The notes under the pieces were generated by a model. It was given only the letters and a program-made list of their open reading frames with translations, did not search any database and had not been told where the DNA came from. From Marinibacterium profundimaris (GTDB lineage: Bacteria > Pseudomonadota > Alphaproteobacteria > Rhodobacterales > Rhodobacteraceae), in the NCBI RefSeq assembly GCF_002210095.1, contig NZ_AQQR01000001.1, positions 806,001 through 870,000 of the forward strand: 64,000 bases of DNA. The letters run 5' to 3'. This document shows positions 1 to 64,000 of the stretch, in pieces; the stretch's first letter is position 1; every line of letters begins with the position of its first letter. The position numbers and the translations under genes are program-made.

Positions 1-55
1 CTGGGTACGCGACAACCTGATCTACTTTGAAATGGAGCTCGCCGATGACCGCTGA
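1..55 (+). CDS. 3' end of an unidentified gene (partial)
   Basis: Frame 2 is open from the window edge and ends with RDNLIYFEMELADDR followed by TGA at 53-55. The stop lies inside the next gene, whose ATG is at 45, an overlap typical of translationally coupled genes. Only 17 codons are visible, so no product can be named. Confidence 0.5.
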   Translation, partial: WVRDNLIYFEMELADDR

Positions 56-464
56 CGACATCATCGCCCACCTCGGCCTGACCGCCCACCCCGAGGGCGG
101 CCATTACCGCGAAACCTGGCGCACCGGGGGCGACGGCCGCCCCCATGCGACCGGCATCTACTTCCTGCTGAAGGCCGGAGAGCGCAGCCACTGGCACCGG
201 GTCGATGCGGACGAGGTCTGGCTCTACCATTCCGGCGCGCCCCTGACCCTGTCGATCGCCGCCACCGAAGCCGGCCCGGCGCAGGATCACACCCTGTCCC
301 CCGATCTCGCGACCGGCGCGCCTCAGGTCGTTGTACCGAAAGACCACTGGCAGGCCGCCGAAACCACCGGCGACTGGACGCTGGTCAGCTGCGTGGTGGC
401 CCCCGGCTTTTCCTTCGACGGCTTCCTGCTGGCCGAACCGGACTTTGACATCCCCAGGGCCTGA
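45..464 (+). CDS. cupin-fold protein, DUF985 type
   Basis: The protein has 139 residues and is a single beta-barrel domain. The sequence shows the N-terminal signature AHPEGGHYRETW, then YFLL, GERSHWHR and DEVWLYHSG, the His-rich pattern of the DUF985 (cupin_5) family. That family is expected to bind a metal or a sugar-like ligand, but no reaction is established. An in-frame TTG at 27 would add six residues; the ATG at 45 is preferred because it overlaps the end of the upstream frame as in a coupled operon. It converges on anmK with a palindromic repeat between them. Confidence 0.85.
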   Translation: MTADDIIAHLGLTAHPEGGHYRETWRTGGDGRPHATGIYFLLKAGERSHWHRVDADEVWLYHSGAPLTLSIAATEAGPAQDHTLSPDLATGAPQVVVPKDHWQAAETTGDWTLVSCVVAPGFSFDGFLLAEPDFDIPRA

Positions 465-504
465 GCCCCGACCGGGCCGGCATCCTTCCTCGACCCCGGT
501 CGCA

Positions 505-695
505 GGAGTATTTTACCCAAGGTGAAGACAGGGGGGCAGCGCCTTCGGCCTGACTTCCTCGACGTGTTTGCAGATGTCGGATCCCCGGGCCGGCAAACAA
601 GTCGCCTTGCGGCGGCATTGCGCCAACGTCCTTCTTCACCTTGGGAAAAATACCTCCGGGGGAGTCCTCCAACGGAGGACGGGGGCAGAGCCCCC
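505..695. repeat. GGAGTATTT-type palindromic intergenic repeat, copy A
   Basis: This 191-bp element begins GGAGTATTTTACCCAAGG and carries the matching inverted arm at about 625-657 (TTCACCTTGGGAAAAATACC). A tail follows with two short hairpins (AGTCCTCC..GGAGGAC and GGGGGCAGAGCCCCC). The centre contains TTTGCAGATGTCGGATCC, shared with the copy at 57929, which has exactly the same length. It lies between two convergent genes, so it may act as a bidirectional terminator; no coding capacity is seen. Confidence 0.85.
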
Positions 696-764
696 ACCTT
701 CCCGAAGTCGCCAGCCGCGCCACGCTCCCTGCAACTTGGCCGCGCCACTCAAGCGCGCGTCGGT

Positions 765-1892
765 TCAGGTCACGGTCGCCGGCGAACTCACGATCCCGCC
801 CCCCACCAGCGCGCGCACCCCGGTCGTCGCGGCGCAGGAGGTGGCCATGCCCCGCGCCACCCGCACCGCGAGAAAGCCGAACGCCTGCGCCTCCAGCATG
901 TCGCCGTCGAGCCCGGCGGCCTCGACCGGCTCCACCGGGCAGTCGAGCGCCGCGCGCAGCATTTCCATCATCACCGGGTTCTTGCGCCCGCCTCCGGTGA
1001 CCAGCAGCCGTTCGGGCGGCGCGGGGCAATGTTCAATCCCCTGCAGGACGCCCGCGGCGCTCATCCCCGTCAGGGTCGCGGCGGCATCGGCATCGTCCAG
1101 TTCCGACACCAGCTCGATCATCTCGGAGAAATCGTTGCGATCGAGGGACTTCGGCGGCATTCGGGTGAAATAGGGCTCGGCCAGGAACAGCTCAAGCGCG
1201 CCCGTCTCCACCCGGCCCTTCGCCGCCAGCGCACCATCCATGTCGCAGGCCTGGCCCAGCCGCGTCTGCACAAGATCGTTGATCGGCGCGTTGGCGGGCC
1301 CCGTGTCGAAGGCCAGCAGCGCGCCCGGCACCTCGGGCCCGGGCTTGCGCGGATCCACCCAGGTCAGGTTCCCTACCCCGCCCAGGTTGAGAAAGCCCAG
1401 AGGCCCCGTGGCCCCGATCCAGCGCGCGCAGGCGAAATGATAAAACGGCGCCAGGGGCGCGCCTTCGCCGCCCATGCGCACATCGTCGCTGCGAAAATCC
1501 CAGACCACGGGCACGCCCAGTGTCTCGGCCAGCCGTCCACCGTCACCCACCTGCAGCGTGCCCTGGTGGCGCGGCGCATGGGCCAGGGTCTGGCCGTGAA
1601 AGCCCACCAGATCGATGTTCCCGAATTGCGACAGGATCTCGGCGTGGACCGCATCGGTCAGCGCCGCGGCCTTCTCCACCTCCGGCCCCGACCATTGGCC
1701 GAGGGCCGCGCGCAGAACCGCCTGTTCGGCCTCGGAATAGGGGCGGTACGCCGTCTCTCCGAAGCTTGTGATCACATGCCCGTCGGTCTCGATCACCGCG
1801 GCATCCACGCCATCCAGCGAGGTCCCCGACATCGCGCCCAGGGCCCGAAGCGGTCCCTTCCCCCGAATGGCCTCTTTCATGGCCTTATTCAT
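765..1892 (-). CDS. anmK: anhydro-N-acetylmuramic acid kinase
   Basis: The product phosphorylates and opens 1,6-anhydro-MurNAc released during peptidoglycan turnover, giving MurNAc-6-phosphate for recycling in the cytoplasm. Its 375 residues fit the family. The N-terminal [19 protein letters not shown] phosphate-binding motif, GFHGQTLAH, and the VTGGGRKNP motif near residue 315 are all present. The start at 1892 is preceded by AAAGGAAAAGG. It is divergent from tyrS, with only 63 bp between start codons, so both promoters share this gap. NagZ, which supplies the same recycling pathway, is encoded at 16910-17920. Confidence 0.95.
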
Positions 1893-1955
1893 GGCCTTTT
1901 CCTTTGCCTGACTGCCGCCTATACACTGCCTCGCATTTCAAACCCGAGGCAAGCC

Positions 1956-3209
1956 ATGACCTACCATCCGAAATCGGACTTCATGCGCATCCTGATGGAG
2001 CGCGGTTTTCTGGCGGACTGCACCGATTATCAGGGGCTCGACGACGCCCTGATCTCGGGCACGCAGGCGGCTTATATCGGGTATGATGCCACGGCGAAAT
2101 CGCTGCACGTGGGGCATCTGCTCAATATCATGCTGCTGCGCTGGCTTCAGAAGTGCGGACACCGGCCGATCACCCTGATGGGCGGCGGGACCACCAAGGT
2201 GGGCGATCCGTCGTTCCGGTCAGACGAACGCCCGCTGCTGGACGAGGCCGCCATCGCCGGCAATATCGACGGCATGCAGAAGGTCTTTGCCCGCTACCTC
2301 GAGTACGGCGAGGGCGCGTCGGACGCGCTGATGCTCAACAATGCCGAATGGCTCGACGGGCTGAACTACCTGGAATTCCTGCGCGATATCGGGCGGCATT
2401 TCAGCGTGAACCGGATGCTGTCCTTCGAATCGGTGAAATCCCGGCTGGACCGCGAGCAATCGCTGTCCTTCCTCGAATTCAACTACATGATCCTGCAGGC
2501 CTATGATTTCCTGGAGCTCAACCGCCGCTATGGCTGCATCCTGCAGATGGGCGGGTCGGACCAGTGGGGCAACATCGTCAACGGGATCGACCTGACCCGC
2601 CGCGTGGCGGACCGCGAGATCTTCGGCCTGACCACGCCGCTGCTGACCACGTCGGACGGCCGCAAGATGGGCAAATCGGCCGGGGGCGCGATCTGGCTGA
2701 ACGGTGACATGCTTTCGCCGTACGAATTCTGGCAGTTCTGGCGCAACACCACCGATGCCGACGTGGGCCGCTTCATGAAGCTTTACACAGAGCTGCCGGT
2801 CGAGGAATGCGACCGCATGGGCGCGCTGCAAGGGGCCGAGATCAACGAGGCCAAGATCCGGCTGGCCAACGAGGTCACCACGCTCCTGCACGGGGCCGAG
2901 GCCGCGGCGGCGGCCGAGGCGACCGCGCGCGAGGTCTTCGAGAAGGGCGGCGTGGGCGACGACCTGCCGACGCTGACGCTCAGCCCCGCCGAGCTTGGCG
3001 ACGGGATCTCGATCGTGCAGCTGATCGTGAAGTCGGGGCTGGCGAAATCCGGCAAGGAAGCCAAGCGTTTGATCGCCGAGAACGGCGCCCGGATCGACGA
3101 CGCGCCGCTGACCGACGCAGGCCTGATGCTGGACGCCGCGGCGCTGGCGTCGCCGATCAAGCTGAGCGCCGGCCGGAAGCGCCACGCGCTGGTTCAGCTG
3201 GACGGCTGA
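1956..3209 (+). CDS. tyrS: tyrosyl-tRNA synthetase
   Basis: The enzyme charges tRNA-Tyr with tyrosine. The 417-residue class I synthetase shows HVGH near residue 52 (HIGH motif), the tyrosine pocket segment [16 protein letters not shown] near residue 238 (KMSKS motif), and a C-terminal S4 RNA-binding domain around 350-415. The frame stays open far upstream, but that extension is antisense to anmK and unlike TyrS. The ATG at 1956 gives the family length and has GAGGC seven bases upstream. Confidence 0.97.
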
Positions 3210-3221
3210 GCCCTGGATCCC

Positions 3222-3249
3222 TGGCGTGTCCCACGCGTGGGACACGCCA
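3222..3249. repeat. ACGCGT-centred palindrome, copy 1
   Basis: A perfect 28-bp palindrome whose core is GTCCCACGCGTGGGAC begins 13 bases after the tyrS stop. The same core occurs at 35767-35784 and 63533-63548, each time just 3' of a stop codon. In RNA it would form a long stem with almost no loop. A 3' processing or termination role is an inference. Confidence 0.8.
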
Positions 3250-3284
3250 CCACCTGAACGATATCAAGGGCTTGCAGGCGCGGT

Positions 3285-3343
3285 TTAACCTTTCGTCAGG
3301 ATTTGCGCCTGACACGGGCAAGGTTCCATTAACCCTGCGTTAG
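3285..3343 (+). promoter_or_regulatory. two CtrA-like sites upstream of the 3368 gene
   Basis: TTAACCTTTCGTCAG (3285-3299) and TTAACCCTGCGTTAG (3329-3343) agree at 12 of 15 positions. Both resemble the TTAA-N7-TTAA box bound by the alphaproteobacterial cell-cycle regulator CtrA; the second matches 7 of 8 box bases. They sit 25-83 bases before the next start codon. The regulator assignment is inference. Confidence 0.4.
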
Positions 3344-3367
3344 GACTTGTGGCGCTCTTATGAGCCC

Positions 3368-4261
3368 ATGTTCGATTCCGCCCCGATCCTTCCCCAGACA
3401 CGGCCGCTGCTGCAAAGCCCGGCCTTCTTCCGGGCGCTCACGGCCGCCGGCCAGACGCCCTGCCGCCTTTCCGACGGCACGATCCTGATGACCCGCCGGT
3501 TGCCCGGCGGGTTGCGCCTTTCGCATGTGCACCGGGCCGAGCTTGATCCGGCCCGCCTGCCCGGCCTGGTGGCCGAGGCCGGGCTGCGCCGCCGGCCGAT
3601 GCTGCTGCAGCCAGACCGGCCCTGCCCCGGGCTGAAACGGATCGGTGCGCTGCCGCTGAGGCGCGGCGCGCAGGCTCTTGAACTGCCGCTTGATGGCGAT
3701 CTGGAGGCCGGGCTGGCGCCGATCTGGCGGCACCGGCTGGGCCATGCCGCCACACAGGGGCTCAGCGTGACGCAGACCAACCTGCCAATGGACCCGGGCC
3801 ACTGGATCTTTGGCGCCCTGCCGCCCGGGCGCAGGTCGCGAATGCCCGTCAGCGTGCTGACCCTGGCCTATGCGGCAGCCAATCCCGGCGATGCGAAACT
3901 GTTCACCGCCCATGTGGGGCAGACCCGGATCGCGGCGATCCTGCTTCTGCTGCATGGCGAGGGCGCGACCTGGCACATGGCGCGCACGACCCCCCATGGC
4001 CATGCCCGTGCCGCCCATTACCTGCTGTTGTGGCAGGCGATCCGATGGCTGGCCGATCACGGCTATGCCCGGCTGGATCTGGGGCTGATGGGCGGGCCGG
4101 CACCGGAAAGCGATGCCTTCCGGCTGGGCACCGGCGCGCTGACACGTCAATTGGGAGAGACCTGGGCCTGGTGGCCGCCCATGGCGCGGATCAGACTGCC
4201 ATGGCGGGCCCGGCACCGGGCGGGGCAGCCTTCCACAGGCCCGGCCACGCCGGCGCGGTAG
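3368..4261 (+). CDS. GNAT/FemAB-like acyltransferase-fold protein
   Basis: The 297-residue protein has the layout of the double-GNAT FemAB/BioF2-like superfamily: an N-terminal half with RLSHVHRAELDP, and a C-terminal half with AAILLLLHGEGATWHMART, HYLLLWQAIRWLADHGYARLDLG and a final WAWWPP segment. These resemble the second acetyltransferase domain that ends with a Gly/Trp-rich strand. No substrate can be named. A GTG at 3347 is also in frame; neither start has a strong ribosome binding site. It follows tyrS on the same strand behind a palindrome and two CtrA-like sites. Confidence 0.6.
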   Translation: MFDSAPILPQTRPLLQSPAFFRALTAAGQTPCRLSDGTILMTRRLPGGLRLSHVHRAELDPARLPGLVAEAGLRRRPMLLQPDRPCPGLKRIGALPLRRGAQALELPLDGDLEAGLAPIWRHRLGHAATQGLSVTQTNLPMDPGHWIFGALPPGRRSRMPVSVLTLAYAAANPGDAKLFTAHVGQTRIAAILLLLHGEGATWHMARTTPHGHARAAHYLLLWQAIRWLADHGYARLDLGLMGGPAPESDAFRLGTGALTRQLGETWAWWPPMARIRLPWRARHRAGQPSTGPATPAR

Positions 4262-4477
4262 GAGAGGCCAGTGGGCCGCCGCCATACCTGCCGACACCTG
4301 CCCGCCCCGGCAGCCGCAGGCCCAAAAAGTCCTTCGGGACCGAGGGTTGCCCCGGTTTGCCGAAAGGCACGCGCAGATCCCCGGCCAAAGCGACACACAG
4401 GCGCCGCGTCGTGCGCCGCTTTCCCTCAGAGGCGGCAGGCCCGCGCGGGCTTCGTGGGCGTGCCGCCCCGGCCGGCC

Positions 4478-6301
4478 CTATCCCTGCGCTTCGGCTTTCT
4501 CTTCCAGCAGCAGCCATTCCTCTTCGGCGTCCGAAAGCTTCTCCTGCCGCAGGGTCAGCGCCTCGGTCGCCTTGCGGAACTTCACCGGCTCGCGGGTGTA
4601 AAGCTCCGGATCCGCCAGCAGCTCGCCCAGCTTGGCGATCTCGGCCTCCAGCCGTTCGATCTCGGCCGGGAGTTCCTCCAGCCGGTGCTTTTCGGTGAAC
4701 GACAGCTTTGCCGCAGGTTTGGCCGGGGCCGCCGCCGGTTTTGCCGCTTTCGGAGCGGCCGGTTTCGCCCGCTCGGCCGGGGCCTCCGCCCGCTCGGGGC
4801 GTTGCGAGAGGTAATCGCTCCAACCCCCGGCATAGGCCGTGGCATTCCCGTCGCCTTCCATCGCCACCGTGGTTGTCGCCACCCGGTCCAGGAAATCCCG
4901 GTCGTGGCTGACCAGCAGCACGGTGCCGTCGTAATCGTCCAGCAGTTCCTGCAGCAGGTCCAGCGTCTCGATATCCAGGTCGTTGGTCGGTTCGTCCAGA
5001 ACCAGCACGTTCGACGGCTTTGCCATCAGCCGCGCCAGAAGCAGCCGCGCCTTTTCGCCGCCCGACAGCGACCGCACCGGCGCTCGCACCTGGCGTTCGT
5101 CGAACAGGAAGTCCTTCAGGTAGCCCACCACGTGCCGCGGCTGGCCGCGCACCATGACCTGGTCGGCCTGGCCCGACACGTTCATCGACGGGTCCGTCGT
5201 CAGGCTGTCCCAAAGCGTCGCATCCGGGTCCAGCTGCGCGCGCGCCTGGTCGAAAACCGCGATCTCCAGGTTGGTGCCGTGTTTCACATGGCCGGCATCG
5301 GGCGCCACCTCGCCCAGCAGGATCTTCAGCAGGGTGGTCTTGCCCATCCCGTTCGGCCCGACAAAGGCCACGCGATCGCCCCGGTTCACCAGGATCGAGA
5401 AATCCTTCGCGATCGGCTGGTCACCAAAGGCCTTGGCAATGGCCTGCGCCTCGATCACCTTCTTGCCGGATTTCGGTCCGGCATCCAGCGCGAAATCCGC
5501 CGTCCCCTGACGCCGGATCTGGCTGGCCCGGTCGGCGCGCAGATCCTGCAGCGCCCGCACCCGGCCCATGTTGCGCTTGCGCCGGGCAGATATCCCTTCG
5601 ACGGCCCACCGCGCCTCGGCCTTGATCTTGCGATCCAGCTTGTGGCGCGCGCTGTCCTCTTCCTCCCAAACCTGGTCGCGCCAGGCCTCGAAGGCGTCGA
5701 ACCCCTTGTCCTGGCGCCGCACCGCGCCCCGGTCGATCCACAGCGTGCCGCGGGTCAGCGCGCGCAGGAAGGCGCGGTCGTGGCTGATCAGAACGAAGGC
5801 CTCGCGCGATGATTTCAGCTGGTTTTCCAGCCAGGCGATCGCCTCGATATCGAGGTGGTTGGTCGGCTCGTCCAGCAGCATCAGGTCGGGCGCCTCGGCC
5901 ATCAGCCGGGCCAGCGCCGCGCGCCGCCGCTCCCCGCCCGAGGCGGTCTCGACCGCGCGGCCGGGATCGAATTTCAGCCCCTCGGCCACGGTCTCCACCT
6001 TGTAAAGCTCGCCCGGGTCGAGAGAGGCCGAGGCGAAATCGCCCAGCGTGGCAAAGCCCGCCATGTCGGGCTCCTGCTCCATGTAACCGACCGAGGTGCC
6101 CTGCGGCACGACGACGGCGCCGGTGTCGGGCTCCACCAGGCCGGCCATGACCTTCATCAGGGTCGATTTGCCCGAGCCGTTGCGCCCGACCAGCGCCAGC
6201 CGGTCGCCTTCGTGCACAACAAGATCGAGGTCGGAAAACACCGGTTCTCCGCCGAAGGTCAGGGAGATATCGGTGAGCTGCAGAAGCGGGATACGAGCCA
6301 T
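4478..6301 (-). CDS. uup: ABC-F family ATPase, Uup type
   Basis: This 607-residue soluble protein has two ATP-binding cassettes and no membrane domain, the ABC-F layout of ribosome-associated ATPases. First cassette: Walker A GRNGSGKST near residue 40, signature SGGERRRAALARL, and LLDEPTNHLD. Second cassette: GPNGMGKTTL near residue 310, LSGGEKARLLLARL and VLDEPTNDLD. The last ~90 residues, after an Ala/Pro/Lys-rich linker, are a predicted coiled coil (FTEKHRLEELPAEIERLEAEI), the C-terminal domain typical of Uup. Family role: relieving stalled ribosomes or acting at replication/recombination intermediates; which applies here is unknown. Confidence 0.9.
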   Translation of the reverse strand: MARIPLLQLTDISLTFGGEPVFSDLDLVVHEGDRLALVGRNGSGKSTLMKVMAGLVEPDTGAVVVPQGTSVGYMEQEPDMAGFATLGDFASASLDPGELYKVETVAEGLKFDPGRAVETASGGERRRAALARLMAEAPDLMLLDEPTNHLDIEAIAWLENQLKSSREAFVLISHDRAFLRALTRGTLWIDRGAVRRQDKGFDAFEAWRDQVWEEEDSARHKLDRKIKAEARWAVEGISARRKRNMGRVRALQDLRADRASQIRRQGTADFALDAGPKSGKKVIEAQAIAKAFGDQPIAKDFSILVNRGDRVAFVGPNGMGKTTLLKILLGEVAPDAGHVKHGTNLEIAVFDQARAQLDPDATLWDSLTTDPSMNVSGQADQVMVRGQPRHVVGYLKDFLFDERQVRAPVRSLSGGEKARLLLARLMAKPSNVLVLDEPTNDLDIETLDLLQELLDDYDGTVLLVSHDRDFLDRVATTTVAMEGDGNATAYAGGWSDYLSQRPERAEAPAERAKPAAPKAAKPAAAPAKPAAKLSFTEKHRLEELPAEIERLEAEIAKLGELLADPELYTREPVKFRKATEALTLRQEKLSDAEEEWLLLEEKAEAQG

Positions 6302-6417
6302 GATCGCCAGCTAGCCTGACCGCGCGGGGGCGTCAATCCGGCTTGAGGGCCGCCGCCCCGCCCGGCGCGGGACCTTGGCGCGCGGCCGGGGCGTTGCCGC
6401 CGCGCCGTGCCGGGGAT

Positions 6418-6443
6418 GTAGGGTGGGGTTTTACCCCACCGCC
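6418..6443 (-). repeat. TGGGGT/ACCCCA hairpin repeat, copy 1
   Basis: GTAGGGTGGGGTTTTACC followed by CCACCGCC forms an 8-bp stem (GGTGGGGT/ACCCCACC) ten bases 3' of the olsB stop. A 26-base near-identical copy lies at 60919-60944, also directly 3' of a gene and in the same orientation relative to transcription. It is a candidate transcript-end hairpin. Confidence 0.7.
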
Positions 6444-6453
6444 TGCGCCGGGG

Positions 6454-7251
6454 TCAGCCCGCCACGGCGCGCAGAAGCTTCTTGCGGGCCGGCGGAATGG
6501 CCCCGATCTCGAGCCCGGTGAAGACATGCAGCGTGTTCATCTGCCGGTCGACCACCGCGTGATCGCTGACCCAGCCGCCCATCACCAGGTAGGTGCGCAG
6601 AAGCGGCGGCATCTTCCGCATCGCCGTCTTCGCATCCGGCGTGCGCCGCAGCCGCGCCGCATAGCGGAAGATCTCGGGCGCCTTGACCCGCGGCAGCCAG
6701 CGTTTCGGCGCCAGGTGGCGCGCCTTGAGCATGGCGAAGGCATCGAGGTAGGCTTCGGTCTCGGTCCCCGCGAAAGAGGAGCAGCCGAACAGGAGTTCCA
6801 CCCCCGCCTCGTCCACCAGCCGGGTCATGGCGCCCCAGGCGACGCGCAGGATATCCGGATCGGTCCAGTCGGGGTGGATACAGAACCGCCCCATCTCGGC
6901 CATGCGCCCCTGGAAAGCGGACAAGCCGGACAGTCCGTAGTATTGCGCGGAATAGCTGCGTTCGACCTCGCCACCGCTGTCGAGCAGCAGAAGGCGGTAA
7001 CAGCAGACCAGGGTGCCGGAGCGGATCTCGCGGATCAGGACATGCTGACAGATATCGTCAAAGATGTCGCAATCCGGTGTGGACCTGCCGAAACAGAGCC
7101 CGCGCAGCGCCTGCGCCTCGGCCAGCTCGTCCGGGCTGGCGGCTATGGATGCGGTGTAGGCTCCGCGTGTGAGCGAGGGCAGTTTGAACGGCATGGGCGC
7201 ATTCGTCCTGTCTGGCGCAGCAATGTCCGGCCCCTGCACGACGACCCTCAT
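6454..7251 (-). CDS. olsB: L-ornithine N(alpha)-acyltransferase OlsB
   Basis: OlsB transfers a 3-hydroxyacyl chain from acyl carrier protein to ornithine, the first step of ornithine lipid synthesis. The 265-residue protein matches the family: EAQALRGLCFG, CDIFDDICQHVLI, EMGRFCIHPDW, LFGCSSFAGT, and the C-terminal PPLLRTYLVMGGWVSDHAV region. The start at 7251 has GAGGT just upstream; a downstream ATG at 7194 is a possible alternative. No plsC-like olsA gene follows; the next gene is uup, so the second acylation enzyme must be encoded elsewhere. Confidence 0.9.
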   Translation of the reverse strand: MRVVVQGPDIAAPDRTNAPMPFKLPSLTRGAYTASIAASPDELAEAQALRGLCFGRSTPDCDIFDDICQHVLIREIRSGTLVCCYRLLLLDSGGEVERSYSAQYYGLSGLSAFQGRMAEMGRFCIHPDWTDPDILRVAWGAMTRLVDEAGVELLFGCSSFAGTETEAYLDAFAMLKARHLAPKRWLPRVKAPEIFRYAARLRRTPDAKTAMRKMPPLLRTYLVMGGWVSDHAVVDRQMNTLHVFTGLEIGAIPPARKKLLRAVAG

Positions 7252-7306
7252 ATGACCTCACGCCGGGAGAGGGCCGGCCCGCCGAAGGCCGCGCCGGCGC
7301 CCGGGA

Positions 7307-7750
7307 TCAGACCCCGCCGGGACGGAAGTTGCCGATATTGCCCAGCAGCTGGCGCAGGAAGGTCTTGTCGGTGATGCCGGTATTGGTGACGCGGCGTGTC
7401 AGCGGGACGACCCGGCCATCTTCCAGCGCGTAGGTCTCGATGTTGCGGACCACGCCGCCGTCGTCGAAGCTGATGGCGACGAGCTTGCGCTCGACCTCCT
7501 TCGGGGCGGCGGCACCGAAATGGCGCACCTTGCTGGACACGTAATAATAATCGCTGCCGGCGAGAATGCCGGCAGAGGTGGGCGCGCCCACGGTTTCGGC
7601 CACGCTGTCGCGGGTGTCGACGCCGACGACGATCTCGGACAGCTGCGCGTCCGACGGCGTATAGCCGTGGTTGCGATACTGCGCGGAGCAGGCGCCCAGC
7701 GACAGGCCAAGCCCGGCCACCAGGGCCAGGCGCAGCAACGGGCGCCGCAT
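7307..7750 (-). CDS. bamE: outer membrane assembly lipoprotein BamE (SmpA/OmlA)
   Basis: BamE is a small lipoprotein of the BAM complex that inserts beta-barrel proteins into the outer membrane. From the ATG at 7750 the protein has 147 residues with a lipoprotein signal (MRRPLLRLALVAGLGLSLGAC, lipobox LGAC, Cys21). The BamE fold features follow: GYTPSDAQLSEIVVGVDTRDSVAETVGAPTS and DGGVVRNIETYALEDG. The frame continues upstream, but that part lacks a signal sequence and overlaps the divergent yceD promoter region. Confidence 0.88.
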   Translation of the reverse strand: MRRPLLRLALVAGLGLSLGACSAQYRNHGYTPSDAQLSEIVVGVDTRDSVAETVGAPTSAGILAGSDYYYVSSKVRHFGAAAPKEVERKLVAISFDDGGVVRNIETYALEDGRVVPLTRRVTNTGITDKTFLRQLLGNIGNFRPGGV

Positions 7751-7950
7751 GGACACAGAAGCTGACGTGGAAGCAGACGATGAAACAGACACGGGCCCGG
7801 ACGGCGCATCGCACCGGTCCCCGGTCCGGACATCAGCCCGGACAGCTGTCGCGCGCAGGATCATGGCTGCCTCTTGTGTTGCCCCAACATGCCTTTTATC
7901 CCGATACCCCAATCCGCCCATTGGGTTCAAGGAACGAAAAGAGGCCCGGC

Positions 7951-8499
7951 ATGACAGAAGACACGCCCAAAGGAGGCAAGCTCCGCGTGGCCGACCTGAG
8001 CCAGTCGGCCGCCACCGGATTCGCACTCCACCCCGACGCCGCGCAGATGAAACAGATCGCGACCGAGCTGGAGCTCGACGGGCTGCGCAAGATGCGGTTC
8101 ACCGGCGAGGTGACAGCCGACGGTACGCGCGACTGGCTGCTGACCGGCAAGATCGGCGCCACGGTGGTGCAGCCCTGCGTGGTGACACTCAAACCGGTCA
8201 CGACCCGGATCGAGGCCGATGTGCGCCGGCTGTACGTCCCCGATTTCACCGAACCGCAGGGCGAAGAGGTGGAAATGCCCGAGGATGACGAAATGGAGCC
8301 GCTGGGGCGCGAAATCGACCTGAACGCGGTTATGATCGAGGCGCTGTCGCTTGCCCTGCCCGTCTATCCCCGCGCCGACGAGGCCAAGCTGGACGAGACC
8401 AATTTCACCGAGCCCGGCAAGCAGGCGATGACGGATGACGACGCCAAACCCTTTGCCGCGCTGGCGGCCCTGAAGGCGCAGCAGCGCGACGACGACTGA
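7951..8499 (+). CDS. yceD: YceD family (DUF177) protein
   Basis: The 182-residue protein belongs to the DUF177/YceD family, which sits next to rpmF across bacteria and is linked to 23S rRNA accumulation. Recognisable parts are the central TGEVTADGTRDWLLTGKI and TVVQPCVVTLKPV strands and the acidic PEDDEMEPLGREIDLNAVMIEALSLALPVYPR segment, a family hallmark. The ATG at 7951 follows a GAGG-like stretch. The frame extends upstream but is antisense to bamE. It begins the yceD-rpmF-plsX-fabH block. Confidence 0.9.
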   Translation: MTEDTPKGGKLRVADLSQSAATGFALHPDAAQMKQIATELELDGLRKMRFTGEVTADGTRDWLLTGKIGATVVQPCVVTLKPVTTRIEADVRRLYVPDFTEPQGEEVEMPEDDEMEPLGREIDLNAVMIEALSLALPVYPRADEAKLDETNFTEPGKQAMTDDDAKPFAALAALKAQQRDDD

Positions 8500-8868
8500 G
8501 CCGCGGCAGACTCGGCCGGGAATCAGGCGGATCCCGAAGGGCGGGCCCCCGATCGGCCGGATCCCGCGGCCCCGCGTCCCGCCCCGCCCCTGCCCCAACG
8601 ACCGCGCCCGGCCCCGGCAGAGCCATGACAGAGCGGCCTTCCGCCGCCTGCAAGCAGGACGACGCTGCGGAAATCCGGGAAAACCGGGGCGGTACCCCCT
8701 ACTTTACCCTTGCACCTGAAATGCATTTCCGTATTTTCGCGCCTTCATCGAATTTAGGGTTGGACAAGCTGGTGGCCGCGGCCTAAACGCTCGTCACGCC
8801 CGACAAGTGTGACATACGCAACGCGGCCCGCGGGAACGCCTGGGCCCAAGAAAAGGTAAGGTTGAGAC
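8500..8868. promoter_or_regulatory. yceD-rpmF spacer with a candidate rpmF promoter and palindrome
   Basis: No gene is seen in these 369 bases. TTGCAC (8710-8715), 16 bases, and TATTTT (8732-8737) form a plausible sigma70 promoter. Between the two boxes lies the perfect 12-bp palindrome GAAATGCATTTC (8718-8729), a good position for a repressor. This suggests that rpmF-plsX-fabH can be transcribed independently of yceD. Confidence 0.45.
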
Positions 8869-9075
8869 ATGGCCGTTCAGCAGAACAAAGTCTCCAAATC
8901 GCGCCGCAACAACCGTCGCGCACATGACGCGCTGGTCGCCGCGAATCCGAACGAATGCCCGAACTGTGGTGAGCTGAAGCGCCCGCATCACGTCTGCGCG
9001 TCCTGCGGCCATTACGATGACCGCGAAATCGTCGCGATCGGCGACGAGATCGACCTCGACGAAGACGCCGCCTGA
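8869..9075 (+). CDS. rpmF: 50S ribosomal protein L32
   Basis: L32 is a small protein of the large ribosomal subunit. The 68 residues begin [20 protein letters not shown], the canonical L32 start, and hold the zinc-binding pairs CPNCGE and [11 protein letters not shown]. The acidic tail [12 protein letters not shown] is usual for Rhodobacterales. A GGTAAGG stretch precedes the ATG. plsX starts 41 bases downstream. Confidence 0.97.
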
Positions 9076-9116
9076 AGGCTGAACACCCTTCTCCAGGATT
9101 CCGTGACACCATTGCC

Positions 9117-10238
9117 GTGACGCCTCCCGCTTCTCCGATGCCCGACCGGACAGATCGTATCGTGATTTCGGTCGACGCCATGGGAGGAGACCAGGGCCCC
9201 GCGGCCGTTGTCGCGGGCCTGGCCCAGTCGATTCAGAAGAATCCCGACATCGCCTTTCTCCTGCATGGTCCGCAGGATGAACTGGAAAAGCTCTTGTCCC
9301 GGCGCCGCAACCTGCGCGACCGGGTCGAGATTCGTCACGCCGCCGAGGTGGTGACGATGGAGGACCGCCCCAGCCACGTGATGCGCACCGGCAACGGCAC
9401 CTCGATGTGGTCCGCGCTGGAATCGGTACGCAACGGCGAAGCGACGGTCGCGGTCAGCTGCGGCAACACCGGCGCGCTGATGGCGCTGTCGATCGTGCGC
9501 CTGCGCCGCCTGCCCGGCGTGTCGCGCCCGGCGATCGCGGTGCTCTGGCCGTCGCGCAATCCCCAGGGCTTCAACGTCATGCTGGATGCCGGCGCCGATA
9601 TCCGCGCCGACGCCCATGACCTGCTGCAATTCGCCCTCATGGGCACCTCTTACGCCCGCAACGGGATGGAGGTGAAACGCCCCCGCATCGGCCTGCTGAA
9701 CGTCGGCACCGAACAGGGCAAGGGCCGTCCCGAGCTGCAGGAAGCGCACAAGCTGATCTCGCAGCATGCGGAAGACGCGCAATACGATTTCGTGGGATTC
9801 GTCGAAGGCCGGGACCTGCCCGGAGACGTGGCCGACGTGATCGTCACGGACGGGTTCACCGGCAACGTGGCGCTGAAGACCGGCGAAGGCACCGCCGGCC
9901 TGATCGGCGACCTGCTGCGGCAAAGCTTCCGCGCCTCGCCGATGTCGCGGCTGGCGGCGATGATGGCCTATACCTCTCTGCGGCGCCTGAACAAGCGGAT
10001 CGACCCGCGCCGGGTGAACGGCGGCGTGTTCCTGGGCCTGAACGGCACCGTGGTGAAATCCCACGGCAGCGCCGACGCGACCGGTGTATCGGCCGCGGTG
10101 AAACTGGCATTCCTGCTGGCACAGTCGCAGTTTTCGGAAAAGGTTGCCGCACGGCTTGCATCCGTCGGGCAGCTTGACCATGATGCGCCGAACGAGCCCG
10201 GGAGTGCTCATCAAAATACAAAAAAAGGGCAGTCTTGA
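9117..10238 (+). CDS. plsX: phosphate acyltransferase PlsX
   Basis: PlsX converts acyl-ACP to acyl-phosphate, which PlsY uses to start phospholipid synthesis. The sequence shows RIVISVDAMGGDQGP at the N terminus, AVSCGNTGALMALS, and VVTDGFTGNVALKTGEG, all PlsX hallmarks. Length is 373 residues from the GTG at 9117, or 366 from an ATG at 9138; neither has a convincing ribosome binding site, so the start is open. The stop is only three bases before fabH, which implies one operon. Confidence 0.95.
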   Translation: MTPPASPMPDRTDRIVISVDAMGGDQGPAAVVAGLAQSIQKNPDIAFLLHGPQDELEKLLSRRRNLRDRVEIRHAAEVVTMEDRPSHVMRTGNGTSMWSALESVRNGEATVAVSCGNTGALMALSIVRLRRLPGVSRPAIAVLWPSRNPQGFNVMLDAGADIRADAHDLLQFALMGTSYARNGMEVKRPRIGLLNVGTEQGKGRPELQEAHKLISQHAEDAQYDFVGFVEGRDLPGDVADVIVTDGFTGNVALKTGEGTAGLIGDLLRQSFRASPMSRLAAMMAYTSLRRLNKRIDPRRVNGGVFLGLNGTVVKSHGSADATGVSAAVKLAFLLAQSQFSEKVAARLASVGQLDHDAPNEPGSAHQNTKKGQS

Positions 10239-10241
10239 CAA

Positions 10242-11213
<972 letters not shown>

Positions 11214-11399
11214 TCCGTGCGGCCCGTCCAACTGGGCGGCTGCATTTAGCATGGGCGAAAGCGCGCCTGGCGGGACCCTCCGCAACGCCGGATCACTGCC
11301 CCGCGCACCCGTGTTTGCGCCGGTTGGAATGCGACCCGCGACACCGGTTTGATCCACAGGTATTTCCCCGCCAAAGCCGCTTGCTGCAATTCGTTGATA

Positions 11400-11429
11400 T
11401 TGACAGGTAAATTCGCTTCACCCTATCCT
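11400..11429 (+). promoter_or_regulatory. sigma70-type promoter for ihfA
   Basis: TTGACA (11400-11405), an 18-base spacer and TATCCT (11424-11429) lie 23 bases before the ihfA start codon, with GGGGAA as the ribosome binding site. The -35 box is a perfect consensus. Confidence 0.6.
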
Positions 11430-11452
11430 CGTAAAAAAGCGCGGGGAACGGT

Positions 11453-11755
11453 ATGGGTGAAAAGACACTGACGCGGATGGATCTGAGCGAAGCGGTTTTC
11501 CGCGAGGTCGGCCTGTCACGCAACGAAAGTTCCCAGCTTGTGGAAAGCATGCTGGAACATATGTCCGATGCCTTGGTGCGGGGGGAGCAGGTGAAGATCT
11601 CTTCGTTCGGTACCTTCACCGTGCGCGAAAAATCCGCGCGGGTCGGGCGCAACCCCAAGACCGGGGAAGAGGTGCCGATTCAGCCCCGCCGGGTGCTGAC
11701 CTTCCGGCCCTCGCATCTGATGAAGGACCGCGTTGCCGCCGGCAACAAGTCGTAA
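11453..11755 (+). CDS. ihfA: integration host factor subunit alpha
   Basis: IhfA pairs with IhfB to bend DNA at specific sites and acts in recombination, replication and transcription. The 100-residue protein has the HU/IHF fold: [22 protein letters not shown] helices, the KISSFGTF strand, and the DNA-contacting arm [25 protein letters not shown] with the intercalating proline. It has its own promoter and is followed after 27 bases by the MerR gene, an order common in this bacterial group. Confidence 0.97.
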
Positions 11756-11782
11756 AACTACAAACATCCAGGGGCCTGCCTG

Positions 11783-13219
11783 ATGGATAAGTCGCCCGAT
11801 GCCTTTCGCACGATCAGCGAGGTCGCCGACTGGCTGGGGATCCAGGCGCATGTCCTGCGGTTCTGGGAAAGCAAGTTCACCCAGGTGAAGCCGGTCAAGC
11901 GCGCCGGCGGACGGCGGTATTACCGGCCCGCCGACATGATGTTGCTGGGCGGCATCAAGAAGCTGCTGCACGAGGACGGGATGACCATCAAGGGCGTCCA
12001 GAAAGTCCTGCGGGAACAGGGCGTTCAGGTGGTCTCGGACCTGTCCCAATCGCTGGATGACGTGGCCGTCAGCGCCGGCCGTCCGCGACGGGCGCACACT
12101 GTGGTGCCGTTCCAGGGACGCGCGACGCTTCTGGACACGGCCCGCGCCGACCGCGACCCCCGGGAGGAGACATCCCGCACGGGTCAGGCCGGGCGGGACT
12201 TCGGACAGGACGACGCCGGGGATGTCATCGACGGCAGTGCAACGCCGTTCGAATCGTCCCCGCCAGCGCCGCACGACCGGGAAGCACAGGTCCCGCATGC
12301 GCAGCTGCCCGAGGCCGACATCACCATCCCCGGGCCATCCGACGAGACCGAAGCCTCCGTGCCCGAGCCTGATGCGGCAGACGTCTTCGCCCAGGACAGG
12401 CAGACATCCGAGTCTGCCGATCCCGAGAGCGCCGAGCCTGTGATGGACGCGCCCGAGGGGATCGCCCCCGAGAGTGCCAAGCCGGAAATGGATGCGCCCG
12501 ATGCGGCGGAGCCGTCTGTCTCCGAGGTCCCGGAGATGCCGGAGGACGGACCCGAAGCTGCGGTCGGGAGCCCCGAGGCCGATCCGGAGCCCGTGCCCAC
12601 CTTCCGCCGCCGTGGCAGCGCGCGCTTCACGCCCATGGCCGCGGAGCCGGAAGACAGCGCAGAAGACGCGCCTTTCGAAGAGCCCGAGACGGACCCCGAA
12701 GCGGACCCGCCAGTCGAAGCGGCCGAGCTGGCCGACATACCTGCGGAAGAGCCGGCCGAGGCGCCCGACCTCGTCTCCGGACTGCCGGAGCCGGAAGAGG
12801 AGCCTTTGCCCGAGCCGGCCGACATGGCCGACATGGCCGACATGGCCGACATGGCCGAAGCTGACGAGACGGACGAGGCTCCGCAAGAAGATCCCGAACC
12901 GCTGGCCGGGTCCGAGCCGGAAGCAGAACAGGAGCGGGCAGAGCCCGAGCCGGAGGCGAACGCGGCCGAGCCGGAACCGGAGCTTGCAGAGCCGGAGGTG
13001 GCCGCGGCCGAGCCGGAGCCTGCCTCAGCACCGCGCCCGGCCATCGTCGATGCGCCCGATCCGCCCGACGAATCCGAGATCGCCGCCGATCCAGGCCTGC
13101 TCTCGCAGGTGTCCCGGATCGGTCGCCTGCCGCCTGCTCAGCGCGAGGAGATTGCCGCCCTGGCCGAGGCGCTCGAAGCGTGGCGCGCCGCCCGGACCGG
13201 TCAGATCCTCTCGCAGTGA
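11783..13219 (+). CDS. MerR family regulator with a long acidic low-complexity tail
   Basis: Residues 1-85 are a MerR-type winged helix: [25 protein letters not shown], then [33 protein letters not shown]. Such domains bind promoter DNA. The remaining ~390 residues are low-complexity, rich in Glu, Pro, Asp and Ala, with PEP/AEPEPE runs and an exact nucleotide repeat encoding [12 protein letters not shown]. The end ([27 protein letters not shown]) looks folded again. No ligand-binding domain is seen. The short DNA-binding domain plus acidic tail next to ihfA is a recurrent Rhodobacterales arrangement; the function is unknown. Confidence 0.88.
12818..12859 (+). repeat. 9-bp tandem repeat inside the MerR-type gene
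   Basis: Four perfect copies of GCCGACATG (12818-12853) are followed by GCCGAA. The unit is a multiple of three, so copy-number change would alter the number of Ala-Asp-Met triplets without shifting the frame. Confidence 0.9.
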
Positions 13220-13298
13220 GGGGCGCCGGATTTAGCTTCGATTCGGGCCGGATTTCCCCTTGCCCCTGCCGGCAGAATCTTTATGAACACCTCAACGT

Positions 13299-13375
13299 CG
13301 GGCTATGGCGCAGCCTGGTAGCGCGTCCGTCTGGGGGACGGAAGGTCGCAGGTTCGAGTCCTGCTAGCCCGACCA
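13299..13375 (+). tRNA. tRNA-Pro (anticodon GGG)
   Basis: The 77 bases fold as a cloverleaf: acceptor CGGGCTA pairs with TAGCCCG, the D-arm is GCGC..GCGC, the anticodon stem TCCGT/ACGGA encloses loop CTGGGGG (anticodon GGG), and the T-arm GCAGG/CCTGC encloses TTCGAGT. The C1-G72 end pair is typical of tRNA-Pro, and CCA is encoded. It reads proline codons CCC and CCU. No integrase or duplicated tRNA 3' end is nearby. Confidence 0.96.
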
Positions 13376-13474
13376 AATCAGCCGATCCTTGCAGGGGACG
13401 TCCCTTGGATCTTGGCCGATTTGCCGACGTTTTCACCCCACCTGTTCCACGCATCCCATGGGGGTCCTGATCGC

Positions 13475-14557
13475 ATGAGTGGCGTGCTTCCCGACAGTTC
13501 CATCCGCGAACTTGTCGCCGCCGATGGCCTGAGCGCCGAACCGGCACTTTTGCCTGACCAGATCCAGCCTGCCAGCCTCGACCTTCGGCTGGGCAGCACG
13601 GCGCATCGCCTGCGGGCGTCCTTTCTGACCGGCCAGGACGCGACCGTGGCCGACCGGCTGGACGAGCTTGAGATGCACCGCATCGATCTTTCCGAGGGCG
13701 CGGTGCTGGAGAAGGGCTGTGTCTACCTCGTGCCGCTGATGGAGCGTCTCGCCCTGCCCCCCGGCATCTCGGCCGCCGCCAATGCCAAGAGTTCGACCGG
13801 ACGGCTGGACCTGCTGACGCGCATGGTAATCGACGGCGGGACCGAATTCGACCGCGTGCAGGACGGCTATCACGGCCCGCTCTATGCCGAGATCTGCCCG
13901 CGCAGCTTTTCGGTGCTGGTGCGGCCTGGGATGCGGCTGAACCAGATCCGCTTCCGCGCCGGGCAATCGGTGCTGAGCGACGACGAGCTGCGCGCGCTGC
14001 ATGCCGAAAGCCCGCTGGTCGACAGCGACCCGTTGATCCAGGACGGTCTGGGCTTTTCGGTGGACCTCAAACCCGAAGGCTCGACGCTGGTCGGCTATCG
14101 GGCAAAGCCGCATACCGGGCTTGTGGACCTGGACCGGATCGGCGCCTATGACGCGGCGGATTACTGGGAAGAGGTCCATTCCGACACCGGACGGATCATC
14201 CTGGATCCGGGCGCGTTCTATATCCTTGTCAGCCGCGAGGCGGTGCATATCCCGCCGCGCTATGCTGCTGAAATGGCGCCCTATCTTGCGATGGTGGGCG
14301 AGTTTCGCGTGCATTACGCAGGCTTCTTCGATCCCGGTTTCGGCCATGCGGCCGCCGGCGGCGAAGGCGCGCGCGGGGTGCTTGAGGTGCGCTGCCACGA
14401 GGCGCCGTTCGTGCTGGAGCACGGGCAGGTCGTGGGCCGGCTGGTCTATGAGCGGATGGCCGGGGAACCACAGGCGCTGTATGGCGCCGGGATCGCCTCG
14501 AACTACCAGGGCCAGGGGCTGAAACTGGCCAAGCATTTCCGGGATCCCGCGGCCTAG
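13475..14557 (+). CDS. dcd: 2'-deoxycytidine 5'-triphosphate deaminase (two-domain form)
   Basis: The enzyme deaminates dCTP to dUTP in thymidylate supply. The 360 residues are about twice the usual Dcd length and hold two dUTPase-like halves: the first with LPDQIQPASLDLRLG and SAAANAKSSTGRLDLLTRMVID, the second with DPGAFYILVSREAVHIPP, GEFRVHYAGFFDPGFGH and a C-terminal Gly-rich SNYQGQG. This long form is normal for alphaproteobacteria. The ATG at 13475 is chosen because the 21 upstream in-frame codons follow directly on the tRNA gene. Confidence 0.9.
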   Translation: MSGVLPDSSIRELVAADGLSAEPALLPDQIQPASLDLRLGSTAHRLRASFLTGQDATVADRLDELEMHRIDLSEGAVLEKGCVYLVPLMERLALPPGISAAANAKSSTGRLDLLTRMVIDGGTEFDRVQDGYHGPLYAEICPRSFSVLVRPGMRLNQIRFRAGQSVLSDDELRALHAESPLVDSDPLIQDGLGFSVDLKPEGSTLVGYRAKPHTGLVDLDRIGAYDAADYWEEVHSDTGRIILDPGAFYILVSREAVHIPPRYAAEMAPYLAMVGEFRVHYAGFFDPGFGHAAAGGEGARGVLEVRCHEAPFVLEHGQVVGRLVYERMAGEPQALYGAGIASNYQGQGLKLAKHFRDPAA

Positions 14558-14569
14558 TGCCGGCAAGGC

Positions 14570-14607
14570 GCGCCTTCGGCGCGGGGTATCCGTGGCGCCT
14601 TCGGCGC
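14570..14607. repeat. tandem cUUCGg hairpins 3' of dcd
   Basis: GCGCCTTCGGCGC occurs twice, at 14570-14582 and 14595-14607. Each would form a short, very stable stem with a UUCG tetraloop, starting 12 bases after the dcd stop. No T-tract follows, so transcript-end protection is as likely as termination. Confidence 0.6.
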
Positions 14608-14659
14608 AATCACGCGCGCGGCTGTAGCGCCTTGCCAAAGGGCGCACGCACCTTCCCGA

Positions 14660-15292
14660 TCAGGATCCGACCGCGCGCCGTGCGCCCCGTGCGGCGAGGC
14701 GCGCCTGCTCTGCCTTGCCGAGAGGCTCTTGCGTGGTCGTGTCGCCGTGCCCGGCCTGGTCCCCGGGATCGTTCTGCGCCATCGGGTCCGCACTGGGCAG
14801 GTCTGGCATGTGCTCGGGCGCGTCGTCCTGGCCCTCCTCGGCGCGGATCCGGGCCAGCTGTGCCTCGAACGCCGCATCCCCGTCGGACGCCATGACCGGT
14901 TGCCGCGCGGGCGTTGCCTCTGACGCCCGCTCCACGCTGCGCAGATGTGAGGCGCGGGCCGGCTGGGGGGCCGGCGGCGGTGGGACAAGGTCCGGCTCTG
15001 CCATGGGACGCTCCGGACCCGCCTGCCAGGGGCCGGAGGACGGGGCCGCGCGGTGCTCTGGCGCGGGGCCGGGCTGTGGCGGCACCGGCCAGGACCGCGG
15101 GCCCGGCTTGGCGTGGCGGTCGTCCGCTGGCGGGCGCGGCCGTTCGGGATGGGCTTCGTGCGTCTCGAGCCGGGGCGCGGCGCCGCCACGCCTGCCCCTG
15201 GACTTGCCAAGCGCGTCGAACCCGGCGCGGATCCCGCGAGTCATGACCTGGCGCATGAAGACGCGCACGAACATGTTGACGTATCTATCCAT
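14660..15292 (-). CDS. uncharacterised protein, basic N terminus and Pro-rich body
   Basis: No family is recognised. The 210-residue frame starts MDRYVNMFVRVFMRQVMTRG, a short basic amphipathic helix that could attach to membrane, followed by ~120 Pro/Ala/Arg-rich residues of low complexity and a C-terminal helical stretch (DGDAAFEAQLARIRAEEGQDDA). It lies 69 bases downstream of scpB on the same strand and may be the last gene of that operon. In many relatives tat genes follow scpB, so this position is divergent here. Confidence 0.5.
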   Translation of the reverse strand: MDRYVNMFVRVFMRQVMTRGIRAGFDALGKSRGRRGGAAPRLETHEAHPERPRPPADDRHAKPGPRSWPVPPQPGPAPEHRAAPSSGPWQAGPERPMAEPDLVPPPPAPQPARASHLRSVERASEATPARQPVMASDGDAAFEAQLARIRAEEGQDDAPEHMPDLPSADPMAQNDPGDQAGHGDTTTQEPLGKAEQARLAARGARRAVGS

Positions 15293-15361
15293 TGGACGCT
15301 CCGCTGATCGGGGGGGATGTAATCCCTAATCGCGTCAATTTCTGGGCGGGCGCGAGGCGTT

Positions 15362-16087
15362 TCACTCCTCGAACATTTCGGACTGGTCCTCGCCCCCGAT
15401 ATCGTCCTCGTCGTCTTCGTCGGGCTCGCCCGCGCCGGGAACGGGGCGGTTCTCGAGCAGGCCGGCAGCGCGAAGTTCCTTGACGCCGGGCAGGTCGCGG
15501 GCGCTTTCCAGCCCGAAATGGTCGAGGAAATCGGGTGTCACCACGAAGGTCACGGGCCGGCCCGGGGTCATGCGGCGGCGGCCCAGGCGGATCCATTCCT
15601 GTTCCAGCAGCTGGTCGATCGTCCCGCGCGAGACGGAAACACCGCGGATCTCCTCGATCTCGGCGCGGGTGACGGGCTGATGATAGGCGATGATCGCAAG
15701 TGTCTCGATCGCGGCGCGCGACAGCTTGCGCGTCTCGACCGTTTCCTTGCGCATCAGGAAGCCGAGGTCGGGCGCCGTCCGGAAGGCCCAGGCATCGCCC
15801 ACCCGCACCAGCCGCACGCCGCGCCCCTCGTAGCGCTTGCGCAGGTGGACCAGCGCCTCGGCCGCGTCGCAGCCATGGGGCATGCGCGCCTCCAGCTCCC
15901 GGCTCGAGATCGGCTCGGCCGTTGCAAAGAGGATCGCCTCGACCATGCGTTCCTGCTCGGCCATTGGGGGCGCGTCGAACAGGCTGCCCTCCTCGTCTTC
16001 GGGCAGCTCGGGGCGCGCGTGGTCCTGGGCCATATCTTCGGGAAGATCCCCGGGGATCTCCCCGGGCGTCTCGGGTGTGTCGCTCAT
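15362..16087 (-). CDS. scpB: segregation and condensation protein ScpB
   Basis: ScpB is a regulatory subunit of the SMC-ScpAB condensin that compacts and segregates chromosomes. The 241-residue protein has the two winged-helix domains: VEAILFATAEPISSRELEARMP (about 45-70), then LSRAAIETLAIIAYHQPVTRAEIEEIRGV, the most conserved ScpB segment, and FLDHFGLESARDLPGVKELRAAGLL. Acidic tails flank both ends. Its start overlaps the scpA stop by four bases (ATGA), so translation is coupled. Confidence 0.94.
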   Translation of the reverse strand: MSDTPETPGEIPGDLPEDMAQDHARPELPEDEEGSLFDAPPMAEQERMVEAILFATAEPISSRELEARMPHGCDAAEALVHLRKRYEGRGVRLVRVGDAWAFRTAPDLGFLMRKETVETRKLSRAAIETLAIIAYHQPVTRAEIEEIRGVSVSRGTIDQLLEQEWIRLGRRRMTPGRPVTFVVTPDFLDHFGLESARDLPGVKELRAAGLLENRPVPGAGEPDEDDEDDIGGEDQSEMFEE

Positions 16088-16920
16088 CTTTCGTCCTTGC
16101 GGCGGCGCAGCTCGATCGGCGCGAATGTCTCGGTCTGGCGGATCTCCAGCTTGCCCTCCTTGGCCAGTTCCAGCGAGGCTGCGAATGTCGCGGCCGTGGC
16201 CGAACGGCGGCGGACCGGGTCATTGTCCCAGCCATCGGGCAGGTAGGAGGTCAGGTCGGTCCAGGTGCCGGCGAAGCCGATCAGCCCGCGCATCCGTTCC
16301 AGCGCCTGTTCCATGGTAAAGACGGAATCTCGGTCCATGACAAATGGACGAAATTCGTCACGAGTGCGGATCCGGGCATAGGCCTGCATCAGGTCCAGCA
16401 GCGTCGCCGAATAGGTGACGGTGCGGATCCGCATCACGTCCTCGGGCAGGCCGCGGGCAAAGATGTCGCGGCCCAGCCGATCGCGCGCCATAAGCCGGGC
16501 GGCGGCGTCTCGCATCGCCTGCAGGCGTTCCAGCTGGAAGGCCAGGTGTGCGGCCAGTTCCTCGCCCGAGGGGCCCTCCTCCTCGGGGTCGGGGGGCAGC
16601 AGCAGGCGGGATTTCAGGAAGGCAAGCCAGGCAGCCATCACCAGGTAATCGGCGGCGAGCTCGATCCGCAGCGCCTTGGCCTTCTCGACGAAGGCCAGGT
16701 ATTGCCTGGCCAGTTCCAGGACCGAGATCTTGCGCAGATCCACCTTCTGCGTCCGCGACAGGTTCAGCAGCAGGTCGAGCGGGCCCTCGAACCCGTCGAC
16801 ATCGACGATCAGCGCCTCGGCGGCAAGGCGGTCCTCGACGCTCTGACCGCCCTGGGTCTCGTCTCCGAAATCCAGCCCGCCCTGCGCCTCTCCGTCCTCG
16901 TTGCTGTCCTCAGTCATCAC
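16084..16920 (-). CDS. scpA: segregation and condensation protein ScpA
   Basis: ScpA is the kleisin that bridges the SMC heads in bacterial condensin. The hallmark FEGPLDLLLNLSRTQKVDLRKISVLELARQYL is at about residues 43-75, followed by LAADYLVMAAWLAFLKSRLLLPP; the C-terminal winged helix (AATFAASLELAKEGKLEIRQTETFAPIELR) contacts SMC. Length 278 is typical. The start overlaps the end of nagZ by 11 bases and the stop overlaps scpB, which indicates one transcript. Confidence 0.94.
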   Translation of the reverse strand: MMTEDSNEDGEAQGGLDFGDETQGGQSVEDRLAAEALIVDVDGFEGPLDLLLNLSRTQKVDLRKISVLELARQYLAFVEKAKALRIELAADYLVMAAWLAFLKSRLLLPPDPEEEGPSGEELAAHLAFQLERLQAMRDAAARLMARDRLGRDIFARGLPEDVMRIRTVTYSATLLDLMQAYARIRTRDEFRPFVMDRDSVFTMEQALERMRGLIGFAGTWTDLTSYLPDGWDNDPVRRRSATAATFAASLELAKEGKLEIRQTETFAPIELRRRKDER

Positions 16921-17920
16921 CCGGCCCGCGCCTCATGAGGGCGTCAAGCTCTTCCTCGGCCGCGGCGATGTCAAGCGGCTTGGGCGCCAGCCGGGCGGCC
17001 AGAGCGCGCCCGGCGCGGGTCATGGCGGCATCGGTCATCGCTCCGGCGGCTTCGGCCACCTGCATCCGCTCGGGCAGCGGCTGGTTGCAATGCAGGACCA
17101 GGTCGCACCCCGCCTCCAGCGCCCGGCGCGTGATCTCGGCCGCCGAGCCCGACAGCGCCTTCATCGAGATGTCGTCGGTCATCAGCAGCCCGTCAAAGCC
17201 GATATCCTCGCGGATCAGCCCGATGATATGCGGCGAAAGCGTCGCGGGCGCCGCGTCGATACCGTCAAAGACGATATGGGCGGTCATGCCCAGCGGCAGG
17301 TCGTTCAGGCTGCGGAAAGGCGCGAAATCGAGGTCCGAGAGCTCTTCGAGCGGCAGGCGCACGGTGGGCAGGTCATGGTGGCTGTCGGCGCGGGCCAGGC
17401 CATGGCCCGGCATGTGCTTCACGACCGGCAGCACGCCACCGTCCAGAAAGCCCTGCGCGGCTTCGCGTCCCAGCGCGGCGACCACGTCCGGGTCGCTGCC
17501 ATAGCAGCGGTTGCGCAGGAAAGGGTGGGTTTCGTCGCGCGCCAGATCCAGCATCGGCGCACAATTGGTGTCGATCCCGTAGCCCTTCAGCTCATCGGCG
17601 ATCAGGCGCGAACGCAGGTACATCGCCCGCGGCGCATCCTCTTTTGCCGCATCCACGAAATCCAGCGGCGGCAGCCACTTGCGCGCCAATGGAGGCCAGA
17701 GCCTTTGCACGCGTCCGCCTTCCTGGTCGATCAGGATCGGCGCCTCGCGGCCCACGGCCTCGCGCATCTCTCCGGTCAGGGCGCGCAGCTGGTCGGCCGT
17801 GTCGACATTGCGCGCAAACAGGATGAAGCCGAAGGGATCGGCCGCCCGGAAAAAGGCTTTCTCATCCGATGTCAGGCGCAGCCCGTCGGCATCGAGGATC
17901 GTGGCGCCGGGTCGGCTCAT
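16910..17920 (-). CDS. nagZ: beta-N-acetylhexosaminidase NagZ
   Basis: NagZ is a glycoside hydrolase family 3 enzyme of the cytoplasm that removes GlcNAc from anhydro-muropeptides. The 336-residue TIM barrel shows GFILFARNV, the substrate loop LIDQEGGRVQRL, and the family 3 signature VKHMPGHGLARADSHHDLP with the His/Asp catalytic pair, followed by FDGLLMTDDISM carrying the nucleophile Asp. Together with anmK (765-1892) it serves cell wall recycling. It overlaps scpA. Confidence 0.95.
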   Translation of the reverse strand: MSRPGATILDADGLRLTSDEKAFFRAADPFGFILFARNVDTADQLRALTGEMREAVGREAPILIDQEGGRVQRLWPPLARKWLPPLDFVDAAKEDAPRAMYLRSRLIADELKGYGIDTNCAPMLDLARDETHPFLRNRCYGSDPDVVAALGREAAQGFLDGGVLPVVKHMPGHGLARADSHHDLPTVRLPLEELSDLDFAPFRSLNDLPLGMTAHIVFDGIDAAPATLSPHIIGLIREDIGFDGLLMTDDISMKALSGSAAEITRRALEAGCDLVLHCNQPLPERMQVAEAAGAMTDAAMTRAGRALAARLAPKPLDIAAAEEELDALMRRGPGDD

Positions 17921-17940
17921 GACATTATCCGTTCAGTTTG

Positions 17941-19032
17941 TCAGCGGGTGACGACAGGGATGCAATCCGCGCCTTCGGCCACCAGGGCCGAGCAGAAACG
18001 GCGGGCATCGGCGAGATCCTCGAAGCCCATGGCGCGCAGGCGGTAGAAGGTGCGTCCGCCGCTGGCAGCCTTCTGCACAACGCGGGATTTTCCGTCGAGG
18101 TAATCCCCGAACCGGCCGGCAAGCTTCACCCATTCGCTGCGCGCGACCTCTTCGCTCTCGAAGGCGCCAAGCTGCGCCAGGCGGGTGCCCGGTGCAACCT
18201 TGTCGGCATCGACCTCGGCTACCGGTGCCGGTTGCGCCGGCGCAGCGGTCTGCGGTGTCGTCGAGGGCCGGGTCAGCGCCGCGGGGCGCGGCAGCGGACG
18301 CGGGGACCGGCTGACACCCGGGGCGACGATGACCTCGGCCGGGATCTCGATGCTCTCTTCGTCCTCTTCGGGGATGTAGCCTTCCTCGTCTTCCAGCGGT
18401 TCCTCGGGCCAGTCGACATCGGGCGCCAGCGCGGCCAGGTCGTCGCCAACCTCGCCCAGCGGGTCGACACCCTGCGTCAGTTCCTCGACCAGCGCGGCGA
18501 TGGCATCCTCGTCCAGCTCCTCGGGGCGGCTTTCGTCGTCGGCAAGCGCGTCTTCCTCGACCGGGCCCTCGGCCGAGGCCTGCTGGATCCTTTCTTCCTC
18601 GGCTTGCGCGAGCGCGGTCAGCGGCATGTCCTCTTCGGTCAGGGACACGGGGCGCGGCGCCAGGACCAGCCGGTCCGGTGTCGGCGCGGCCTCGCCCACG
18701 GCGGCGACGGCATTGACGGCCAGGCCCTGGTGATCGGCGGGGCGGCCGCCCGGATCCTCGGGCTGGACCCGCATCGGGCCTTCGATCGCGCGGACCACGG
18801 GCACGCCGCTGACATCGCGCATCATCAGCTTGTATCCCCAGACCCCAAGCCCGGTCATGAAGGCCAGCGACAGGATCGCGCCCGCCACCGTCACCGCACG
18901 CCCGACGCCGGGATGCGCGTCATCCTGTGCATGGTCGCCCAAGTGGTGCCCGCCGGCCTGATCCCAGTCCATACGGTTGCCCGAACGATCATACGACACG
19001 CCTGCCGGCGGCGTGTATTCCACATCTGCCAT
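17941..19032 (-). CDS. SPOR domain membrane protein
   Basis: The 363-residue protein is anchored by one membrane helix (AVTVAGAILSLAFMTGLGVWGYKLM, about 46-70), with a short cytoplasmic N terminus and a long periplasmic linker rich in Glu, Asp, Pro and Ala. The last ~80 residues (GTRLAQLGAFESEEVARSEW to FYRLRAMGFEDLADARRFCSALVAEGADC) form a SPOR domain, which binds denuded glycan strands at the division septum. The position between argS and nagZ is conserved in Rhodobacterales. A division-site role is expected from the domain but not shown. Confidence 0.88.
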   Translation of the reverse strand: MADVEYTPPAGVSYDRSGNRMDWDQAGGHHLGDHAQDDAHPGVGRAVTVAGAILSLAFMTGLGVWGYKLMMRDVSGVPVVRAIEGPMRVQPEDPGGRPADHQGLAVNAVAAVGEAAPTPDRLVLAPRPVSLTEEDMPLTALAQAEEERIQQASAEGPVEEDALADDESRPEELDEDAIAALVEELTQGVDPLGEVGDDLAALAPDVDWPEEPLEDEEGYIPEEDEESIEIPAEVIVAPGVSRSPRPLPRPAALTRPSTTPQTAAPAQPAPVAEVDADKVAPGTRLAQLGAFESEEVARSEWVKLAGRFGDYLDGKSRVVQKAASGGRTFYRLRAMGFEDLADARRFCSALVAEGADCIPVVTR

Positions 19033-19219
19033 GTCCGCCTCGCTGCCCCGGGATCGCGCATCGGATGCGACCGGGGTCCTTGCCTCTGCCTCGACCCGGC
19101 GGACCGGACGACGATCGGGATCATGATGAAAGCTCGGAACGCGGGCCCATCTTTGCGTGGGATCACCGCCGGCCGGTCACGGCCTGGTTCGTCTGTGCCT
19201 GCTCATCACTGCCTGTTCG

Positions 19220-20965
19220 TCACCGCATTTCGTCCGCCGGCGTTACCCCAAGAATACCAAGTCCGGCCGCAATAACAACCGCGACAGACTTGGCCAGGGC
19301 AAGTTTGGACTGGCTTGTGGCAGGATCGTCCTCCTGCAGAAAACGCAGCGACGTCTCGTCGTTGCCCTTGTTCCAGAGCGCGTGGAAATCGCCGGCCAGC
19401 TCGTAGAGATAGAAGGCAACGCGGTGCGGCTCGTTGGTGCGCGCGGCGATATCGACCAGGCGCGGCCATTCCGACAGTTTCTTGGCGATGCCCAGCTCGG
19501 CCTCGTGGTCGAGCTTCGTCAGATCCGCCGAGTTGAGCACCGCGTCGTCACAGGCGACACCGGCCTCCTCGGCGCGGCGCAGCACGGAATTCACCCGGGC
19601 GTGGGCATATTGCACGTAGAACACCGGGTTCTCGCGGCTTTGTTCCAGAACCTTGTCAAAGTCGAAATCCAGCGGCGCGTCGTTCTTGCGGGTCAGCATG
19701 ACAAAGCGGGTCACGTCCGGACCGACCTGGTCGACCACGTCGCGCAGGGTCACGAAATTGCCCGCGCGCTTCGACATCTTGAAGGGCTCGCCGTTCTTGA
19801 ACAGCCTGACAAGTTGCGTCAGCTTGATATCCAGCGGCACCCGGCCATCCGACAGGGCCGAAACCGCCGCCTTCATCCGCTTGACGTAACCGCCATGATC
19901 GGCGCCGAAAACGTCGATCAGCATGTCGAAACCGCGGCTGATTTTATCGTAGTGATAGGCAATGTCGGGGGCGAAATAGGTCCAGGCGCCGTCCGATTTC
20001 TTCACCGGGCGGTCGACATCGTCGCCATGGGCGGTGGAGCGGAACAGCGTCTGTTCGCGCGGCTCCCAGTCTTCGGGAGTCTTGCCCTTGGGCGGCTCCA
20101 GCACGCCGTCGTAGATCAGGCCCTTCTCGTCCAGCTCCGCCAGCGCCGCCTCGATCCGGCCGGTTCCGTAAAGCGATTTCTCGGAATAGAAGACATCCAT
20201 CTTCACACCCAGCGCGGCCAGATCGCTGCGGATCAGGTCCATCATCGCCTCGGTGGCGAAGTCGCGGATGTCTTCCAGCCAGACCTCTTCGCCCTTGCCG
20301 ACATAGGCGTCGCCGACCTTGTCCTTCAGCGCCTGCCCGACCTCGATCAGGTAGTCGCCGGGATAGGTGCCATCGGGGAATTCGACATCCTGCCCATGGG
20401 CTTCCAGGTACCGCAGATAAACGGACCGCGCGAGCACATCGACCTGCGCGCCACCGTCGTTGATGTAATATTCGCGCGTGACGTCATAGCCGGCGAAATC
20501 CAGCAGGCTGGCCAGCGCATCACCAAAGACCGCGCCGCGCGTGTGGCCCACGTGCAGGGGCCCGGTCGGGTTGGCCGAGACATACTCGACGTTGACCTTC
20601 GTCCCCTGCCCCATGGCCGAGCGTCCGAAATCCGTGCCCTGCGCCAGCACGGCGCCAAAGACACCCTGCCAGACCGACGGGTCCAGCCGCAGGTTGAGGA
20701 ACCCGGGCCCCGCCACGTCGGCCGAGACGATGCGGCTGTCGGCCGCCAGCCGCGCGGCCAGCTTGTCGGCAATGTCGCGCGGTTTCTGTTTCGCGGGCTT
20801 GGCCAGCACCATCGCGGCATTGGTCGCCATGTCGCCATGGGCGGCGTCGCGCGGCGGCTCGACCGTCACGTTGTCCAGGCTCAGCCCCTCGGGCAGGTCA
20901 CCGGCCTCGACCATGGCAGAAAGCGCATCGAGCACGACGGCACGGATGTCGGCAAACAGGTTCAT
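19220..20965 (-). CDS. argS: arginyl-tRNA synthetase
   Basis: ArgS charges tRNA-Arg. The 581-residue class I enzyme has an N-terminal Add1 domain, the HIGH-type motif in [18 protein letters not shown] near residue 130, KMSKRAGN near residue 395, and the C-terminal anticodon-binding DALR-type helical domain, including [19 protein letters not shown]. It lies between dgt and the SPOR gene on the same strand. Confidence 0.97.
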
Positions 20966-21073
20966 CTCGGGTTTCCTCGCGGCGTTTCGCGCGATGTATC
21001 ATCTGGGCGGGTACGGTCAACCATGGCGGGGCCGACAGGGCCCGCGCCAGGGGCTTGCCCGGCGCCCAGCCCC

Positions 21074-22222
21074 TCAGGCGGCGGCGCCCCGGATCAGCCT
21101 TTGATGTTCCTGCAGCGCGAACCGGTCGGTCATCCCCGCGATGTAATCGCAGACCAGCCGCGCCAGCGTGGTGTCGTCGGCCGCCTGGGCCACGGCCTTC
21201 TGCCAGCGCGCCGGCATCAGGTCGGGATGCGCCATGAACAGCGGAAAGAGATCGTTGACCACGCAGGTGACCTCCTGCCGCTTCTTCATCACCTCGGGCG
21301 CACGGTACATGTGGCCGAAGAGAAAGGCGCGGATCTCTTTCAGGTCGGCCCAGAGCGCGTCGGAAAAGGCGATCACCGGGGTGCCGTTGTGGCGGATCTC
21401 TTCCACCGACTGTGCTCCGGAGGCGTCGAGCAGCGCGCGCGACGTGTCGATCACGTCGCCCACCATCACGCCGAAGACCCGGCGCAGCGCCTCGTGCCGT
21501 CTCCGGTTGGGCTCCAGCCCCGGAAACAGCGCGTCGACCTCGGCATAGGCGGCGCCGACGATCGGCAGTTCCGCAACGTCATCGTCCGAGAACAGACCGG
21601 CGCGCAGCCCGTCCATCAGATCGTGGTTGTTGTAGGCGACATCGTCGGCCAGAGCCGCCACCTGCGCCTCGCCGCTGGCATGGGTGTGCAGTTCCAGGTC
21701 GTGCAGGTCGTTGTATTCGGCCAGCGCCCAGGGCAGATCGCCGACCACCGGGCCGTTGTGCTTGGCGATGGCTTCCAGCGTCTCCCACGTCAGGTTGCAG
21801 CCGTCGAAACGGGCGTAATGCTGTTCCAGCTTGGTGACGATGCGGATCGCCTGCGCGTTGTGATCGAACCCGCCATAGGGCGCCATGAGCCCGTGCAGCG
21901 CGTCCTCTCCGGTGTGGCCGAAGGGTGTGTGGCCCAGGTCGTGGGCCAGGGCCACCGCCTCGGTCAGCTCTCCGTTTAGGCCCAGGGCGCCGGAAATCGT
22001 CCGCGCCACCTGCGCCACTTCGATCGAATGGGTCAGCCGCGTGCGGTAATTGTCGCCTTCGTGCTCGACGAAGACCTGGGTCTTGTGTTTCAGCCGGCGA
22101 AAGGCGCCGGAATGGATGATGCGATCCCTGTCCCGCTGGAAGCAGGACCGGAAACTGCTGTCCTCTTCCGCGACCAGCCGTCCCCTGCTGGCCCCCGGAT
22201 CCGAGGCATAGGCCGCGCGCAT
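21074..22222 (-). CDS. dgt: deoxyguanosinetriphosphate triphosphohydrolase-like HD protein
   Basis: This 382-residue HD-domain protein belongs to the dGTPase-like family, which hydrolyses dNTPs to nucleoside and triphosphate. Visible motifs: FQRDRDRIIHSGAFRRLKHKTQVF, the first HD ligand in RTRLTHSIEVAQVAR, the HD pair ALAHDLGHTPFGHTGE, and ADDVAYNNHDLMDGLRAG. The N terminus (YASDPGASRGRLVAEEDSSFRS) is typical of the alphaproteobacterial subgroup. It is divergent from erpA, with 81 bases between starts. Confidence 0.93.
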   Translation of the reverse strand: MRAAYASDPGASRGRLVAEEDSSFRSCFQRDRDRIIHSGAFRRLKHKTQVFVEHEGDNYRTRLTHSIEVAQVARTISGALGLNGELTEAVALAHDLGHTPFGHTGEDALHGLMAPYGGFDHNAQAIRIVTKLEQHYARFDGCNLTWETLEAIAKHNGPVVGDLPWALAEYNDLHDLELHTHASGEAQVAALADDVAYNNHDLMDGLRAGLFSDDDVAELPIVGAAYAEVDALFPGLEPNRRRHEALRRVFGVMVGDVIDTSRALLDASGAQSVEEIRHNGTPVIAFSDALWADLKEIRAFLFGHMYRAPEVMKKRQEVTCVVNDLFPLFMAHPDLMPARWQKAVAQAADDTTLARLVCDYIAGMTDRFALQEHQRLIRGAAA

Positions 22223-22303
22223 GTCGGTCTCTCGTTCTTGTCGCCCGTCTTTGCGACTTCTATATTACGGGAAGAGCTTGATGAAAACCGATAGGGTGAC
22301 CCC

Positions 22304-22627
22304 ATGCAACTGCCTCCAAAAGTGACGGACCGTGCCTTTGCCCGCCTGGCCGAAATCGGCGCGGCGGACCAGGGCCAGGCCCTGCGGGTGGCCGTCGAGG
22401 GCGGCGGCTGTTCCGGCTTTCAGTACGAAATCGCGCTGGACGCGCCCGGCACCGATGACCTGGTTCTGGAAGGCCAGGGCCAGAAGGTGGTGGTGGACAC
22501 CGTCTCGCTGCCGTTCCTTGAGAACGCGGTGATCGACTTCACCGAGGAACTGATCGGCGCGCGTTTCGTGATCGAGAACCCCAACGCCACATCCTCCTGC
22601 GGCTGCGGCACGTCCTTTTCGATCTGA
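22304..22627 (+). CDS. erpA: iron-sulfur cluster insertion protein ErpA (A-type carrier)
   Basis: A-type carriers deliver Fe-S clusters to apo-enzymes. The 107 residues hold the three ligand cysteines, one in VEGGGCSGFQYE and two in the C-terminal SSCGCGTSFSI. The FIENPNA-like FVIENPNATSSCGCG ending is the family signature. A second A-type carrier is encoded at 61893-62243; this one resembles ErpA and the other SufA. It is divergent from dgt. Confidence 0.92.
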   Translation: MQLPPKVTDRAFARLAEIGAADQGQALRVAVEGGGCSGFQYEIALDAPGTDDLVLEGQGQKVVVDTVSLPFLENAVIDFTEELIGARFVIENPNATSSCGCGTSFSI

Positions 22628-22738
22628 CGTCCGGCACCGGCGCTCCGCTTGAATTGCGTCAACGCGAAGCATCGCCGCCCGGTGTACCGTTCCCGGAGCC
22701 GCCGCAGGATGCGGCGGCGACAAACCGGAGGGTCCGCC

Positions 22739-23146
22739 ATGTATCGCAATATCCTGATACCCGTCTCGTTCGATCAAGACCGCGACCGGGACGGCGCGTT
22801 CCGCGTGGCCACCGCGCTGGCTGACGAAGGGGCCACGATCACCCTGCTGCACGTGATGGAGCCGATCCCCGGCTATGTCGCCGCGCAGATCCCGGCCGAG
22901 ATCATGGCGGAATCGCGGGTCGAGGCCGAGAAGCGGATGACCGCGCTGGCGCAGGGCATGCCCGGGGCGAAGACCGCGATCATGTCCGGCCATGCGGGGC
23001 GCAACATCGCCGCCTTTGCCAAGCGTGAAGCGGTCGATTGCCTGGTGCTGGCCTCGCACAAGCACGGGGTCGGAGATTACTTCATCGGCTCGACCGCGGA
23101 TTGGGTGGTTCGCCACGTGGATTGCTGCGTGCACGTCATCCGCTGA
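22739..23146 (+). CDS. UspA family universal stress protein
   Basis: The 135-residue protein is a single Usp domain: MYRNILIPVSFDQDRD at the N terminus, ITLLHVMEPIPGYV, DCLVLASHKHG, and the C-terminal nucleotide-binding GSTADWVVRHVDCCVHVIR. Usp proteins help survive starvation or oxidative stress; the ATP-binding G-2x-G-9x-G(S/T) pattern is largely present. GGAGGG lies eight bases before the ATG. It is convergent with the DMT transporter gene. Confidence 0.92.
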   Translation: MYRNILIPVSFDQDRDRDGAFRVATALADEGATITLLHVMEPIPGYVAAQIPAEIMAESRVEAEKRMTALAQGMPGAKTAIMSGHAGRNIAAFAKREAVDCLVLASHKHGVGDYFIGSTADWVVRHVDCCVHVIR

Positions 23147-23219
23147 GACCGCCACAAGGATCCGCGCGCCGGGCCGTCGTCATGCCGGGCCCGGCCGTGC
23201 CTTGGGTCGCGGCGACGTG

Positions 23220-24131
23220 TCAGGTACGGGCGGCCTCCTGCTGCCGCCGCAGTTCGGCGTCGATGACCAGAAACAGGCCCGAACCCACCACGATCGTCAC
23301 GCCCAGGTAGGTGCCCGGTGCGGGATATTCGCCGAAGACCAGCGCGCCAAGCGCCACCATCCAGACGAATTGCAGGTTCATCAGCGGCGTGACCACGTAG
23401 GCCGCCATCATCCGCAGCGCCACCACCAGCACCCAGCGCGCCAGGAACAGCGTGCCGGCATAGGCGGCGACCCAGCCCAGGTCGGCCAGCGGCATCGGCA
23501 CCCAGACGAAGGGCAGCGCCAGGGCCATCACCGCGGCCAGCGCCGCGTTGGGATAAAAGACCTGCGCCAGCGCGTTGCGCTCGGTCCGCCCGATCAGCCG
23601 CGCCATCACCATCGACAGCGTCCCCGAAACCGAGGCCAGCATCGCCCAGCCATGGCCGGCGGAGATGGCGGCGAAGCCGTCGGGGAAGAGGCACAGCATT
23701 CCGACGAACCCCGCCGCCAAGGCCACCCACGCCGCCGGGCGCACGTGCTCGCCCAGGATCGGCCCCGACATCAGGCCCGCGATCAGGGGCATCAGGCCGA
23801 TGAACAGGAAAACCTCGGCGAAGGGCAGCAACCGGAAGGCATGAAAGAAAGACAGCGCCGCCACCACCGTCGCGGCACAGCGTACGGCCATGGCCACCGG
23901 TCGCCGCGTGCCCAGCCCCTGGCGCTGCGCCGGGTGCCGGTCGGCCAGCAGGCTCAGCCCCATGACCATCAGCCCGCTCAGCGCATACATCTGCGGCGCG
24001 GCATAGCCGCCGGCGATCAGCTTGGTGATCGCATCCGCCGACGAGATGAAGCCGGTGTAAAGCACCACCAACCCTGCGCCGGCCCAGGCGATGCGCCCGG
24101 CCCGGCCGCCCAGGGTCTCGGCCAGGCTCAT
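23220..24131 (-). CDS. EamA/DMT superfamily transporter
   Basis: The 303-residue membrane protein has about ten hydrophobic helices in two EamA repeats, e.g. GLVVLYTGFISSADAITKLI, ALSFFHAFRLLPFAEVFLFIGLMPLIAGLM and the second-repeat VTPLMNLQFVWMVALGALVFGEYP near residue 265. DMT exporters move amino acids, metabolites or drugs across the inner membrane; the substrate is unknown. Its ATG overlaps the stop of the upstream 358-codon gene (ATGA), so the two are translationally coupled, and it may serve the product of the unit that begins with the repeat protein. Confidence 0.9.
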   Translation of the reverse strand: MSLAETLGGRAGRIAWAGAGLVVLYTGFISSADAITKLIAGGYAAPQMYALSGLMVMGLSLLADRHPAQRQGLGTRRPVAMAVRCAATVVAALSFFHAFRLLPFAEVFLFIGLMPLIAGLMSGPILGEHVRPAAWVALAAGFVGMLCLFPDGFAAISAGHGWAMLASVSGTLSMVMARLIGRTERNALAQVFYPNAALAAVMALALPFVWVPMPLADLGWVAAYAGTLFLARWVLVVALRMMAAYVVTPLMNLQFVWMVALGALVFGEYPAPGTYLGVTIVVGSGLFLVIDAELRRQQEAART

Positions 24132-25204
24132 GACGCGATCCCCCGCAGCCCGGTCCGGGCAAAGCCGGCGAAGAAGGCGTCGAACTTGTCGGTGCTCTGC
24201 TCGGCGGCGATCAGCACGTCATGGCTGTCTTCCTCCAGCGCGCCGGCCACAAGCTCGCGCATCGCGCCCCAGTCGCCGCTGCGCCGGTCGTCCAGCCGGA
24301 ACAGGCAGTCCGACAGCTGCCGCAACGGCGCCCGCCCCTCCCGTGGCGCGTGGAAGGCCATCGCGCCCTCGGCCATCGGCCGGGCAAAGGGCGTGCCACC
24401 GGCGCAGGCCAGCGCCCAGTTCGACACGAAGTATTCATGGTAATCGTCGTTTGGACTGGCCCCGGGCCCGGTCTCCACCGCGAAGCGCGACGTGGTCCCG
24501 GCAATCCAGTCCTCCCAGATCGGCGATGGCACCCGCCCCGCATAGCGCAGGGCCACGCAGACCTCGGCCAGCAGGTCCGCGTTCTGCTCCAGCCAGGCCA
24601 GGATGCCCGCGTATTCCAGCGAGGTCACCGCCTCTTCCGACAGCTGCGGATCCTGCCGCCCGTATCGGCTGAGGTAGAAGACGATATGCGTCAGCTCGTA
24701 CGCCGCCTTCTTGTTCGGCAGCTGGAAGGTCGCGGAGCGTTCCATGAACCGGTGCAGCCGCTCGGTCAGCCCGGTGTCGTCCTTCAGCGGATCGGCCCCG
24801 CGCCGCGCCATCAGCCGCCGCGCCTCGGCCCTCTGCAGGTCCGACATCTCGGCCTCGGCCAGCCCTTCGCGTGCGGCCCAGTCGACCAGCGCCTCGCCCT
24901 TGGTTCCGTCCATGCCCAGATCCTCGAGATCGAGGCAGATGGACAACAGGAACCGGTAATATTGCGGAAAGAATTCAATCCGTTGCACGACCCGGTCATA
25001 GAAGCCGCGATGCGAGTCCAGCGCCGCCTCCGGCAGGTCCCGGCCCGTGCATTCGAGGATGTTCAGAAGCTCGGCATTTTCCTTCAGCCAGAACACGTCG
25101 TCGCCAAAGCGGCGGTGACTGGCAAAGCCGTCCAGCAGGGCGCCCAGGCGGGCGCCCTCTGCTTGCCGCCGGGACGGGACGTTCAGGCGAATGACATTCG
25201 ACAT
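24128..25204 (-). CDS. uncharacterised helical protein, partner of the repeat protein
   Basis: No enzyme fold is recognised in these 358 residues. Two related helical segments stand out: ENAELLNILECTGRDLPEAAL with FYDRVVQRIEFFPQYYRFLL (about 42-88), and AYELTHIVFYLSRYG with QNADLLAEVCVALRYAG (about 165-220). The two ExxxLL..C.AL-like stretches suggest an internal duplication of an all-alpha unit. From memory it may be a Rhodobacterales-only family (possibly DUF6902), which I could not verify. It starts 68 bases after the repeat-protein gene and overlaps the DMT gene, so all three probably form one operon. Confidence 0.75.
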   Translation of the reverse strand: MSNVIRLNVPSRRQAEGARLGALLDGFASHRRFGDDVFWLKENAELLNILECTGRDLPEAALDSHRGFYDRVVQRIEFFPQYYRFLLSICLDLEDLGMDGTKGEALVDWAAREGLAEAEMSDLQRAEARRLMARRGADPLKDDTGLTERLHRFMERSATFQLPNKKAAYELTHIVFYLSRYGRQDPQLSEEAVTSLEYAGILAWLEQNADLLAEVCVALRYAGRVPSPIWEDWIAGTTSRFAVETGPGASPNDDYHEYFVSNWALACAGGTPFARPMAEGAMAFHAPREGRAPLRQLSDCLFRLDDRRSGDWGAMRELVAGALEEDSHDVLIAAEQSTDKFDAFFAGFARTGLRGIAS

Positions 25205-25272
25205 GAGGGGTCTCCTTTCGTGGAACGGCGCTTCGTGAACGCCCCGTGGCCCGGATCAACGATGCCGGCGGG

Positions 25273-25872
25273 TCAGCTGCCCGACGAGAACATGTGGGTG
25301 GCGTCACCGTCGGTTGCCGCGGCGGAGGTCGCCGGGGCCGAGCCCGAAGAGAACATCTGCGTACCTTCGCCTGCGCCGGCTTCGGCCGAGGCGACGGGAG
25401 CGGAGCCCGAGGAGAACATTTGCGTGCCCTCACCGGTGCCGGCTGCGGCCGATGCCACCGGAGCGGAGCCGGATGAGAACATCTGCGTGCCCTCGCCGGT
25501 GCCGGCCTCGGCCGATGCGGCGGGTGCGGAGCCCGAGGAGAACATCTGCGTGCCCTCACCGGCGCCGGCTTCGGCCGATGCGACCGGAGCGGAGCCCGAG
25601 GAGAACATCTGCACAAGTTCGCCGCTCATCACGTCGCTGCGCTGCGGTGCGGACCCGGACGAAAACATCTCTGTCCCTTCGCCGGTAAGAGAGCCCGCGG
25701 ACAGGCTGGGCGCCGAGCCCGAGGAGAAAAGCTGCGTCTCGGCACCACCGAACATGTCGCCCATAAGGGTCGGTGCGGAGCCCGAAGAGAACATCTCGAC
25801 GCCGTCGCCGACGAGCGTGCCCGAGGTCGGTTCGATAACGTCTGCGCGGTAGGATTTCAGCAAGGATTTCAT
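25273..25872 (-). CDS. FSSGSAP multi-repeat protein (candidate peptide precursor)
   Basis: The 199-residue product has a 26-residue leader-like start (MKSLLKSYRADVIEPTSG..) followed by nine copies of MFSSGSAP (LFSSGSAP once) spaced 20-21 residues apart; the ninth, MFSSGS, ends at the stop codon. Linkers converge on VASAEAGAGEGTQ in the central copies, which are nearly identical at DNA level with a 63-bp period, a sign of recent amplification. There is no Cys, no export signal and no membrane helix. GGAGA lies eight bases before the ATG at 25872; an upstream in-frame start at 25944 would read through a hairpin. Possibly the family curated as DUF6749 (memory, unverified). Function unknown. Confidence 0.8.
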   Translation of the reverse strand: MKSLLKSYRADVIEPTSGTLVGDGVEMFSSGSAPTLMGDMFGGAETQLFSSGSAPSLSAGSLTGEGTEMFSSGSAPQRSDVMSGELVQMFSSGSAPVASAEAGAGEGTQMFSSGSAPAASAEAGTGEGTQMFSSGSAPVASAAAGTGEGTQMFSSGSAPVASAEAGAGEGTQMFSSGSAPATSAAATDGDATHMFSSGS

Positions 25873-26240
25873 GACAGTGTCTCCGTTGAGGCAGGTTGAT
25901 CGTGCCTCAACGCTTACACGGAAAACATGATCCGAAAAGCGCAATTTCTACCCAGGGTTGTTTCCTGCAAGACTTATCCACATGAGCGTCATCCGGCAAT
26001 TGGCTGTTCGGAATTCCAAACAAACTGTCACAAATTCTAATAAAAAAAGTTATCCACAGGTGGGTTTGAGCCTTGCTCCGTCACGTTCCCGACCGAATCC
26101 GCCTGCGAATCATGCGAATGAGAGTCCGGTCAAGACAAGGCTACGGACAGAATCGGGCAGTTTCGCGTCAGCCCCCGCCTTGCCCCCGGACCGTCGCTGC
26201 GCGATAGATTCGCGGCAATCGGAAAAGGCGGGAGACGGGC
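25873..26240. other. AT-rich spacer between the repeat-protein gene and xth, with two DnaA-box-like sites
   Basis: No gene is seen in these 368 bases, which separate divergent genes. Besides the hairpin at 25884-25912 there are two perfect TTATCCACA nonamers in the same orientation (25974-25982 and 26050-26058) beside an AT-rich run with seven consecutive A bases. These match the DnaA box, but there are too few for a replication origin and no origin-associated genes are near. Confidence 0.5.
25884..25912 (-). promoter_or_regulatory. hairpin in front of the repeat-protein ribosome binding site
   Basis: CGTTGAGGCA (25884-25893) and TGCCTCAACG (25903-25912) are perfect 10-bp inverted repeats around a nine-base loop. 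On the minus strand the structure ends exactly at the GGAGA ribosome binding site. It could be a repressor site or a translational control hairpin. Confidence 0.6.
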
Positions 26241-27020
26241 ATGAAGATCGCGACATTCAACATCAACGGGATCCGCGCACGGGCCGAGGCCCTGCCCACC
26301 TGGCTGGACGAGGCGCAGCCGGACGTGGCGCTGCTGCAGGAGATCAAGTCGGTGGACGAGAGCTTTCCGCGCGAGCTGTTCGAGGACCGCGGCTACAACG
26401 TCGAAACCCACGGACAGAAAAGCTTCAACGGCGTGGCGATCCTGTCGAAGCTGCCTCTGGAAGATGTCACCCGCGGGCTACCCGGCGATGACGACGACGA
26501 CCACGCCCGCTGGATCGAAGCCACGGTCGTCGGCGAGAAGGCGGTGCGGCTCTGTGGTCTCTACCTGCCCAACGGCAACCCGGTGCCCGGCCCGAAATAC
26601 GACTACAAGCTCGCCTGGATGGAGCGCCTGCGCACCCGCGCGTCAGAGCTTCTGGCATCCGAGGAACTCGCGGTGATGGCCGGCGACTACAACATCATCC
26701 CCCAGGCCGAAGACGCCGCCCGCCCCGACGCCTGGCGCGAGGACGCGCTCTTCCGCCTCGAAAGCCGCGAGGCCTTCCGCCGGATCCTCGCCCTGGGCTT
26801 CACCGACGCCTTCCGCGCCACCAACCAGGCGCCGGGGCATTATTCCTTCTGGGATTACCAGGCCGGCGCCTGGGACCGGAACGACGGGATTCGCATCGAC
26901 CACCTGCTGCTGACCCCGCAGGCCGCCGACCGCCTCACCGATTGTGGCATCGACGCCGAAATCCGCGGCCGGACCAAGCCTTCGGACCACGTGCCGGTCT
27001 GGATCGAACTCGACGCCTGA
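26241..27020 (+). CDS. xthA: exodeoxyribonuclease III
   Basis: XthA cuts DNA at abasic sites and degrades 3' ends in base excision repair. The 259-residue endonuclease/exonuclease/phosphatase fold shows MKIATFNINGIRARAEALPTW, the metal ligand Glu in LLQEIK, LCGLYLPNGNP, the catalytic GDYNIIP, and the C-terminal RIDHLLLTP and SDHVPVWIEL. It ends convergent with the FAD monooxygenase gene, with a palindromic repeat between them. Confidence 0.96.
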   Translation: MKIATFNINGIRARAEALPTWLDEAQPDVALLQEIKSVDESFPRELFEDRGYNVETHGQKSFNGVAILSKLPLEDVTRGLPGDDDDDHARWIEATVVGEKAVRLCGLYLPNGNPVPGPKYDYKLAWMERLRTRASELLASEELAVMAGDYNIIPQAEDAARPDAWREDALFRLESREAFRRILALGFTDAFRATNQAPGHYSFWDYQAGAWDRNDGIRIDHLLLTPQAADRLTDCGIDAEIRGRTKPSDHVPVWIELDA

Positions 27021-27061
27021 CGCCCCTGCCCTTGGGCGGTCCGGGCTGACAGGACGGTGTC

Positions 27062-27166
27062 GGAGTATTTTCATCCAAGAAGAAGCAGCAGGACGCGCCC
27101 CCGGCTTCTTCTTGGTCCAAATACCTCCGGGGGAGTCGCGGCTTGCCGCGGCGGGGGCAGCGCCCC
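27062..27166. repeat. GGAGTATTT-type palindromic intergenic repeat, copy B
   Basis: This 105-bp short copy has GGAGTATTTTCATCCAAGAA facing TTCTTGGTCCAAATACCTCC, then the GGGGGCAGCGCCCCC tail hairpin. The arms use the AAGAAGAAGC variant instead of GGTGAAGAC. It fills the gap between two convergent genes and reaches the stop codon of the downstream one. Confidence 0.8.
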
Positions 27167-28345
27167 CTATTGCGTGACGTCGCAGCCGTAGATCCAGTCG
27201 AACTGCTGCAGCATCTTCTCCGGCGCCAGCGCGCCCAGCATCCGCAACCCGGTATGGCCGATGGCCCGCGCCGGGCCGAACCGCACATGGTACTTCCAGG
27301 CGTTCCGGTTCGCGGCCGAGATCACTTTCTGCGCCCGGTCCCGCCGCCGCGCCTGGTAGCGGGACAGCGACGCCTCGGTGCCGTCCCAGCTGTCGGCCAG
27401 AACCCAGGCGTCTTCCAGCGCCAGGTTCGCCCCCTGTGCCAGGAAGGGCAGCGTCGGATGGGCCGCGTCGCCCAGGATTGCCACACCCGCGCCGTGCCAG
27501 GCCGCCGCCACGGGGTGGCGGAAGAGCCCCCAGAGCCCCACCTGGGTCACCGCGTCCAGCAACGGGCGAGCGGGGCCGCGGACATCGGCGAAAGTGGCGC
27601 GCAGCGTCTCGGGGTCGTCGGCGTGGTGCCAGCCCTCTTCGGTCCAGGCGCTGCGCTCACGGATCGCGACGAGGTTGGCCTGGCGCCCGTCCCGCAGGGG
27701 ATAGAACACCAGGTGCCTGCCCGGCGCCATGACCACCCGCGCCTCGCGCGGCAACGGCGCCTGCAGCGGCACGACGGCGCGCCACGCGACCTGGCCGGTG
27801 AAAAAGGGGCTGTCCGCACCGTTCAGCGCCGCACGGGTCGGGGAATGCAGCCCGTCGGCGCCGACGACCAGGGCGGCCCGCTGGATTGAGCCGTCAGCAA
27901 AGACCACCTCGGGCCGCGCGCCGGGGCGCACTTCGGTGACCTCACGGCCCAGGGCGATGGGAATGCCCGCCGCCCGGGCCGCCGCCTCCAGAAGGCCGAT
28001 CAGGTCGGCGCGATGCATCAGGGCGAAATACTGGTCGGGCCGCCGCCGCAGGTCCAGCCGCAGCACATCGCCCGGACGCCGGTAATCGCTCAGCACCACC
28101 GCCTCGGCGCGAAGCGAGGCCGCCTCCAGAGCGGGGCCGAGGCCAAGCGCGCGCAGCACCGCGCCGCCGTTCGGGCTGATCTGCAGGCCGGCCCCCACCT
28201 CGGTGATCGCCGGCGCCCGCTCCACCACACGGACCGGGACACCGCGCTGGCGGAAGCAGAGCGCCGCGGCCAGCCCGCCTATGCCCGCGCCCACAACCAG
28301 GACCTCGCCGCGCCCGCCCGTCGTACCTTCTGCTGCCTCGGTCAT
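27167..28345 (-). CDS. FAD-dependent monooxygenase, salicylate hydroxylase-like
   Basis: The 392-residue group A flavoprotein has the Rossmann motif VLVVGAGIGGLAAALCFRQRG near residue 15, the DG motif VVGADGLHSPTR (about 155-166), and the GD motif ILGDAAHPTLPFLAQGANLALEDAWVLA near residue 290. Such enzymes use NAD(P)H and oxygen to hydroxylate aromatic acids (salicylate, 3-hydroxybenzoate and relatives). No pathway genes adjoin, so the substrate is unknown. The ATG at 28345 puts the Rossmann motif at a usual distance from the start; a start 15 codons upstream is possible. Confidence 0.88.
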   Translation of the reverse strand: MTEAAEGTTGGRGEVLVVGAGIGGLAAALCFRQRGVPVRVVERAPAITEVGAGLQISPNGGAVLRALGLGPALEAASLRAEAVVLSDYRRPGDVLRLDLRRRPDQYFALMHRADLIGLLEAAARAAGIPIALGREVTEVRPGARPEVVFADGSIQRAALVVGADGLHSPTRAALNGADSPFFTGQVAWRAVVPLQAPLPREARVVMAPGRHLVFYPLRDGRQANLVAIRERSAWTEEGWHHADDPETLRATFADVRGPARPLLDAVTQVGLWGLFRHPVAAAWHGAGVAILGDAAHPTLPFLAQGANLALEDAWVLADSWDGTEASLSRYQARRRDRAQKVISAANRNAWKYHVRFGPARAIGHTGLRMLGALAPEKMLQQFDWIYGCDVTQ

Positions 28346-28394
28346 GCGCCTCTCCGTCGTTTCGGCTGTCCCAACCGCGCCTGTCTTCAACGAA

Positions 28395-28427
28395 AAAGGC
28401 GCCCGGACCCTGGGCCCCGGCGCCTTT
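28395..28427 (-). terminator. rho-independent terminator of dksA
   Basis: AAAGGCGCC (28395-28403) pairs with GGCGCCTTT (28419-28427). Read on the minus strand the stem is followed by further T residues (GGCGCCTTTTTCG), 77 bases past the dksA stop. Confidence 0.75.
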
Positions 28428-28503
28428 CAATCGTGTTGTCGCAAACCCGGACCGAACCGTCATTCGGTCCGGCCCCGCCCAGGCGCCGATCGCGCCCGGC
28501 GGG

Positions 28504-28980
28504 TCAGTCGTCGCGATGCACCTTTTCGCGGCGCTCGTGCCGTTCCTGGGCCTCAAGGCTCATGGTGGCGATCGGGCGGGCATCCAGGCGCTTCAACGAG
28601 ATCGGCTCCCCGGTGACATCGCAATAGCCATATTCGCCCTCGTCGATCCGCCGCAGCGCGGCATCGATCTTGGCGACAAGCTTGCGCTGACGGTCCCGGG
28701 TGCGCAGTTCAAGCGCGCGGTCGGTCTCTTCGCTGGCGCGGTCGGCCACGTCGGGGATGTTGCGGGTGCTGTCCTGCAGCCCCTCGATCGTGTCGCGGCT
28801 TTCAGCCAGCAGTTCAGTCTTCCAGTTCAGCAACTTGCGGCGAAAATACTCGAGTTGCCGGTCGTTCATGAACGGCTCATCCTCAGCCGGTCGATAATCT
28901 TCCGGGAGAAAGACTTCCTGCTTCATTTTGGCTCCCTCGGACTGGCCATCAACGTCCGTCAAATTCAGTTCCTTAGACAT
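28504..28980 (-). CDS. dksA: RNA polymerase-binding factor DksA, degenerate zinc finger
   Basis: DksA enters the secondary channel of RNA polymerase and works with ppGpp in the stringent response. The 158 residues carry the coiled-coil region with the tip signature IPDVADRASEETDRALELRTRDR and the C-terminal GEYGYCDVTGEPISLKRLDARPIATMSLEAQERHE. Only one of the four zinc cysteines is kept (CDVT, then MSLEAQ where CxxC is expected); this Cys-poor form is known in alphaproteobacteria. The ATG at 28980 has GGAGAG six bases upstream; four more in-frame codons upstream are rejected for that reason. Divergent from moxR. Confidence 0.95.
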   Translation of the reverse strand: MSKELNLTDVDGQSEGAKMKQEVFLPEDYRPAEDEPFMNDRQLEYFRRKLLNWKTELLAESRDTIEGLQDSTRNIPDVADRASEETDRALELRTRDRQRKLVAKIDAALRRIDEGEYGYCDVTGEPISLKRLDARPIATMSLEAQERHERREKVHRDD

Positions 28981-29109
28981 CAGGCTCTCCACTGTCGCAG
29001 CGTTTATCCGAGGCGTTAAAGATTGTCACTACACATTCACGCCGCGCTCGGGCTAAAACGCTGGGCAGACCGGCACCCGGAGCAGGGCAAAGCAAGGGAT
29101 TGTAACTCA

Positions 29110-29949
29110 ATGAGATTTCAGGGCACCGACAGCTATGTTGCACCCGAGGACCTCACGGTCGCCGTGAACGCCGCGGTGACGCTTGAAAGGCCCTTGCTGG
29201 TCAAGGGTGAACCCGGCACGGGCAAGACGGAACTGGCCCGCCAGGTTGCCGATGCCCTTGGGCTTACCATGCTCGAATGGAACATCAAGTCCACCACGCG
29301 CGCCCAGCAGGGGCTTTATGAATATGACGCGGTCAGCCGCCTGCGAGACAGTCAACTGGGCGAGGAACGCGTACATGATGTGCGAAATTACCTTAAGAAA
29401 GGTAAATTGTGGGAGGCCTTCGAAGCCGGCGAAAAGGTTGTCCTGCTGATCGACGAAATCGACAAGGCCGATATCGAGTTTCCCAATGACCTTCTTCAGG
29501 AACTCGACAAGATGGAGTTCCACGTTTACGAAACAGGTGAGACAATCCGTGCAACTCACCGTCCTATCGTCATAATTACGTCCAACAACGAAAAGGAGCT
29601 GCCCGACGCCTTCCTGCGCCGCTGCTTCTTTCACTATATCCGCTTTCCCGACACCGAGACAATGAAACAGATCGTCGAGGTGCACCACCCGGGAATAAAG
29701 GACGCCCTTCTGACGACCGCGTTGACTCAATTTTACGAAGTTCGCGACACCCCCGGCCTGAAGAAGAAACCCTCCACCTCCGAAGTGCTCGACTGGCTGA
29801 AACTGCTGCTGGCCGAAGATCTCTCGCCCGAGGATCTCAAGCGCGACGGCGCCTCGGCCCTGCCGAAGCTGCACGGGGCGCTTCTGAAGAACGAGCAGGA
29901 CGTGCACCTGTTCGAACGCCTGGCTTTCATGGCGCGTGGTCAGCGCTAG
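29110..29949 (+). CDS. MoxR family AAA ATPase
   Basis: MoxR ATPases act as chaperones, usually with a VWA-domain partner, to mature enzyme complexes. The 279-residue protein shows Walker A VKGEPGTGKTELARQ near residue 38, Walker B KVVLLIDEIDKAD, sensor 1 PIVIITSNNEKELPDAFLRRC, and a C-terminal lid. Its VWA partner lies three genes downstream (32121-33305). The first ~650 bases are far less GC-rich than the neighbours (some 60-base stretches near 47-55 percent) and the last ~130 bases return to about 75 percent. The ATG at 29110 gives the family length. Confidence 0.93.
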   Translation: MRFQGTDSYVAPEDLTVAVNAAVTLERPLLVKGEPGTGKTELARQVADALGLTMLEWNIKSTTRAQQGLYEYDAVSRLRDSQLGEERVHDVRNYLKKGKLWEAFEAGEKVVLLIDEIDKADIEFPNDLLQELDKMEFHVYETGETIRATHRPIVIITSNNEKELPDAFLRRCFFHYIRFPDTETMKQIVEVHHPGIKDALLTTALTQFYEVRDTPGLKKKPSTSEVLDWLKLLLAEDLSPEDLKRDGASALPKLHGALLKNEQDVHLFERLAFMARGQR

Positions 29950-30123
29950 GCCGAGCCGGCTGACGCAACGTCATGCGGGGCCTGCGCCCGTCGCCGGGCA
30001 ATTGTTCCCCGGCAATGGCCGAACCCGCCCGATCGCCGCAATTGTGTCACGGACGCCGATCAAGTCGCGCGCGCGCGCAGGCGGGCGTGGATTGCCGCCC
30101 GCGGCTCTGGCAGAATTCGATCC

Positions 30124-30579
30124 ATGACCGACACGACCAATATCCGCGTCCGCCCCCTGCGCGCCGAGGATCGCCCCGCCTGGGACGAGATGTGGCGCGC
30201 CTATCTCGCGTTCTACGAGACCGAGTTGCCGGAGGAGATCTATGACAGCTCCTTCGCGCGGATGCTGGGCGACGATCCCCGGGATTTCCACGGCATGATC
30301 GCCGAGCAGGACGGCGTTCCGGTCGGGATCGTCCACTACGTTTTTCACCGCCACGGCTGGAAGATCGAGAACGTGTGTTACCTGCAGGATCTCTATGCCA
30401 GGCCCGAGGCCCGGGGCACCGGGGTCGGCCGCGCGCTGATCGAGGCGGTCTATGCCGCAGCCGACGCGGCCGGCGCGCCTTCGGTCTACTGGATGACGCA
30501 GGAGTTCAATCACACCGCCCGGCAGCTTTACGACCGCATCGGGCAGCTGACGCCGTTCATCAAGTACCAGAGACCCTGA
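30124..30579 (+). CDS. GNAT family N-acetyltransferase
   Basis: The 151-residue protein is a single GNAT domain that transfers acetyl from acetyl-CoA to an unknown amine. It shows IRVRPLRAEDRPAWDEMW at the N terminus, then YLQDLYARPEARGTGVGRALIEAV, the acetyl-CoA binding Q/RxxGxG/A segment, and NHTARQLYDRIGQ in the last helix. Its TGA overlaps the ATG of the DUF2927 gene (TGATG), so it is coupled to the moxR-VWA cluster. Confidence 0.9.
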   Translation: MTDTTNIRVRPLRAEDRPAWDEMWRAYLAFYETELPEEIYDSSFARMLGDDPRDFHGMIAEQDGVPVGIVHYVFHRHGWKIENVCYLQDLYARPEARGTGVGRALIEAVYAAADAAGAPSVYWMTQEFNHTARQLYDRIGQLTPFIKYQRP

Positions 30580-31955
30580 TGCGGGCGCCGCTTTATCTGG
30601 CGATCGGCGCCATGGTGATTTCCAGCTGCACCACGCCGCCGGATCGCGGCATGCCGACGCGCGCCGTCATCGCCGAAAGCACCCTGCCGCCGATGAAGAC
30701 CTTCGCGGCCCCCCGGCCGCAGCCGCCGATCACGTCCAATGCCGATATCGCCGGGGATTTCATCGACCTCCACTTCCAGCTGGAAAGCGGCCGCACGCTC
30801 GACACCTTCACCCGCTTCGAAGGCCCCGTGACGGTCCGCGTCACCGGCGACCCGCCCGCCAGCCTGGGCCCGGACCTGCGCCGCCTGCTGCAGCGCCTGC
30901 GCAGCGAGGCCGGGATCGACATCCGCGAGATCACCTCGGGCACCGCCAACATCACGATCGAGGCCGTCCCGCGCGAAGAGATCCGCCGCGCCCTGCCGCT
31001 TGCCGCCTGTTTCGTGGTGCCCAATGTCTCGTCCCTGTCGGAATTCCGCCGCGACCGCCGCAAGGCCAGGACCAACTGGGCGCAGCTGGACCGCCGCGAA
31101 CGTCTGGCCGTCTTCGTGCCCAACGACACCTCTCCGCAGGAGGTACGCGACTGCCTGCACGAAGAGGTCGCCCAGGCGCTGGCCCCGCTGAACGATCTCT
31201 ACCGGCTGCCGGATTCGGTGTTCAACGACGACAACGTGCACCGGGTGCTGACCGGCTACGACATGGTGATCCTGCGCACCGCCTATGCGCCCGAGCTGGT
31301 CACCGGCATGTCGCGCGATCAGGTCGCGGCGCAGCTGCCGCGCATCCTGGCGCGCACCAATCCCGGCGGCGCGGGCAAGCCCCTGGCGCGGGTCGACCCC
31401 ACCCCGCGCAGCTGGATCGACGCCGTGCAGACCGCGCTTGGCCCCGATGCCAGCCCGCAGGCGCGGCACGCCGCGGCCAACACCTCGCTGACCATCGCCA
31501 CCGAACGCGGCTGGCAGGATCACCGCCGCTCCTTCAGCCATTACATGGTCGGCCGCATGGCCCAGATCACCGACCCCGAGCTTGCCGGGCGGCATTATGC
31601 CTCGGCGCTCTACTACCTTGGCGACCGGCCCGGCACGCAGCTGCAGGCCGCCTATATCGTCACCCAGGTCGCCGCGCTGGACATCAGCCGGGGCGATCCC
31701 GCCACCGCCCTGGCCCGCCTGAACCCCGCGATCGAGACCGCCGCACGGGCCGAAAACGCCTCGCTAATGTCGACTCTGATGCTGCTGAAGGCCGAGGCGC
31801 TGGAACTGCTCGGCCGCCCCGACCAGGCGCGCGCCGTCAGGCTGGACAGCCTCGGCTGGGCACGATACGGCTTCGGAGCGGACTGGGCCGTCAAGCAGAA
31901 GATGCGTGAGATTTCGGCCCTGAACCCGCTGAAAGGGAGCGACGGGCAAATATGA
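30579..31955 (+). CDS. DUF2927 lipoprotein
   Basis: The 458-residue protein begins with a lipoprotein signal (MRAPLYLAIGAMVISSCTTPP, Cys17). The DUF2927 domain spans about 50-230, with FTRFEGPVTVRVTGDPPASLGPDLRRLL and DCLHEEVAQALAPLNDLYRLPDSVFNDDNVH; the second segment contains an HEE that resembles a degraded metalloprotease site. The C-terminal half is helical and repeat-like (ERGWQDHRRSFSHYMVGRMAQ, then TPR-like helices). Function unknown. It sits between the GNAT gene and a 54-codon membrane gene, overlapping both. Confidence 0.87.
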   Translation: MRAPLYLAIGAMVISSCTTPPDRGMPTRAVIAESTLPPMKTFAAPRPQPPITSNADIAGDFIDLHFQLESGRTLDTFTRFEGPVTVRVTGDPPASLGPDLRRLLQRLRSEAGIDIREITSGTANITIEAVPREEIRRALPLAACFVVPNVSSLSEFRRDRRKARTNWAQLDRRERLAVFVPNDTSPQEVRDCLHEEVAQALAPLNDLYRLPDSVFNDDNVHRVLTGYDMVILRTAYAPELVTGMSRDQVAAQLPRILARTNPGGAGKPLARVDPTPRSWIDAVQTALGPDASPQARHAAANTSLTIATERGWQDHRRSFSHYMVGRMAQITDPELAGRHYASALYYLGDRPGTQLQAAYIVTQVAALDISRGDPATALARLNPAIETAARAENASLMSTLMLLKAEALELLGRPDQARAVRLDSLGWARYGFGADWAVKQKMREISALNPLKGSDGQI

Positions 31956-32116
31956 TCATTCTCGGCAGCGCGGGTCTCGGAGCCATCGTCGGCGTGTTGA
32001 CGGCCCGCAAACGGGGCGGCGCGCGGCTCGACATGGCGCAATACGGCGCGGGCTTTGCCATCGCCTTCGCCCTGATCGGCCTGATCGCCACGGTTTTCAT
32101 CGACCGCATGGTGTAA
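31952..32116 (+). CDS. small two-helix membrane protein (54 aa)
   Basis: An ATGA overlap with the preceding gene and a four-base gap to the next argue that this short frame is translated. The product is MIILGSAGLGAIVGVLTARK.., a first hydrophobic helix, a basic loop (RKRGGARLDMAQ), and a second helix (GFAIAFALIGLIATVFI) ending DRMV. A membrane partner for the neighbouring lipoprotein or MoxR/VWA pair is possible but not shown. Confidence 0.75.
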   Translation: MIILGSAGLGAIVGVLTARKRGGARLDMAQYGAGFAIAFALIGLIATVFIDRMV

Positions 32117-32120
32117 GACC

Positions 32121-33305
32121 ATGTTCCTGCCCTTCTTCGAAAACCTTCGAAAGGGCGGCGTCCCGGTCAGCCTGCGCGAATACCTGACCTTCCTCGAAGC
32201 GATGGGCCAGGGCCTCGTCACCTATGACGTGGAAGGCTTCTACTTCCTCGCCCGCACCGCCATGGTCAAGGACGAGCGCAACATCGACAAGTTCGACCGC
32301 GCCTTCGCCGCCACCTTCGAGGGGCTGGCCTCCATCTCCATCGACCAGGTGCTGGACGCCGTCGACATCCCCGGCGACTGGCTTGAGAAGATGGCCGAGA
32401 AACATCTCTCTCCCGAGGAGAAGGCGAAGGTCGACGCGCTCGGCGGCTTCGACAAGCTGATGGAGACGCTGAAGAAGCGACTCGAAGAGCAGAAGGAGCG
32501 CCACCAGGGCGGCAACAAGTGGATCGGCACCGCCGGCACCTCGCCTTTCGGCGCCCATGGCTACAACCCCGAAGGCGTGCGCATCGGCCAGGACGAAAGC
32601 CGCCACCAGCGCGCGGTCAAGGTCTGGGACAAGCGCGAATTCCGCAATTTCGACGACACGGTCGAACTGGGCACCCGCAACATCAAGGTCGCGCTGAAAC
32701 GCCTCCGCCGCTGGGCCCGCGAAGGCGCCCATGACGAGCTCGACCTCGACGGCACGATCCGCTCGACGGCCGAAAACGGCTATCTCGACGTCAAGATGCG
32801 CCCCGAGCGGCACAACGCGGTGAAGGTCGTGCTGTTCCTCGATGTCGGCGGGTCGATGGATGCCCATGTGAAGGTCGTCGAAGAGCTCTTCTCGGCCGCC
32901 CGGACCGAGTTCAAGCATCTCGAGCATTACTACTTCCACAACTGCCTTTACGAAGGCGTCTGGCGCGACAACCGCCGCCGGTGGAACGAACAGATCCCGA
33001 CCGAAGAGATCCTGCGCACCTACGGGCCGGACTACAAATGCATCTTCGTCGGCGACGCCTCAATGTCGCCCTATGAGATCGCCTATCCCGGGGGCGCCAA
33101 CGAACACTGGAACGCGGAGGCCGGCCAGGTCTGGCTGCAGCGCGCGCGGGATCAGTGGGCGTCACATGTCTGGATCAACCCGGTGCCCGAGAAATACTGG
33201 GGCTACACCCATTCCATCCAGATGATCTCCGAGATCTTCGAAGGCACCATGGTCCCGATGACGCTCGCCGGGCTGGAAAAGGGGATGAAGGACCTCACCC
33301 GCTAG
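32121..33305 (+). CDS. VWA domain protein, CoxE-like
   Basis: The 394-residue protein starts MFLPFFENLRKGGVPVSLREYLTFLEAM, typical of CoxE-like VWA proteins, and contains the VWA domain from about residue 225 with the metal site in VVLFLDVGGSMDAHVKVVEEL and FVGDASMSPYEI. Such proteins work with MoxR ATPases in complex assembly. The genes usually adjoin; here a GNAT, a lipoprotein and a tiny membrane gene lie between them, with coupled starts. Confidence 0.9.
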   Translation: MFLPFFENLRKGGVPVSLREYLTFLEAMGQGLVTYDVEGFYFLARTAMVKDERNIDKFDRAFAATFEGLASISIDQVLDAVDIPGDWLEKMAEKHLSPEEKAKVDALGGFDKLMETLKKRLEEQKERHQGGNKWIGTAGTSPFGAHGYNPEGVRIGQDESRHQRAVKVWDKREFRNFDDTVELGTRNIKVALKRLRRWAREGAHDELDLDGTIRSTAENGYLDVKMRPERHNAVKVVLFLDVGGSMDAHVKVVEELFSAARTEFKHLEHYYFHNCLYEGVWRDNRRRWNEQIPTEEILRTYGPDYKCIFVGDASMSPYEIAYPGGANEHWNAEAGQVWLQRARDQWASHVWINPVPEKYWGYTHSIQMISEIFEGTMVPMTLAGLEKGMKDLTR

Positions 33306-33321
33306 CCCTGCGCCCAACGAA

Positions 33322-33346
33322 AACGCCCGCCAAACCGGCGGGCGTT
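33322..33346. terminator. terminator between the VWA and RTX-type genes
   Basis: AACGCCCGCC and GGCGGGCGTT form a perfect 10-bp stem around a five-base loop, midway between the two convergent stop codons. T residues are few on either side, but the placement suits a bidirectional terminator. Confidence 0.65.
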
Positions 33347-33371
33347 CCCAAATCTCACAGGCCGCGCCCCG

Positions 33372-34436
33372 TCACACCAGCAGTGTCACCAGAGCATCCG
33401 GCAGCGACGGGATGGCGTTGTAGACATCCACCAGGTCGTCCGCCACGACGATATCGTCGATCACGAAGCGCGTGTCGCTGTCGCCCGAGGCCGTGAAGAC
33501 CACCTCATCGACCGAGCTGAAGATGGTCGGATCCAGCACGAAGGGCTCGTCGGCCATTTCGCCCGCCGCCAGTTCGAAGACCTGCGCGCCCATCTCCTCG
33601 TCGTCGTCGAACGCGGTGACCGTCAGCGTCAGCGCCTCGGTCAGCCCGCCGGCGTTGAACGAGACGAAATCGAAATCCGTGTCGAGGTTCACGTCGATCC
33701 CGTCCGGGAAATCGTCCGGCAGCAGGTCGATGATGTCGTCGATCGTGTCGTTGATGAAGGTCGGATCCAGCGCCGAGAACGACGCATCGTTGCCGCCCTT
33801 GTTGAAGGCCGCGTTGTCGCCAGAGGCGGTGAACCACGGTGCGCCGCGCTCGTTCACCTCGACGAAGTTGAAATTGTCCCAGCCCATAAGCGAGGTGATC
33901 TCGATCACCGGCGCGGCCGAGCGCACGTCCGGGAAGTTCGGGAAATTGCTGAAATCGCTCAGATCCAGTTCGATCACCGCCTGGTTGGTGTCGAAATCCA
34001 GCGTCCGCGTGTCCCTGGGCGCAAAGATGAAGTCATTGGCATCCAGCGGTTCGACATTGCCGGTCACCGCGATCTGCAGATCGCCCATGACGATAAGCGT
34101 GGCGCGCTCCTCGGGCAGCACGATCAGCTGGTTGAAGCCGGTGACCCCGAAGGCCGACAGGTCGATCTTGTCGATCCCGTCCTGGAAGCCGAGAACCGTG
34201 GTCAGGCCGGAGGAATCGGCAAGAAAGCGGAAGGTATCCGCGTCTTCGTCCCGGCCGCCAAAGAGGAAATTGGTACCGCTGCCGACGATGATCGTATCGC
34301 TGCCCGCTCCGGCCAGGACCAGGTCGGTGCCGCCGCCGACTTCGACCGTATCGTCGCCCCCCAGCCCGACGACGAGATCATTCTCGTCCGAGGCGCCGAA
34401 GAAATTGGACAGGTTGTCGCCGAGTCTGAAACCCAT
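33372..34436 (-). CDS. RTX-type calcium-binding protein with a C-terminal beta-sandwich-like domain
   Basis: Residues ~20-65 hold four nonapeptide-type calcium repeats (GLGGDDTVE, VGGGTDLVL, AGAGSDTII, VGSGTNFLF), followed by the RTX-associated DTFRFLADSSGLTTVLGFQDGIDKIDLSAFGV segment. The remaining ~220 residues are acidic with LTLTVTAFDDD and DEVVFTASGDSDTRFVIDDIVV strands like a carbohydrate-binding sandwich. RTX repeats at the N terminus rather than the C terminus are unusual. There is no Sec signal; type I secretion is likely by family, though no transporter genes adjoin. The upstream 296 bases are AT-rich. Confidence 0.8.
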   Translation of the reverse strand: MGFRLGDNLSNFFGASDENDLVVGLGGDDTVEVGGGTDLVLAGAGSDTIIVGSGTNFLFGGRDEDADTFRFLADSSGLTTVLGFQDGIDKIDLSAFGVTGFNQLIVLPEERATLIVMGDLQIAVTGNVEPLDANDFIFAPRDTRTLDFDTNQAVIELDLSDFSNFPNFPDVRSAAPVIEITSLMGWDNFNFVEVNERGAPWFTASGDNAAFNKGGNDASFSALDPTFINDTIDDIIDLLPDDFPDGIDVNLDTDFDFVSFNAGGLTEALTLTVTAFDDDEEMGAQVFELAAGEMADEPFVLDPTIFSSVDEVVFTASGDSDTRFVIDDIVVADDLVDVYNAIPSLPDALVTLLV

Positions 34437-34642
34437 GAAGTGCTCCTTTAAGTGCCGGTCTTTTCACCGGAAAAGGCAGGAGTGAGAGGATTTGCACTGG
34501 TACCGACTACATGAACACAACATCACCAAGTTCACTCTCGCAGAGATTTCGGATCACCTCCCGATTGAATGGTTAACGCGAGAGACCCGTAGTTAACGAT
34601 TAAGTGATTGCATGGTGAGCGCCCTGCACCAAGAGCAGGCTC

Positions 34643-34661
34643 GGTTGACCTCGGGTCAACC
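34643..34661. promoter_or_regulatory. GGTTGACC palindrome upstream of the RTX-type gene
   Basis: GGTTGACC-TCG-GGTCAACC is a perfect inverted repeat of 8 bp. It lies about 210 bases upstream of the RTX-type start and 72 bases past the GNAT stop (both genes on minus), so it could be an operator or a transcript-end hairpin. Confidence 0.45.
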
Positions 34662-34732
34662 TGCGGGCGTGGTGTGTTAAGGTCACGCTTTCCGGGCATC
34701 CCGGGTCGGGCGGACGCCGACAGGCCGCCGGG

Positions 34733-35230
34733 TCACTCCGGCCTGTCGCGCACCATCAGCAGGGCCCGGCCATGGTCCGTCTCGACCTCGCGCGTCTCGC
34801 GAAACCCGGCCTTCTCATAGGCGCGGATGGCCGGTGCATTGTCGGGATGCGGATCGATGCCCAGCGCCGGGGCGCCCTCGGCAAAGCAGCGCGCGGCATG
34901 GGCGCGCAGATAGGCCGGGCCCAGCCCCCGGCCCATCGCCGTCTCGGAGCCGACGAAGGTATCGATGCCCCGCGCGCCCTTCGGAAGGAAATCCAGCGGA
35001 TGCGGCTGCCAGGCGTGGATGTCGTAATCCTGCAGGTAGGCCAGCGCCACGCCCTCCAGCGTGACGATCCAGCAGCGCAGCGCAGGGTCGTCCAGCTGCC
35101 GCATCACGACCGAGGCGTAATCCGGTTCGTCGAACCACCGGCTGACCCGCGGCGCCTCCAGCCAGCCGCGCAAAAGCGGCGCATCCGCCGGCGTCACCCG
35201 CCGGAAGCCAAAGACCGGATCCTTCTCCAT
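34733..35230 (-). CDS. GNAT acetyltransferase, RimJ/AAC(6')-like
   Basis: The 165-residue protein starts MEKDPVFGFRRVTPADAPLL and contains WLEAPRVSRWFDEPDY, GIDTFVGSETAMGRGLGPAYLRAH (acetyl-CoA site) and NAPAIRAYEKAGFRETREVET. This is the pattern of acetyltransferases annotated as aminoglycoside 6'-N-acetyltransferase-like; many such chromosomal proteins act on other amines, so resistance should not be assumed. The ATG at 35230 is preferred over one eight codons upstream because the fold begins there. Confidence 0.85.
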   Translation of the reverse strand: MEKDPVFGFRRVTPADAPLLRGWLEAPRVSRWFDEPDYASVVMRQLDDPALRCWIVTLEGVALAYLQDYDIHAWQPHPLDFLPKGARGIDTFVGSETAMGRGLGPAYLRAHAARCFAEGAPALGIDPHPDNAPAIRAYEKAGFRETREVETDHGRALLMVRDRPE

Positions 35231-35323
35231 GCCTGCCCTGCCCTTTGCCGTCACCAGATGGCGATCAGACTATCACGCAGGCCAGCGCGGCAGAAGCGGC
35301 CCGGCCGTCGCGGGCCCCGGCGC

Positions 35324-35563
35324 CTAAAGCCCCAGCGCCATGTTGATCAGCAGAAAGACCGCCAGCCAGAAGGCCGCGCCAAGCGCGATCAGCGGCACGA
35401 TCCACCAGCCGGAAGGCGGGCGCCAGTCCAGCCTCTGGTCGGCGCGTCTGAGCATGCGAAGCCGGTAGCCCGGCCTGTCCCAGTTATGAGACCGGGACCC
35501 GGAGGGCTCGATCGGGCTCCCTAACGCAAGCCGATCGAGCCGTTCCTGCACCGTCTCGGACAT
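35324..35563 (-). CDS. small single-helix membrane protein
   Basis: The 79-residue protein has an N-terminal soluble part (MSETVQERLDRLALGSPIEP), a basic stretch (RPGYRLRMLRRADQRLDWRP) and a C-terminal membrane helix (GWWIVPLIALGAAFWLAVFLLI). AGGA lies just before the ATG. No family is recognised. It is 93 bases upstream of the GNAT gene on the same strand. Confidence 0.6.
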   Translation of the reverse strand: MSETVQERLDRLALGSPIEPSGSRSHNWDRPGYRLRMLRRADQRLDWRPPSGWWIVPLIALGAAFWLAVFLLINMALGL

Positions 35564-35766
35564 GCGTCCTTTCCCCACGGTTACCCCCTCCAGGAAATGT
35601 AACTCGGATAACATTTAACGTTACGTCAATCTTGTCCGAGTCGCAAGTTCGGGGGCGGCGGCCTGGCCGGGCCGCGGCGGCCCCGGCGCGCTGTGGCGCC
35701 AGGGCAAATCCTTGCCGAAAGGTAAATGCGCCGCTGTAAGCCCTTGAAATCACGTGGGGTGGCGCC

Positions 35767-35784
35767 TGTCCCACGCGTGGGACA
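35767..35784. repeat. ACGCGT-centred palindrome, copy 2
   Basis: TGTCCCACGCGTGGGACA, an 18-bp perfect palindrome, abuts the stop codon of the lytic transglycosylase gene. It shares its 16-bp core with copies at 3222 and 63533. Confidence 0.85.
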
Positions 35785-36909
35785 TCACCTGAGCCGGGCC
35801 AGCAGCTCTGCCGTGCCCTGCCCCGTCACCGGCAAGCCATTGGCGGCCTGGTAGGCCGAGATCGCCGCCTGGCTCTTCGGCCCCAGCACCCCGTCGTCTC
35901 CCCCGGTGTCATAGCCCGCGCGGGTCAGCCTGCGCTGCAGCTCCTGCCGGTCGGCCTGGGTCAGCCCGCCGGCATCCGGCCCGAAGGGCGTCTGAAGCGG
36001 CCCGCCCCCCGCGATCCGGTTGGCCAGGTAGCCCACCGCGAGCGCATAATTGGTGGAATTGTTGTAGGTCTTGATCGTGTTGAAATTGGCATAGGTCCGG
36101 AACGACGGCCCCGGACGCTGCGGCTGGATCACCGATCCTCCGGAGGTACCCGGCAGCGCCTCCACCACCCAGGGCTGGCCATAGCGCCAGCCGTTGCGGT
36201 CCAGGTAGGCCGCCGCCGAGGCCAGCGCGTCGGTCGGATCGTCCGACCAGATGTCGCGCCGCCCGTCGCCGTTGAAATCCACCGCGAAGGCCAGGTAGGA
36301 GGTCGGGATGAACTGGGTATGCCCCATGGCGCCCGCCCAGGACCCCACCAGCCCCTCGGGGCTGACATCGCCGGCCTGCAGGATCTTCAGCGCCGCGATC
36401 AGCTGGTTTTCGAACAGCTGCCGCCGCCGCCCGTCATAGGCCAGCGTCGCGGCGGCCGAGATCACCGGCACATCGCCGCGCCGGGCGCCGTACTGGCTCT
36501 CGATCCCCCAGATCGCCACGACGATCTGTTTTTCCACGCCATACCGGCTTTCGATCGCGCTCAGCGTCGCATTGTGACGCGCCATCATCTGCCGCCCCGT
36601 CGCGACCTTTTCGTCGCTGGCGGTCAGGGCAAAGTAATCTTCCAGCGAACGGCGGAATTCCGTCTGGTTGCGGTCCCGCTCGATCACCTCGGGCAGGTAG
36701 CCGGCCGAGCGGAAGGCCCGGTCGATCGTCGTCGACGACACCCCGTTCGCCGCCGCCCTGCCCCGGAACCCGTCGAGCCAGGCGTCGAAGCCCGCGTTGG
36801 GCACCGCCTTGTACTGCGTCCGTGTCGCCGGTGCGCCGCCACCGCCCGCGCAGGCCGAAAGCCCCGTCGCTGCCAGCCCAGCCAGCACCCATCTCCTGTC
36901 CGTGATCAT
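35785..36909 (-). CDS. lytic murein transglycosylase, MltB family lipoprotein
   Basis: The enzyme cleaves peptidoglycan glycan strands to give anhydro-muropeptides in the periplasm. The 374 residues start with a Tat/lipoprotein-like signal (MITDRRWVLAGLAATGLSAC, Cys20). The SLT_2 domain holds the catalytic Glu in VAIWGIESQYGARRG, plus GSWAGAMGHTQFIPTSYL and DFNGDGRRDIWSDDPTDALAS; a C-terminal peptidoglycan-binding domain follows (LQRRLTRAGYDTGGDDGVLGPKSQAAI). A longer in-frame start exists, but only the ATG at 36909 begins with the signal peptide. Confidence 0.93.
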   Translation of the reverse strand: MITDRRWVLAGLAATGLSACAGGGGAPATRTQYKAVPNAGFDAWLDGFRGRAAANGVSSTTIDRAFRSAGYLPEVIERDRNQTEFRRSLEDYFALTASDEKVATGRQMMARHNATLSAIESRYGVEKQIVVAIWGIESQYGARRGDVPVISAAATLAYDGRRRQLFENQLIAALKILQAGDVSPEGLVGSWAGAMGHTQFIPTSYLAFAVDFNGDGRRDIWSDDPTDALASAAAYLDRNGWRYGQPWVVEALPGTSGGSVIQPQRPGPSFRTYANFNTIKTYNNSTNYALAVGYLANRIAGGGPLQTPFGPDAGGLTQADRQELQRRLTRAGYDTGGDDGVLGPKSQAAISAYQAANGLPVTGQGTAELLARLR

Positions 36910-37019
36910 TGTCGCTCCTGCCCGGATTCGATTTGCCTCGGCGCCATTGTGCCGAAGGAGCGGGGCGCCGTCCAACGATGCGCGCAACCCCGGCGTCGCA
37001 TGGGCGGAGATCGCCCGCA

Positions 37020-37050
37020 GGAGTATTTGAGACAAAGGTGAAGACAGGGG
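37020..37050 (+). repeat. solo arm of the GGAGTATTT repeat family, copy C
   Basis: GGAGTATTTGAGACAAAGG then TGAAGACAGGGG matches the left arm of the copy at 57929 but no inverted partner follows. It lies between divergent genes, 38 bases before the M48 peptidase start, so it may have been co-opted or be a deletion remnant. Confidence 0.7.
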
Positions 37051-37087
37051 CGTGGCGCGCTGCCCGGTACGGCCCTATATCTGGACC

Positions 37088-37777
37088 ATGTTGAAGCTGA
37101 CCCCGATCCTGCTGGCCATCATGTACGGGCTCGTCTCGTACCAGTTCTCCGTCTGGCGCACGAAGGGCGAGCTGGACCAGAAATCGACCGAGCTGGCCGA
37201 TGCACGGCTGCGCGCGATCCTGGACCGGATGGCGCGGGCGCTGGATGTCGAGCGGATCAAGGTCTTCATCTACGAGATCGACCCGGTCAACGGGCTGGCC
37301 GCGCCCGACGGGCGGATCTTCATCACGCGCGGGTTCTATCGCAAGTTCGCCAATGGAGAGGTCTCGGCCGAGGAGATGGCCTCGGTCATCGCGCATGAGC
37401 TGGGGCACGTGGCGCTGGGGCATGCGCGCCGCCGGATGATCGATTTTTCCGGTCAGAACGCGCTCAGGACGGCGCTGGGGATGATGCTGAGCCGGCTGAT
37501 CCCCGGGGTGGGCATGATCATCGCGGGCGCGCTGAGCACGCTGCTGTCGGCCAAGCTGTCGCGGTCGGACGAATACGAGGCGGATGCCTATGCCGCCGCG
37601 CTGCTGACCAAGGCGGGGATCGGGATCCGGCCGCAGATCTCGCTGTTCCACAAGCTCGACCGCCTGACCGAAAGCCGCGCGGGCGTGGTGCCGGCCTGGC
37701 TGATGAGCCATCCCAAGACCGGCGAGAGGATCGCCGAGCTGGAGAAGCTTGAAGCGCGCTGGATCGAGCAGAGCTGA
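37088..37777 (+). CDS. M48 family metallopeptidase
   Basis: The 229-residue protein has an N-terminal hydrophobic stretch (MLKLTPILLAIMYGLVSYQF), the zinc site SVIAHELGHVALGHARR near residue 105, a second hydrophobic region (MMLSRLIPGVGMIIAGALSTLL) and the downstream Glu ligand in SDEYEADAYAAALL. M48 peptidases of this size degrade misfolded envelope proteins. Start chosen at the ATG that opens the hydrophobic segment. Convergent with the PIN-domain gene. Confidence 0.9.
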   Translation: MLKLTPILLAIMYGLVSYQFSVWRTKGELDQKSTELADARLRAILDRMARALDVERIKVFIYEIDPVNGLAAPDGRIFITRGFYRKFANGEVSAEEMASVIAHELGHVALGHARRRMIDFSGQNALRTALGMMLSRLIPGVGMIIAGALSTLLSAKLSRSDEYEADAYAAALLTKAGIGIRPQISLFHKLDRLTESRAGVVPAWLMSHPKTGERIAELEKLEARWIEQS

Positions 37778-37816
37778 GACGGGCGGAAGCGGCCCGGCCA
37801 GGGGCCGATGACGCCG

Positions 37817-38353
37817 CTACCCCAGCACCTTGCCCAGGCGCGGCAGGCGGGCCTTTTTCATCAGCGCGCGCATCTGCCAGTCCGGATCGCCGTGGCGGGC
37901 GGCCGACAGCACCGATTGCGCCGCCGCCGCGATGGCCTCGGGCTCGGCGTTGAAGCAGGAGACCAGGAAAGTGTCGGGGTCGAACCGCTGAAGCCCCTCT
38001 TCGGCCAGGGTGCCACGCGGGAAATCCTTGGCATTCACCGTCAGGATCGCGTCGGCCGACCCGGCCACCGCCACCGCCAGCACGTGGATATCCGCCGGAT
38101 CCGGCAGCCACAGACGCGATTCCACGCCCGGGGCGGCAGGCAATTCCGCATCAGGCCAGGCCGCGCGCAGCAGGGCGATCTCTCCGCGCGCCTGAGCCTC
38201 GCCCAGGGGGCCCAGCTTGATCGCCGCCCGCGCCCATTCTTCCAGGATCCGTTCCGACCAGAGCGGGGTGAAGGCGCCGGTGCGCGCGGCGCCCAGAAGC
38301 ATCTCGCGCATCACGTTGGGGTAAAGGACGCAGGCGTCGAGGACGATCTTCAT
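37817..38353 (-). CDS. PIN domain protein, RSP_2648 type
   Basis: The 178-residue protein shows MKIVLDACVLYPNVMREML (first acidic residue of the PIN nuclease site), LWSERILEEWARAA, DPADIHVLAVAVAGSADAILTVNAKDFP with two more acidic residues, and a helical tail. PIN domains are usually RNA endonucleases of toxin-antitoxin pairs, but no antitoxin gene is present; instead its start overlaps the stop of an RNA methyltransferase gene by four bases. This pair matches RSP_2648/RSP_2647 of R. sphaeroides. A role in RNA processing is plausible. Confidence 0.87.
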   Translation of the reverse strand: MKIVLDACVLYPNVMREMLLGAARTGAFTPLWSERILEEWARAAIKLGPLGEAQARGEIALLRAAWPDAELPAAPGVESRLWLPDPADIHVLAVAVAGSADAILTVNAKDFPRGTLAEEGLQRFDPDTFLVSCFNAEPEAIAAAAQSVLSAARHGDPDWQMRALMKKARLPRLGKVLG

Positions 38354-39603
38354 AGCGCGTAGAACAGCGCCTTGAGATAGCCGGATTCCGCCAGCAGCGG
38401 GTGCTGTGGATGGTCGGGCCCGGCAAAGCCCGTGTGGATCAGCCGCCCCTCGCGCCCCGCCCGGCCGATGCCGCGGGTGCAGGCGGTGCGGAACTTGGAC
38501 AGGTCCGCCGCGTGCGAGCAGGAGCAGAGGCCCAGCACCCCGCCCTCGGCCACCAGCGGTGCCGCGAGGCGGGCGATGCGCTCATAGGCGCGCAGGCCGG
38601 CCTCAAGCGATTGCTTCGAGGGGGCGAAGGCCGGCGGGTCGCAGATCACCACGTCGAATGTCGCGCCTTCCTCACCGAGGGCTGTCAGCACGTCGAAGGC
38701 ATCGCCCTGGCGCGTGTCGAACCGCGCGGCCATGGCGGAGGCTTCGGCCCCGGCCCGGGCCAGCTCCAGCGCGGGGGCCGAGCCGTCGACCGCGAGCGCC
38801 GTGCCCGCGCCGGCGGCCAGCATCGCCAGGCCAAAGCCGCCGACATGGGAGAAGACGTCGAGCACCGCCGTCCCCTCGCGCACCAGCGAGGCGGCGAAGG
38901 CGTGGTTGGGGCGCTGGTCGTAGAACAGGCCGGTCTTCTGGCCGCCGGTCAGGTCGGCCATGTAGGTGGCGCCGTTCATCGGCACCGGCACCGGGCCGTC
39001 GGGGGCAACGCCCAGCAGGACCCCGCTCTCCTCGTCCAGCCCCTCCAGCCCCCGGGCGCGGCCCGAGGCGTTCTTCAGGATCGTCGAGACACCGGTGACC
39101 TCGGCCAGCGCGCCGGCCAGCTCGGGCAACAGGGCATCGGCCCAGGCGGCGTTGGGCTGGATCACGCAGGTGTCGCCGAAACGGTCGATGATGACGCCGG
39201 GCAGGCCATCGGCCTCGGCGTGGATCAGCCGGTAGAAGGGCGCGTCGAACAGCCGGTCGCGCAGCGCGAAGGCACGGGACAGGCGCGCGGCGAACCAGGC
39301 GCGGTCGATCGTGGCCGACGGGTCGCGGTCCAGCATCCGGGCGATGATCTTCGATCCCGGGTTCACCGCGACCAGGCCCAGCGGCTCGCGCCCGGAATCC
39401 TCCAGCAGGGCGATCCGCCCCGGGGCCAGCGCCTTGGTGCGCCGGTCGGTCACAAGGTCCGAGGCATAGACCCAGGGAAAGCCGTGCCGGACCGGCCGGG
39501 CGTTGACCTTGGGTTTCAGGCGGATGACGGGACGGTCGCCGGAGGTCTCGGCGGGCGCGTCGGAGGAGGGATCCGCTGCGGGATCATGGGAGGGCGCTGT
39601 CAT
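38350..39603 (-). CDS. class I SAM-dependent RNA methyltransferase, RlmI-like (RSP_2647 type)
   Basis: The 417-residue protein has an N-terminal PUA-like RNA-binding region (VIRLKPKVNARPVRHGFPWVY, residues ~35-110), a middle domain, and a Rossmann methyltransferase: TGGQKTGLFYDQRPNHAF, VLDVFSHVGGFGLAMLAAGA (SAM site), DVVICDPPAFAPSKQ (DPPAF catalytic motif) and LGLCSCSHAADL. This is the layout of RlmI, which makes 5-methylcytosine in 23S rRNA; the exact target here is unknown. Its stop overlaps the PIN gene start. Confidence 0.9.
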   Translation of the reverse strand: MTAPSHDPAADPSSDAPAETSGDRPVIRLKPKVNARPVRHGFPWVYASDLVTDRRTKALAPGRIALLEDSGREPLGLVAVNPGSKIIARMLDRDPSATIDRAWFAARLSRAFALRDRLFDAPFYRLIHAEADGLPGVIIDRFGDTCVIQPNAAWADALLPELAGALAEVTGVSTILKNASGRARGLEGLDEESGVLLGVAPDGPVPVPMNGATYMADLTGGQKTGLFYDQRPNHAFAASLVREGTAVLDVFSHVGGFGLAMLAAGAGTALAVDGSAPALELARAGAEASAMAARFDTRQGDAFDVLTALGEEGATFDVVICDPPAFAPSKQSLEAGLRAYERIARLAAPLVAEGGVLGLCSCSHAADLSKFRTACTRGIGRAGREGRLIHTGFAGPDHPQHPLLAESGYLKALFYAL

Positions 39604-39753
39604 GGCGGTCTCATAGCGTCCCGGATCGCCCCCGGCAATCGCGCGTGATGCGGCCCGTGCCACCATGGGCCGCGCCCCGGGTCCGCCACGGGACCCCGTG
39701 GCCGCGATCGGCGTGCCCCCGTTCAGCCTGCTGGCCCGCCCGGCCAGACCCGT

Positions 39754-40041
39754 TCAGCTTGTCGTCTTGCGGTCGCGCGCGCGCCATCCGCCCCGGCGGC
39801 GGCCCCGGGCGGGCGGCTCGCCCATTCCTTCCAGCAGCACAAGGGTCATGGGGTGATCGGGATGCTCGGGCCGGTAGCGCGTCAGCAGACCCTGCCGCGC
39901 GTCCTCGGTATCGGTTTCCAGCGGCAGGCCCAGGGCCCAGTCCAGAAAGATCGACCGGCACTCGGCCGTGGTGATGCCCTCGATCCGATAGCTTTCCCGG
40001 ATCAGCCCCTTGGGATCCAGCGGGTCAGTTGTCCGATCCAT
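39754..40041 (-). CDS. uncharacterised 95-aa protein overlapping the end of glnE
   Basis: The ATG at 40041 lies inside the last codons of glnE (overlap 17 bases), implying coupling. The product has DPKGLIRESYRIEGITTAECRSIFLDWALGLP, PMTLVLLEGMGEPP, and a basic Arg-rich tail (RGRRRGGWRARDRKTTS) that could bind nucleic acid. No named family is recognised; similar small genes follow glnE in related genomes as far as I recall. Confidence 0.7.
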   Translation of the reverse strand: MDRTTDPLDPKGLIRESYRIEGITTAECRSIFLDWALGLPLETDTEDARQGLLTRYRPEHPDHPMTLVLLEGMGEPPARGRRRGGWRARDRKTTS

Positions 40042-42847
40042 TCTCCGTCCCTCCGCGCAGCAAGGCCGCCTTGATGATGGCGGCGCTTTCGTCGTAGCGT
40101 GCCTCAAGCAGGGCCTGCAAGGCTTCCATGTCCGCCACACCGCCGCTGCGGCAGAGGAAATCGGCCGCCCCCTGCCCCGGCGCGCCGGACTCTGCCGGGC
40201 CCATGCCGATCAGCCGGGTGGCGGTGTGCAGCGCCCAGAACAGCTCGTAGACCTCTGTCAGCGTGGCGGCCTCACCGGGGCTCAGCCAGCCGGCGTCGCG
40301 CGCCTCGGCCAGGCCCAGCCGCGCGCCCCGGGTCGGCTGGCCGGCCAGCAGGTGGCCGGCCTGGGCCAGCAGCTCCAGGTCCTGCAGCCGCCCCGCCCCG
40401 TTGCGCAGATCGAGCCAGCCGGCAGGCGCCTTGGCCGCCGCCAGCCGGGCGCGCATCTCGGACACCTCGCGGACGATGTCGGGCAGCGCCCTCGGACGGG
40501 CGATGATCTCGGAGCGGAAGCTTTCGATATCGGCCAGCAACGCCTCCGGCCCGACGATCCCGCGCGCGCGGGTCAGCGCCAGATGCTCCCACAGCCAGGC
40601 CTCGGTCTGCTGGTAGTTGCGGTAGGCCGGCCAACTGGTCGCGACAGGACCCTGCTTGCCCGAGGGACGCAGGCGCATGTCGATCTCGTAGAGCCGGCCC
40701 TGCGCCATCGGCGCCGTCATCGCGGTGATCAGCGCCTGGGTGAGGCGCGCGTAATAGGTCCGCGTGGCCAGCGGCCGGCGGCCATCCGAGCTGTCGACAT
40801 CGCCGGAATCGTAGATCACGATCAGGTCCAGGTCGCTGGCCGCATTCATGTGCCGCGCCCCGACCGAGCCCATCCCGAGGATCGCAGCCCCCCGCCCCGG
40901 CGGCGCCCCGTGCTTGCGCGCGAATTCCGCGACCACCGCCGGGCCCACCGCGCGGATCACCGCATCGGCCAGATCGGCGTAATGCTGCCCTGCGGTTTCG
41001 GCGTCGATCAGGCCGCGCAGGTGGTGCACGCCCACCCGGAAATGCCATTCCTTCTTCCACCGCCGTGCCGCGTCGAGCTTCAGCTCGTAATCGTCCTCGT
41101 CGGCGATATGCCCGGCGATCTCGGCGGCCAGCGCCTCGGCCCCCGGCCAGGGCGCGAAGAAGGCGCCGCCGATCACCGCGTCCAGCACACCGGCGTTGCG
41201 CGACAGGTAATCCCCCAGCGCCGGGGCCGTGCCGATGACGTCGATCAGCAGGTCGATCAGCTCGGTATTGGACTGGAACAGGGAAAACAGCTGCACCCCC
41301 GCGGGCAGCCCGGCCAGGAACCGGTCGAAGGCCAGCAGCGCCTCGTCGGGCCGCACGGCGCGCGACAGCCGTTCCAGAAGCTGCGGGCGCAGGCGGCCAA
41401 AGATCTGCACCGCCCGGTCCGAGCGCAGCGCCGGATAGGTGGGCCAGCGCGCCAGCACCTCCTTGTCGAACTCATGCTGCGCCTCGGGCGCAGGTTTCGC
41501 CGGCGTGTCGGGGGCAAAGAAATCCTCGGTCAGCTCGGCCACCTCGTCGAGCCTGCGGGCAATGCCCTTCAGCATCTCGCGCGGCTCCAGCCCCATCAGC
41601 CCCGCGACCCGCGCGATCCCCTCCTCCGAGGTCGGCATCTTGTGGGTCTGGGCATCGTTGACCATCTGGATCCGGTGCTCGATCTCGCGGAAGGCGCGGT
41701 AATGGTCGCGCAACCGGGTCGCCACGTCGCCGGGGATCCAGCCCTTCTCGGCAAGCGCCAGCAGCGCCGGGACCGTTCCCCGCATCCGCAGCTCGGGGTC
41801 GCGGCCCCCGGCGATCAGCTGACGGGTCTGGGTGAAGAACTCGATCTCGCGGATGCCGCCCCGGCCCAGCTTCATGTCATGGCCCGGCACCTCGACCTTG
41901 CCATGCAGGCGCTTGGCGTCGCGGATGCGCTGGCGGATCGCATGGGCATCCTCGATCGCGGCGAAATCCAGGTGGCGGCGCCAGATGAAGGGGCGGATGT
42001 CCTCGAGAAACCGCGCCCCGGCCTCGACATCGCCCGCCGCGGGCCGCGCCTTGATCATGGCGGCGCGTTCCCAGGTGCGGCCGAAGCTTTCGTAGTAGCT
42101 TTCCGCCGCGGCCATCGACAGGCAGACCGGCGTGACCGAAGGATCGGGCCGCAGCCGCAGATCGGTGCGGAAGACATAGCCCTCCGCCGTGCGTTCCGAC
42201 AGCAGCGAGGACATGTTGCGCGTCACCCGCACCAGCACCTGCCGCGCGTCATGCACATCCGCATCGTCGTAAAGCGTGTCGTCGAACAGGCAGATCAGGT
42301 CGATGTCCGAGGAATAGTTCAGTTCGTGCGCGCCCATCTTCCCCATGGCCAGCACACACAGGCCCCAGGTCCCCGCCCCATCCTCGCGCACCGGCGCGGG
42401 CAGCTTGCCGCGCCGGTCCAGCGTGGCCAGCTCGGCGCGGATCGCCGCGTCGCAGGCCAGCCCGGCCAGGTCGGTCAGCCGCCCCGTCACCGTTTCCAGC
42501 GGCCAGGCCCCGGCGATATCCCCCAGCGCGGTCATCAGCGCCACCCGCCGCTTGGCCCGCCGCAGCGCGCGGGCAAGATCCTCGCCCGAGGTCTCGCGCA
42601 GGTCGGTCATCACCTGGTCCAGGGCCGCGTCGGGCGCTTCGAGCGCGGCGCCCAGCCACTCGGCCTCGCGTGAAATCAGCCCGTGCAGGTAGGGGCTGCA
42701 GCCGGCAGCGCCTTCGATCAGGGTGGCAAGATCGCCGGTCAGCCCGGGCAGGCGCGCGGCGGCCTCGGCGCCAAGGTCCGGGTCCAGCGGGCGGGGCAGT
42801 CGGGTGATCCGCGCGGCAAGCGGCGCGTCGTCGTCTGGGCATGTCAT
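40025..42847 (-). CDS. glnE: bifunctional glutamine synthetase adenylyltransferase/deadenylase
   Basis: GlnE adds or removes AMP on glutamine synthetase in response to PII, tuning ammonia assimilation. The 940-residue protein has both nucleotidyltransferase domains: N-terminal LAMGKMGAHELNYSSDIDL (deadenylase) and C-terminal LGMGSVGARHMNAASDLDL (adenylylase), each with the G-S/G-x9-D-x-D metal site, and the R-loop domain between. Upstream in-frame codons are antisense to ybaK; the ATG at 42847 gives the family length. Divergent from ybaK. Confidence 0.95.
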   Translation of the reverse strand: MTCPDDDAPLAARITRLPRPLDPDLGAEAAARLPGLTGDLATLIEGAAGCSPYLHGLISREAEWLGAALEAPDAALDQVMTDLRETSGEDLARALRRAKRRVALMTALGDIAGAWPLETVTGRLTDLAGLACDAAIRAELATLDRRGKLPAPVREDGAGTWGLCVLAMGKMGAHELNYSSDIDLICLFDDTLYDDADVHDARQVLVRVTRNMSSLLSERTAEGYVFRTDLRLRPDPSVTPVCLSMAAAESYYESFGRTWERAAMIKARPAAGDVEAGARFLEDIRPFIWRRHLDFAAIEDAHAIRQRIRDAKRLHGKVEVPGHDMKLGRGGIREIEFFTQTRQLIAGGRDPELRMRGTVPALLALAEKGWIPGDVATRLRDHYRAFREIEHRIQMVNDAQTHKMPTSEEGIARVAGLMGLEPREMLKGIARRLDEVAELTEDFFAPDTPAKPAPEAQHEFDKEVLARWPTYPALRSDRAVQIFGRLRPQLLERLSRAVRPDEALLAFDRFLAGLPAGVQLFSLFQSNTELIDLLIDVIGTAPALGDYLSRNAGVLDAVIGGAFFAPWPGAEALAAEIAGHIADEDDYELKLDAARRWKKEWHFRVGVHHLRGLIDAETAGQHYADLADAVIRAVGPAVVAEFARKHGAPPGRGAAILGMGSVGARHMNAASDLDLIVIYDSGDVDSSDGRRPLATRTYYARLTQALITAMTAPMAQGRLYEIDMRLRPSGKQGPVATSWPAYRNYQQTEAWLWEHLALTRARGIVGPEALLADIESFRSEIIARPRALPDIVREVSEMRARLAAAKAPAGWLDLRNGAGRLQDLELLAQAGHLLAGQPTRGARLGLAEARDAGWLSPGEAATLTEVYELFWALHTATRLIGMGPAESGAPGQGAADFLCRSGGVADMEALQALLEARYDESAAIIKAALLRGGTENGSDN

Positions 42848-42983
42848 GGCCGCAAAGTGCGGCGCGGGGGGCCGGGCGTCAACGGCACTTGGCGGCCCGC
42901 CCGCGCCCCGCCCGGCGGCCTGCTGGACGCCACGCGCGGATCGGTCCATGGTCCGCCCGACAGACACGACCCGGATCCGTTCC

Positions 42984-43454
42984 ATGAGCAAAAGCAAGAA
43001 CCGCGTGCGCGCCGCGCTGGATGCGGCCGGCCTGACCGCCGAGATCATCGAGACCCCGCTGGCCCGGACCGCCGCCGACGCGGCCTCGGCGCTGGAGGTC
43101 GAGGTCGACCAGATCGCCAAATCCATCATCTTCCGCGCCGAGACCAGCGGCGAGGCGGTGCTTTTCCTGACCGCCGGCGGCAACCGGGTCGATACCGACC
43201 GCGCCGCGGCCCTGGCCGGAGAGCCGTTGGGCAAGGCCGATGCGGCGCTGGTGCGGGCGCAGACGGGCTTTGCCATCGGCGGCGTCTCCCCTGTCGGGCA
43301 CCTCTCGCCGATCCGCGCCTGGATGGACCCGCGCCTGACCGCGTTCGACGTGGTCTGGGCCGCGGCCGGCACGCCGCATCATGTCTTCCCCGCCAGCCCG
43401 CAGGCGCTGCTGAAGCTGACCGGCGCGACGCTCGCGGAATTCACCGTGGCGTGA
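42984..43454 (+). CDS. YbaK/EbsC-type aminoacyl-tRNA deacylase
   Basis: The 156-residue protein is a single YbaK/ProX editing domain: MSKSKNRVRAALDAAGLTAE, VEVDQIAKSIIFRAE (containing the conserved Lys), VLFLTAGGNRVD, GFAIGGVSPVGHLSPI and AGTPHHVFPASPQALLKLTG. The family clears mischarged tRNAs (Cys-tRNA-Pro or similar) in trans. The upstream in-frame extension lies antisense in glnE and is excluded. Confidence 0.92.
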   Translation: MSKSKNRVRAALDAAGLTAEIIETPLARTAADAASALEVEVDQIAKSIIFRAETSGEAVLFLTAGGNRVDTDRAAALAGEPLGKADAALVRAQTGFAIGGVSPVGHLSPIRAWMDPRLTAFDVVWAAAGTPHHVFPASPQALLKLTGATLAEFTVA

Positions 43455-43542
43455 GCCGCCTTGGCCTCGAGTCGCCCCGTTTTGGGCTGCCTTCGGGCCA
43501 TTTCTGCTGCGAAAACACCCGGCCGGGCCCCCTTAAACATCC

Positions 43543-43561
43543 GATTTTAATATTTAAAATC
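43543..43561 (+). terminator. AT-rich palindrome 3' of the ybaK-type gene
   Basis: GATTTTAA-TAT-TTAAAATC is a perfect 8-bp inverted repeat 89 bases after the stop. It is unusually AT-rich for this DNA. It could end the upstream transcript or belong to the regulatory region of the DUF2852 gene. Confidence 0.35.
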
Positions 43562-43577
43562 AAACGCCTGCGCGATT

Positions 43578-43657
43578 AATGTAAAAAACGTTCACATCCC
43601 CTCTTGCGGGATGGGTGGGGAATTCCGATCTTCTGTAATGTGAAAAGGCTTCACATT
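43578..43657 (+). promoter_or_regulatory. two operator-like palindromes upstream of the DUF2852 gene
   Basis: AATGTGAA-N5-TTCACATT (43637-43657) is a perfect palindrome, and AATGTAAA-N5-TTCACATC (43578-43598) is a degenerate copy of it 59 bases upstream. Both resemble CRP/FNR-family sites, but with seven rather than six bases between TGTGA and TCACA. They sit 28 and 87 bases before the start codon. Confidence 0.6.
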
Positions 43658-43684
43658 GACCCAAAAGACCGGAGAGACACCACG

Positions 43685-44149
43685 ATGACACCCGCATATC
43701 CTCAAACCACCCCGGATACCCCGATGGGCTGGTTTTCCCGGGCCGAGGCCTGGCTCGACGCCAAGGGCAAGGGCGCATGGATCGCCTGCATGGTCCTGGG
43801 CTTCGTCTTCTTCTGGCCCGTCGGGCTCGCCATTCTGGCCTATATGATCTGGAGCAAGAAAATGTTCGGAAGCTGCCGTAAATCCCGCCGCATGGGCCGC
43901 CACGCACAGATGCGCGCCTACATGTCCGGATCTTCGGGCAACAGCGCCTTCGATGCCTACAAGGCCGACACGCTGGAACGCCTGGAGCGCGAACAAAGCG
44001 AATTCGAGGACTTCCTTCAGCGCCTGCGCGAAGCCAAGGACAAGGCCGAGTTCGACCAGTTCATGAACGACCGCGCCCGCGCCGCCGCCGAAAGCGACAG
44101 CGACGCCGGCGACAGCGGCTCCGAGCCGCGGGGCCAGGCCCCGGCCTGA
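43685..44149 (+). CDS. DUF2852 membrane protein
   Basis: The 154-residue protein has one membrane segment (GAWIACMVLGFVFFWPVGLAILAYMIW, about 30-56), a basic stretch (KKMFGSCRKSRRMGRHAQM) and a cytoplasmic helical tail with coiled-coil character (KADTLERLEREQSEFEDFLQRLREAKDKAEFDQFM). This is the DUF2852 layout; function unknown. GGAGAG lies upstream of the ATG, and two palindromes precede it, so it appears to be individually regulated. Confidence 0.88.
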   Translation: MTPAYPQTTPDTPMGWFSRAEAWLDAKGKGAWIACMVLGFVFFWPVGLAILAYMIWSKKMFGSCRKSRRMGRHAQMRAYMSGSSGNSAFDAYKADTLERLEREQSEFEDFLQRLREAKDKAEFDQFMNDRARAAAESDSDAGDSGSEPRGQAPA

Positions 44150-44361
44150 GCCACCCGTACCGAAGCCTCGCCCCCGTCCGCCTCTCCGGCGCGGGGGCGC
44201 CAGGCCCCTTCCCCCGAACGCCGGCCGAGGCCGCGCGGACACCATATCCGGGCGACACCGGCGCCCCTTCCCGGAACTTTCGAATTTCCAGTCCCGTTTT
44301 CCTTCCGGATCACGGTATCCCCTGACACACCCCATCCATCCCAAGGACCAGAACCCCCGCG

Positions 44362-44796
44362 ATGCACTTTCCCGACCCCGAGACTCAGCCCGATTTCTAT
44401 ACCGGCGTGCCGTCCAAGCGCCTTGTGGCCTGGTTCATCGACACGGTCCTGATCGCGGGCCTCGTGCTGATCGCCCTGCCCTTCACGGCCTTCACGGGGC
44501 TGTTCTTCCTGCCCTTCCTGTTCCTCGCGCTCAGCATGGCCTACCGCTTCGTGACCATCGCCGGGTCCTCGGCGACCTGGGGCATGCGTTTCGCGGGGAT
44601 CGAGCTGCGCGACCAGTCCGGCGCACGGCTGGACACCACCGCGGCCTTCCTGCACTGCCTGGGCTACATCGTCTCGGTCTCGGTGCCGATCCTGCAGCTC
44701 GCCTCGATCGTGATGATGCTTGCCAGCTCGCGCGGACAGGGCCTGACCGATTCGCTGCTGGGCACCACCGCACTGAACCGCCGGGCGCATTTCTGA
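44362..44796 (+). CDS. RDD family membrane protein
   Basis: The 144-residue protein carries the RDD signature RLVAWFIDTVLIAGLVLIALPF (Arg, then Asp in the first helix), further helices (TGLFFLPFLFLALSMAYRF, YIVSVSVPILQLASIVMMLAS) and SATWGMRFAGIELRDQSG, DSLLGTTALNRR. RDD proteins are small inner-membrane proteins, some linked to ion transport; the role here is unknown. It stands alone between the DUF2852 and bpt genes. Confidence 0.88.
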   Translation: MHFPDPETQPDFYTGVPSKRLVAWFIDTVLIAGLVLIALPFTAFTGLFFLPFLFLALSMAYRFVTIAGSSATWGMRFAGIELRDQSGARLDTTAAFLHCLGYIVSVSVPILQLASIVMMLASSRGQGLTDSLLGTTALNRRAHF

Positions 44797-44940
44797 CCCG
44801 CAGGGCGGCCCGGCGGCCCTGCCCAGTCAGCCCGGGCCGCCCGGCACCCGGTCCCGCCGGGGCCAAAGCGTCGCGCAATCTCGGCTTGGCGCGACCTGAC
44901 GCCGGCGTTATCATCGCCTTCGCGTCACGTCAGGAGCCAC

Positions 44941-45762
44941 ATGCGACACACGCTTCCCATCGCGCCACAGTTCTATGTTACCGCGCCCCAGCCCTGCCCC
45001 TATCTTGAGGGCCGGATGGAGCGGAAGTTGTTTACCGCGTTGCAGGGCGAAGGGGCCGAACGTCTGAACAATTCCCTGTCGCAACAGGGCTTCAGACGGT
45101 CGCAAAACGTCCTCTACCGGCCCTCCTGCGCCGAATGCAACGCCTGCCTCTCGGCGCGGATCGATGTCTCGGCCTTCACGCCGTCGAAAAGCCAGGCCCG
45201 CACCGCCAGGCGCAACGGCCACCTGGTCCGCAAGGCGACCTCGCCCTGGGCGACCGAGGATCAGTACGCGCTGTTCCGCCGCTACCTCGATGCGCGGCAT
45301 GCCGATGGCGGCATGGCGGACATGGATGTCTTCGAATTCGCAGCAATGGTCGAAGAAACGCCCATTCGTTCCCGGGTCATAGAATATGCCGATCCCGACC
45401 GCGACGAACTGGTCGGCGTCAGTCTGACCGACGTGCTCGAGGACGGGCTGAGCATGGTCTACAGCTTCTACACCCCCGACCGGCCGAAAGCCTCGCTGGG
45501 GACCTTCATGATCCTCGACCATATCGAGATCGCGCGCGAGGCGGGGCTGCCTTACGTCTACCTGGGCTACTGGGTGCCCGGCAGCCAGAAGATGGGCTAC
45601 AAGGCCAAGTTCTCGGGGCTCGAGATCTACGTGGGCGGCGAATGGCAGAAGATGCGCGACCCGGCCGCCTTCTACCCCGAAACGCACCCGCTTTCGACCG
45701 ATCCGATTGCCGAGCAGGTGGCCAATATCTCCCTCCCGGACCGGCGCCCGACGTCGAAATGA
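44941..45762 (+). CDS. bpt: N-end rule aminoacyltransferase (Bpt/Ate family)
   Basis: The enzyme transfers leucine (Bpt) or arginine (Ate) from tRNA to N-terminal Asp/Glu of proteins, marking them for ClpAP degradation. The 273 residues show [23 protein letters not shown], the Cys-rich [55 protein letters not shown] and [14 protein letters not shown], all family motifs. Which amino acid is transferred cannot be read from sequence. Confidence 0.93.
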
Positions 45763-45832
45763 ACCTCCGGGCGGTCGTGTCGCGCGGGGCTGTCCCGCCG
45801 CGTTCAGATGTCGCGGCCGCCGTGCGCGCGCC

Positions 45833-46255
45833 TTGACCGGAGCGACAGGCACCAGCCTCTGGGCGATCACCCTCGTGGTCCCGGATTACGACGCGGCCAT
45901 CGCCTTCTACGTGGGCAAGCTGGGCTTTATCCTGGCCGAGGACATTGCCCAGCACTCCGAGAGCGGCCCAAAGCGCTGGGTCCGGATCGTGCCGCCGGGC
46001 GGCGGCTGCAGCCTTGTGCTGGGCCGCGCGGTCGGGGCCGGGCAACAGGCCGCGATCGGCAACCAGACCGGCGGCCGGGTCGGCTTTTTCCTGCAAACCG
46101 ATGATTTCGAACGCGATCACGCCGCGATGCTGGCCAAAGGCGTGATCTTCGAGGAGGCCCCGCGCCGCGAACCCTATGGCATCGTGGCCGTCTGGCGCGA
46201 CCCGTTCGGCAACCGGTGGGACCTGCTGGAGCGTTGGGACGCGCCCAACGGCTGA
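45833..46255 (+). CDS. VOC (glyoxalase/bleomycin resistance-like) protein
   Basis: The 140-residue protein is a VOC fold: LVVPDYDAAIAFYVGKLGFILAED, GCSLVLGRAVG, GFFLQTDDFERDHAAMLAKGVIF and VAVWRDPFGNRWDLLER. Metal ligands of the family map near Glu/His positions, but the first conserved His is replaced. Start is uncertain: TTG at 45833 is chosen because no suitable ATG follows the bpt stop in frame; a longer form overlapping bpt is possible. Substrate unknown. Confidence 0.75.
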   Translation: MTGATGTSLWAITLVVPDYDAAIAFYVGKLGFILAEDIAQHSESGPKRWVRIVPPGGGCSLVLGRAVGAGQQAAIGNQTGGRVGFFLQTDDFERDHAAMLAKGVIFEEAPRREPYGIVAVWRDPFGNRWDLLERWDAPNG

Positions 46256-46990
46256 GCACCTCGGCCAGAGACGTGCGTGGTCAGCGCCGCCTGCAGGCGT
46301 CCCACTGAACGATCACGGGCATCGCTCGGGACCATCCCGCCGGACGGCACAACTTACATAGCCGATTCTATATATGTGGCGCTCCGGTCCGCCGTCCCCG
46401 CACCGCCGAGCGTTCCGGGGGCCTCGAAATCTTGCGCAGGATCTCGCAGACAGGGCCCGAAACCGGCTTGCGATCACCGCCCTCGGGTCCCGGTCCCCGC
46501 ATGCGGCCAGCACTGTGACGACCGATCCGGAAGGGTAGTTTCGCGGGCAGTCTGTTCACCGTATGAATTGTTACAGGACATCGCGCCGCCCGGGGCAGAT
46601 GCGGGGCAGGCATTGTAAACTCCGCCACATTTCAAGAGCATCGCGACATTATGCCGCCGCGCACAACTGATATCGGCGGCTTTTTGCCGAACCCGTCGCG
46701 CGACCGTGCCGCAGCGTCAGCCCCGCTTGGATCAACCAACGCGGGAATCGATTCACGAAATCTTCGCCGCCTGGCGCAGGGCGCCGCGTTCTCCGGCGTC
46801 CGGCCCGCCGCTGCCGCCGTAAAGGGCGACGCCACGCAACCCACGCAATTTCCTCAAATTCCCTGCCTCGGCTGTTGCATTCGGCACGGTTCTGAATACC
46901 AATGTCGACAGGGGGGGCAAGGTGCGCGACTGCACGCGTCCACCACAACAGACGATTAAAAAAACGTCCGACAGGAGGAGAGAAACACTC
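46256..46990. other. 735-base gap upstream of the TRAP operon; no protein gene seen
   Basis: Frames here are short and lack recognisable domains. The notable structure is the terminator-like hairpin at 46653-46685. A purine-rich AGGAGGAGAG ribosome binding site ends the gap before the TRAP binding-protein gene. A long 5' leader or an unannotated small RNA is possible. Confidence 0.5.
46653..46685 (+). terminator. orphan terminator-like hairpin upstream of the TRAP operon
   Basis: GCCGCCG (46653-46659) pairs with CGGCGGC (46674-46680), followed by TTTTTG. No gene ends nearby on the plus strand, the closest stop being 400 bases upstream, so it may end a small RNA or attenuate transcription into the TRAP operon. 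Confidence 0.45.
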
Positions 46991-48082
46991 ATGGAACGTC
47001 GCAAATTCCTGGCCGGTGCCGCACTGGCCGGCACCGGTACCGTACTCGCCGCGCCCATGGTCAACGCGCAGAATGCCAAGACCATGACAATCGTGTCGAC
47101 CTGGCCGCGGGACTTCCCGGGCCTCGGCCTGTCCGCGCAGCGGCTCGCCGCCCGCATCACCGAAGTCTCCAATGGCGCGATCCAGACCGAATATTTCGCC
47201 GCCGGTGAGCGCGTCGGCGCTTTCGACAGCTTCGACGAAGTGGCCTCCGGCAACAGCCAGGCCTATATCGGCGCCGATTACTACTGGGTCGGCAAGCACC
47301 CCGCATATGCCTATTTCACCGCCGTGCCCTTCGGCATGACCACGGCCGAACAGAACGCCTGGGTCAAGTTCGGCGGCGGACAGGAGCTGTGGGATCAGCT
47401 GGGCGCGGAATTCGGTGTGAAGGGCCTTCTGGCCGGCAACACCGGCACGCAGGCCGGCGGCTGGTTCAACAAGGAAATCAACAGCCCCGACGACCTGCAG
47501 GGCCTGAAGATGCGGATCCCGGGCCTGGGCGGCAACGTGATGTCGAAGCTCGGCGCCTCGACCGTGTCCCTGCCCGGCGGCCAGATCTACGAAAACCTGG
47601 TGTCCGGCGCCATCGAGGCCACCGAGTGGGTCGGCCCCTACAACGACTACTTCATGAAGTTCTACGAGGCCGCGAAGTACTATTACACCGCCGGCATGCA
47701 CGAGCCCGGCTCGGCGCTCGCGCTTGGCATGAACGCGGACTGGTGGGGTGGCCTGTCGGATTACGAGAAGGCCGTGATCACCGCCGCCTGCATGGAAGAG
47801 AACGCCGCGCAGTACGAAGAAACCGTCGCTCTCAACGGCGTCTACCTGCAGCGCCTGATCGACGAGCATGGCGTCGAGATCAAGTCGTTCAACGACGACG
47901 TCTGGGATGCCTTCGGTGAAGCGTCGGAAGAGGTGACCGAGGAAGTGCGCGAGCATTCCGAGATGGCCGCGACCATCAACGACAGCTACCAGGACTTCAT
48001 CCGCAGCGCGGGCGGCATGATGGCGCAGTTCGAGGTTGCCTTCGTCAACCAGCGCAACCGCTACCTGGGCCTGACCGACTAA
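46991..48082 (+). CDS. TRAP transporter substrate-binding protein, TakP-like
   Basis: The 363-residue protein begins with a twin-arginine-type signal (MERRKFLAGAALAGTGTVLAAP). The mature part has the DctP fold: MTIVSTWPRDFPGLGLSAQRLAARI, LQGLKMRIPGLGGNVMSKLG with the ligand-binding Arg near residue 175, and IEATEWVGPYNDYFMKFYEAAKYYYTAGMHEPGS. These match TakP-type proteins, whose characterised member binds 2-oxo acids with sodium. Specificity here is inferred. AGGAGGAG precedes the start at 46991; the in-frame upstream part is not a signal sequence. First gene of a complete TRAP operon. Confidence 0.92.
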   Translation: MERRKFLAGAALAGTGTVLAAPMVNAQNAKTMTIVSTWPRDFPGLGLSAQRLAARITEVSNGAIQTEYFAAGERVGAFDSFDEVASGNSQAYIGADYYWVGKHPAYAYFTAVPFGMTTAEQNAWVKFGGGQELWDQLGAEFGVKGLLAGNTGTQAGGWFNKEINSPDDLQGLKMRIPGLGGNVMSKLGASTVSLPGGQIYENLVSGAIEATEWVGPYNDYFMKFYEAAKYYYTAGMHEPGSALALGMNADWWGGLSDYEKAVITAACMEENAAQYEETVALNGVYLQRLIDEHGVEIKSFNDDVWDAFGEASEEVTEEVREHSEMAATINDSYQDFIRSAGGMMAQFEVAFVNQRNRYLGLTD

Positions 48083-48105
48083 GTCTGACGTCACGACATA
48101 ATGGC

Positions 48106-48132
48106 GGGAGCCGGTCCGCGAGGCCGGCTCCC
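48106..48132 (+). promoter_or_regulatory. intra-operon hairpin after the TRAP binding-protein gene
   Basis: GGGAGCCGG and CCGGCTCCC form a 9-bp stem around nine bases, 24 bases past the stop, with no T-tract. Such hairpins commonly protect the binding-protein message so that it is made in excess over the permease. Confidence 0.6.
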
Positions 48133-48237
48133 AGCTTCCATTCCGAACACGCCGTCGTTAGCACTGCGTGATCGCGGCCTTATCCGGATCGCAGCCGGAC
48201 CGCCAATCGCAACAAGAACAATTCAACGGGGGATCCT

Positions 48238-49239
48238 GTGAGTAGCCTTACTGATCCGGACGCCATTCAGCCATTCGGGCCACCCGCCCCGGTGGTGCGC
48301 TTCTTCGGCTGGGCCACGCTGTTCATGCTCGCCGCCTTCCTCATCAACAACATCCTGGTCTCCTGGTTCGGCTTTCCCGGCCTGGGCTCGCTGTCGCAGG
48401 GCGGCGCCGATCCCAGGGCCTTCGTGGTGATCGGGCTGTACCTGGCCGCGCTGATCCTGGCCGTGCTTTATGTCTGGAAGACCGGCAACGTCGCCCTGCG
48501 CTGGGACGCGCTGGCGATCACCGCCTTCAACGCCTACCTGATCCGGGCCTGTTTCTTCGCGGTACTCTTTGTCGGCATCGCCGATGCGGCCATCGCCTTC
48601 CTGCGGGTGGAGGGGCTGTTCACCGGCCTCGTCTCGGACAACATGGTCAGCGAATTCAACCGGGTGCAGTTCCTTGCGCCCTGGATCCACTTCCCGCTGA
48701 TCATCCTGGCCTTCATCGTCGCCATCTTCACGCGCACGCTGGGCTTTCACTGGCTGGCGCTGATGATCGTCGCGGCCGAGCTGCTGATCGTCGTGTCGCG
48801 CTTCGTGTTCTCCTATGAACAGGCGCTGATGGGCGATCTGGTGCGCTACTGGTACGCCGCGCTGTTCCTGTTCGCCTCGGCCTACACACTGCTGGAAGAG
48901 GGCCACGTCCGCGTCGACGTGCTTTACGCCGGGTTCTCGCCGCGCCGGAAGGGCGCCGTCAATGCGATCGGCGTCATCCTCTTCGGCATGACCACCTGCT
49001 GGTGCGTGCTGATCATGGGCATGGGCTCGCCCCAGGCGATCATCAACGCGCCCGTCCGCAATTTCGAGATCTCCCAGGCCTCCACCGCCGGCATGTACGT
49101 GAAGTACCAGATGGCCGCCTTCCTCGGCGTCTTCGCGGTCACCATGCTGATCCAGTTCGTGGCCTACCTGTTCGAGGCCGTCGCCGACAAACGCGGCGAG
49201 CCCGGACACAAGGACCATCTCGGCGCATCGCCATCGTAG
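48238..49239 (+). CDS. TRAP transporter small permease (DctQ), enlarged
   Basis: The 333-residue inner-membrane protein starts at a GTG with GGGGGA upstream. The C-terminal half is the DctQ-type four-helix unit, with EQALMGDLVRYWYAALFLFASAYTLLEEGHVRVDVLYAGFSPRRKGAVN and QFVAYLFEAV. The N-terminal half adds about three helices (FFGWATLFMLAAFLINNILV, VIGLYLAALILAVLYVW), making it nearly twice the usual 160-200 residues. Large DctQ forms accompany TakP-type systems. It lies 12 bases before the large permease gene. Confidence 0.9.
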   Translation: MSSLTDPDAIQPFGPPAPVVRFFGWATLFMLAAFLINNILVSWFGFPGLGSLSQGGADPRAFVVIGLYLAALILAVLYVWKTGNVALRWDALAITAFNAYLIRACFFAVLFVGIADAAIAFLRVEGLFTGLVSDNMVSEFNRVQFLAPWIHFPLIILAFIVAIFTRTLGFHWLALMIVAAELLIVVSRFVFSYEQALMGDLVRYWYAALFLFASAYTLLEEGHVRVDVLYAGFSPRRKGAVNAIGVILFGMTTCWCVLIMGMGSPQAIINAPVRNFEISQASTAGMYVKYQMAAFLGVFAVTMLIQFVAYLFEAVADKRGEPGHKDHLGASPS

Positions 49240-49251
49240 GACAACAGACCC

Positions 49252-51909
49252 ATGGAACTCTTCTTTCTCGCCCTGCTGATCCTGATCATGGCAGCCGCGC
49301 TCGGTTCCGGCTTCCCGGTGGCCTTTGCCCTGCCCGGCGCCGCGATCATCACCATCACGCTGGCGGCCGTCTCGGGCCATTACTTCGCCGGCAACACCGA
49401 TGCCTTCTTCCACTCCGGCGGACCGCAGCAATGGCTGACGGCGGGGGTGACCAACCTCCGAGGGGTCTACTGGGAGGTCGAGAGGGATACGCTGATCGCC
49501 ATCCCGCTCTTCATCTTCATGGGCATCATGCTGCAGCGCTCGAAGATCGCCGAGGACCTTCTGGTCACCATGGCGCAGCTCTTCGGGCCGGTCCCGGGCG
49601 GCCTTGGCATCTCGGTCGTCTTCGTGGGCGCGCTGCTGGCGGCCACCACGGGCATCGTGGGCGCGACCGTCGTCGCCATGGGCCTGATCTCGCTGCCCGC
49701 CATGCTGCGCAACAACTACTCGCAGCCGCTGGCCACCGGCACCATCGCCGCCTCCGGCACGCTGGGGCAGATCATCCCGCCGTCGATCGTGCTGATCATC
49801 CTGGCCGACCAGCTGGCCTCGGCCACCGACCAGGCCTCGACCATGCGCAAGGCGCTGCACAAGGAAGCCACCGGAGAGCTGTCGATGCCGTCCGTCTTCG
49901 ACGTGACCTCGACCTCGGCGGGAGAGATGTTCCTTGGGGCCTTTGTCCCCGGCATCGTGCTGGTGCTGATCTACATGGCCTTCATCCTGATCTTCGCGAT
50001 CCTGCGGCCGAAACTGGCGCCGGCCGTGCCCTACACGGGCCATCGTGACGCCGCCTTCTGGGGCCAGGTCTTCCTCACGCTGGTGCCGCCGCTGGCGCTG
50101 ATCTTCCTCGTGCTGGGCTCGATCATCGCGGGCATCGCAACCGTCAACCAGGCCGGTGCCATCGGTGCCGCCGGGGCGCTGATCATGGCCGGCTACCGCC
50201 TGCCCGACAAGGACACGCCCGGCCTCTTCATCCCGGCGCTCATTGGCGCCGTGGCGCTGGGGCTGATCGCCTTCGCGCTTTCGACCTACAACATGAACGT
50301 CAAGGCCGTGCTCTCGATGGGCACCGACATGACCGGCATCTGGATCGGCGCGCTGGCCACCGTGCTGCTGCTGATCTCGCTGATCTGGTCGGGCGCGCGC
50401 GTGCTGAAGATCGAGAACACCATGCACGAGGTGATGATCGAAACGGCGAAGACCACGTCTCTTGTCTTCATCATCCTCCTGGGCGCCGCGATGCTCACCG
50501 CCGCCTTCCGCGCCTTCGGGGGCGAGGAGCTGGTACGCGAGTTCCTCAACTCCCTCCCCGGCGGCTTCTGGAGCCAGTTCGTCATCGTCATGGCGGTGAT
50601 CTTCATCCTCGGCTTCTTCCTCGACTTCATCGAGATCGCCGTGGTCGTGGTGCCGATCGTGGCGCCGATCCTGCTGGCCGACCCGCAGGCGAACATCACC
50701 GCCGTCTGGCTGGGCGTGATGATCGGTCTGAACATCCAGACCTCGTTCCTCACTCCACCCTTCGGCTTCGCGCTGTTCTACCTGCGCGGGGTGGCGCCAC
50801 CAGAGGTCAAGACGACCTCGATCTACAAGGGCGTCATCGCCTTCATCGTCCTGCAGCTCGCCGCACTGGGCATCGTCGGCTACATGCCGTCGCTGGTGAA
50901 CTACCTGCCGAACCGTGTCAGCCTGCTGTCGGAAACCGCGCCGCCGCCGCGCAATCCCAAACTGCAGCTGTGCCTTGAGGATTACGTCTGGGACAAGCTG
51001 CAACAACAGGAGGACGCCCTGCGCGGCGCGATCTCCCAGGCGCGCGGGCTGAACGTCGACGTGCTGCCGCGCCGCATGGCCGGCGACATCACCGAAGCCT
51101 TCGACGACGCGGAAACGGCAATCGACACCATGTCGGAAATCATCGCCGCCGAGGCAGCCGTGGACGCGGCGGCCCCGGACTTCCGTCCGCTGCTGACCGA
51201 GGTGCGCGGGATCCAGAAGCAGGTGCGCGACCGCCGCACCCATGCCGACGACCTGCTGCAACGGGCGCGTTACATGAACAACGAAAGCCAGGCAGAACGC
51301 CGCGCAGAGCTGGAGGCCGAGGCCGCCGAACTGCAGGCCGAAGCCGACGCGATCGAGGCGACGATCCCCGACGAATGGGCGGACGCCTATGCCACGTTCA
51401 ACGCCCTGGTCCAGGCCGAGCAGCGCGCGCGCAACACCTATCGCCGCGCCGCAGACGGCTCGGTCGAGCCGGTGATGGAGCTGATGTCCGTGCTGGGCTC
51501 CAACGCCGCCTTCGCCGAGCTTGAAGACCGGCTGCGCGGCATGGAGGAGATCATCCTCAATGCGACGCCGGAAGAGGCCGAGGCCGCGCTCGACGGGCTT
51601 GGCAGCGCCTTCAACGACGTGCAGGGCGCAAGCGGCATCGCCTCCGCGCTGTCCTCGGCGCGGCGCGACATCAGCCGCGGGCGCACCGACGACGCGCTCG
51701 AGGAATGGCGCGAGGCGATCGAGGAATACGACGAGCAGGCCAGCTGGCGCGGCCCCGCCGCCGATGCGCTGGCCCCGGGCCTCGCCTCCTACCTCGACAC
51801 GATCTCCGACACGATCGGCGCGCGTCAGCAGCCCGAGTTGAGCCGCGACCAGGCGCTTTACCTGGCCAGCTGCAATTCGCATCACCGCGACCTGTCGCTG
51901 AACTTCTGA
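49252..51909 (+). CDS. TRAP transporter large permease (DctM) with a long C-terminal extension
   Basis: The 885-residue protein has the DctM transport core in residues 1 to ~555: AIPLFIFMGIMLQRSKIAEDLL, GGLGISVVFVGALLAATTGIVGATVVAMGLISLPAMLRNNY, GTLGQIIPPSIVLIILAD, FLDFIEIAVVVVPIVAPIL and NIQTSFLTPPFGFALFYLRG. A hydrophilic part of ~325 residues follows, highly helical with coiled-coil stretches (AERRAELEAEAAELQAEADAIEA, AEQRARNTYRRAADGS, DDALEEWREAIEEYDEQ). Typical DctM has ~430 residues; the extension is unexplained. The gene ends 48 bases before a strong terminator. Confidence 0.92.
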   Translation: MELFFLALLILIMAAALGSGFPVAFALPGAAIITITLAAVSGHYFAGNTDAFFHSGGPQQWLTAGVTNLRGVYWEVERDTLIAIPLFIFMGIMLQRSKIAEDLLVTMAQLFGPVPGGLGISVVFVGALLAATTGIVGATVVAMGLISLPAMLRNNYSQPLATGTIAASGTLGQIIPPSIVLIILADQLASATDQASTMRKALHKEATGELSMPSVFDVTSTSAGEMFLGAFVPGIVLVLIYMAFILIFAILRPKLAPAVPYTGHRDAAFWGQVFLTLVPPLALIFLVLGSIIAGIATVNQAGAIGAAGALIMAGYRLPDKDTPGLFIPALIGAVALGLIAFALSTYNMNVKAVLSMGTDMTGIWIGALATVLLLISLIWSGARVLKIENTMHEVMIETAKTTSLVFIILLGAAMLTAAFRAFGGEELVREFLNSLPGGFWSQFVIVMAVIFILGFFLDFIEIAVVVVPIVAPILLADPQANITAVWLGVMIGLNIQTSFLTPPFGFALFYLRGVAPPEVKTTSIYKGVIAFIVLQLAALGIVGYMPSLVNYLPNRVSLLSETAPPPRNPKLQLCLEDYVWDKLQQQEDALRGAISQARGLNVDVLPRRMAGDITEAFDDAETAIDTMSEIIAAEAAVDAAAPDFRPLLTEVRGIQKQVRDRRTHADDLLQRARYMNNESQAERRAELEAEAAELQAEADAIEATIPDEWADAYATFNALVQAEQRARNTYRRAADGSVEPVMELMSVLGSNAAFAELEDRLRGMEEIILNATPEEAEAALDGLGSAFNDVQGASGIASALSSARRDISRGRTDDALEEWREAIEEYDEQASWRGPAADALAPGLASYLDTISDTIGARQQPELSRDQALYLASCNSHHRDLSLNF

Positions 51910-51957
51910 TCCCCGCCCCGGCCCGCTCCGGGCCGGGCGCGCACCGGACAGACCCCG

Positions 51958-51996
51958 AAACCGGGGCGGGCCTTCCCGCCCCGGTTTTCTTTTTTC
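51958..51996 (+). terminator. strong rho-independent terminator of the TRAP operon
   Basis: AAACCGGGGCGGG and CCCGCCCCGGTTT form a perfect 13-bp stem around CCTT, followed by a T-rich run (TTCTTTTTT). Confidence 0.92.
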
Positions 51997-52182
51997 CACG
52001 CCCGCCGAAGCATCGAAGGCCCGACTCCCCCGGGCACCCCATGCGCTGCGCCCCGCTCCCAGGGGCACAAAACCGGCCTTTCCGGGCCAGTCGATCCGCA
52101 ATCTTCCGCCACGGCACCGCCACCAGCAACAAAATGTCGCGAAATACCCTGGTAAGGGTTACATTCTTCCGGCTTTTGCCGG

Positions 52183-52211
52183 TTGACGCCCCCGTCCCTG
52201 CCCCCTAATGT
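52183..52211 (+). promoter_or_regulatory. sigma70 promoter of the ilvBN leader
   Basis: TTGACG (52183-52188), a 17-base spacer and TAATGT (52206-52211) lie 27 bases before the leader-peptide ATG, placing the transcript start near 52218. Confidence 0.7.
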
Positions 52212-52238
52212 CCCCCGCAGCACGAAGAGGATGCTCCA

Positions 52239-52286
52239 ATGAACACGCTAGTCGTAATCGTAGGATCAACGCGCATGGGCCGGTAA
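52239..52286 (+). CDS. ilvBN leader peptide (15 aa)
   Basis: The short frame reads MNTLVVIVGSTRMGR and stop, with Leu, Val, Val, Ile, Val in a row: the regulatory codons expected for control by branched-chain amino acids. AGAGGA lies nine bases before the ATG. It is placed after a good promoter and before a T-tailed hairpin, ahead of ilvB. Ribosome stalling at the branched-chain codons would control whether the terminator forms. Confidence 0.85.
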   Translation: MNTLVVIVGSTRMGR

Positions 52287-52340
52287 ACGGTTTACCCAAT
52301 CCACGACCCATGCGCCCCCGACATCCTCGGGGGCTTTTTT
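52271..52340 (+). promoter_or_regulatory. ilvBN attenuator: competing stems and terminator
   Basis: The terminator is GCCCCCGA (52314-52321), loop CATCC, TCGGGGGC (52327-52334) and six T residues. Upstream, GCGCATGGG (52271-52279) can pair with CCCATGCGC (52307-52315), and GGTAAAC/GTTTACC (52282-52296) forms a stem over the leader stop codon. The overlap of the first alternative stem with the terminator arm at 52314-52315 allows mutually exclusive folding. Confidence 0.82.
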
Positions 52341-52394
52341 GTGCCGAAACGGGCGGTTTGCCCAAACGCTGTGTCGAGACCGGAGAGCACGACA

Positions 52395-54146
52395 ATGACA
52401 CAAGACATGACCGGAGCGAAAATGGTCGTCCAGGCCCTCAAGGACCAGGGTGTGGACACGGTATTCGGCTACCCCGGCGGCGCCGTGCTACCGATTTACG
52501 ACGAGATCTTTCAGCAGAACGACATCCGCCACATCCTTGTCCGCCACGAGCAGGGCGCGGTCCACGCGGCCGAAGGCTATGCCCGCGCCACCGGCAAGCC
52601 GGGCGTGGCGCTTGTCACCTCCGGCCCCGGGGCGACCAACGCGGTCACCGGGCTGACCGACGCGCTGATGGATTCGATCCCGATCATTGTCCTGACCGGC
52701 CAGGTCCCGACCTTCATGATCGGCTCCGACGCCTTCCAGGAGGCCGACACCGTCGGCATCACCCGCCCCTGCACCAAGCACAACTGGCTGGTGAAAGAGA
52801 CCGACCGCCTGGCGTCGACGATCCACGAGGCCTTCCATGTCGCCACCTCGGGCCGCCCCGGCCCGGTCCTGGTCGACATCCCCAAGGACGTGCAGTTCGC
52901 CAACGGCACCTATACCGGCCCGCGCCCCTCGGCCTCGCATTACCAGCCGCAGGTCAAGGGAGACATGGAGTCGATCACCGAACTGGCCGCCGCGATCGAG
53001 ACGGCGAAACGCCCGGTGTTCTACACCGGCGGCGGTGTCATCAACTCGGGCCCCCATGCCTCCGCGCTCTTGCGCGAGCTGGTGGATGCGACCGGCTTCC
53101 CGATCACCTCCACGCTGATGGGGCTCGGCGCCTATCCCGCCTCGGGCAAGAACTGGCTTGGCATGCTGGGCATGCACGGTCTCTACGAGGCCAACATGGC
53201 GATGCATGACTGCGACCTGATGATCTGCATCGGCGCGCGGTTCGACGACCGGATCACCGGCCGCATCGACGCCTTCTCGCCCGGTTCGGTCAAGGCGCAT
53301 ATCGACATCGACCCGTCCTCGATCAACAAGGTTGTCAAGACCGACATCCCGATCGTCGGCGACGTGGCCCATGTGCTGGAAGACCTGCTGAAGGTCTGGA
53401 AATCGCGTGGCCGCAAGACCGAGGTCGAAGCCGTGCGCAAATGGCACGGCCGGGTCAACGAATGGCGCAAGGTCAATTGCCTCGCCTATGCGAGCAGCAC
53501 CAAGACCATCAAACCGCAATATGCGCTGGAACGGCTCGAGGCCCTTACCAGGGACCACGACCGCTATATCACGACCGAGGTCGGCCAGCACCAGATGTGG
53601 GCCGCGCAGTTCCTCAACTTCGAGGATCCCAACCGCTGGATGACCTCCGGGGGCCTGGGCACCATGGGCTACGGCTTCCCGGCCTCCATCGGCGTGCAGA
53701 TCGCCCATCCCGACGCGCTGGTCATCAACGTCGCGGGCGAGGCCTCCTGGCTGATGAACATGCAGGAGCTGGGCACCGCGGTGCAGTTCCGCGCGCCCGT
53801 GAAGCAGTTCATCCTGAACAACGAACGGCTCGGCATGGTCCGCCAGTGGCAGGAGCTTCTGCACGGCGAACGCTATTCCCACAGCTGGTCCGAGGCGCTG
53901 CCCGATTTCGTCAAGCTCGCCGAGGCCTTCGGCGCCAAGGGCATCATGTGCACCGATCCGGCCGACCTGGACGACGCGATCATGGAGATGATCAGGCACG
54001 ACGGTCCGGTGGTCTTCGACTGCCTGGTGGAAAAGCACGAGAACTGCTTCCCCATGATCCCCTCGGGCAAGGCCCACAACGAGATGCTGCTGGGCGAGGC
54101 CGAGACCAAGGGCGTCATCGACAGCAAGGGCTCCGTGCTCGTCTGA
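52395..54146 (+). CDS. ilvB: acetolactate synthase large (catalytic) subunit
   Basis: The enzyme joins two pyruvates, or pyruvate and 2-oxobutyrate, with thiamine diphosphate, the first common step to valine, leucine and isoleucine. The 583 residues show GVDTVFGYPGGAVLPIYDEIF, the catalytic Glu in RHEQGAVHAAEGYARATGKPG, the FAD-region ICIGARFDDRITG, and the cofactor motif VAGEASWLMNMQELGTAVQF. CGGAGAG precedes the ATG at 52395; upstream in-frame codons run through the terminator stem and are excluded. Controlled by the leader attenuator. Confidence 0.96.
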   Translation: MTQDMTGAKMVVQALKDQGVDTVFGYPGGAVLPIYDEIFQQNDIRHILVRHEQGAVHAAEGYARATGKPGVALVTSGPGATNAVTGLTDALMDSIPIIVLTGQVPTFMIGSDAFQEADTVGITRPCTKHNWLVKETDRLASTIHEAFHVATSGRPGPVLVDIPKDVQFANGTYTGPRPSASHYQPQVKGDMESITELAAAIETAKRPVFYTGGGVINSGPHASALLRELVDATGFPITSTLMGLGAYPASGKNWLGMLGMHGLYEANMAMHDCDLMICIGARFDDRITGRIDAFSPGSVKAHIDIDPSSINKVVKTDIPIVGDVAHVLEDLLKVWKSRGRKTEVEAVRKWHGRVNEWRKVNCLAYASSTKTIKPQYALERLEALTRDHDRYITTEVGQHQMWAAQFLNFEDPNRWMTSGGLGTMGYGFPASIGVQIAHPDALVINVAGEASWLMNMQELGTAVQFRAPVKQFILNNERLGMVRQWQELLHGERYSHSWSEALPDFVKLAEAFGAKGIMCTDPADLDDAIMEMIRHDGPVVFDCLVEKHENCFPMIPSGKAHNEMLLGEAETKGVIDSKGSVLV

Positions 54147-54249
54147 TCCCTCCGGCGGCGTCGTCTTCGCGGAGGACGCGCCGGATCACGCGAAATTCCC
54201 GGCCCCGGCGATACACCGCCGGGCCGTTCCATCCTTCAAGAGGCCGCCC

Positions 54250-54825
54250 ATGTCCGCCCTACAGATCAAGAAAGGCTCCACGAGCCATTCCGCCTACAAC
54301 CTGCGCCCGAATTTCTCGGACGTGCAGGAGCAGCACACGCTTGCCGTGCTGGTCGAAAACGAACCGGGCGTCCTGGCCCGCGTGATCGGCCTCTTCTCCG
54401 GGCGCGGCTACAACATCGAAAGCCTGACGGTGGCCGAGGTGGACCACACCGGGAAACTGTCGCGGATCACCATCGTCACCACCGGCACGCCGCAGGTGAT
54501 CGAACAGATAAAGGCGCAGCTGGGCCGGATCGTCTCGGTCCGCGACGTGCATGACCTCACGGTCGAGGGCCGCTCGATCGAGCGCGAACTGGCCATGCTG
54601 AAGGTCCAGGGTACCGGCGAGAAACGCGTCGAAGCCCTTCGCATCGGCGAGATCTTCCGCGCCAACGTGGTCGACAGCACTCTGGGCAGCTTCGTCTTCG
54701 AAATCACCGGCGCGCCGGAAAAGATCGACGCCTTCGCCGATCTGATGCGACCGCTGGGCCTTGTGGAAATCGCCCGCACCGGCGTGGCCGCCCTGTCGCG
54801 CGGCGAACTGGCCGCCCAAGGGTGA
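54250..54825 (+). CDS. ilvN: acetolactate synthase small (regulatory) subunit
   Basis: IlvN activates the catalytic subunit and gives valine feedback. The 191-residue protein has an N-terminal ACT domain (TLAVLVENEPGVLARVIGLFSGRGYNIESLTV, about 28-100) and the C-terminal ALS_ss domain (RSIERELAMLKVQG, FRANVVDSTLGSFVFEITGAPEKIDAFADLMRPLGLVEIARTG). It follows ilvB by 103 bases. A palindromic repeat lies after its stop. Confidence 0.95.
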   Translation: MSALQIKKGSTSHSAYNLRPNFSDVQEQHTLAVLVENEPGVLARVIGLFSGRGYNIESLTVAEVDHTGKLSRITIVTTGTPQVIEQIKAQLGRIVSVRDVHDLTVEGRSIERELAMLKVQGTGEKRVEALRIGEIFRANVVDSTLGSFVFEITGAPEKIDAFADLMRPLGLVEIARTGVAALSRGELAAQG

Positions 54826-54834
54826 CCATGTCCC

Positions 54835-55086
54835 GGGGGCTCTGCCCCCGGACCCCCGGAGGTATTTTTCCAAGGTGAAGAAGGGGCGTGGCCGCTCCTG
54901 ATCAGGGGGCGGCTAGTTTGGCCCACCTGCGGATCCGACATCTGCAAACAAGTCAAAAGAGGCAACTCTCGCGCTGCCCTCCTGTCTTCACCTTTGTCCA
55001 AATACCTCAAGACCGACACCGGCCAAAGTCGCGACATCGGCAAGTTGTGCGCAACCTGCTGCTTCTTCTTGGGAAAAATACTCCCC
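54835..55086. repeat. GGAGTATTT-type palindromic intergenic repeat, copy D (compound)
   Basis: This copy is in the opposite orientation, starting with the GGGGGCTCTGCCCCC tail hairpin. It holds three arms: GGAGGTATTTTTCCAAGG at 54857, TTCACCTTTGTCCAAATACC at ~54986, and TTCTTCTTGGGAAAAATACT at ~55063, with GGATCCGACATCTGCAAAC (54931) in the centre as in copies A and E. The third arm is of the AAGAAGAAGC variant, so two subtypes are joined. It separates convergent ilvN and tgt. Confidence 0.82.
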
Positions 55087-55111
55087 CGACATCGGACACA
55101 GGCACCAGGGC

Positions 55112-56248
<1,137 letters not shown>

Positions 56249-56465
56249 TTACCGCGCGGCCCGCGATTTGCAAAGCCCGCCGGTGGCCGCGGCGATCCTG
56301 CGCCCTGCCCGCTCCCCGGGCCATTCCTCGAAAAATTGCCTTTTCGGCCCAGTTCTTGCATCCCGAAGCCTCCCGGCCCAGTCTGTCAGGCAATAGCCTG
56401 ATCGCAGCACTGGCCATCATCCCGATGGCGACGTATGACCCGCCCGACCGACATTGGAGCCAGAT

Positions 56466-57869
56466 ATGACGGATACCGCCCCTGACCCCACGCCCCTTAC
56501 ATTCGGATGGGAAGAGTGGGTCGCCCTGCCGGACCTCGGCCTGCCCGCGATCTCGGCCAAGGTGGACACCGGCGCGCGCACCTCTGCGCTCCACGCCTCC
56601 GATATCGAAACCTTCGGCCCCTCCTCGAAGCCCAAGGTCCGCTTCAACGTGCACCCGATCCCCGGCCATTACGAGCTGGCCATCACCTGCTCGGCCGAGA
56701 TCGTCGACCGGCGCGAGGTGACCTCGTCCAACGGAGAGGCCGAGCTGCGCTATGTCGTGCGCACGCCGATCTCGGTCGCCGGCCAGACCTGGCCGGTCGA
56801 GATCACGCTGACCGACCGCTCGGGCATGGCCTCGCGCATGCTGCTGGGACGCCAGGCCCTGCAGGATCATATCTCAATCACCCCCACCGAACGGCACCTG
56901 CAGCCCCTGCTGGATTACGACGTCTACCATTCGTCGAAGATGCGCACGATCGCCCCCAACCGCGCCCTGCGCATCGCCGTGCTCAGCCGCGAGGCCAATT
57001 ATTCCACCCGCCGGCTCGTGGAAGAGGGCGAGAAGCGCGGCCACACGGTGGAGGTCATCGACACCACGCGCTGCTACATGGCGATCAACCCGATGATGCC
57101 CGAGGTGCATTATGACGGCAAACGCCTGCCCCGCTACGACGCGGTGATCCCGCGCATCGGCGCCTCGATCACGCCCTACGGCACCGCCGTGGTGCGCCAG
57201 TTCGAGACGATCGGCACCTTCGTGGTCAACAATTCCGCCGGCATCTCGGCCAGCCGCGACAAGCTGCACGCGCACCAGATCCTCAGCCGCTACAAGATCG
57301 ACATGCCGACCACGGCCTTCGCCGCCTCGCCCAAGGACACGTCCAACCTGATCGGGCTGGTCAGCTCGGCGCCGCTGATCATCAAGCTGCTGGAATCGAC
57401 GCAGGGCAAGGGCGTGGTGCTGGCCGAAACCAAGAAGGCGGCCGAATCCGTGATCTCGGCCTTCCGGGGGCTGAAGGCGAACTTCCTCGTGCAGCAATTC
57501 GTCAAGGAAGCCGCGGGCGAGGATATCCGCTGCCTCGTGGTCGGCGGCAAGGTCGTGGCCTCGATGAAACGCACGGGGGCCGAGGGCGATTTCCGCTCCA
57601 ACCTCCACCAGGGCGGCAGCGCCGCGTCGGTGCGCATCACCCGCACCGAACGCGACATGGCCGTCCGCGCCGCCCGCGCCTTCGGGCTGGGGCTGGCGGG
57701 CGTCGACCTGCTGCGCTCGGAAAACGGCCCCAAGGTGCTCGAGGTCAATTCCTCTCCGGGCCTCGAGGGCATCGAGACGGTCACGAAGAAAAACGTGGTC
57801 GAGAAGCTCTACGACGAGATCGAGGTCAACGTCCGCCCCCGCCCGGCCCGCCGCCGCAAGGGCGAATAG
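56466..57869 (+). CDS. retropepsin-like/RimK-type ATP-grasp fusion
   Basis: The 467-residue protein joins two parts. Residues ~15-160 match the family called ATP-dependent zinc protease/RimB-like: [29 protein letters not shown] with the Asp-Thr-Gly triad, [35 protein letters not shown]. Residues ~175-460 are RimK-type ATP-grasp: [48 protein letters not shown]-type lid, [19 protein letters not shown], and metal ligands in [26 protein letters not shown]. RimK adds glutamates to ribosomal protein S6 or makes polyglutamate. Elsewhere the two are often separate genes. GGAG lies before the ATG at 56466. Confidence 0.9.
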
Positions 57870-57928
57870 GCCGGTCCCGCGCCCGGCGCCTCCTTACCGG
57901 CGTCGGCCCCCCTGGCTGGCGTTGCGTC

Positions 57929-58119
57929 GGAGTATTTGGACAAAGGTGAAGACAGGGGCGGCGCCACCATGTCGCCCCTTCGGCCTGTTTGCAGATGTCG
58001 GATCCGCAGGCTGGCCAGACGGGCCGCCCCGTCCCCTTCCAAAACCACGCCCCTGTCTTCACCTTGGGAAAAATACCTCCGGGGGAGTCCGCCAGCGGCG
58101 GACGGGGGCAGCGCCCCCC
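57929..58119. repeat. GGAGTATTT-type palindromic intergenic repeat, copy E
   Basis: The 191-bp element is of the same length and order as copy A: GGAGTATTTGGACAAAGGTG, then TTCGGCCTGTTTGCAGATGT near 57978, the inverse arm TTCACCTTGGGAAAAATACC near 58058, and the hairpins GTCCGCC..GGCGGAC and GGGGGCAGCGCCCCC. It fills most of the 346-base gap between the RimK-fusion and SPFH genes, which are both on the plus strand; nothing else is seen there. Confidence 0.85.
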
Positions 58120-58215
58120 TGCCACGCCTGCCCTCCCGCGCCGCCTTTTCCCTTGCCATGCCGCGCCCCGGAACCCAATTATTCGTAACCCCACCGCGAC
58201 CGACGCAGGCCCGAC

Positions 58216-59112
58216 ATGACCGAAGACCAGATCGCCGACCTCGCCTCTTCCGGCCTCCTCTATCTCCTGGGCGCGATCCTCCTGATCCTCATTGTCGTGA
58301 AGGGCGTGAAGATCGTGCCCCAGTCCGAGAAATACGTCGTCGAACGCTTCGGCCGCCTCTCCGCCGTGCTGGGCCCCGGGATCAACATCATCGTGCCCTT
58401 CATCGACCATGTCGCGCACCGGATCTCGATCCTCGAACGCCAGCTTCCGGCGATGAGCCAGGATGCGATCACCGCCGACAACGTGCTGGTGCAGGTCGAA
58501 AGCTCGGTCTTTTTCCGCATCCTGCACCCCGAAAAGACCGTCTACCGGATCCGCGACGTGGACGAGGCGATCGCCACCACCGTCGCCGGCATCGTGCGCT
58601 CGGAAATCGGCCGGATGGAGCTGGACGAGGTGCAATCCAACCGCTCGCAGCTGACCGACACGATCAAGCAATCGCTGAAGGAGGCGGTGGATGACTGGGG
58701 GATCGAGGTCACCCGCGCCGAGCTGCTGGACGTGAACCTCGACGAGGCGACCCGCGCCGCGATGCTTCAGCAGCTCAACGCCGAACGCGCCCGCCGCGCC
58801 CTGGTGACCGAGGCCGAGGGCAAGCGCCGCGCGGTCGAGCTGCAGGCCGACGGCGAGCTTTACGCCGCCGAGCAGATCGCAAAGGCGCGCCGGATCCAGG
58901 CCGATGCCGAGGCCTATGCCACCGGCGTCGTCGCCCAGGCGATCAAGGACAACGGCATCGAGGCCGCGCAATACCAGGTCGCCCTGAAACAGGTCGAGGC
59001 GCTGACCGCGCTTGGCACCGGCGACGGCAAGCAGACCATCGTCCTGCCCGCCGCCGCGATCGAGGCCTTCTCGGATGCCTTCGGCCTGCTTGGCGGGCGA
59101 AAGGGGCCGTGA
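58216..59112 (+). CDS. SPFH/Band 7 (stomatin, QmcA-like) membrane protein
   Basis: The 298-residue protein has one N-terminal membrane helix (GLLYLLGAILLILIVVKGVKIV), the SPFH domain (PQSEKYVVERFGRLSAVLGPGINIIVPFIDHVAHRISILERQL, then QSNRSQLTDTIKQSLKEAVDDWGIEVTRAELLDVNL), and a coiled coil with EGKRRAVELQADGELYAAEQIAKARRIQADAEAYA. Such proteins form large membrane rings that organise lipid domains and work with NfeD proteins. Its stop overlaps the nfeD-type start. Confidence 0.93.
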   Translation: MTEDQIADLASSGLLYLLGAILLILIVVKGVKIVPQSEKYVVERFGRLSAVLGPGINIIVPFIDHVAHRISILERQLPAMSQDAITADNVLVQVESSVFFRILHPEKTVYRIRDVDEAIATTVAGIVRSEIGRMELDEVQSNRSQLTDTIKQSLKEAVDDWGIEVTRAELLDVNLDEATRAAMLQQLNAERARRALVTEAEGKRRAVELQADGELYAAEQIAKARRIQADAEAYATGVVAQAIKDNGIEAAQYQVALKQVEALTALGTGDGKQTIVLPAAAIEAFSDAFGLLGGRKGP

Positions 59113-59378
59113 TGCTGTCGATCTGGTGGGTCTGGGGTGCCGCGGCGCTGGTGCTGGCCATCCTCGAGGTGGTGGTGTCCGGCTTCGTCTTCCTGGGCTT
59201 TGCCATCGGCGCCTTCCTGGTGGCGATGCTGCTGCTGAACCTCGGGCTGGTGCTGTCGCTGCCGCTGTTGCTGCTGATCTTCGCCGCGCTCTCGCTGGTG
59301 GCCTGGCTGATCCTGCGCCAGCTTTTCGCCCTGCCGCGTGGCCAGGTCAAACGCTTCCACGACGACGTCAACGACTGA
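59112..59378 (+). CDS. NfeD-like membrane protein (short form)
   Basis: The 88-residue protein has two or three hydrophobic segments (IWWVWGAAALVLAILEVVVSGFVFLGFAIGAFLVAMLLLNLGLVLSLPLLLLIFAALSLVAWLIL) and a short basic tail (RQLFALPRGQVKRFHDDVND) in place of the OB-fold domain of full-length NfeD. It overlaps the SPFH stop by one base, the standard SPFH-NfeD pairing that maintains membrane domain organisation. Confidence 0.88.
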   Translation: MLSIWWVWGAAALVLAILEVVVSGFVFLGFAIGAFLVAMLLLNLGLVLSLPLLLLIFAALSLVAWLILRQLFALPRGQVKRFHDDVND

Positions 59379-59752
59379 TCCGTCACGCCGCGACCGCCCT
59401 GGCCCCGGCGCCGTTTCACACCCTGTTGCCGGCCAGACCGCCGGGCCGGATCATCCCGCAGGCCGCCCGTGCCCACGGCGGCGATCCGCGCCGCCCCCTC
59501 CGGCCGCCGGACGGGACCGCCCTGCCCTCCGCCAGCCCGGGCCGACACCCGCCGCCCCAGAGGCTTTTCCCTAATTTTCATTGATCCCACCCGGATACGG
59601 GCTAAACATCCCTTTGGGTCCGCAGCATCCCGCGCGGTCACCCCAGGGGAACAGACATCACATATGGCCGCACGCCACTCCACCCGCACCACGGGCCGCC
59701 CTCCGAGCGCGGAGCCCGGCCCGGCCGGCTCCCTCACCCGGCCTGCGCAGAC
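59379..59752. other. 374-base gap before the histidine kinase gene
   Basis: No supported gene is present. A 30-codon frame starting at 59664 (MAARHSTRTTGRPPSAEPGP..) ends in an ATGA overlap with the kinase start and could be a coupled upstream peptide, but it has no recognisable family and only a distant AGGGGA. No clear promoter is seen. Confidence 0.4.
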
Positions 59753-60913
59753 ATGACCCACCCCTTTCCTGCCGACGCCCCGAAGGACCACACCAGCCGC
59801 CTGCGCGCGCCCGGACGGCTCTCGGCGCTTGACGCCACCGACCTTCTCGACACCGCGCCCGAAGAGGTCTTTGACCGCGCCGTGCGCCTGGCCACCCGGA
59901 TCACCGGCACCCCCGTGGGGCTGCTGTCGCTGGTCGATGGCCAACGCCAGTTCTTCAAGGCCCAGACCGGCCTGACCGGCGACGCCGCCCGCGACCGGGG
60001 CACCCCGCTGTCGCATTCCTTCTGCCAGTATGTCGTCACCGCCGACACGCCGCTGGCGGTGTCGGACGCGCGCGACCACAAGCTGCTGCGCGACAATCTC
60101 GCCGTCGAGGAGCTGGGCGTCGTCGCCTATCTCGGCGTGCCCGTGCACGGCCCCAGCGGCGAGACCCTGGGCTCGTTCTGCGCCATCGACGATTCGCCCC
60201 ACGACTGGACCGAAGGCCAGGTCGAGGCGCTCAAGGACCTCTCCGCCATGCTGGAGACCGAGATCGCCATGCGCGAGATGCTGGCCGACCGCCAGATGCT
60301 GCTGCGCGAGATGAACCACCGCGTGAAGAACATCTTCTCCATCATCTCGGGCATCATCCGCCTGTCGCGCCGGCAGGAAAGCTCGCTCGACGATCTTGCC
60401 ACGGCGCTGGAAAGCCGCGTCCAGGCCCTGGCCCAGGCGCATGAGCTGATCGTGCCGGTGGTGGTGGCCCATGAACAGGCCGGGCCGCAGATCTCGCTGC
60501 AGAAGCTGATCGCCACGCTGCTTGAGCCGCACCTGGACCGCGAGATCGAGCGGGTGACGATCGACGGTCCGAACCTGATCCTGGGCCAGAAGGCGGTGAC
60601 CTACCTGGCCCTGGTCTTCCACGAGCTGGCCACCAACGCCGCCAAGTACGGCGCCCTGTCGGATACCGAGGGCCGGCTGACGGTGTCCTGGCACACCGCG
60701 GGCGACCGTATCGTGATCGACTGGCTGGAAGAGGGCATCACGCCCCCCTCCGATCCGTCGGGCAGCAATTCCTCGCCCTCGGGCCACGGCTTCGGCACCG
60801 AGCTTCTGCAGATCTCGGTCGAACGCCAGCTCGACGGGACGCTGGACACCAGATACGCCGACCGGTCCCTGTCGCGCCGGATCTCGCTGCCCGAAGCCAG
60901 CCTGCGGGTGTGA
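59753..60913 (+). CDS. GAF-domain sensor histidine kinase, HWE/HisKA_2 family
   Basis: The 386-residue soluble protein has an N-terminal GAF domain (about 35-165: VGLLSLVDGQRQFFKAQTGLTGD, LSHSFCQYVV, AYLGVPVHGPSGETLGSFCAIDD), a linker, the phosphoacceptor block MLLREMNHRVKNIFSIISGIIRLS with His near 189, and an HWE-type ATPase domain (ALVFHELATNAAKYGALSD near 290, GHGFGTELLQISVERQLDGT). HWE kinases often feed the PhyR general stress response, but no phyR/ecfG genes adjoin. There is no membrane helix, so the signal is probably cytoplasmic. Confidence 0.93.
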   Translation: MTHPFPADAPKDHTSRLRAPGRLSALDATDLLDTAPEEVFDRAVRLATRITGTPVGLLSLVDGQRQFFKAQTGLTGDAARDRGTPLSHSFCQYVVTADTPLAVSDARDHKLLRDNLAVEELGVVAYLGVPVHGPSGETLGSFCAIDDSPHDWTEGQVEALKDLSAMLETEIAMREMLADRQMLLREMNHRVKNIFSIISGIIRLSRRQESSLDDLATALESRVQALAQAHELIVPVVVAHEQAGPQISLQKLIATLLEPHLDREIERVTIDGPNLILGQKAVTYLALVFHELATNAAKYGALSDTEGRLTVSWHTAGDRIVIDWLEEGITPPSDPSGSNSSPSGHGFGTELLQISVERQLDGTLDTRYADRSLSRRISLPEASLRV

Positions 60914-60918
60914 CCGGT

Positions 60919-60944
60919 GGCGGTGGGGTGTAACCCCACCCTAC
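60919..60944 (+). repeat. TGGGGT/ACCCCA hairpin repeat, copy 2
   Basis: GGCGGTGGGGTGTAACCCC followed by ACCCTAC starts five bases after the kinase stop. It is nearly identical to the sequence 3' of olsB (6418-6443, reverse strand) and has the same orientation relative to its gene. Confidence 0.75.
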
Positions 60945-61066
60945 GGGGCCCGCCGGCGAGGCCGCGCCTGAGAGCCCGTAATCGTGTGGACGGCATGACG
61001 GGGGCACGGGGCGCGCGTGACCCGTAACAGGCCCCGGGTCCGGGTGGCGGCCTGACCGCGCCCGGG

Positions 61067-61120
61067 TTTTGTACAAAACGGACAATCCGCCCCCCGGCCC
61101 CGGTACAAAACCGACCATCC
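61067..61120 (+). promoter_or_regulatory. tandem 18-bp direct repeats upstream of sufT
   Basis: GTACAAAACGGACAATCC (61071-61088) and GTACAAAACCGACCATCC (61103-61120) agree at 16 of 18 positions and are 32 bp apart, about three helical turns. The first overlaps the 12-bp palindrome TTTTGTACAAAA (61067-61078). A possible promoter (TTTACG at 61138, TATATG at 61160) follows. Paired sites on the same face of the helix suggest a regulator; its identity is unknown. Confidence 0.55.
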
Positions 61121-61195
61121 CTTGGGCACGCCGTCCCTTTACGCTCACCGCCGATTTCCTATATGTTCAGTCAGGAACCCCGGAAGAGGATAATC

Positions 61196-61558
61196 ATGAC
61201 CCACTCGCCCGAACCGATGGAAGGCACGCCGCTGATCCCTCCGTCAAGCACCGATCACCCGCTCTACGAGCAGATCGTCGATGCTTGCCGGACGGTCTAC
61301 GACCCTGAAATCCCGGTCAACATCTACGAGTTGGGCCTGATCTATACCATTGATATTTCTCCGGAAAACGAGGTGAAGATCCTCATGACCCTGACCGCCC
61401 CGGGCTGCCCGGTGGCCGGCGACATGCCCGGATGGGTGGCCGATGCGGTCGAACCCATCGGCGGGGTCAAGCAGGTGGATGTCGACCTGACGTGGGAACC
61501 GCCCTGGGGCATGGAGATGATGTCCGACGAGGCGCGCCTCGAACTTGGCTTCATGTAG
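61196..61558 (+). CDS. sufT: SufT-type Fe-S assembly protein (DUF59/MIP18)
   Basis: SufT proteins help maturation of Fe-S enzymes. The 120 residues carry the DUF59 domain: LYEQIVDACRTVYDPEIPVNIYELGLIYTIDI (about 22-55), VKILMTLTAPGCPVAGDMPGWV with the conserved Cys, and VDVDLTWEPPWGMEMMSDEARLELGFM. GAAGAGGA lies before the ATG at 61196; eleven more in-frame codons upstream would overlap the candidate -10 box. The next gene on this strand encodes a SufA-type carrier, so the pair probably functions in one pathway. Confidence 0.92.
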   Translation: MTHSPEPMEGTPLIPPSSTDHPLYEQIVDACRTVYDPEIPVNIYELGLIYTIDISPENEVKILMTLTAPGCPVAGDMPGWVADAVEPIGGVKQVDVDLTWEPPWGMEMMSDEARLELGFM

Positions 61559-61892
61559 GTCAGCGACCCTTATCCACAGGAAAAAACGCCAGCGTTTCAA
61601 ATCTGTTACGCGGCCGTCACCGCCACGTCATCCGCAGCGCCTAGCTCTCGGCCAGCACTTGCGGCAGGTGCGCTCCGGCCCCGTCCGGACCCGCGCCGCG
61701 CCTCTGGTTCCGGGCCATCCCAGCTGTCCCCTCGGCGCAATTCGGGCCCGTTCTGGGCCGCCCGGCACGTGAACCGGGCGGCCATTTTCCCTGACGACCC
61801 GTTCTGCCCGCCCCCTGCGCCCCGAATCCTGCCTCCGGTGCTTGAGCCGATCCGACCAAGCCCCTACATTGCCTGCAAAGGAGCATGTTCAG
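61559..61892. other. 334-base gap between sufT and sufA
   Basis: No gene is seen. Just after the sufT stop there is one perfect TTATCCACA nonamer (61570-61578) and AAACGC-CA-GCGTTT (about 61585-61598), a short stem that may weakly end the sufT transcript. The rest is GC-rich without clear motifs. Confidence 0.4.
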
Positions 61893-62243
61893 ATGTTTTC
61901 AATACCCGGCAAACAGGCGGTCACGATCACGCCGCGCGCCGCTGCCCAGATCCGCAAGCTGATGGAATCCGGCGACAAGACCGGGTTGCGCATCGGTGTG
62001 AAGAAGGGCGGCTGCGCCGGCATGGAATACACGATGGAGTATGTGGCCGAAACCGACCCCCACGATGAGGTGGTGGAACAGGAAGGCGCCCGCGTGATGA
62101 TCGCGCCCATGGCGCAGATGTTCCTCTTCGGCACAGAAATCGACTACGAGGTCTCGCTGCTCGAGGCCGGCTTCAGGTTCAACAACCCGAACGTGACCGA
62201 AGCCTGCGGCTGCGGCGAATCCATCAAGTTCGCCGACATGTAA
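61893..62243 (+). CDS. sufA: A-type Fe-S carrier, SufA/IscA family
   Basis: The 116-residue protein holds the three ligand cysteines, one in GVKKGGCAGMEYTMEY and two in the C-terminal TEACGCGESIKFADM; FNNPNVTEACGCGES is the family signature. It carries or inserts Fe-S clusters. AAGGAG lies 11 bases before the ATG at 61893. The other A-type carrier of the window is the ErpA-like one at 22304-22627. Confidence 0.92.
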   Translation: MFSIPGKQAVTITPRAAAQIRKLMESGDKTGLRIGVKKGGCAGMEYTMEYVAETDPHDEVVEQEGARVMIAPMAQMFLFGTEIDYEVSLLEAGFRFNNPNVTEACGCGESIKFADM

Positions 62244-62471
62244 CGCCCCGGGCGCGGCCCCCGCGCCCGTCGTGCTACGCTCGCGGGGTGGGGCCAGGCC
62301 TCACCGCACCTGGCCGCATAGAGCTGCCCCCGACATGCACGCCGATCGGCCTCGATCCCTGCCGTTTCCCACCTGAACCACGCCGCGGTCCCTTCCGGGT
62401 TTGTCTCGCCCCTGCGCGGGTGCTACCCATGCGGCATATAAACGAATTCAGCCAACGGATTGGGGGCAGCG

Positions 62472-63215
62472 ATGCGGCGGAAACTGGCAGCAGGAAACTG
62501 GAAGATGAACGGAACCGGCGCGGCCCTGGCCGAGCTGGCGGCACTGGCCGAACGGCCCGCCCCCACCTGCGAGGTGCTGATCTGCCCGCCCGCGACCCTG
62601 ATCGCCCGGGCCGCCGTCAGCGCCGGCGGAACCGTCGCCCTTGGCGGCCAGGATTGCCATTTTGCCACCTCCGGCGCCCATACCGGCGACGTCTCGGCCG
62701 AGATGCTGGCCGATGCCGGCGCCACCTATGCCATCCTGGGCCATTCCGAACGCCGCGCCGATCACGGTGAAACCGATGCCATCGTGAAATCCAAGGCCGA
62801 GGCGGCCATCGCCGCGGGCCTGACCGCCATCGTCTGCGTCGGCGAGGATCTCGACCAGCGCGAAGCCGGCAGCACCATCGACGTCATCACCGCCCAGCTC
62901 GCAGGCTCCCTCCCCGAAGGCGCCACGGGAGAGACCCTTGTGATCGCCTATGAGCCGGTCTGGGCGATCGGCACCGGTCTGACGCCCACGACCGACCAGA
63001 TCGCCGAAGTCCATGCCGCGCTCCGGTCCGAACTCACCGGCCACCTCGGCGCCCAGATCGCTGGCGCGATCCGCCTGCTCTACGGCGGGTCGGTGAAACC
63101 CTCCAACGCGGCCGAGATCTTCGCCGTGGCGGATGTCGACGGCGCGCTGGTCGGTGGCGCCAGCCTCAAGGCCTCGGATTTCGGCGGCATCATCGACGCG
63201 CTCGACGCCGCCTGA
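62472..63215 (+). CDS. tpiA: triosephosphate isomerase
   Basis: TpiA interconverts dihydroxyacetone phosphate and glyceraldehyde-3-phosphate. The 247 residues form a TIM barrel with the catalytic Lys in AAGNWKMNG, His in AILGHSERR, Glu in [12 protein letters not shown], and phosphate loops [12 protein letters not shown] and [19 protein letters not shown] stretch precedes the ATG at 62472; a TTG four codons upstream is in frame but less likely. Confidence 0.97.
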
Positions 63216-63297
63216 CAGCCCACCCTCGGCCAGTGGTGACGACATGGCCCAGGGTGGCATATCCTTGTCAGGGCGCGTTCAGGGGTGAGGCGGGTCA

Positions 63298-63322
63298 GAC
63301 GTCGGTCCAGTGGACCGACGTC
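63298..63322. promoter_or_regulatory. perfect 25-bp palindrome 3' of tpiA
   Basis: GACGTCGGTCCA-G-TGGACCGACGTC has two perfect 12-bp arms around a single base, 82 bases past the tpiA stop. It would give a very stable cruciform or RNA hairpin; without a T-tract, termination is not clear. Confidence 0.75.
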
Positions 63323-63532
63323 CCGCCGAACGTTGCCCCTGAACCGTGTCTCAGCGGACACCCCGGCACCGGCAAAGGGCACACCGCCCGCAGCAAGGCG
63401 TCGCCTCTCCCTCCCGCAATAATCAGCAATGCGCGGCAGCGCACCGCTGGATCACGCCTCCGCCAAAGGCAAAAGGTTGCGAAAGGGTTAAACCGCCCCC
63501 GCAACCCCTTGTTTTTCCAATACCCGGGGGGA

Positions 63533-63548
63533 GTCCCACGCGTGGGAC
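63533..63548. repeat. ACGCGT-centred palindrome, copy 3
   Basis: GTCCCACGCGTGGGAC is flanked by GGGGGGA on the left and ACCCCCCCC on the right, extending the possible stem to more than 20 bp. It lies 18 bases past the stop of the minus-strand TRAP permease gene. Confidence 0.85.
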
Positions 63549-63566
63549 ACCCCCCCCGGGCCGCAT

Positions 63567-64000
63567 TCAGTTCGTGATGATCTCCGGCCCCATCAGGGCC
63601 GTCGGCAGGAAGGTCGAGATCCAGGGCACGTAGGTCACCAGGATCAGGAAGACGAACAGCACCGCGAGGAACGGCAGCGCCGCCTTCACCACCCGCATCA
63701 TCGGCATCCCCGCCACGCCCGAGGTCACGAACAGGTTCAGGCCCACGGGCGGCGTGATCATCCCGATTTCCATGTTCACCACCATGATGATGCCCAGGTG
63801 GATCGGGTCGATCCCCAGCTCGATGGCGATCGGAAAGACCAGCGGCGCCACGATCACCAGAAGCCCCGAAGGCTCCATGAACTGCCCGCCGATCAGCAGG
63901 ATCACGTTCACGATCACCAGGAACATCACCGGCCCCAGCCCGGCCGCCAGCATGGCGCTCGCGATCTGCTGCGGGATCTGCTCGTCGGTCAGAACATGCT
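63567..64000 (-). CDS. TRAP transporter large permease (DctM), C-terminal part
   Basis: The frame is open to the window edge, so the 5' end lies outside; 144 codons are visible. They hold the end of a DctM: MLAAGLGPVMFLVIVNVILLIGGQFMEPSGLLVIVAPLVFPIA, HLGIIMVVNMEIGMITPPVGLNLFVTSGVAG (the conserved TPPVG motif) and two final helices ending PEIITN. Unlike the permease at 49252 it has no C-terminal extension, and it belongs to a different TRAP subfamily (C4-dicarboxylate type by appearance). Confidence 0.9.
   Translation of the reverse strand, partial: HVLTDEQIPQQIASAMLAAGLGPVMFLVIVNVILLIGGQFMEPSGLLVIVAPLVFPIAIELGIDPIHLGIIMVVNMEIGMITPPVGLNLFVTSGVAGMPMMRVVKAALPFLAVLFVFLILVTYVPWISTFLPTALMGPEIITN

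Follow-up and report, generated by a model that had tools for sequence, protein, structure and literature searches.

Three consecutive genes on the minus strand, at positions 23220-25872, make up the unit described here within the window, by which we mean the whole 64,000-nucleotide stretch of Marinibacterium profundimaris DNA that was analysed. Gene A (25273-25872, with its ATG at 25872 and its stop at 25275-25273) is an open reading frame for a repeat protein of 199 amino acids, a candidate multi-core precursor peptide whose homologues lie upstream of DUF6902 genes. Gene B (24128-25204) codes for a DUF6902 protein of 358 amino acids, a candidate peptide epimerase or RiPP-modifying enzyme, and gene C (23220-24131) for a transporter of 303 amino acids that Pfam assigns to EamA (DMT), the candidate exporter of the peptide. 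The first-pass annotation had given the unit a span of 23220-25912, corrected here to the ATG of A; its claims that B begins 68 bases past the stop of A and that the TGA of B overlaps the ATG of C (ATGA) hold. The unit does lie, as annotated, between erpA and xth, although a Usp gene (22739-23146) is also found between C and erpA. Both conserved neighbors are outside the unit and on the plus strand: the ErpA-like Fe-S biogenesis protein (Fe-S_biosyn, 22304-22627) is convergent and the xth-like gene of the exonuclease III family (Exo_endo_phos, 26241-27020) divergent. The scan of flanking genes covered xth, erpA, argS, Usp, an HD-domain protein like dgt, and an FAD enzyme, as well as a glycosidase and a SPOR protein at a greater distance. 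We found no protease, cyclase, or regulator among them, nor the dedicated leader peptidase that serves as a RiPP criterion; such a peptidase does not accompany every RiPP class.

The protein encoded by A starts with a leader-like stretch (residues 1-27, 25792-25872) in which M1, K6, and G22 are invariant in an alignment of 18 sequences, followed by an array (25276-25791) of nine F-S-S-G-S words, the candidate cores, starting at residues 28, 49, 70, 90, 111, 132, 153, 174, and 195. The successive spacings (21, 21, 20, 21, 21, 21, 21, and 21 residues) agree with the period of 20-21 residues proposed earlier; the protein ends exactly on the ninth word and has no Cys, both as claimed. The nine MFSSGSAP motifs of the first description are nine copies of FSSGS, but one follows an L instead of an M, and AP is missing after the last. 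Six residues ahead of every word there is a Gly. Tandem Repeats Finder reports a 63-bp array at 25279-25612 (5.3 copies, 82% matches). Some central copies are recent. When the protein was shuffled 10,000 times, no 5-mer exceeded four copies, against nine in the real sequence, which together with conservation in relatives rules out a chance low-complexity repeat. Searches of Pfam and NCBIfam with this protein matched no family, and searches with four of its homologues and of PHROGs gave only matches that were weak or below the cut-off. The highest 19-residue Kyte-Doolittle mean is 0.70, and this lack of a hydrophobic segment weakens the surface-display alternative raised in the first description.

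The A-B-C unit is conserved in marine roseobacters. DUF6902 is present in 82 of 295 sampled genomes of the family (one genome for nearly every genus), and a repeat gene lies upstream of B in 79 of the 81 that were assessable, with none within 700 bases upstream in G039 and G288. The same arrangement is found in all 80 named loci, which are the best 80 of 359 relatives and 21 of which share their B protein with loci of the family set. Conservation of precursor and modifying-enzyme genes as an adjacent pair, a criterion for RiPPs, is thus what both sets display. A profile of the repeats, which is blind to very divergent words and missed four positive genomes, matches 75 of the 295 genomes, all of them DUF6902-positive. 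Orthologues of C occur in 61 of the 295, again all DUF6902-positive, and adjoin B in 61 of the 64 full named loci. For 19 of the 82 genomes with DUF6902, no EamA gene was recognised after B; among the 21 without a C orthologue, 20 were read by eye (two of them have another EamA-like gene) and one, G139, has only a short contig. The repeat gene was not found to be common without its partners, since the 213 DUF6902-negative family genomes gave no match to the repeat profile (E <= 0.001) and no orthologue of the transporter.

In 11 of the 14 loci fetched from genomes that lack the unit, 0.1-1.2 kb separates erpA from xth (30 loci were fetched in all, out of 86 genomes with a match), so the earlier statement that these genes are neighbors in relatives was correct. 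The suggestion that the unit is an insertion fared worse, at least for a recent one: the unit sits in the same erpA-xth slot in many genera and therefore seems to have been passed on vertically, with losses in places, and not to be a recent arrival. A search for plasmid-borne DUF6902 gave no match.

Words are uniform within genomes and different between them. After deduplication on B residues 61-300, 138 loci were left, among which there are 41 words (named strains have, for example, FTSGL in Shimia, FTSWS in Mameliella, FTSSM in Roseovarius, and FSTSC in Ruegeria); the words were called automatically, except that L018, L066, L076 (two real copies, where the script read the wrong frame), and L080 were set by hand, L109 and L110 were entered by hand, and L083, with no A gene, was left out. 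Among register-anchored copies, a count that takes in only those led by F or Y, 879 of 901 equal the word of their locus, and five of the 22 exceptions look like chance anchors; a second count, 944 of 950, is biased in that copies were picked within two mismatches. The codons of the words have diverged at synonymous sites (pS 0.53; pN is inflated by the AGY and TCN codons of Ser), which means that recent duplication cannot by itself account for the uniformity and confirms that the repeats are conserved at the protein level, while the spacers are nearly unconstrained (pN/pS 0.83). Between close relatives, the word can differ in every copy with the spacers still orthologous, and B proteins that are 95.5% identical go with two different words. 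The intervals between words are 20 or 21 residues in 732 of 820 cases and can fall to 8 residues (47 cases); some arrays hold only two or three copies, and 92 of 134 stop exactly at the word (42 do not).

B matches the Pfam family DUF6902 (PF21843) with 542.4 bits (cut-off 27, E 5.1e-163) over positions 1-351 of 351 and also passes DUF6895 (PF21836), with 86.6 bits against a cut-off of 23.8 over positions 15-232 of 289. The earlier statement that B has no recognised fold is right as far as structures go, because searches of the PDB by sequence and with the high-confidence predicted model (all-alpha, pLDDT 92.4) found no related solved structure and no significant fold analogue (best E 0.067), but a Pfam family does exist. 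Residues E45, Y169, T172, H173, G182, D210, E214, Y255, and H256 are common to B and DUF6895 almost throughout, and E45, H173, G182, D210, E214, and H256 do not vary among the 9 DUF6895 and 17 DUF6902 sequences chosen for alignment; they look like an active site common to DUF6895. DUF6902 departs from DUF6895 at other conserved positions (for instance, D122/Q124 in place of P/R) and the alignment of the two families is gapped around E45, so that the chemistry of B may differ. Full-text literature searches returned no paper on DUF6902 and, among the matches listed, nothing directly relevant to this roseobacter peptide system.

A small, precursor-like frame on the same strand lies directly upstream of 9 of the 10 DUF6895 genes examined (in Streptomyces, Pseudalkalibacillus, Gemmatirosa, and proteobacteria), a count that leaves aside the matches below the cut-off (L104, L105, and L225-L227); the frame at L111 has no ATG. 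Judged by eye, eight of these frames have a leader pattern like S/A-G-[ILV]-[ILV] and an aromatic core.

It seems probable that the unit consists of a multi-core RiPP precursor, a peptide-modifying and probably epimerising enzyme, and an exporter. This reading of precursor, modifying partner, and exporter, proposed in the first-pass annotation, is well supported by comparison because the repeat gene was not found apart from its partners, the repeats are conserved as protein, and distant homologues of B lie beside precursor-like frames; as for modification, cleavage, and export, we infer them. A would be a cytosolic precursor with many short cores on spacers of nearly fixed length, the core being F-S-S-G-S and the preceding Met and following Ala-Pro its flanks. 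B would bind the repeated units and modify every core, most likely by cofactor-free epimerisation at an alpha-carbon, leaving a D-residue in each word. A protease may then release short peptides, a cut directly after the word being plausible since most arrays end exactly there, and C may export the peptide or a fragment of it. Against this reading stand the lack of a protease, cyclase, or regulator among the scanned neighbors, the differences between DUF6902 and DUF6895, the DUF6902 genomes where no EamA gene or no repeat gene was recognised, the 42 arrays that stop elsewhere than at the word, and the EamA transporters themselves, which are known mainly for handling amino acids and small metabolites.

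The regularity of A could also be that of a beta-solenoid or filament inside the cell, its word residues stacked into ladders; B would then be no modifying enzyme but a dedicated partner for assembly or binding. In the AlphaFold2 model of A, each 21-residue unit forms two strands, the spacing is tight, and stacking alone would favour identical words in every coil, as seen within each protein. However, the confidence of this model is moderate (pLDDT 67.7), no solved fold resembles it (best E 1.2), and, according to PMC11795689, AlphaFold2 reportedly draws confident yet unrealistic beta-solenoids for repeats. The shortest intervals, the arrays of two or three copies, the almost free evolution of the spacers, and the DUF6895-type active site that B appears to have are hard to reconcile with a solenoid, which we consider unlikely.

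Strain-specific short words resemble the specificity groups of pheromones, and the all-alpha B might accordingly sense the word peptide, or serve as its receptor, in a signalling system without covalent modification. A specificity receptor should co-vary with its word, whereas nearly identical B proteins serve two words; moreover, the conserved polar residues of B persist in homologues beside quite different peptides, and Pfam detects neither a DNA-binding nor a kinase domain in B, which also lacks a significant fold match in the PDB. We regard a receptor as improbable. Much the same holds for the idea that A serves as a renewable scaffold, where B would produce a modified amino acid to be cleaved off and then exported through C, the product being a small molecule and not a peptide: EamA transporters belong to a superfamily that exports amino acids and small metabolites, and the array offers many identical substrate sites, but a single modified residue leaves unexplained why all five positions are uniform in each genome while words differ between genomes. 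A lasso peptide was rejected, as the transglutaminase-like leader-peptidase domain PF13471 has no match in the genome (E <= 0.001) and no asparagine-synthetase-like lasso cyclase (PF00733) lies next to the precursor, its two partial matches (24.6 and 23.6 bits against 21) being outside the window.

If the precursor-enzyme-exporter reading is true, roseobacters hold a widespread peptide-producing system (82 of the 295 genomes), built around an enzyme family that has lately, as reported, been linked to peptide epimerisation. Words kept uniform in each genome despite codon divergence, and switched as a block between genomes, would be a natural experiment that shows concerted evolution when selection acts on specificity, with an exact, testable peptide predicted for each of about 40 words. 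Streptomyces, Bacillaceae, Gemmatimonadota, and proteobacteria have parallel gene pairs with DUF6895, which suggests that the peptide class is broader. More speculatively, and with considerable doubt about the whole, the word may be a strain-specific password of marine roseobacters: an exported, epimerised peptide of five residues, with a D-residue, for signalling or self/non-self recognition. Selection would keep one word per cell, conversion within the array would replace it in all copies when specificity shifts, and DUF6902 and DUF6895 would form a RiPP class across several phyla.

Yeast alpha-factor is a repeated precursor of a peptide pheromone, from which one protein gives many copies of one specific peptide. 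A likewise holds many copies of one peptide, but it is bacterial, has no hydrophobic N-terminal segment, and no receptor has been identified. Multi-core RiPP precursors with repeated cores include those of the ustiloxin type, the cyanobactins, and the multi-core graspetides; they share with A the many short cores between spacers beside a modifying enzyme, and differ in enzyme family, leader, and flanking motifs, the core being here uniform per genome and switching as a block between genomes. The epimerase MslH of the lasso peptide MS-271, described in PMC10406935 as a metal-dependent acid/base enzyme, acts on a residue of a ribosomally made peptide, as proposed for B; since B is all-alpha, with no significant fold match in the PDB, it would be at most a functional analogue. 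A further parallel comes from a 2026 review (PMC13352647) that cites a DUF6895 epimerase reported to modify a lasso peptide (Shi et al., ACS Catal. 2026, 10.1021/acscatal.5c08590). Our system differs in its many-copy array, its leader, the absence of a PF13471 match in the genome, and positions D122/Q124; the likeness lies in a score above the DUF6895 cut-off, in the shared residues, and in the precursor-like frame that the DUF6895 genes examined also have upstream.

The three genes lie consecutively on the minus strand of the window, from 25872 to 23220: a 199-aa repeat protein (A; stop at 25273), a 358-aa protein (B; 25204-24128) and a 303-aa EamA transporter (C; 24131-23220). A and B are separated by 68 bases, and B and C overlap by ATGA. 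A contains nine copies of the word FSSGS, spaced by 20-21 residues and each preceded by a Gly six residues to its N-terminal side, the ninth being the C-terminal end of the protein; in 10,000 shuffles of A, no 5-mer occurred more than four times. The protein has no Cys, no hydrophobic segment was found in it, and it had no match in Pfam or NCBIfam. Between C and the ErpA-like Fe-S biogenesis gene erpA there is a universal stress protein gene (22739-23146), with a similar gene in only one of 64 named loci with full flanks. Elsewhere in the window (12817-12858), a 9-base perfect tandem repeat, GGCCGACAT, in 4.7 copies bears no relation to the unit.

B belongs to Pfam DUF6902 (E 5.1e-163), also exceeding the DUF6895 cut-off, and a profile search found this family in 82 of 295 whole genomes of the same bacterial family. 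The repeat-protein profile matched 75 of the 295, all of them among these 82, and none of the 213 DUF6902-negative genomes. Four more (G041, G099, G264 and G283), missed by the profile and read individually, have a repeat gene with an unusual word upstream of DUF6902, while two (G039 and G288) have none within 700 bases upstream. Leaving out G139, whose contig starts inside B, 79 of the 81 genomes that can be judged have A together with B; a repeat gene widespread without its partner, which would have refuted the first-pass reading, was not seen. Close C orthologues (E 1.4e-57 or better, identity of at least 42%, the next-best EamA proteins reaching at most 38%) occur in 61 of the 295 genomes, every one with DUF6902, and two more DUF6902 genomes have, by eye, another EamA-like gene after B. 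At the locus level, L079 and L066 have a distant EamA-like transporter (by eye, below the orthologue threshold) in the place of C, and L067 and L083 lack an upstream repeat gene; the DUF6902 of L083 is highly divergent (E 2.3e-37) and possibly decaying or repurposed.

A profile-guided scan of named genomes yielded 359 relatives, and in all of the best 80, which were kept as loci, there is a repeat gene upstream of B, at most 345 bases away; the two sets are not fully independent, 21 of the 80 having a B protein that also occurs in the 295-genome set. Of the 64 with full flanks, 63 have the divergent exonuclease III family gene xth upstream, 59 have erpA downstream, and 61 have C after B. In DUF6902-negative loci fetched around xth, erpA lies 0.1-1.2 kb from it in 11 of 14. 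Since xth and erpA flank the unit in most loci and mostly lie close together without it, the unit occupies one fixed slot. The two genes had been named as neighbors in relatives, which was correct; a recent insertion is disfavored, as ancient vertical descent accompanied by losses accounts best for a single fixed slot. Arrays have a median of four copies without C versus eight with it (a raw comparison ignoring kinship), as if the system decayed once export was lost.

Every array repeats a single short word, always equally far behind a conserved Gly. In 138 deduplicated loci there are 41 distinct four-residue cores after a hydrophobic, mostly Phe, position, led by SSGS (30 loci), TSWS (14), TSGS (13) and TSGL (11), with TTSL, TSSM, STSC, ASGS, CSAS and TCGL among the others. 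When copies were located by register alone, 879 of 901 carried the word of their own locus. Recent duplication as the whole cause of this uniformity is ruled out because word codons differ among copies at synonymous sites (pS 0.53); the spacers past Ala-Pro are nearly unconstrained (pN/pS 0.83). Mapped onto a tree of 134 B proteins, the word requires 57 changes versus a mean of 98.75 for shuffled words; it tracks descent yet switches often. This is clearest between L115 and L118: their B proteins are 95.5% identical, but Ser in one array is Thr in the other in all units, with distinctive spacers retained in orthologous units, and L174 and L192 (82.5% identical) show the same kind of difference with Met/Leu. 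Four Ruegeria arrays (L143, L152, L166 and L173) have (F/Y)STSC in internal copies and retain (F/Y)SSGS in the first and last, which looks like a switch caught half-way, the word spreading outward from the middle. The single-gene array of L127 combines eight copies of FTSGS, mostly followed by AP, with three of FTTSAEA. Uniform words within strains and different ones between them suggest that the identity of the peptide may matter to a receiver.

The modeled B is all-alpha (pLDDT 92.4) with strikingly polar invariant residues. It had been described as lacking a recognized fold, which holds in that no relative of known structure matched significantly, although it is a DUF6902 member. Its relatives in DUF6895 have been newly linked to peptide epimerization, according to the passage of a review (PMC13352647) citing the lasso-peptide epimerase paper of Shi et al. 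(ACS Catal. 2026). We examined ten DUF6895 genes, five from whole-genome searches (loci L106, L107, L108, L111 and L224) and five that are plasmid-borne, in Streptomyces, Pseudalkalibacillus and Gemmatirosa. Immediately upstream of nine of them, on the same strand, stands a small frame (in L111 without an ATG); none was found in L230. Eight of the frames (L106, 6653-6847; L107, 7910-8338; L108, 6494-6907; L228, 5602-5862; L229, 5747-5953; L231, 5548-5904; and those in L111 and L224) have in common, as judged by eye, a leader of the type LRKSGILNTDTTLNQLLEA and, after it, an aromatic core (IGPWYAYH, LVGPWFVL, DWTFVSPNYVYK, GWWAVV; also GPWFV, GPWYAY and DWTFVSPNYVY), and those of L107 and L108 have two leader-core units each. 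About 1.3 kb upstream in L106 there is, in addition, a papain/C39-like peptidase. Found in several phyla and partly plasmid-borne, these frames apparently represent a separate RiPP class. In an alignment of nine DUF6895 proteins (L111 left out) with 17 chosen DUF6902 sequences, E45, H173, G182, D210, E214 and H256 are identical throughout, and Y169, T172 and Y255 nearly invariant. Precursor-like frames thus commonly accompany the enzyme throughout the superfamily, in which the active-site-like residues are conserved; this is our main argument for A as the substrate of B.

The first-pass annotation had likened the unit to a multicore precursor with a modifying partner and an exporter. We favor this as most likely, the DUF6895 parallels supporting the substrate link: A would be a cytosolic multicore precursor, B would modify every word, an unlinked protease would cut the chain and C would export the product. 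Epimerization is our leading guess for the chemistry of B, suggested by the DUF6895 report together with the conservation of acid/base residues. The arrays end exactly at the word in 92 of 134 cases (42 do not), and this stop directly after the word suggests that the mature peptide may end right there. That B is a receptor, or A a small-molecule scaffold, is possible, but either explains less. A beta-solenoid is drawn for A by AlphaFold2 as a solenoid-like chain of strands with moderate confidence (67.7); however, AlphaFold2 is reported (PMC11795689) to draw beta-solenoids wrongly for repeats, no solved fold matches the prediction, and the freely evolving spacers and 8-residue spacings (47 of 820 copy intervals, 732 being of 20 or 21 residues) speak against it. 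A lasso peptide is unlikely, since PF13471 was not found in the genome.

We found no mention of DUF6902 in the literature searched, and broader searches listed nothing on the A-B-C system. Judging from sequence, what appears to be new is a RiPP-like system in which the many-copy precursor and the concerted change of its word are both unusual, and whose putative enzyme belongs to a family that, by the cited review passage, has only recently been linked to epimerization.
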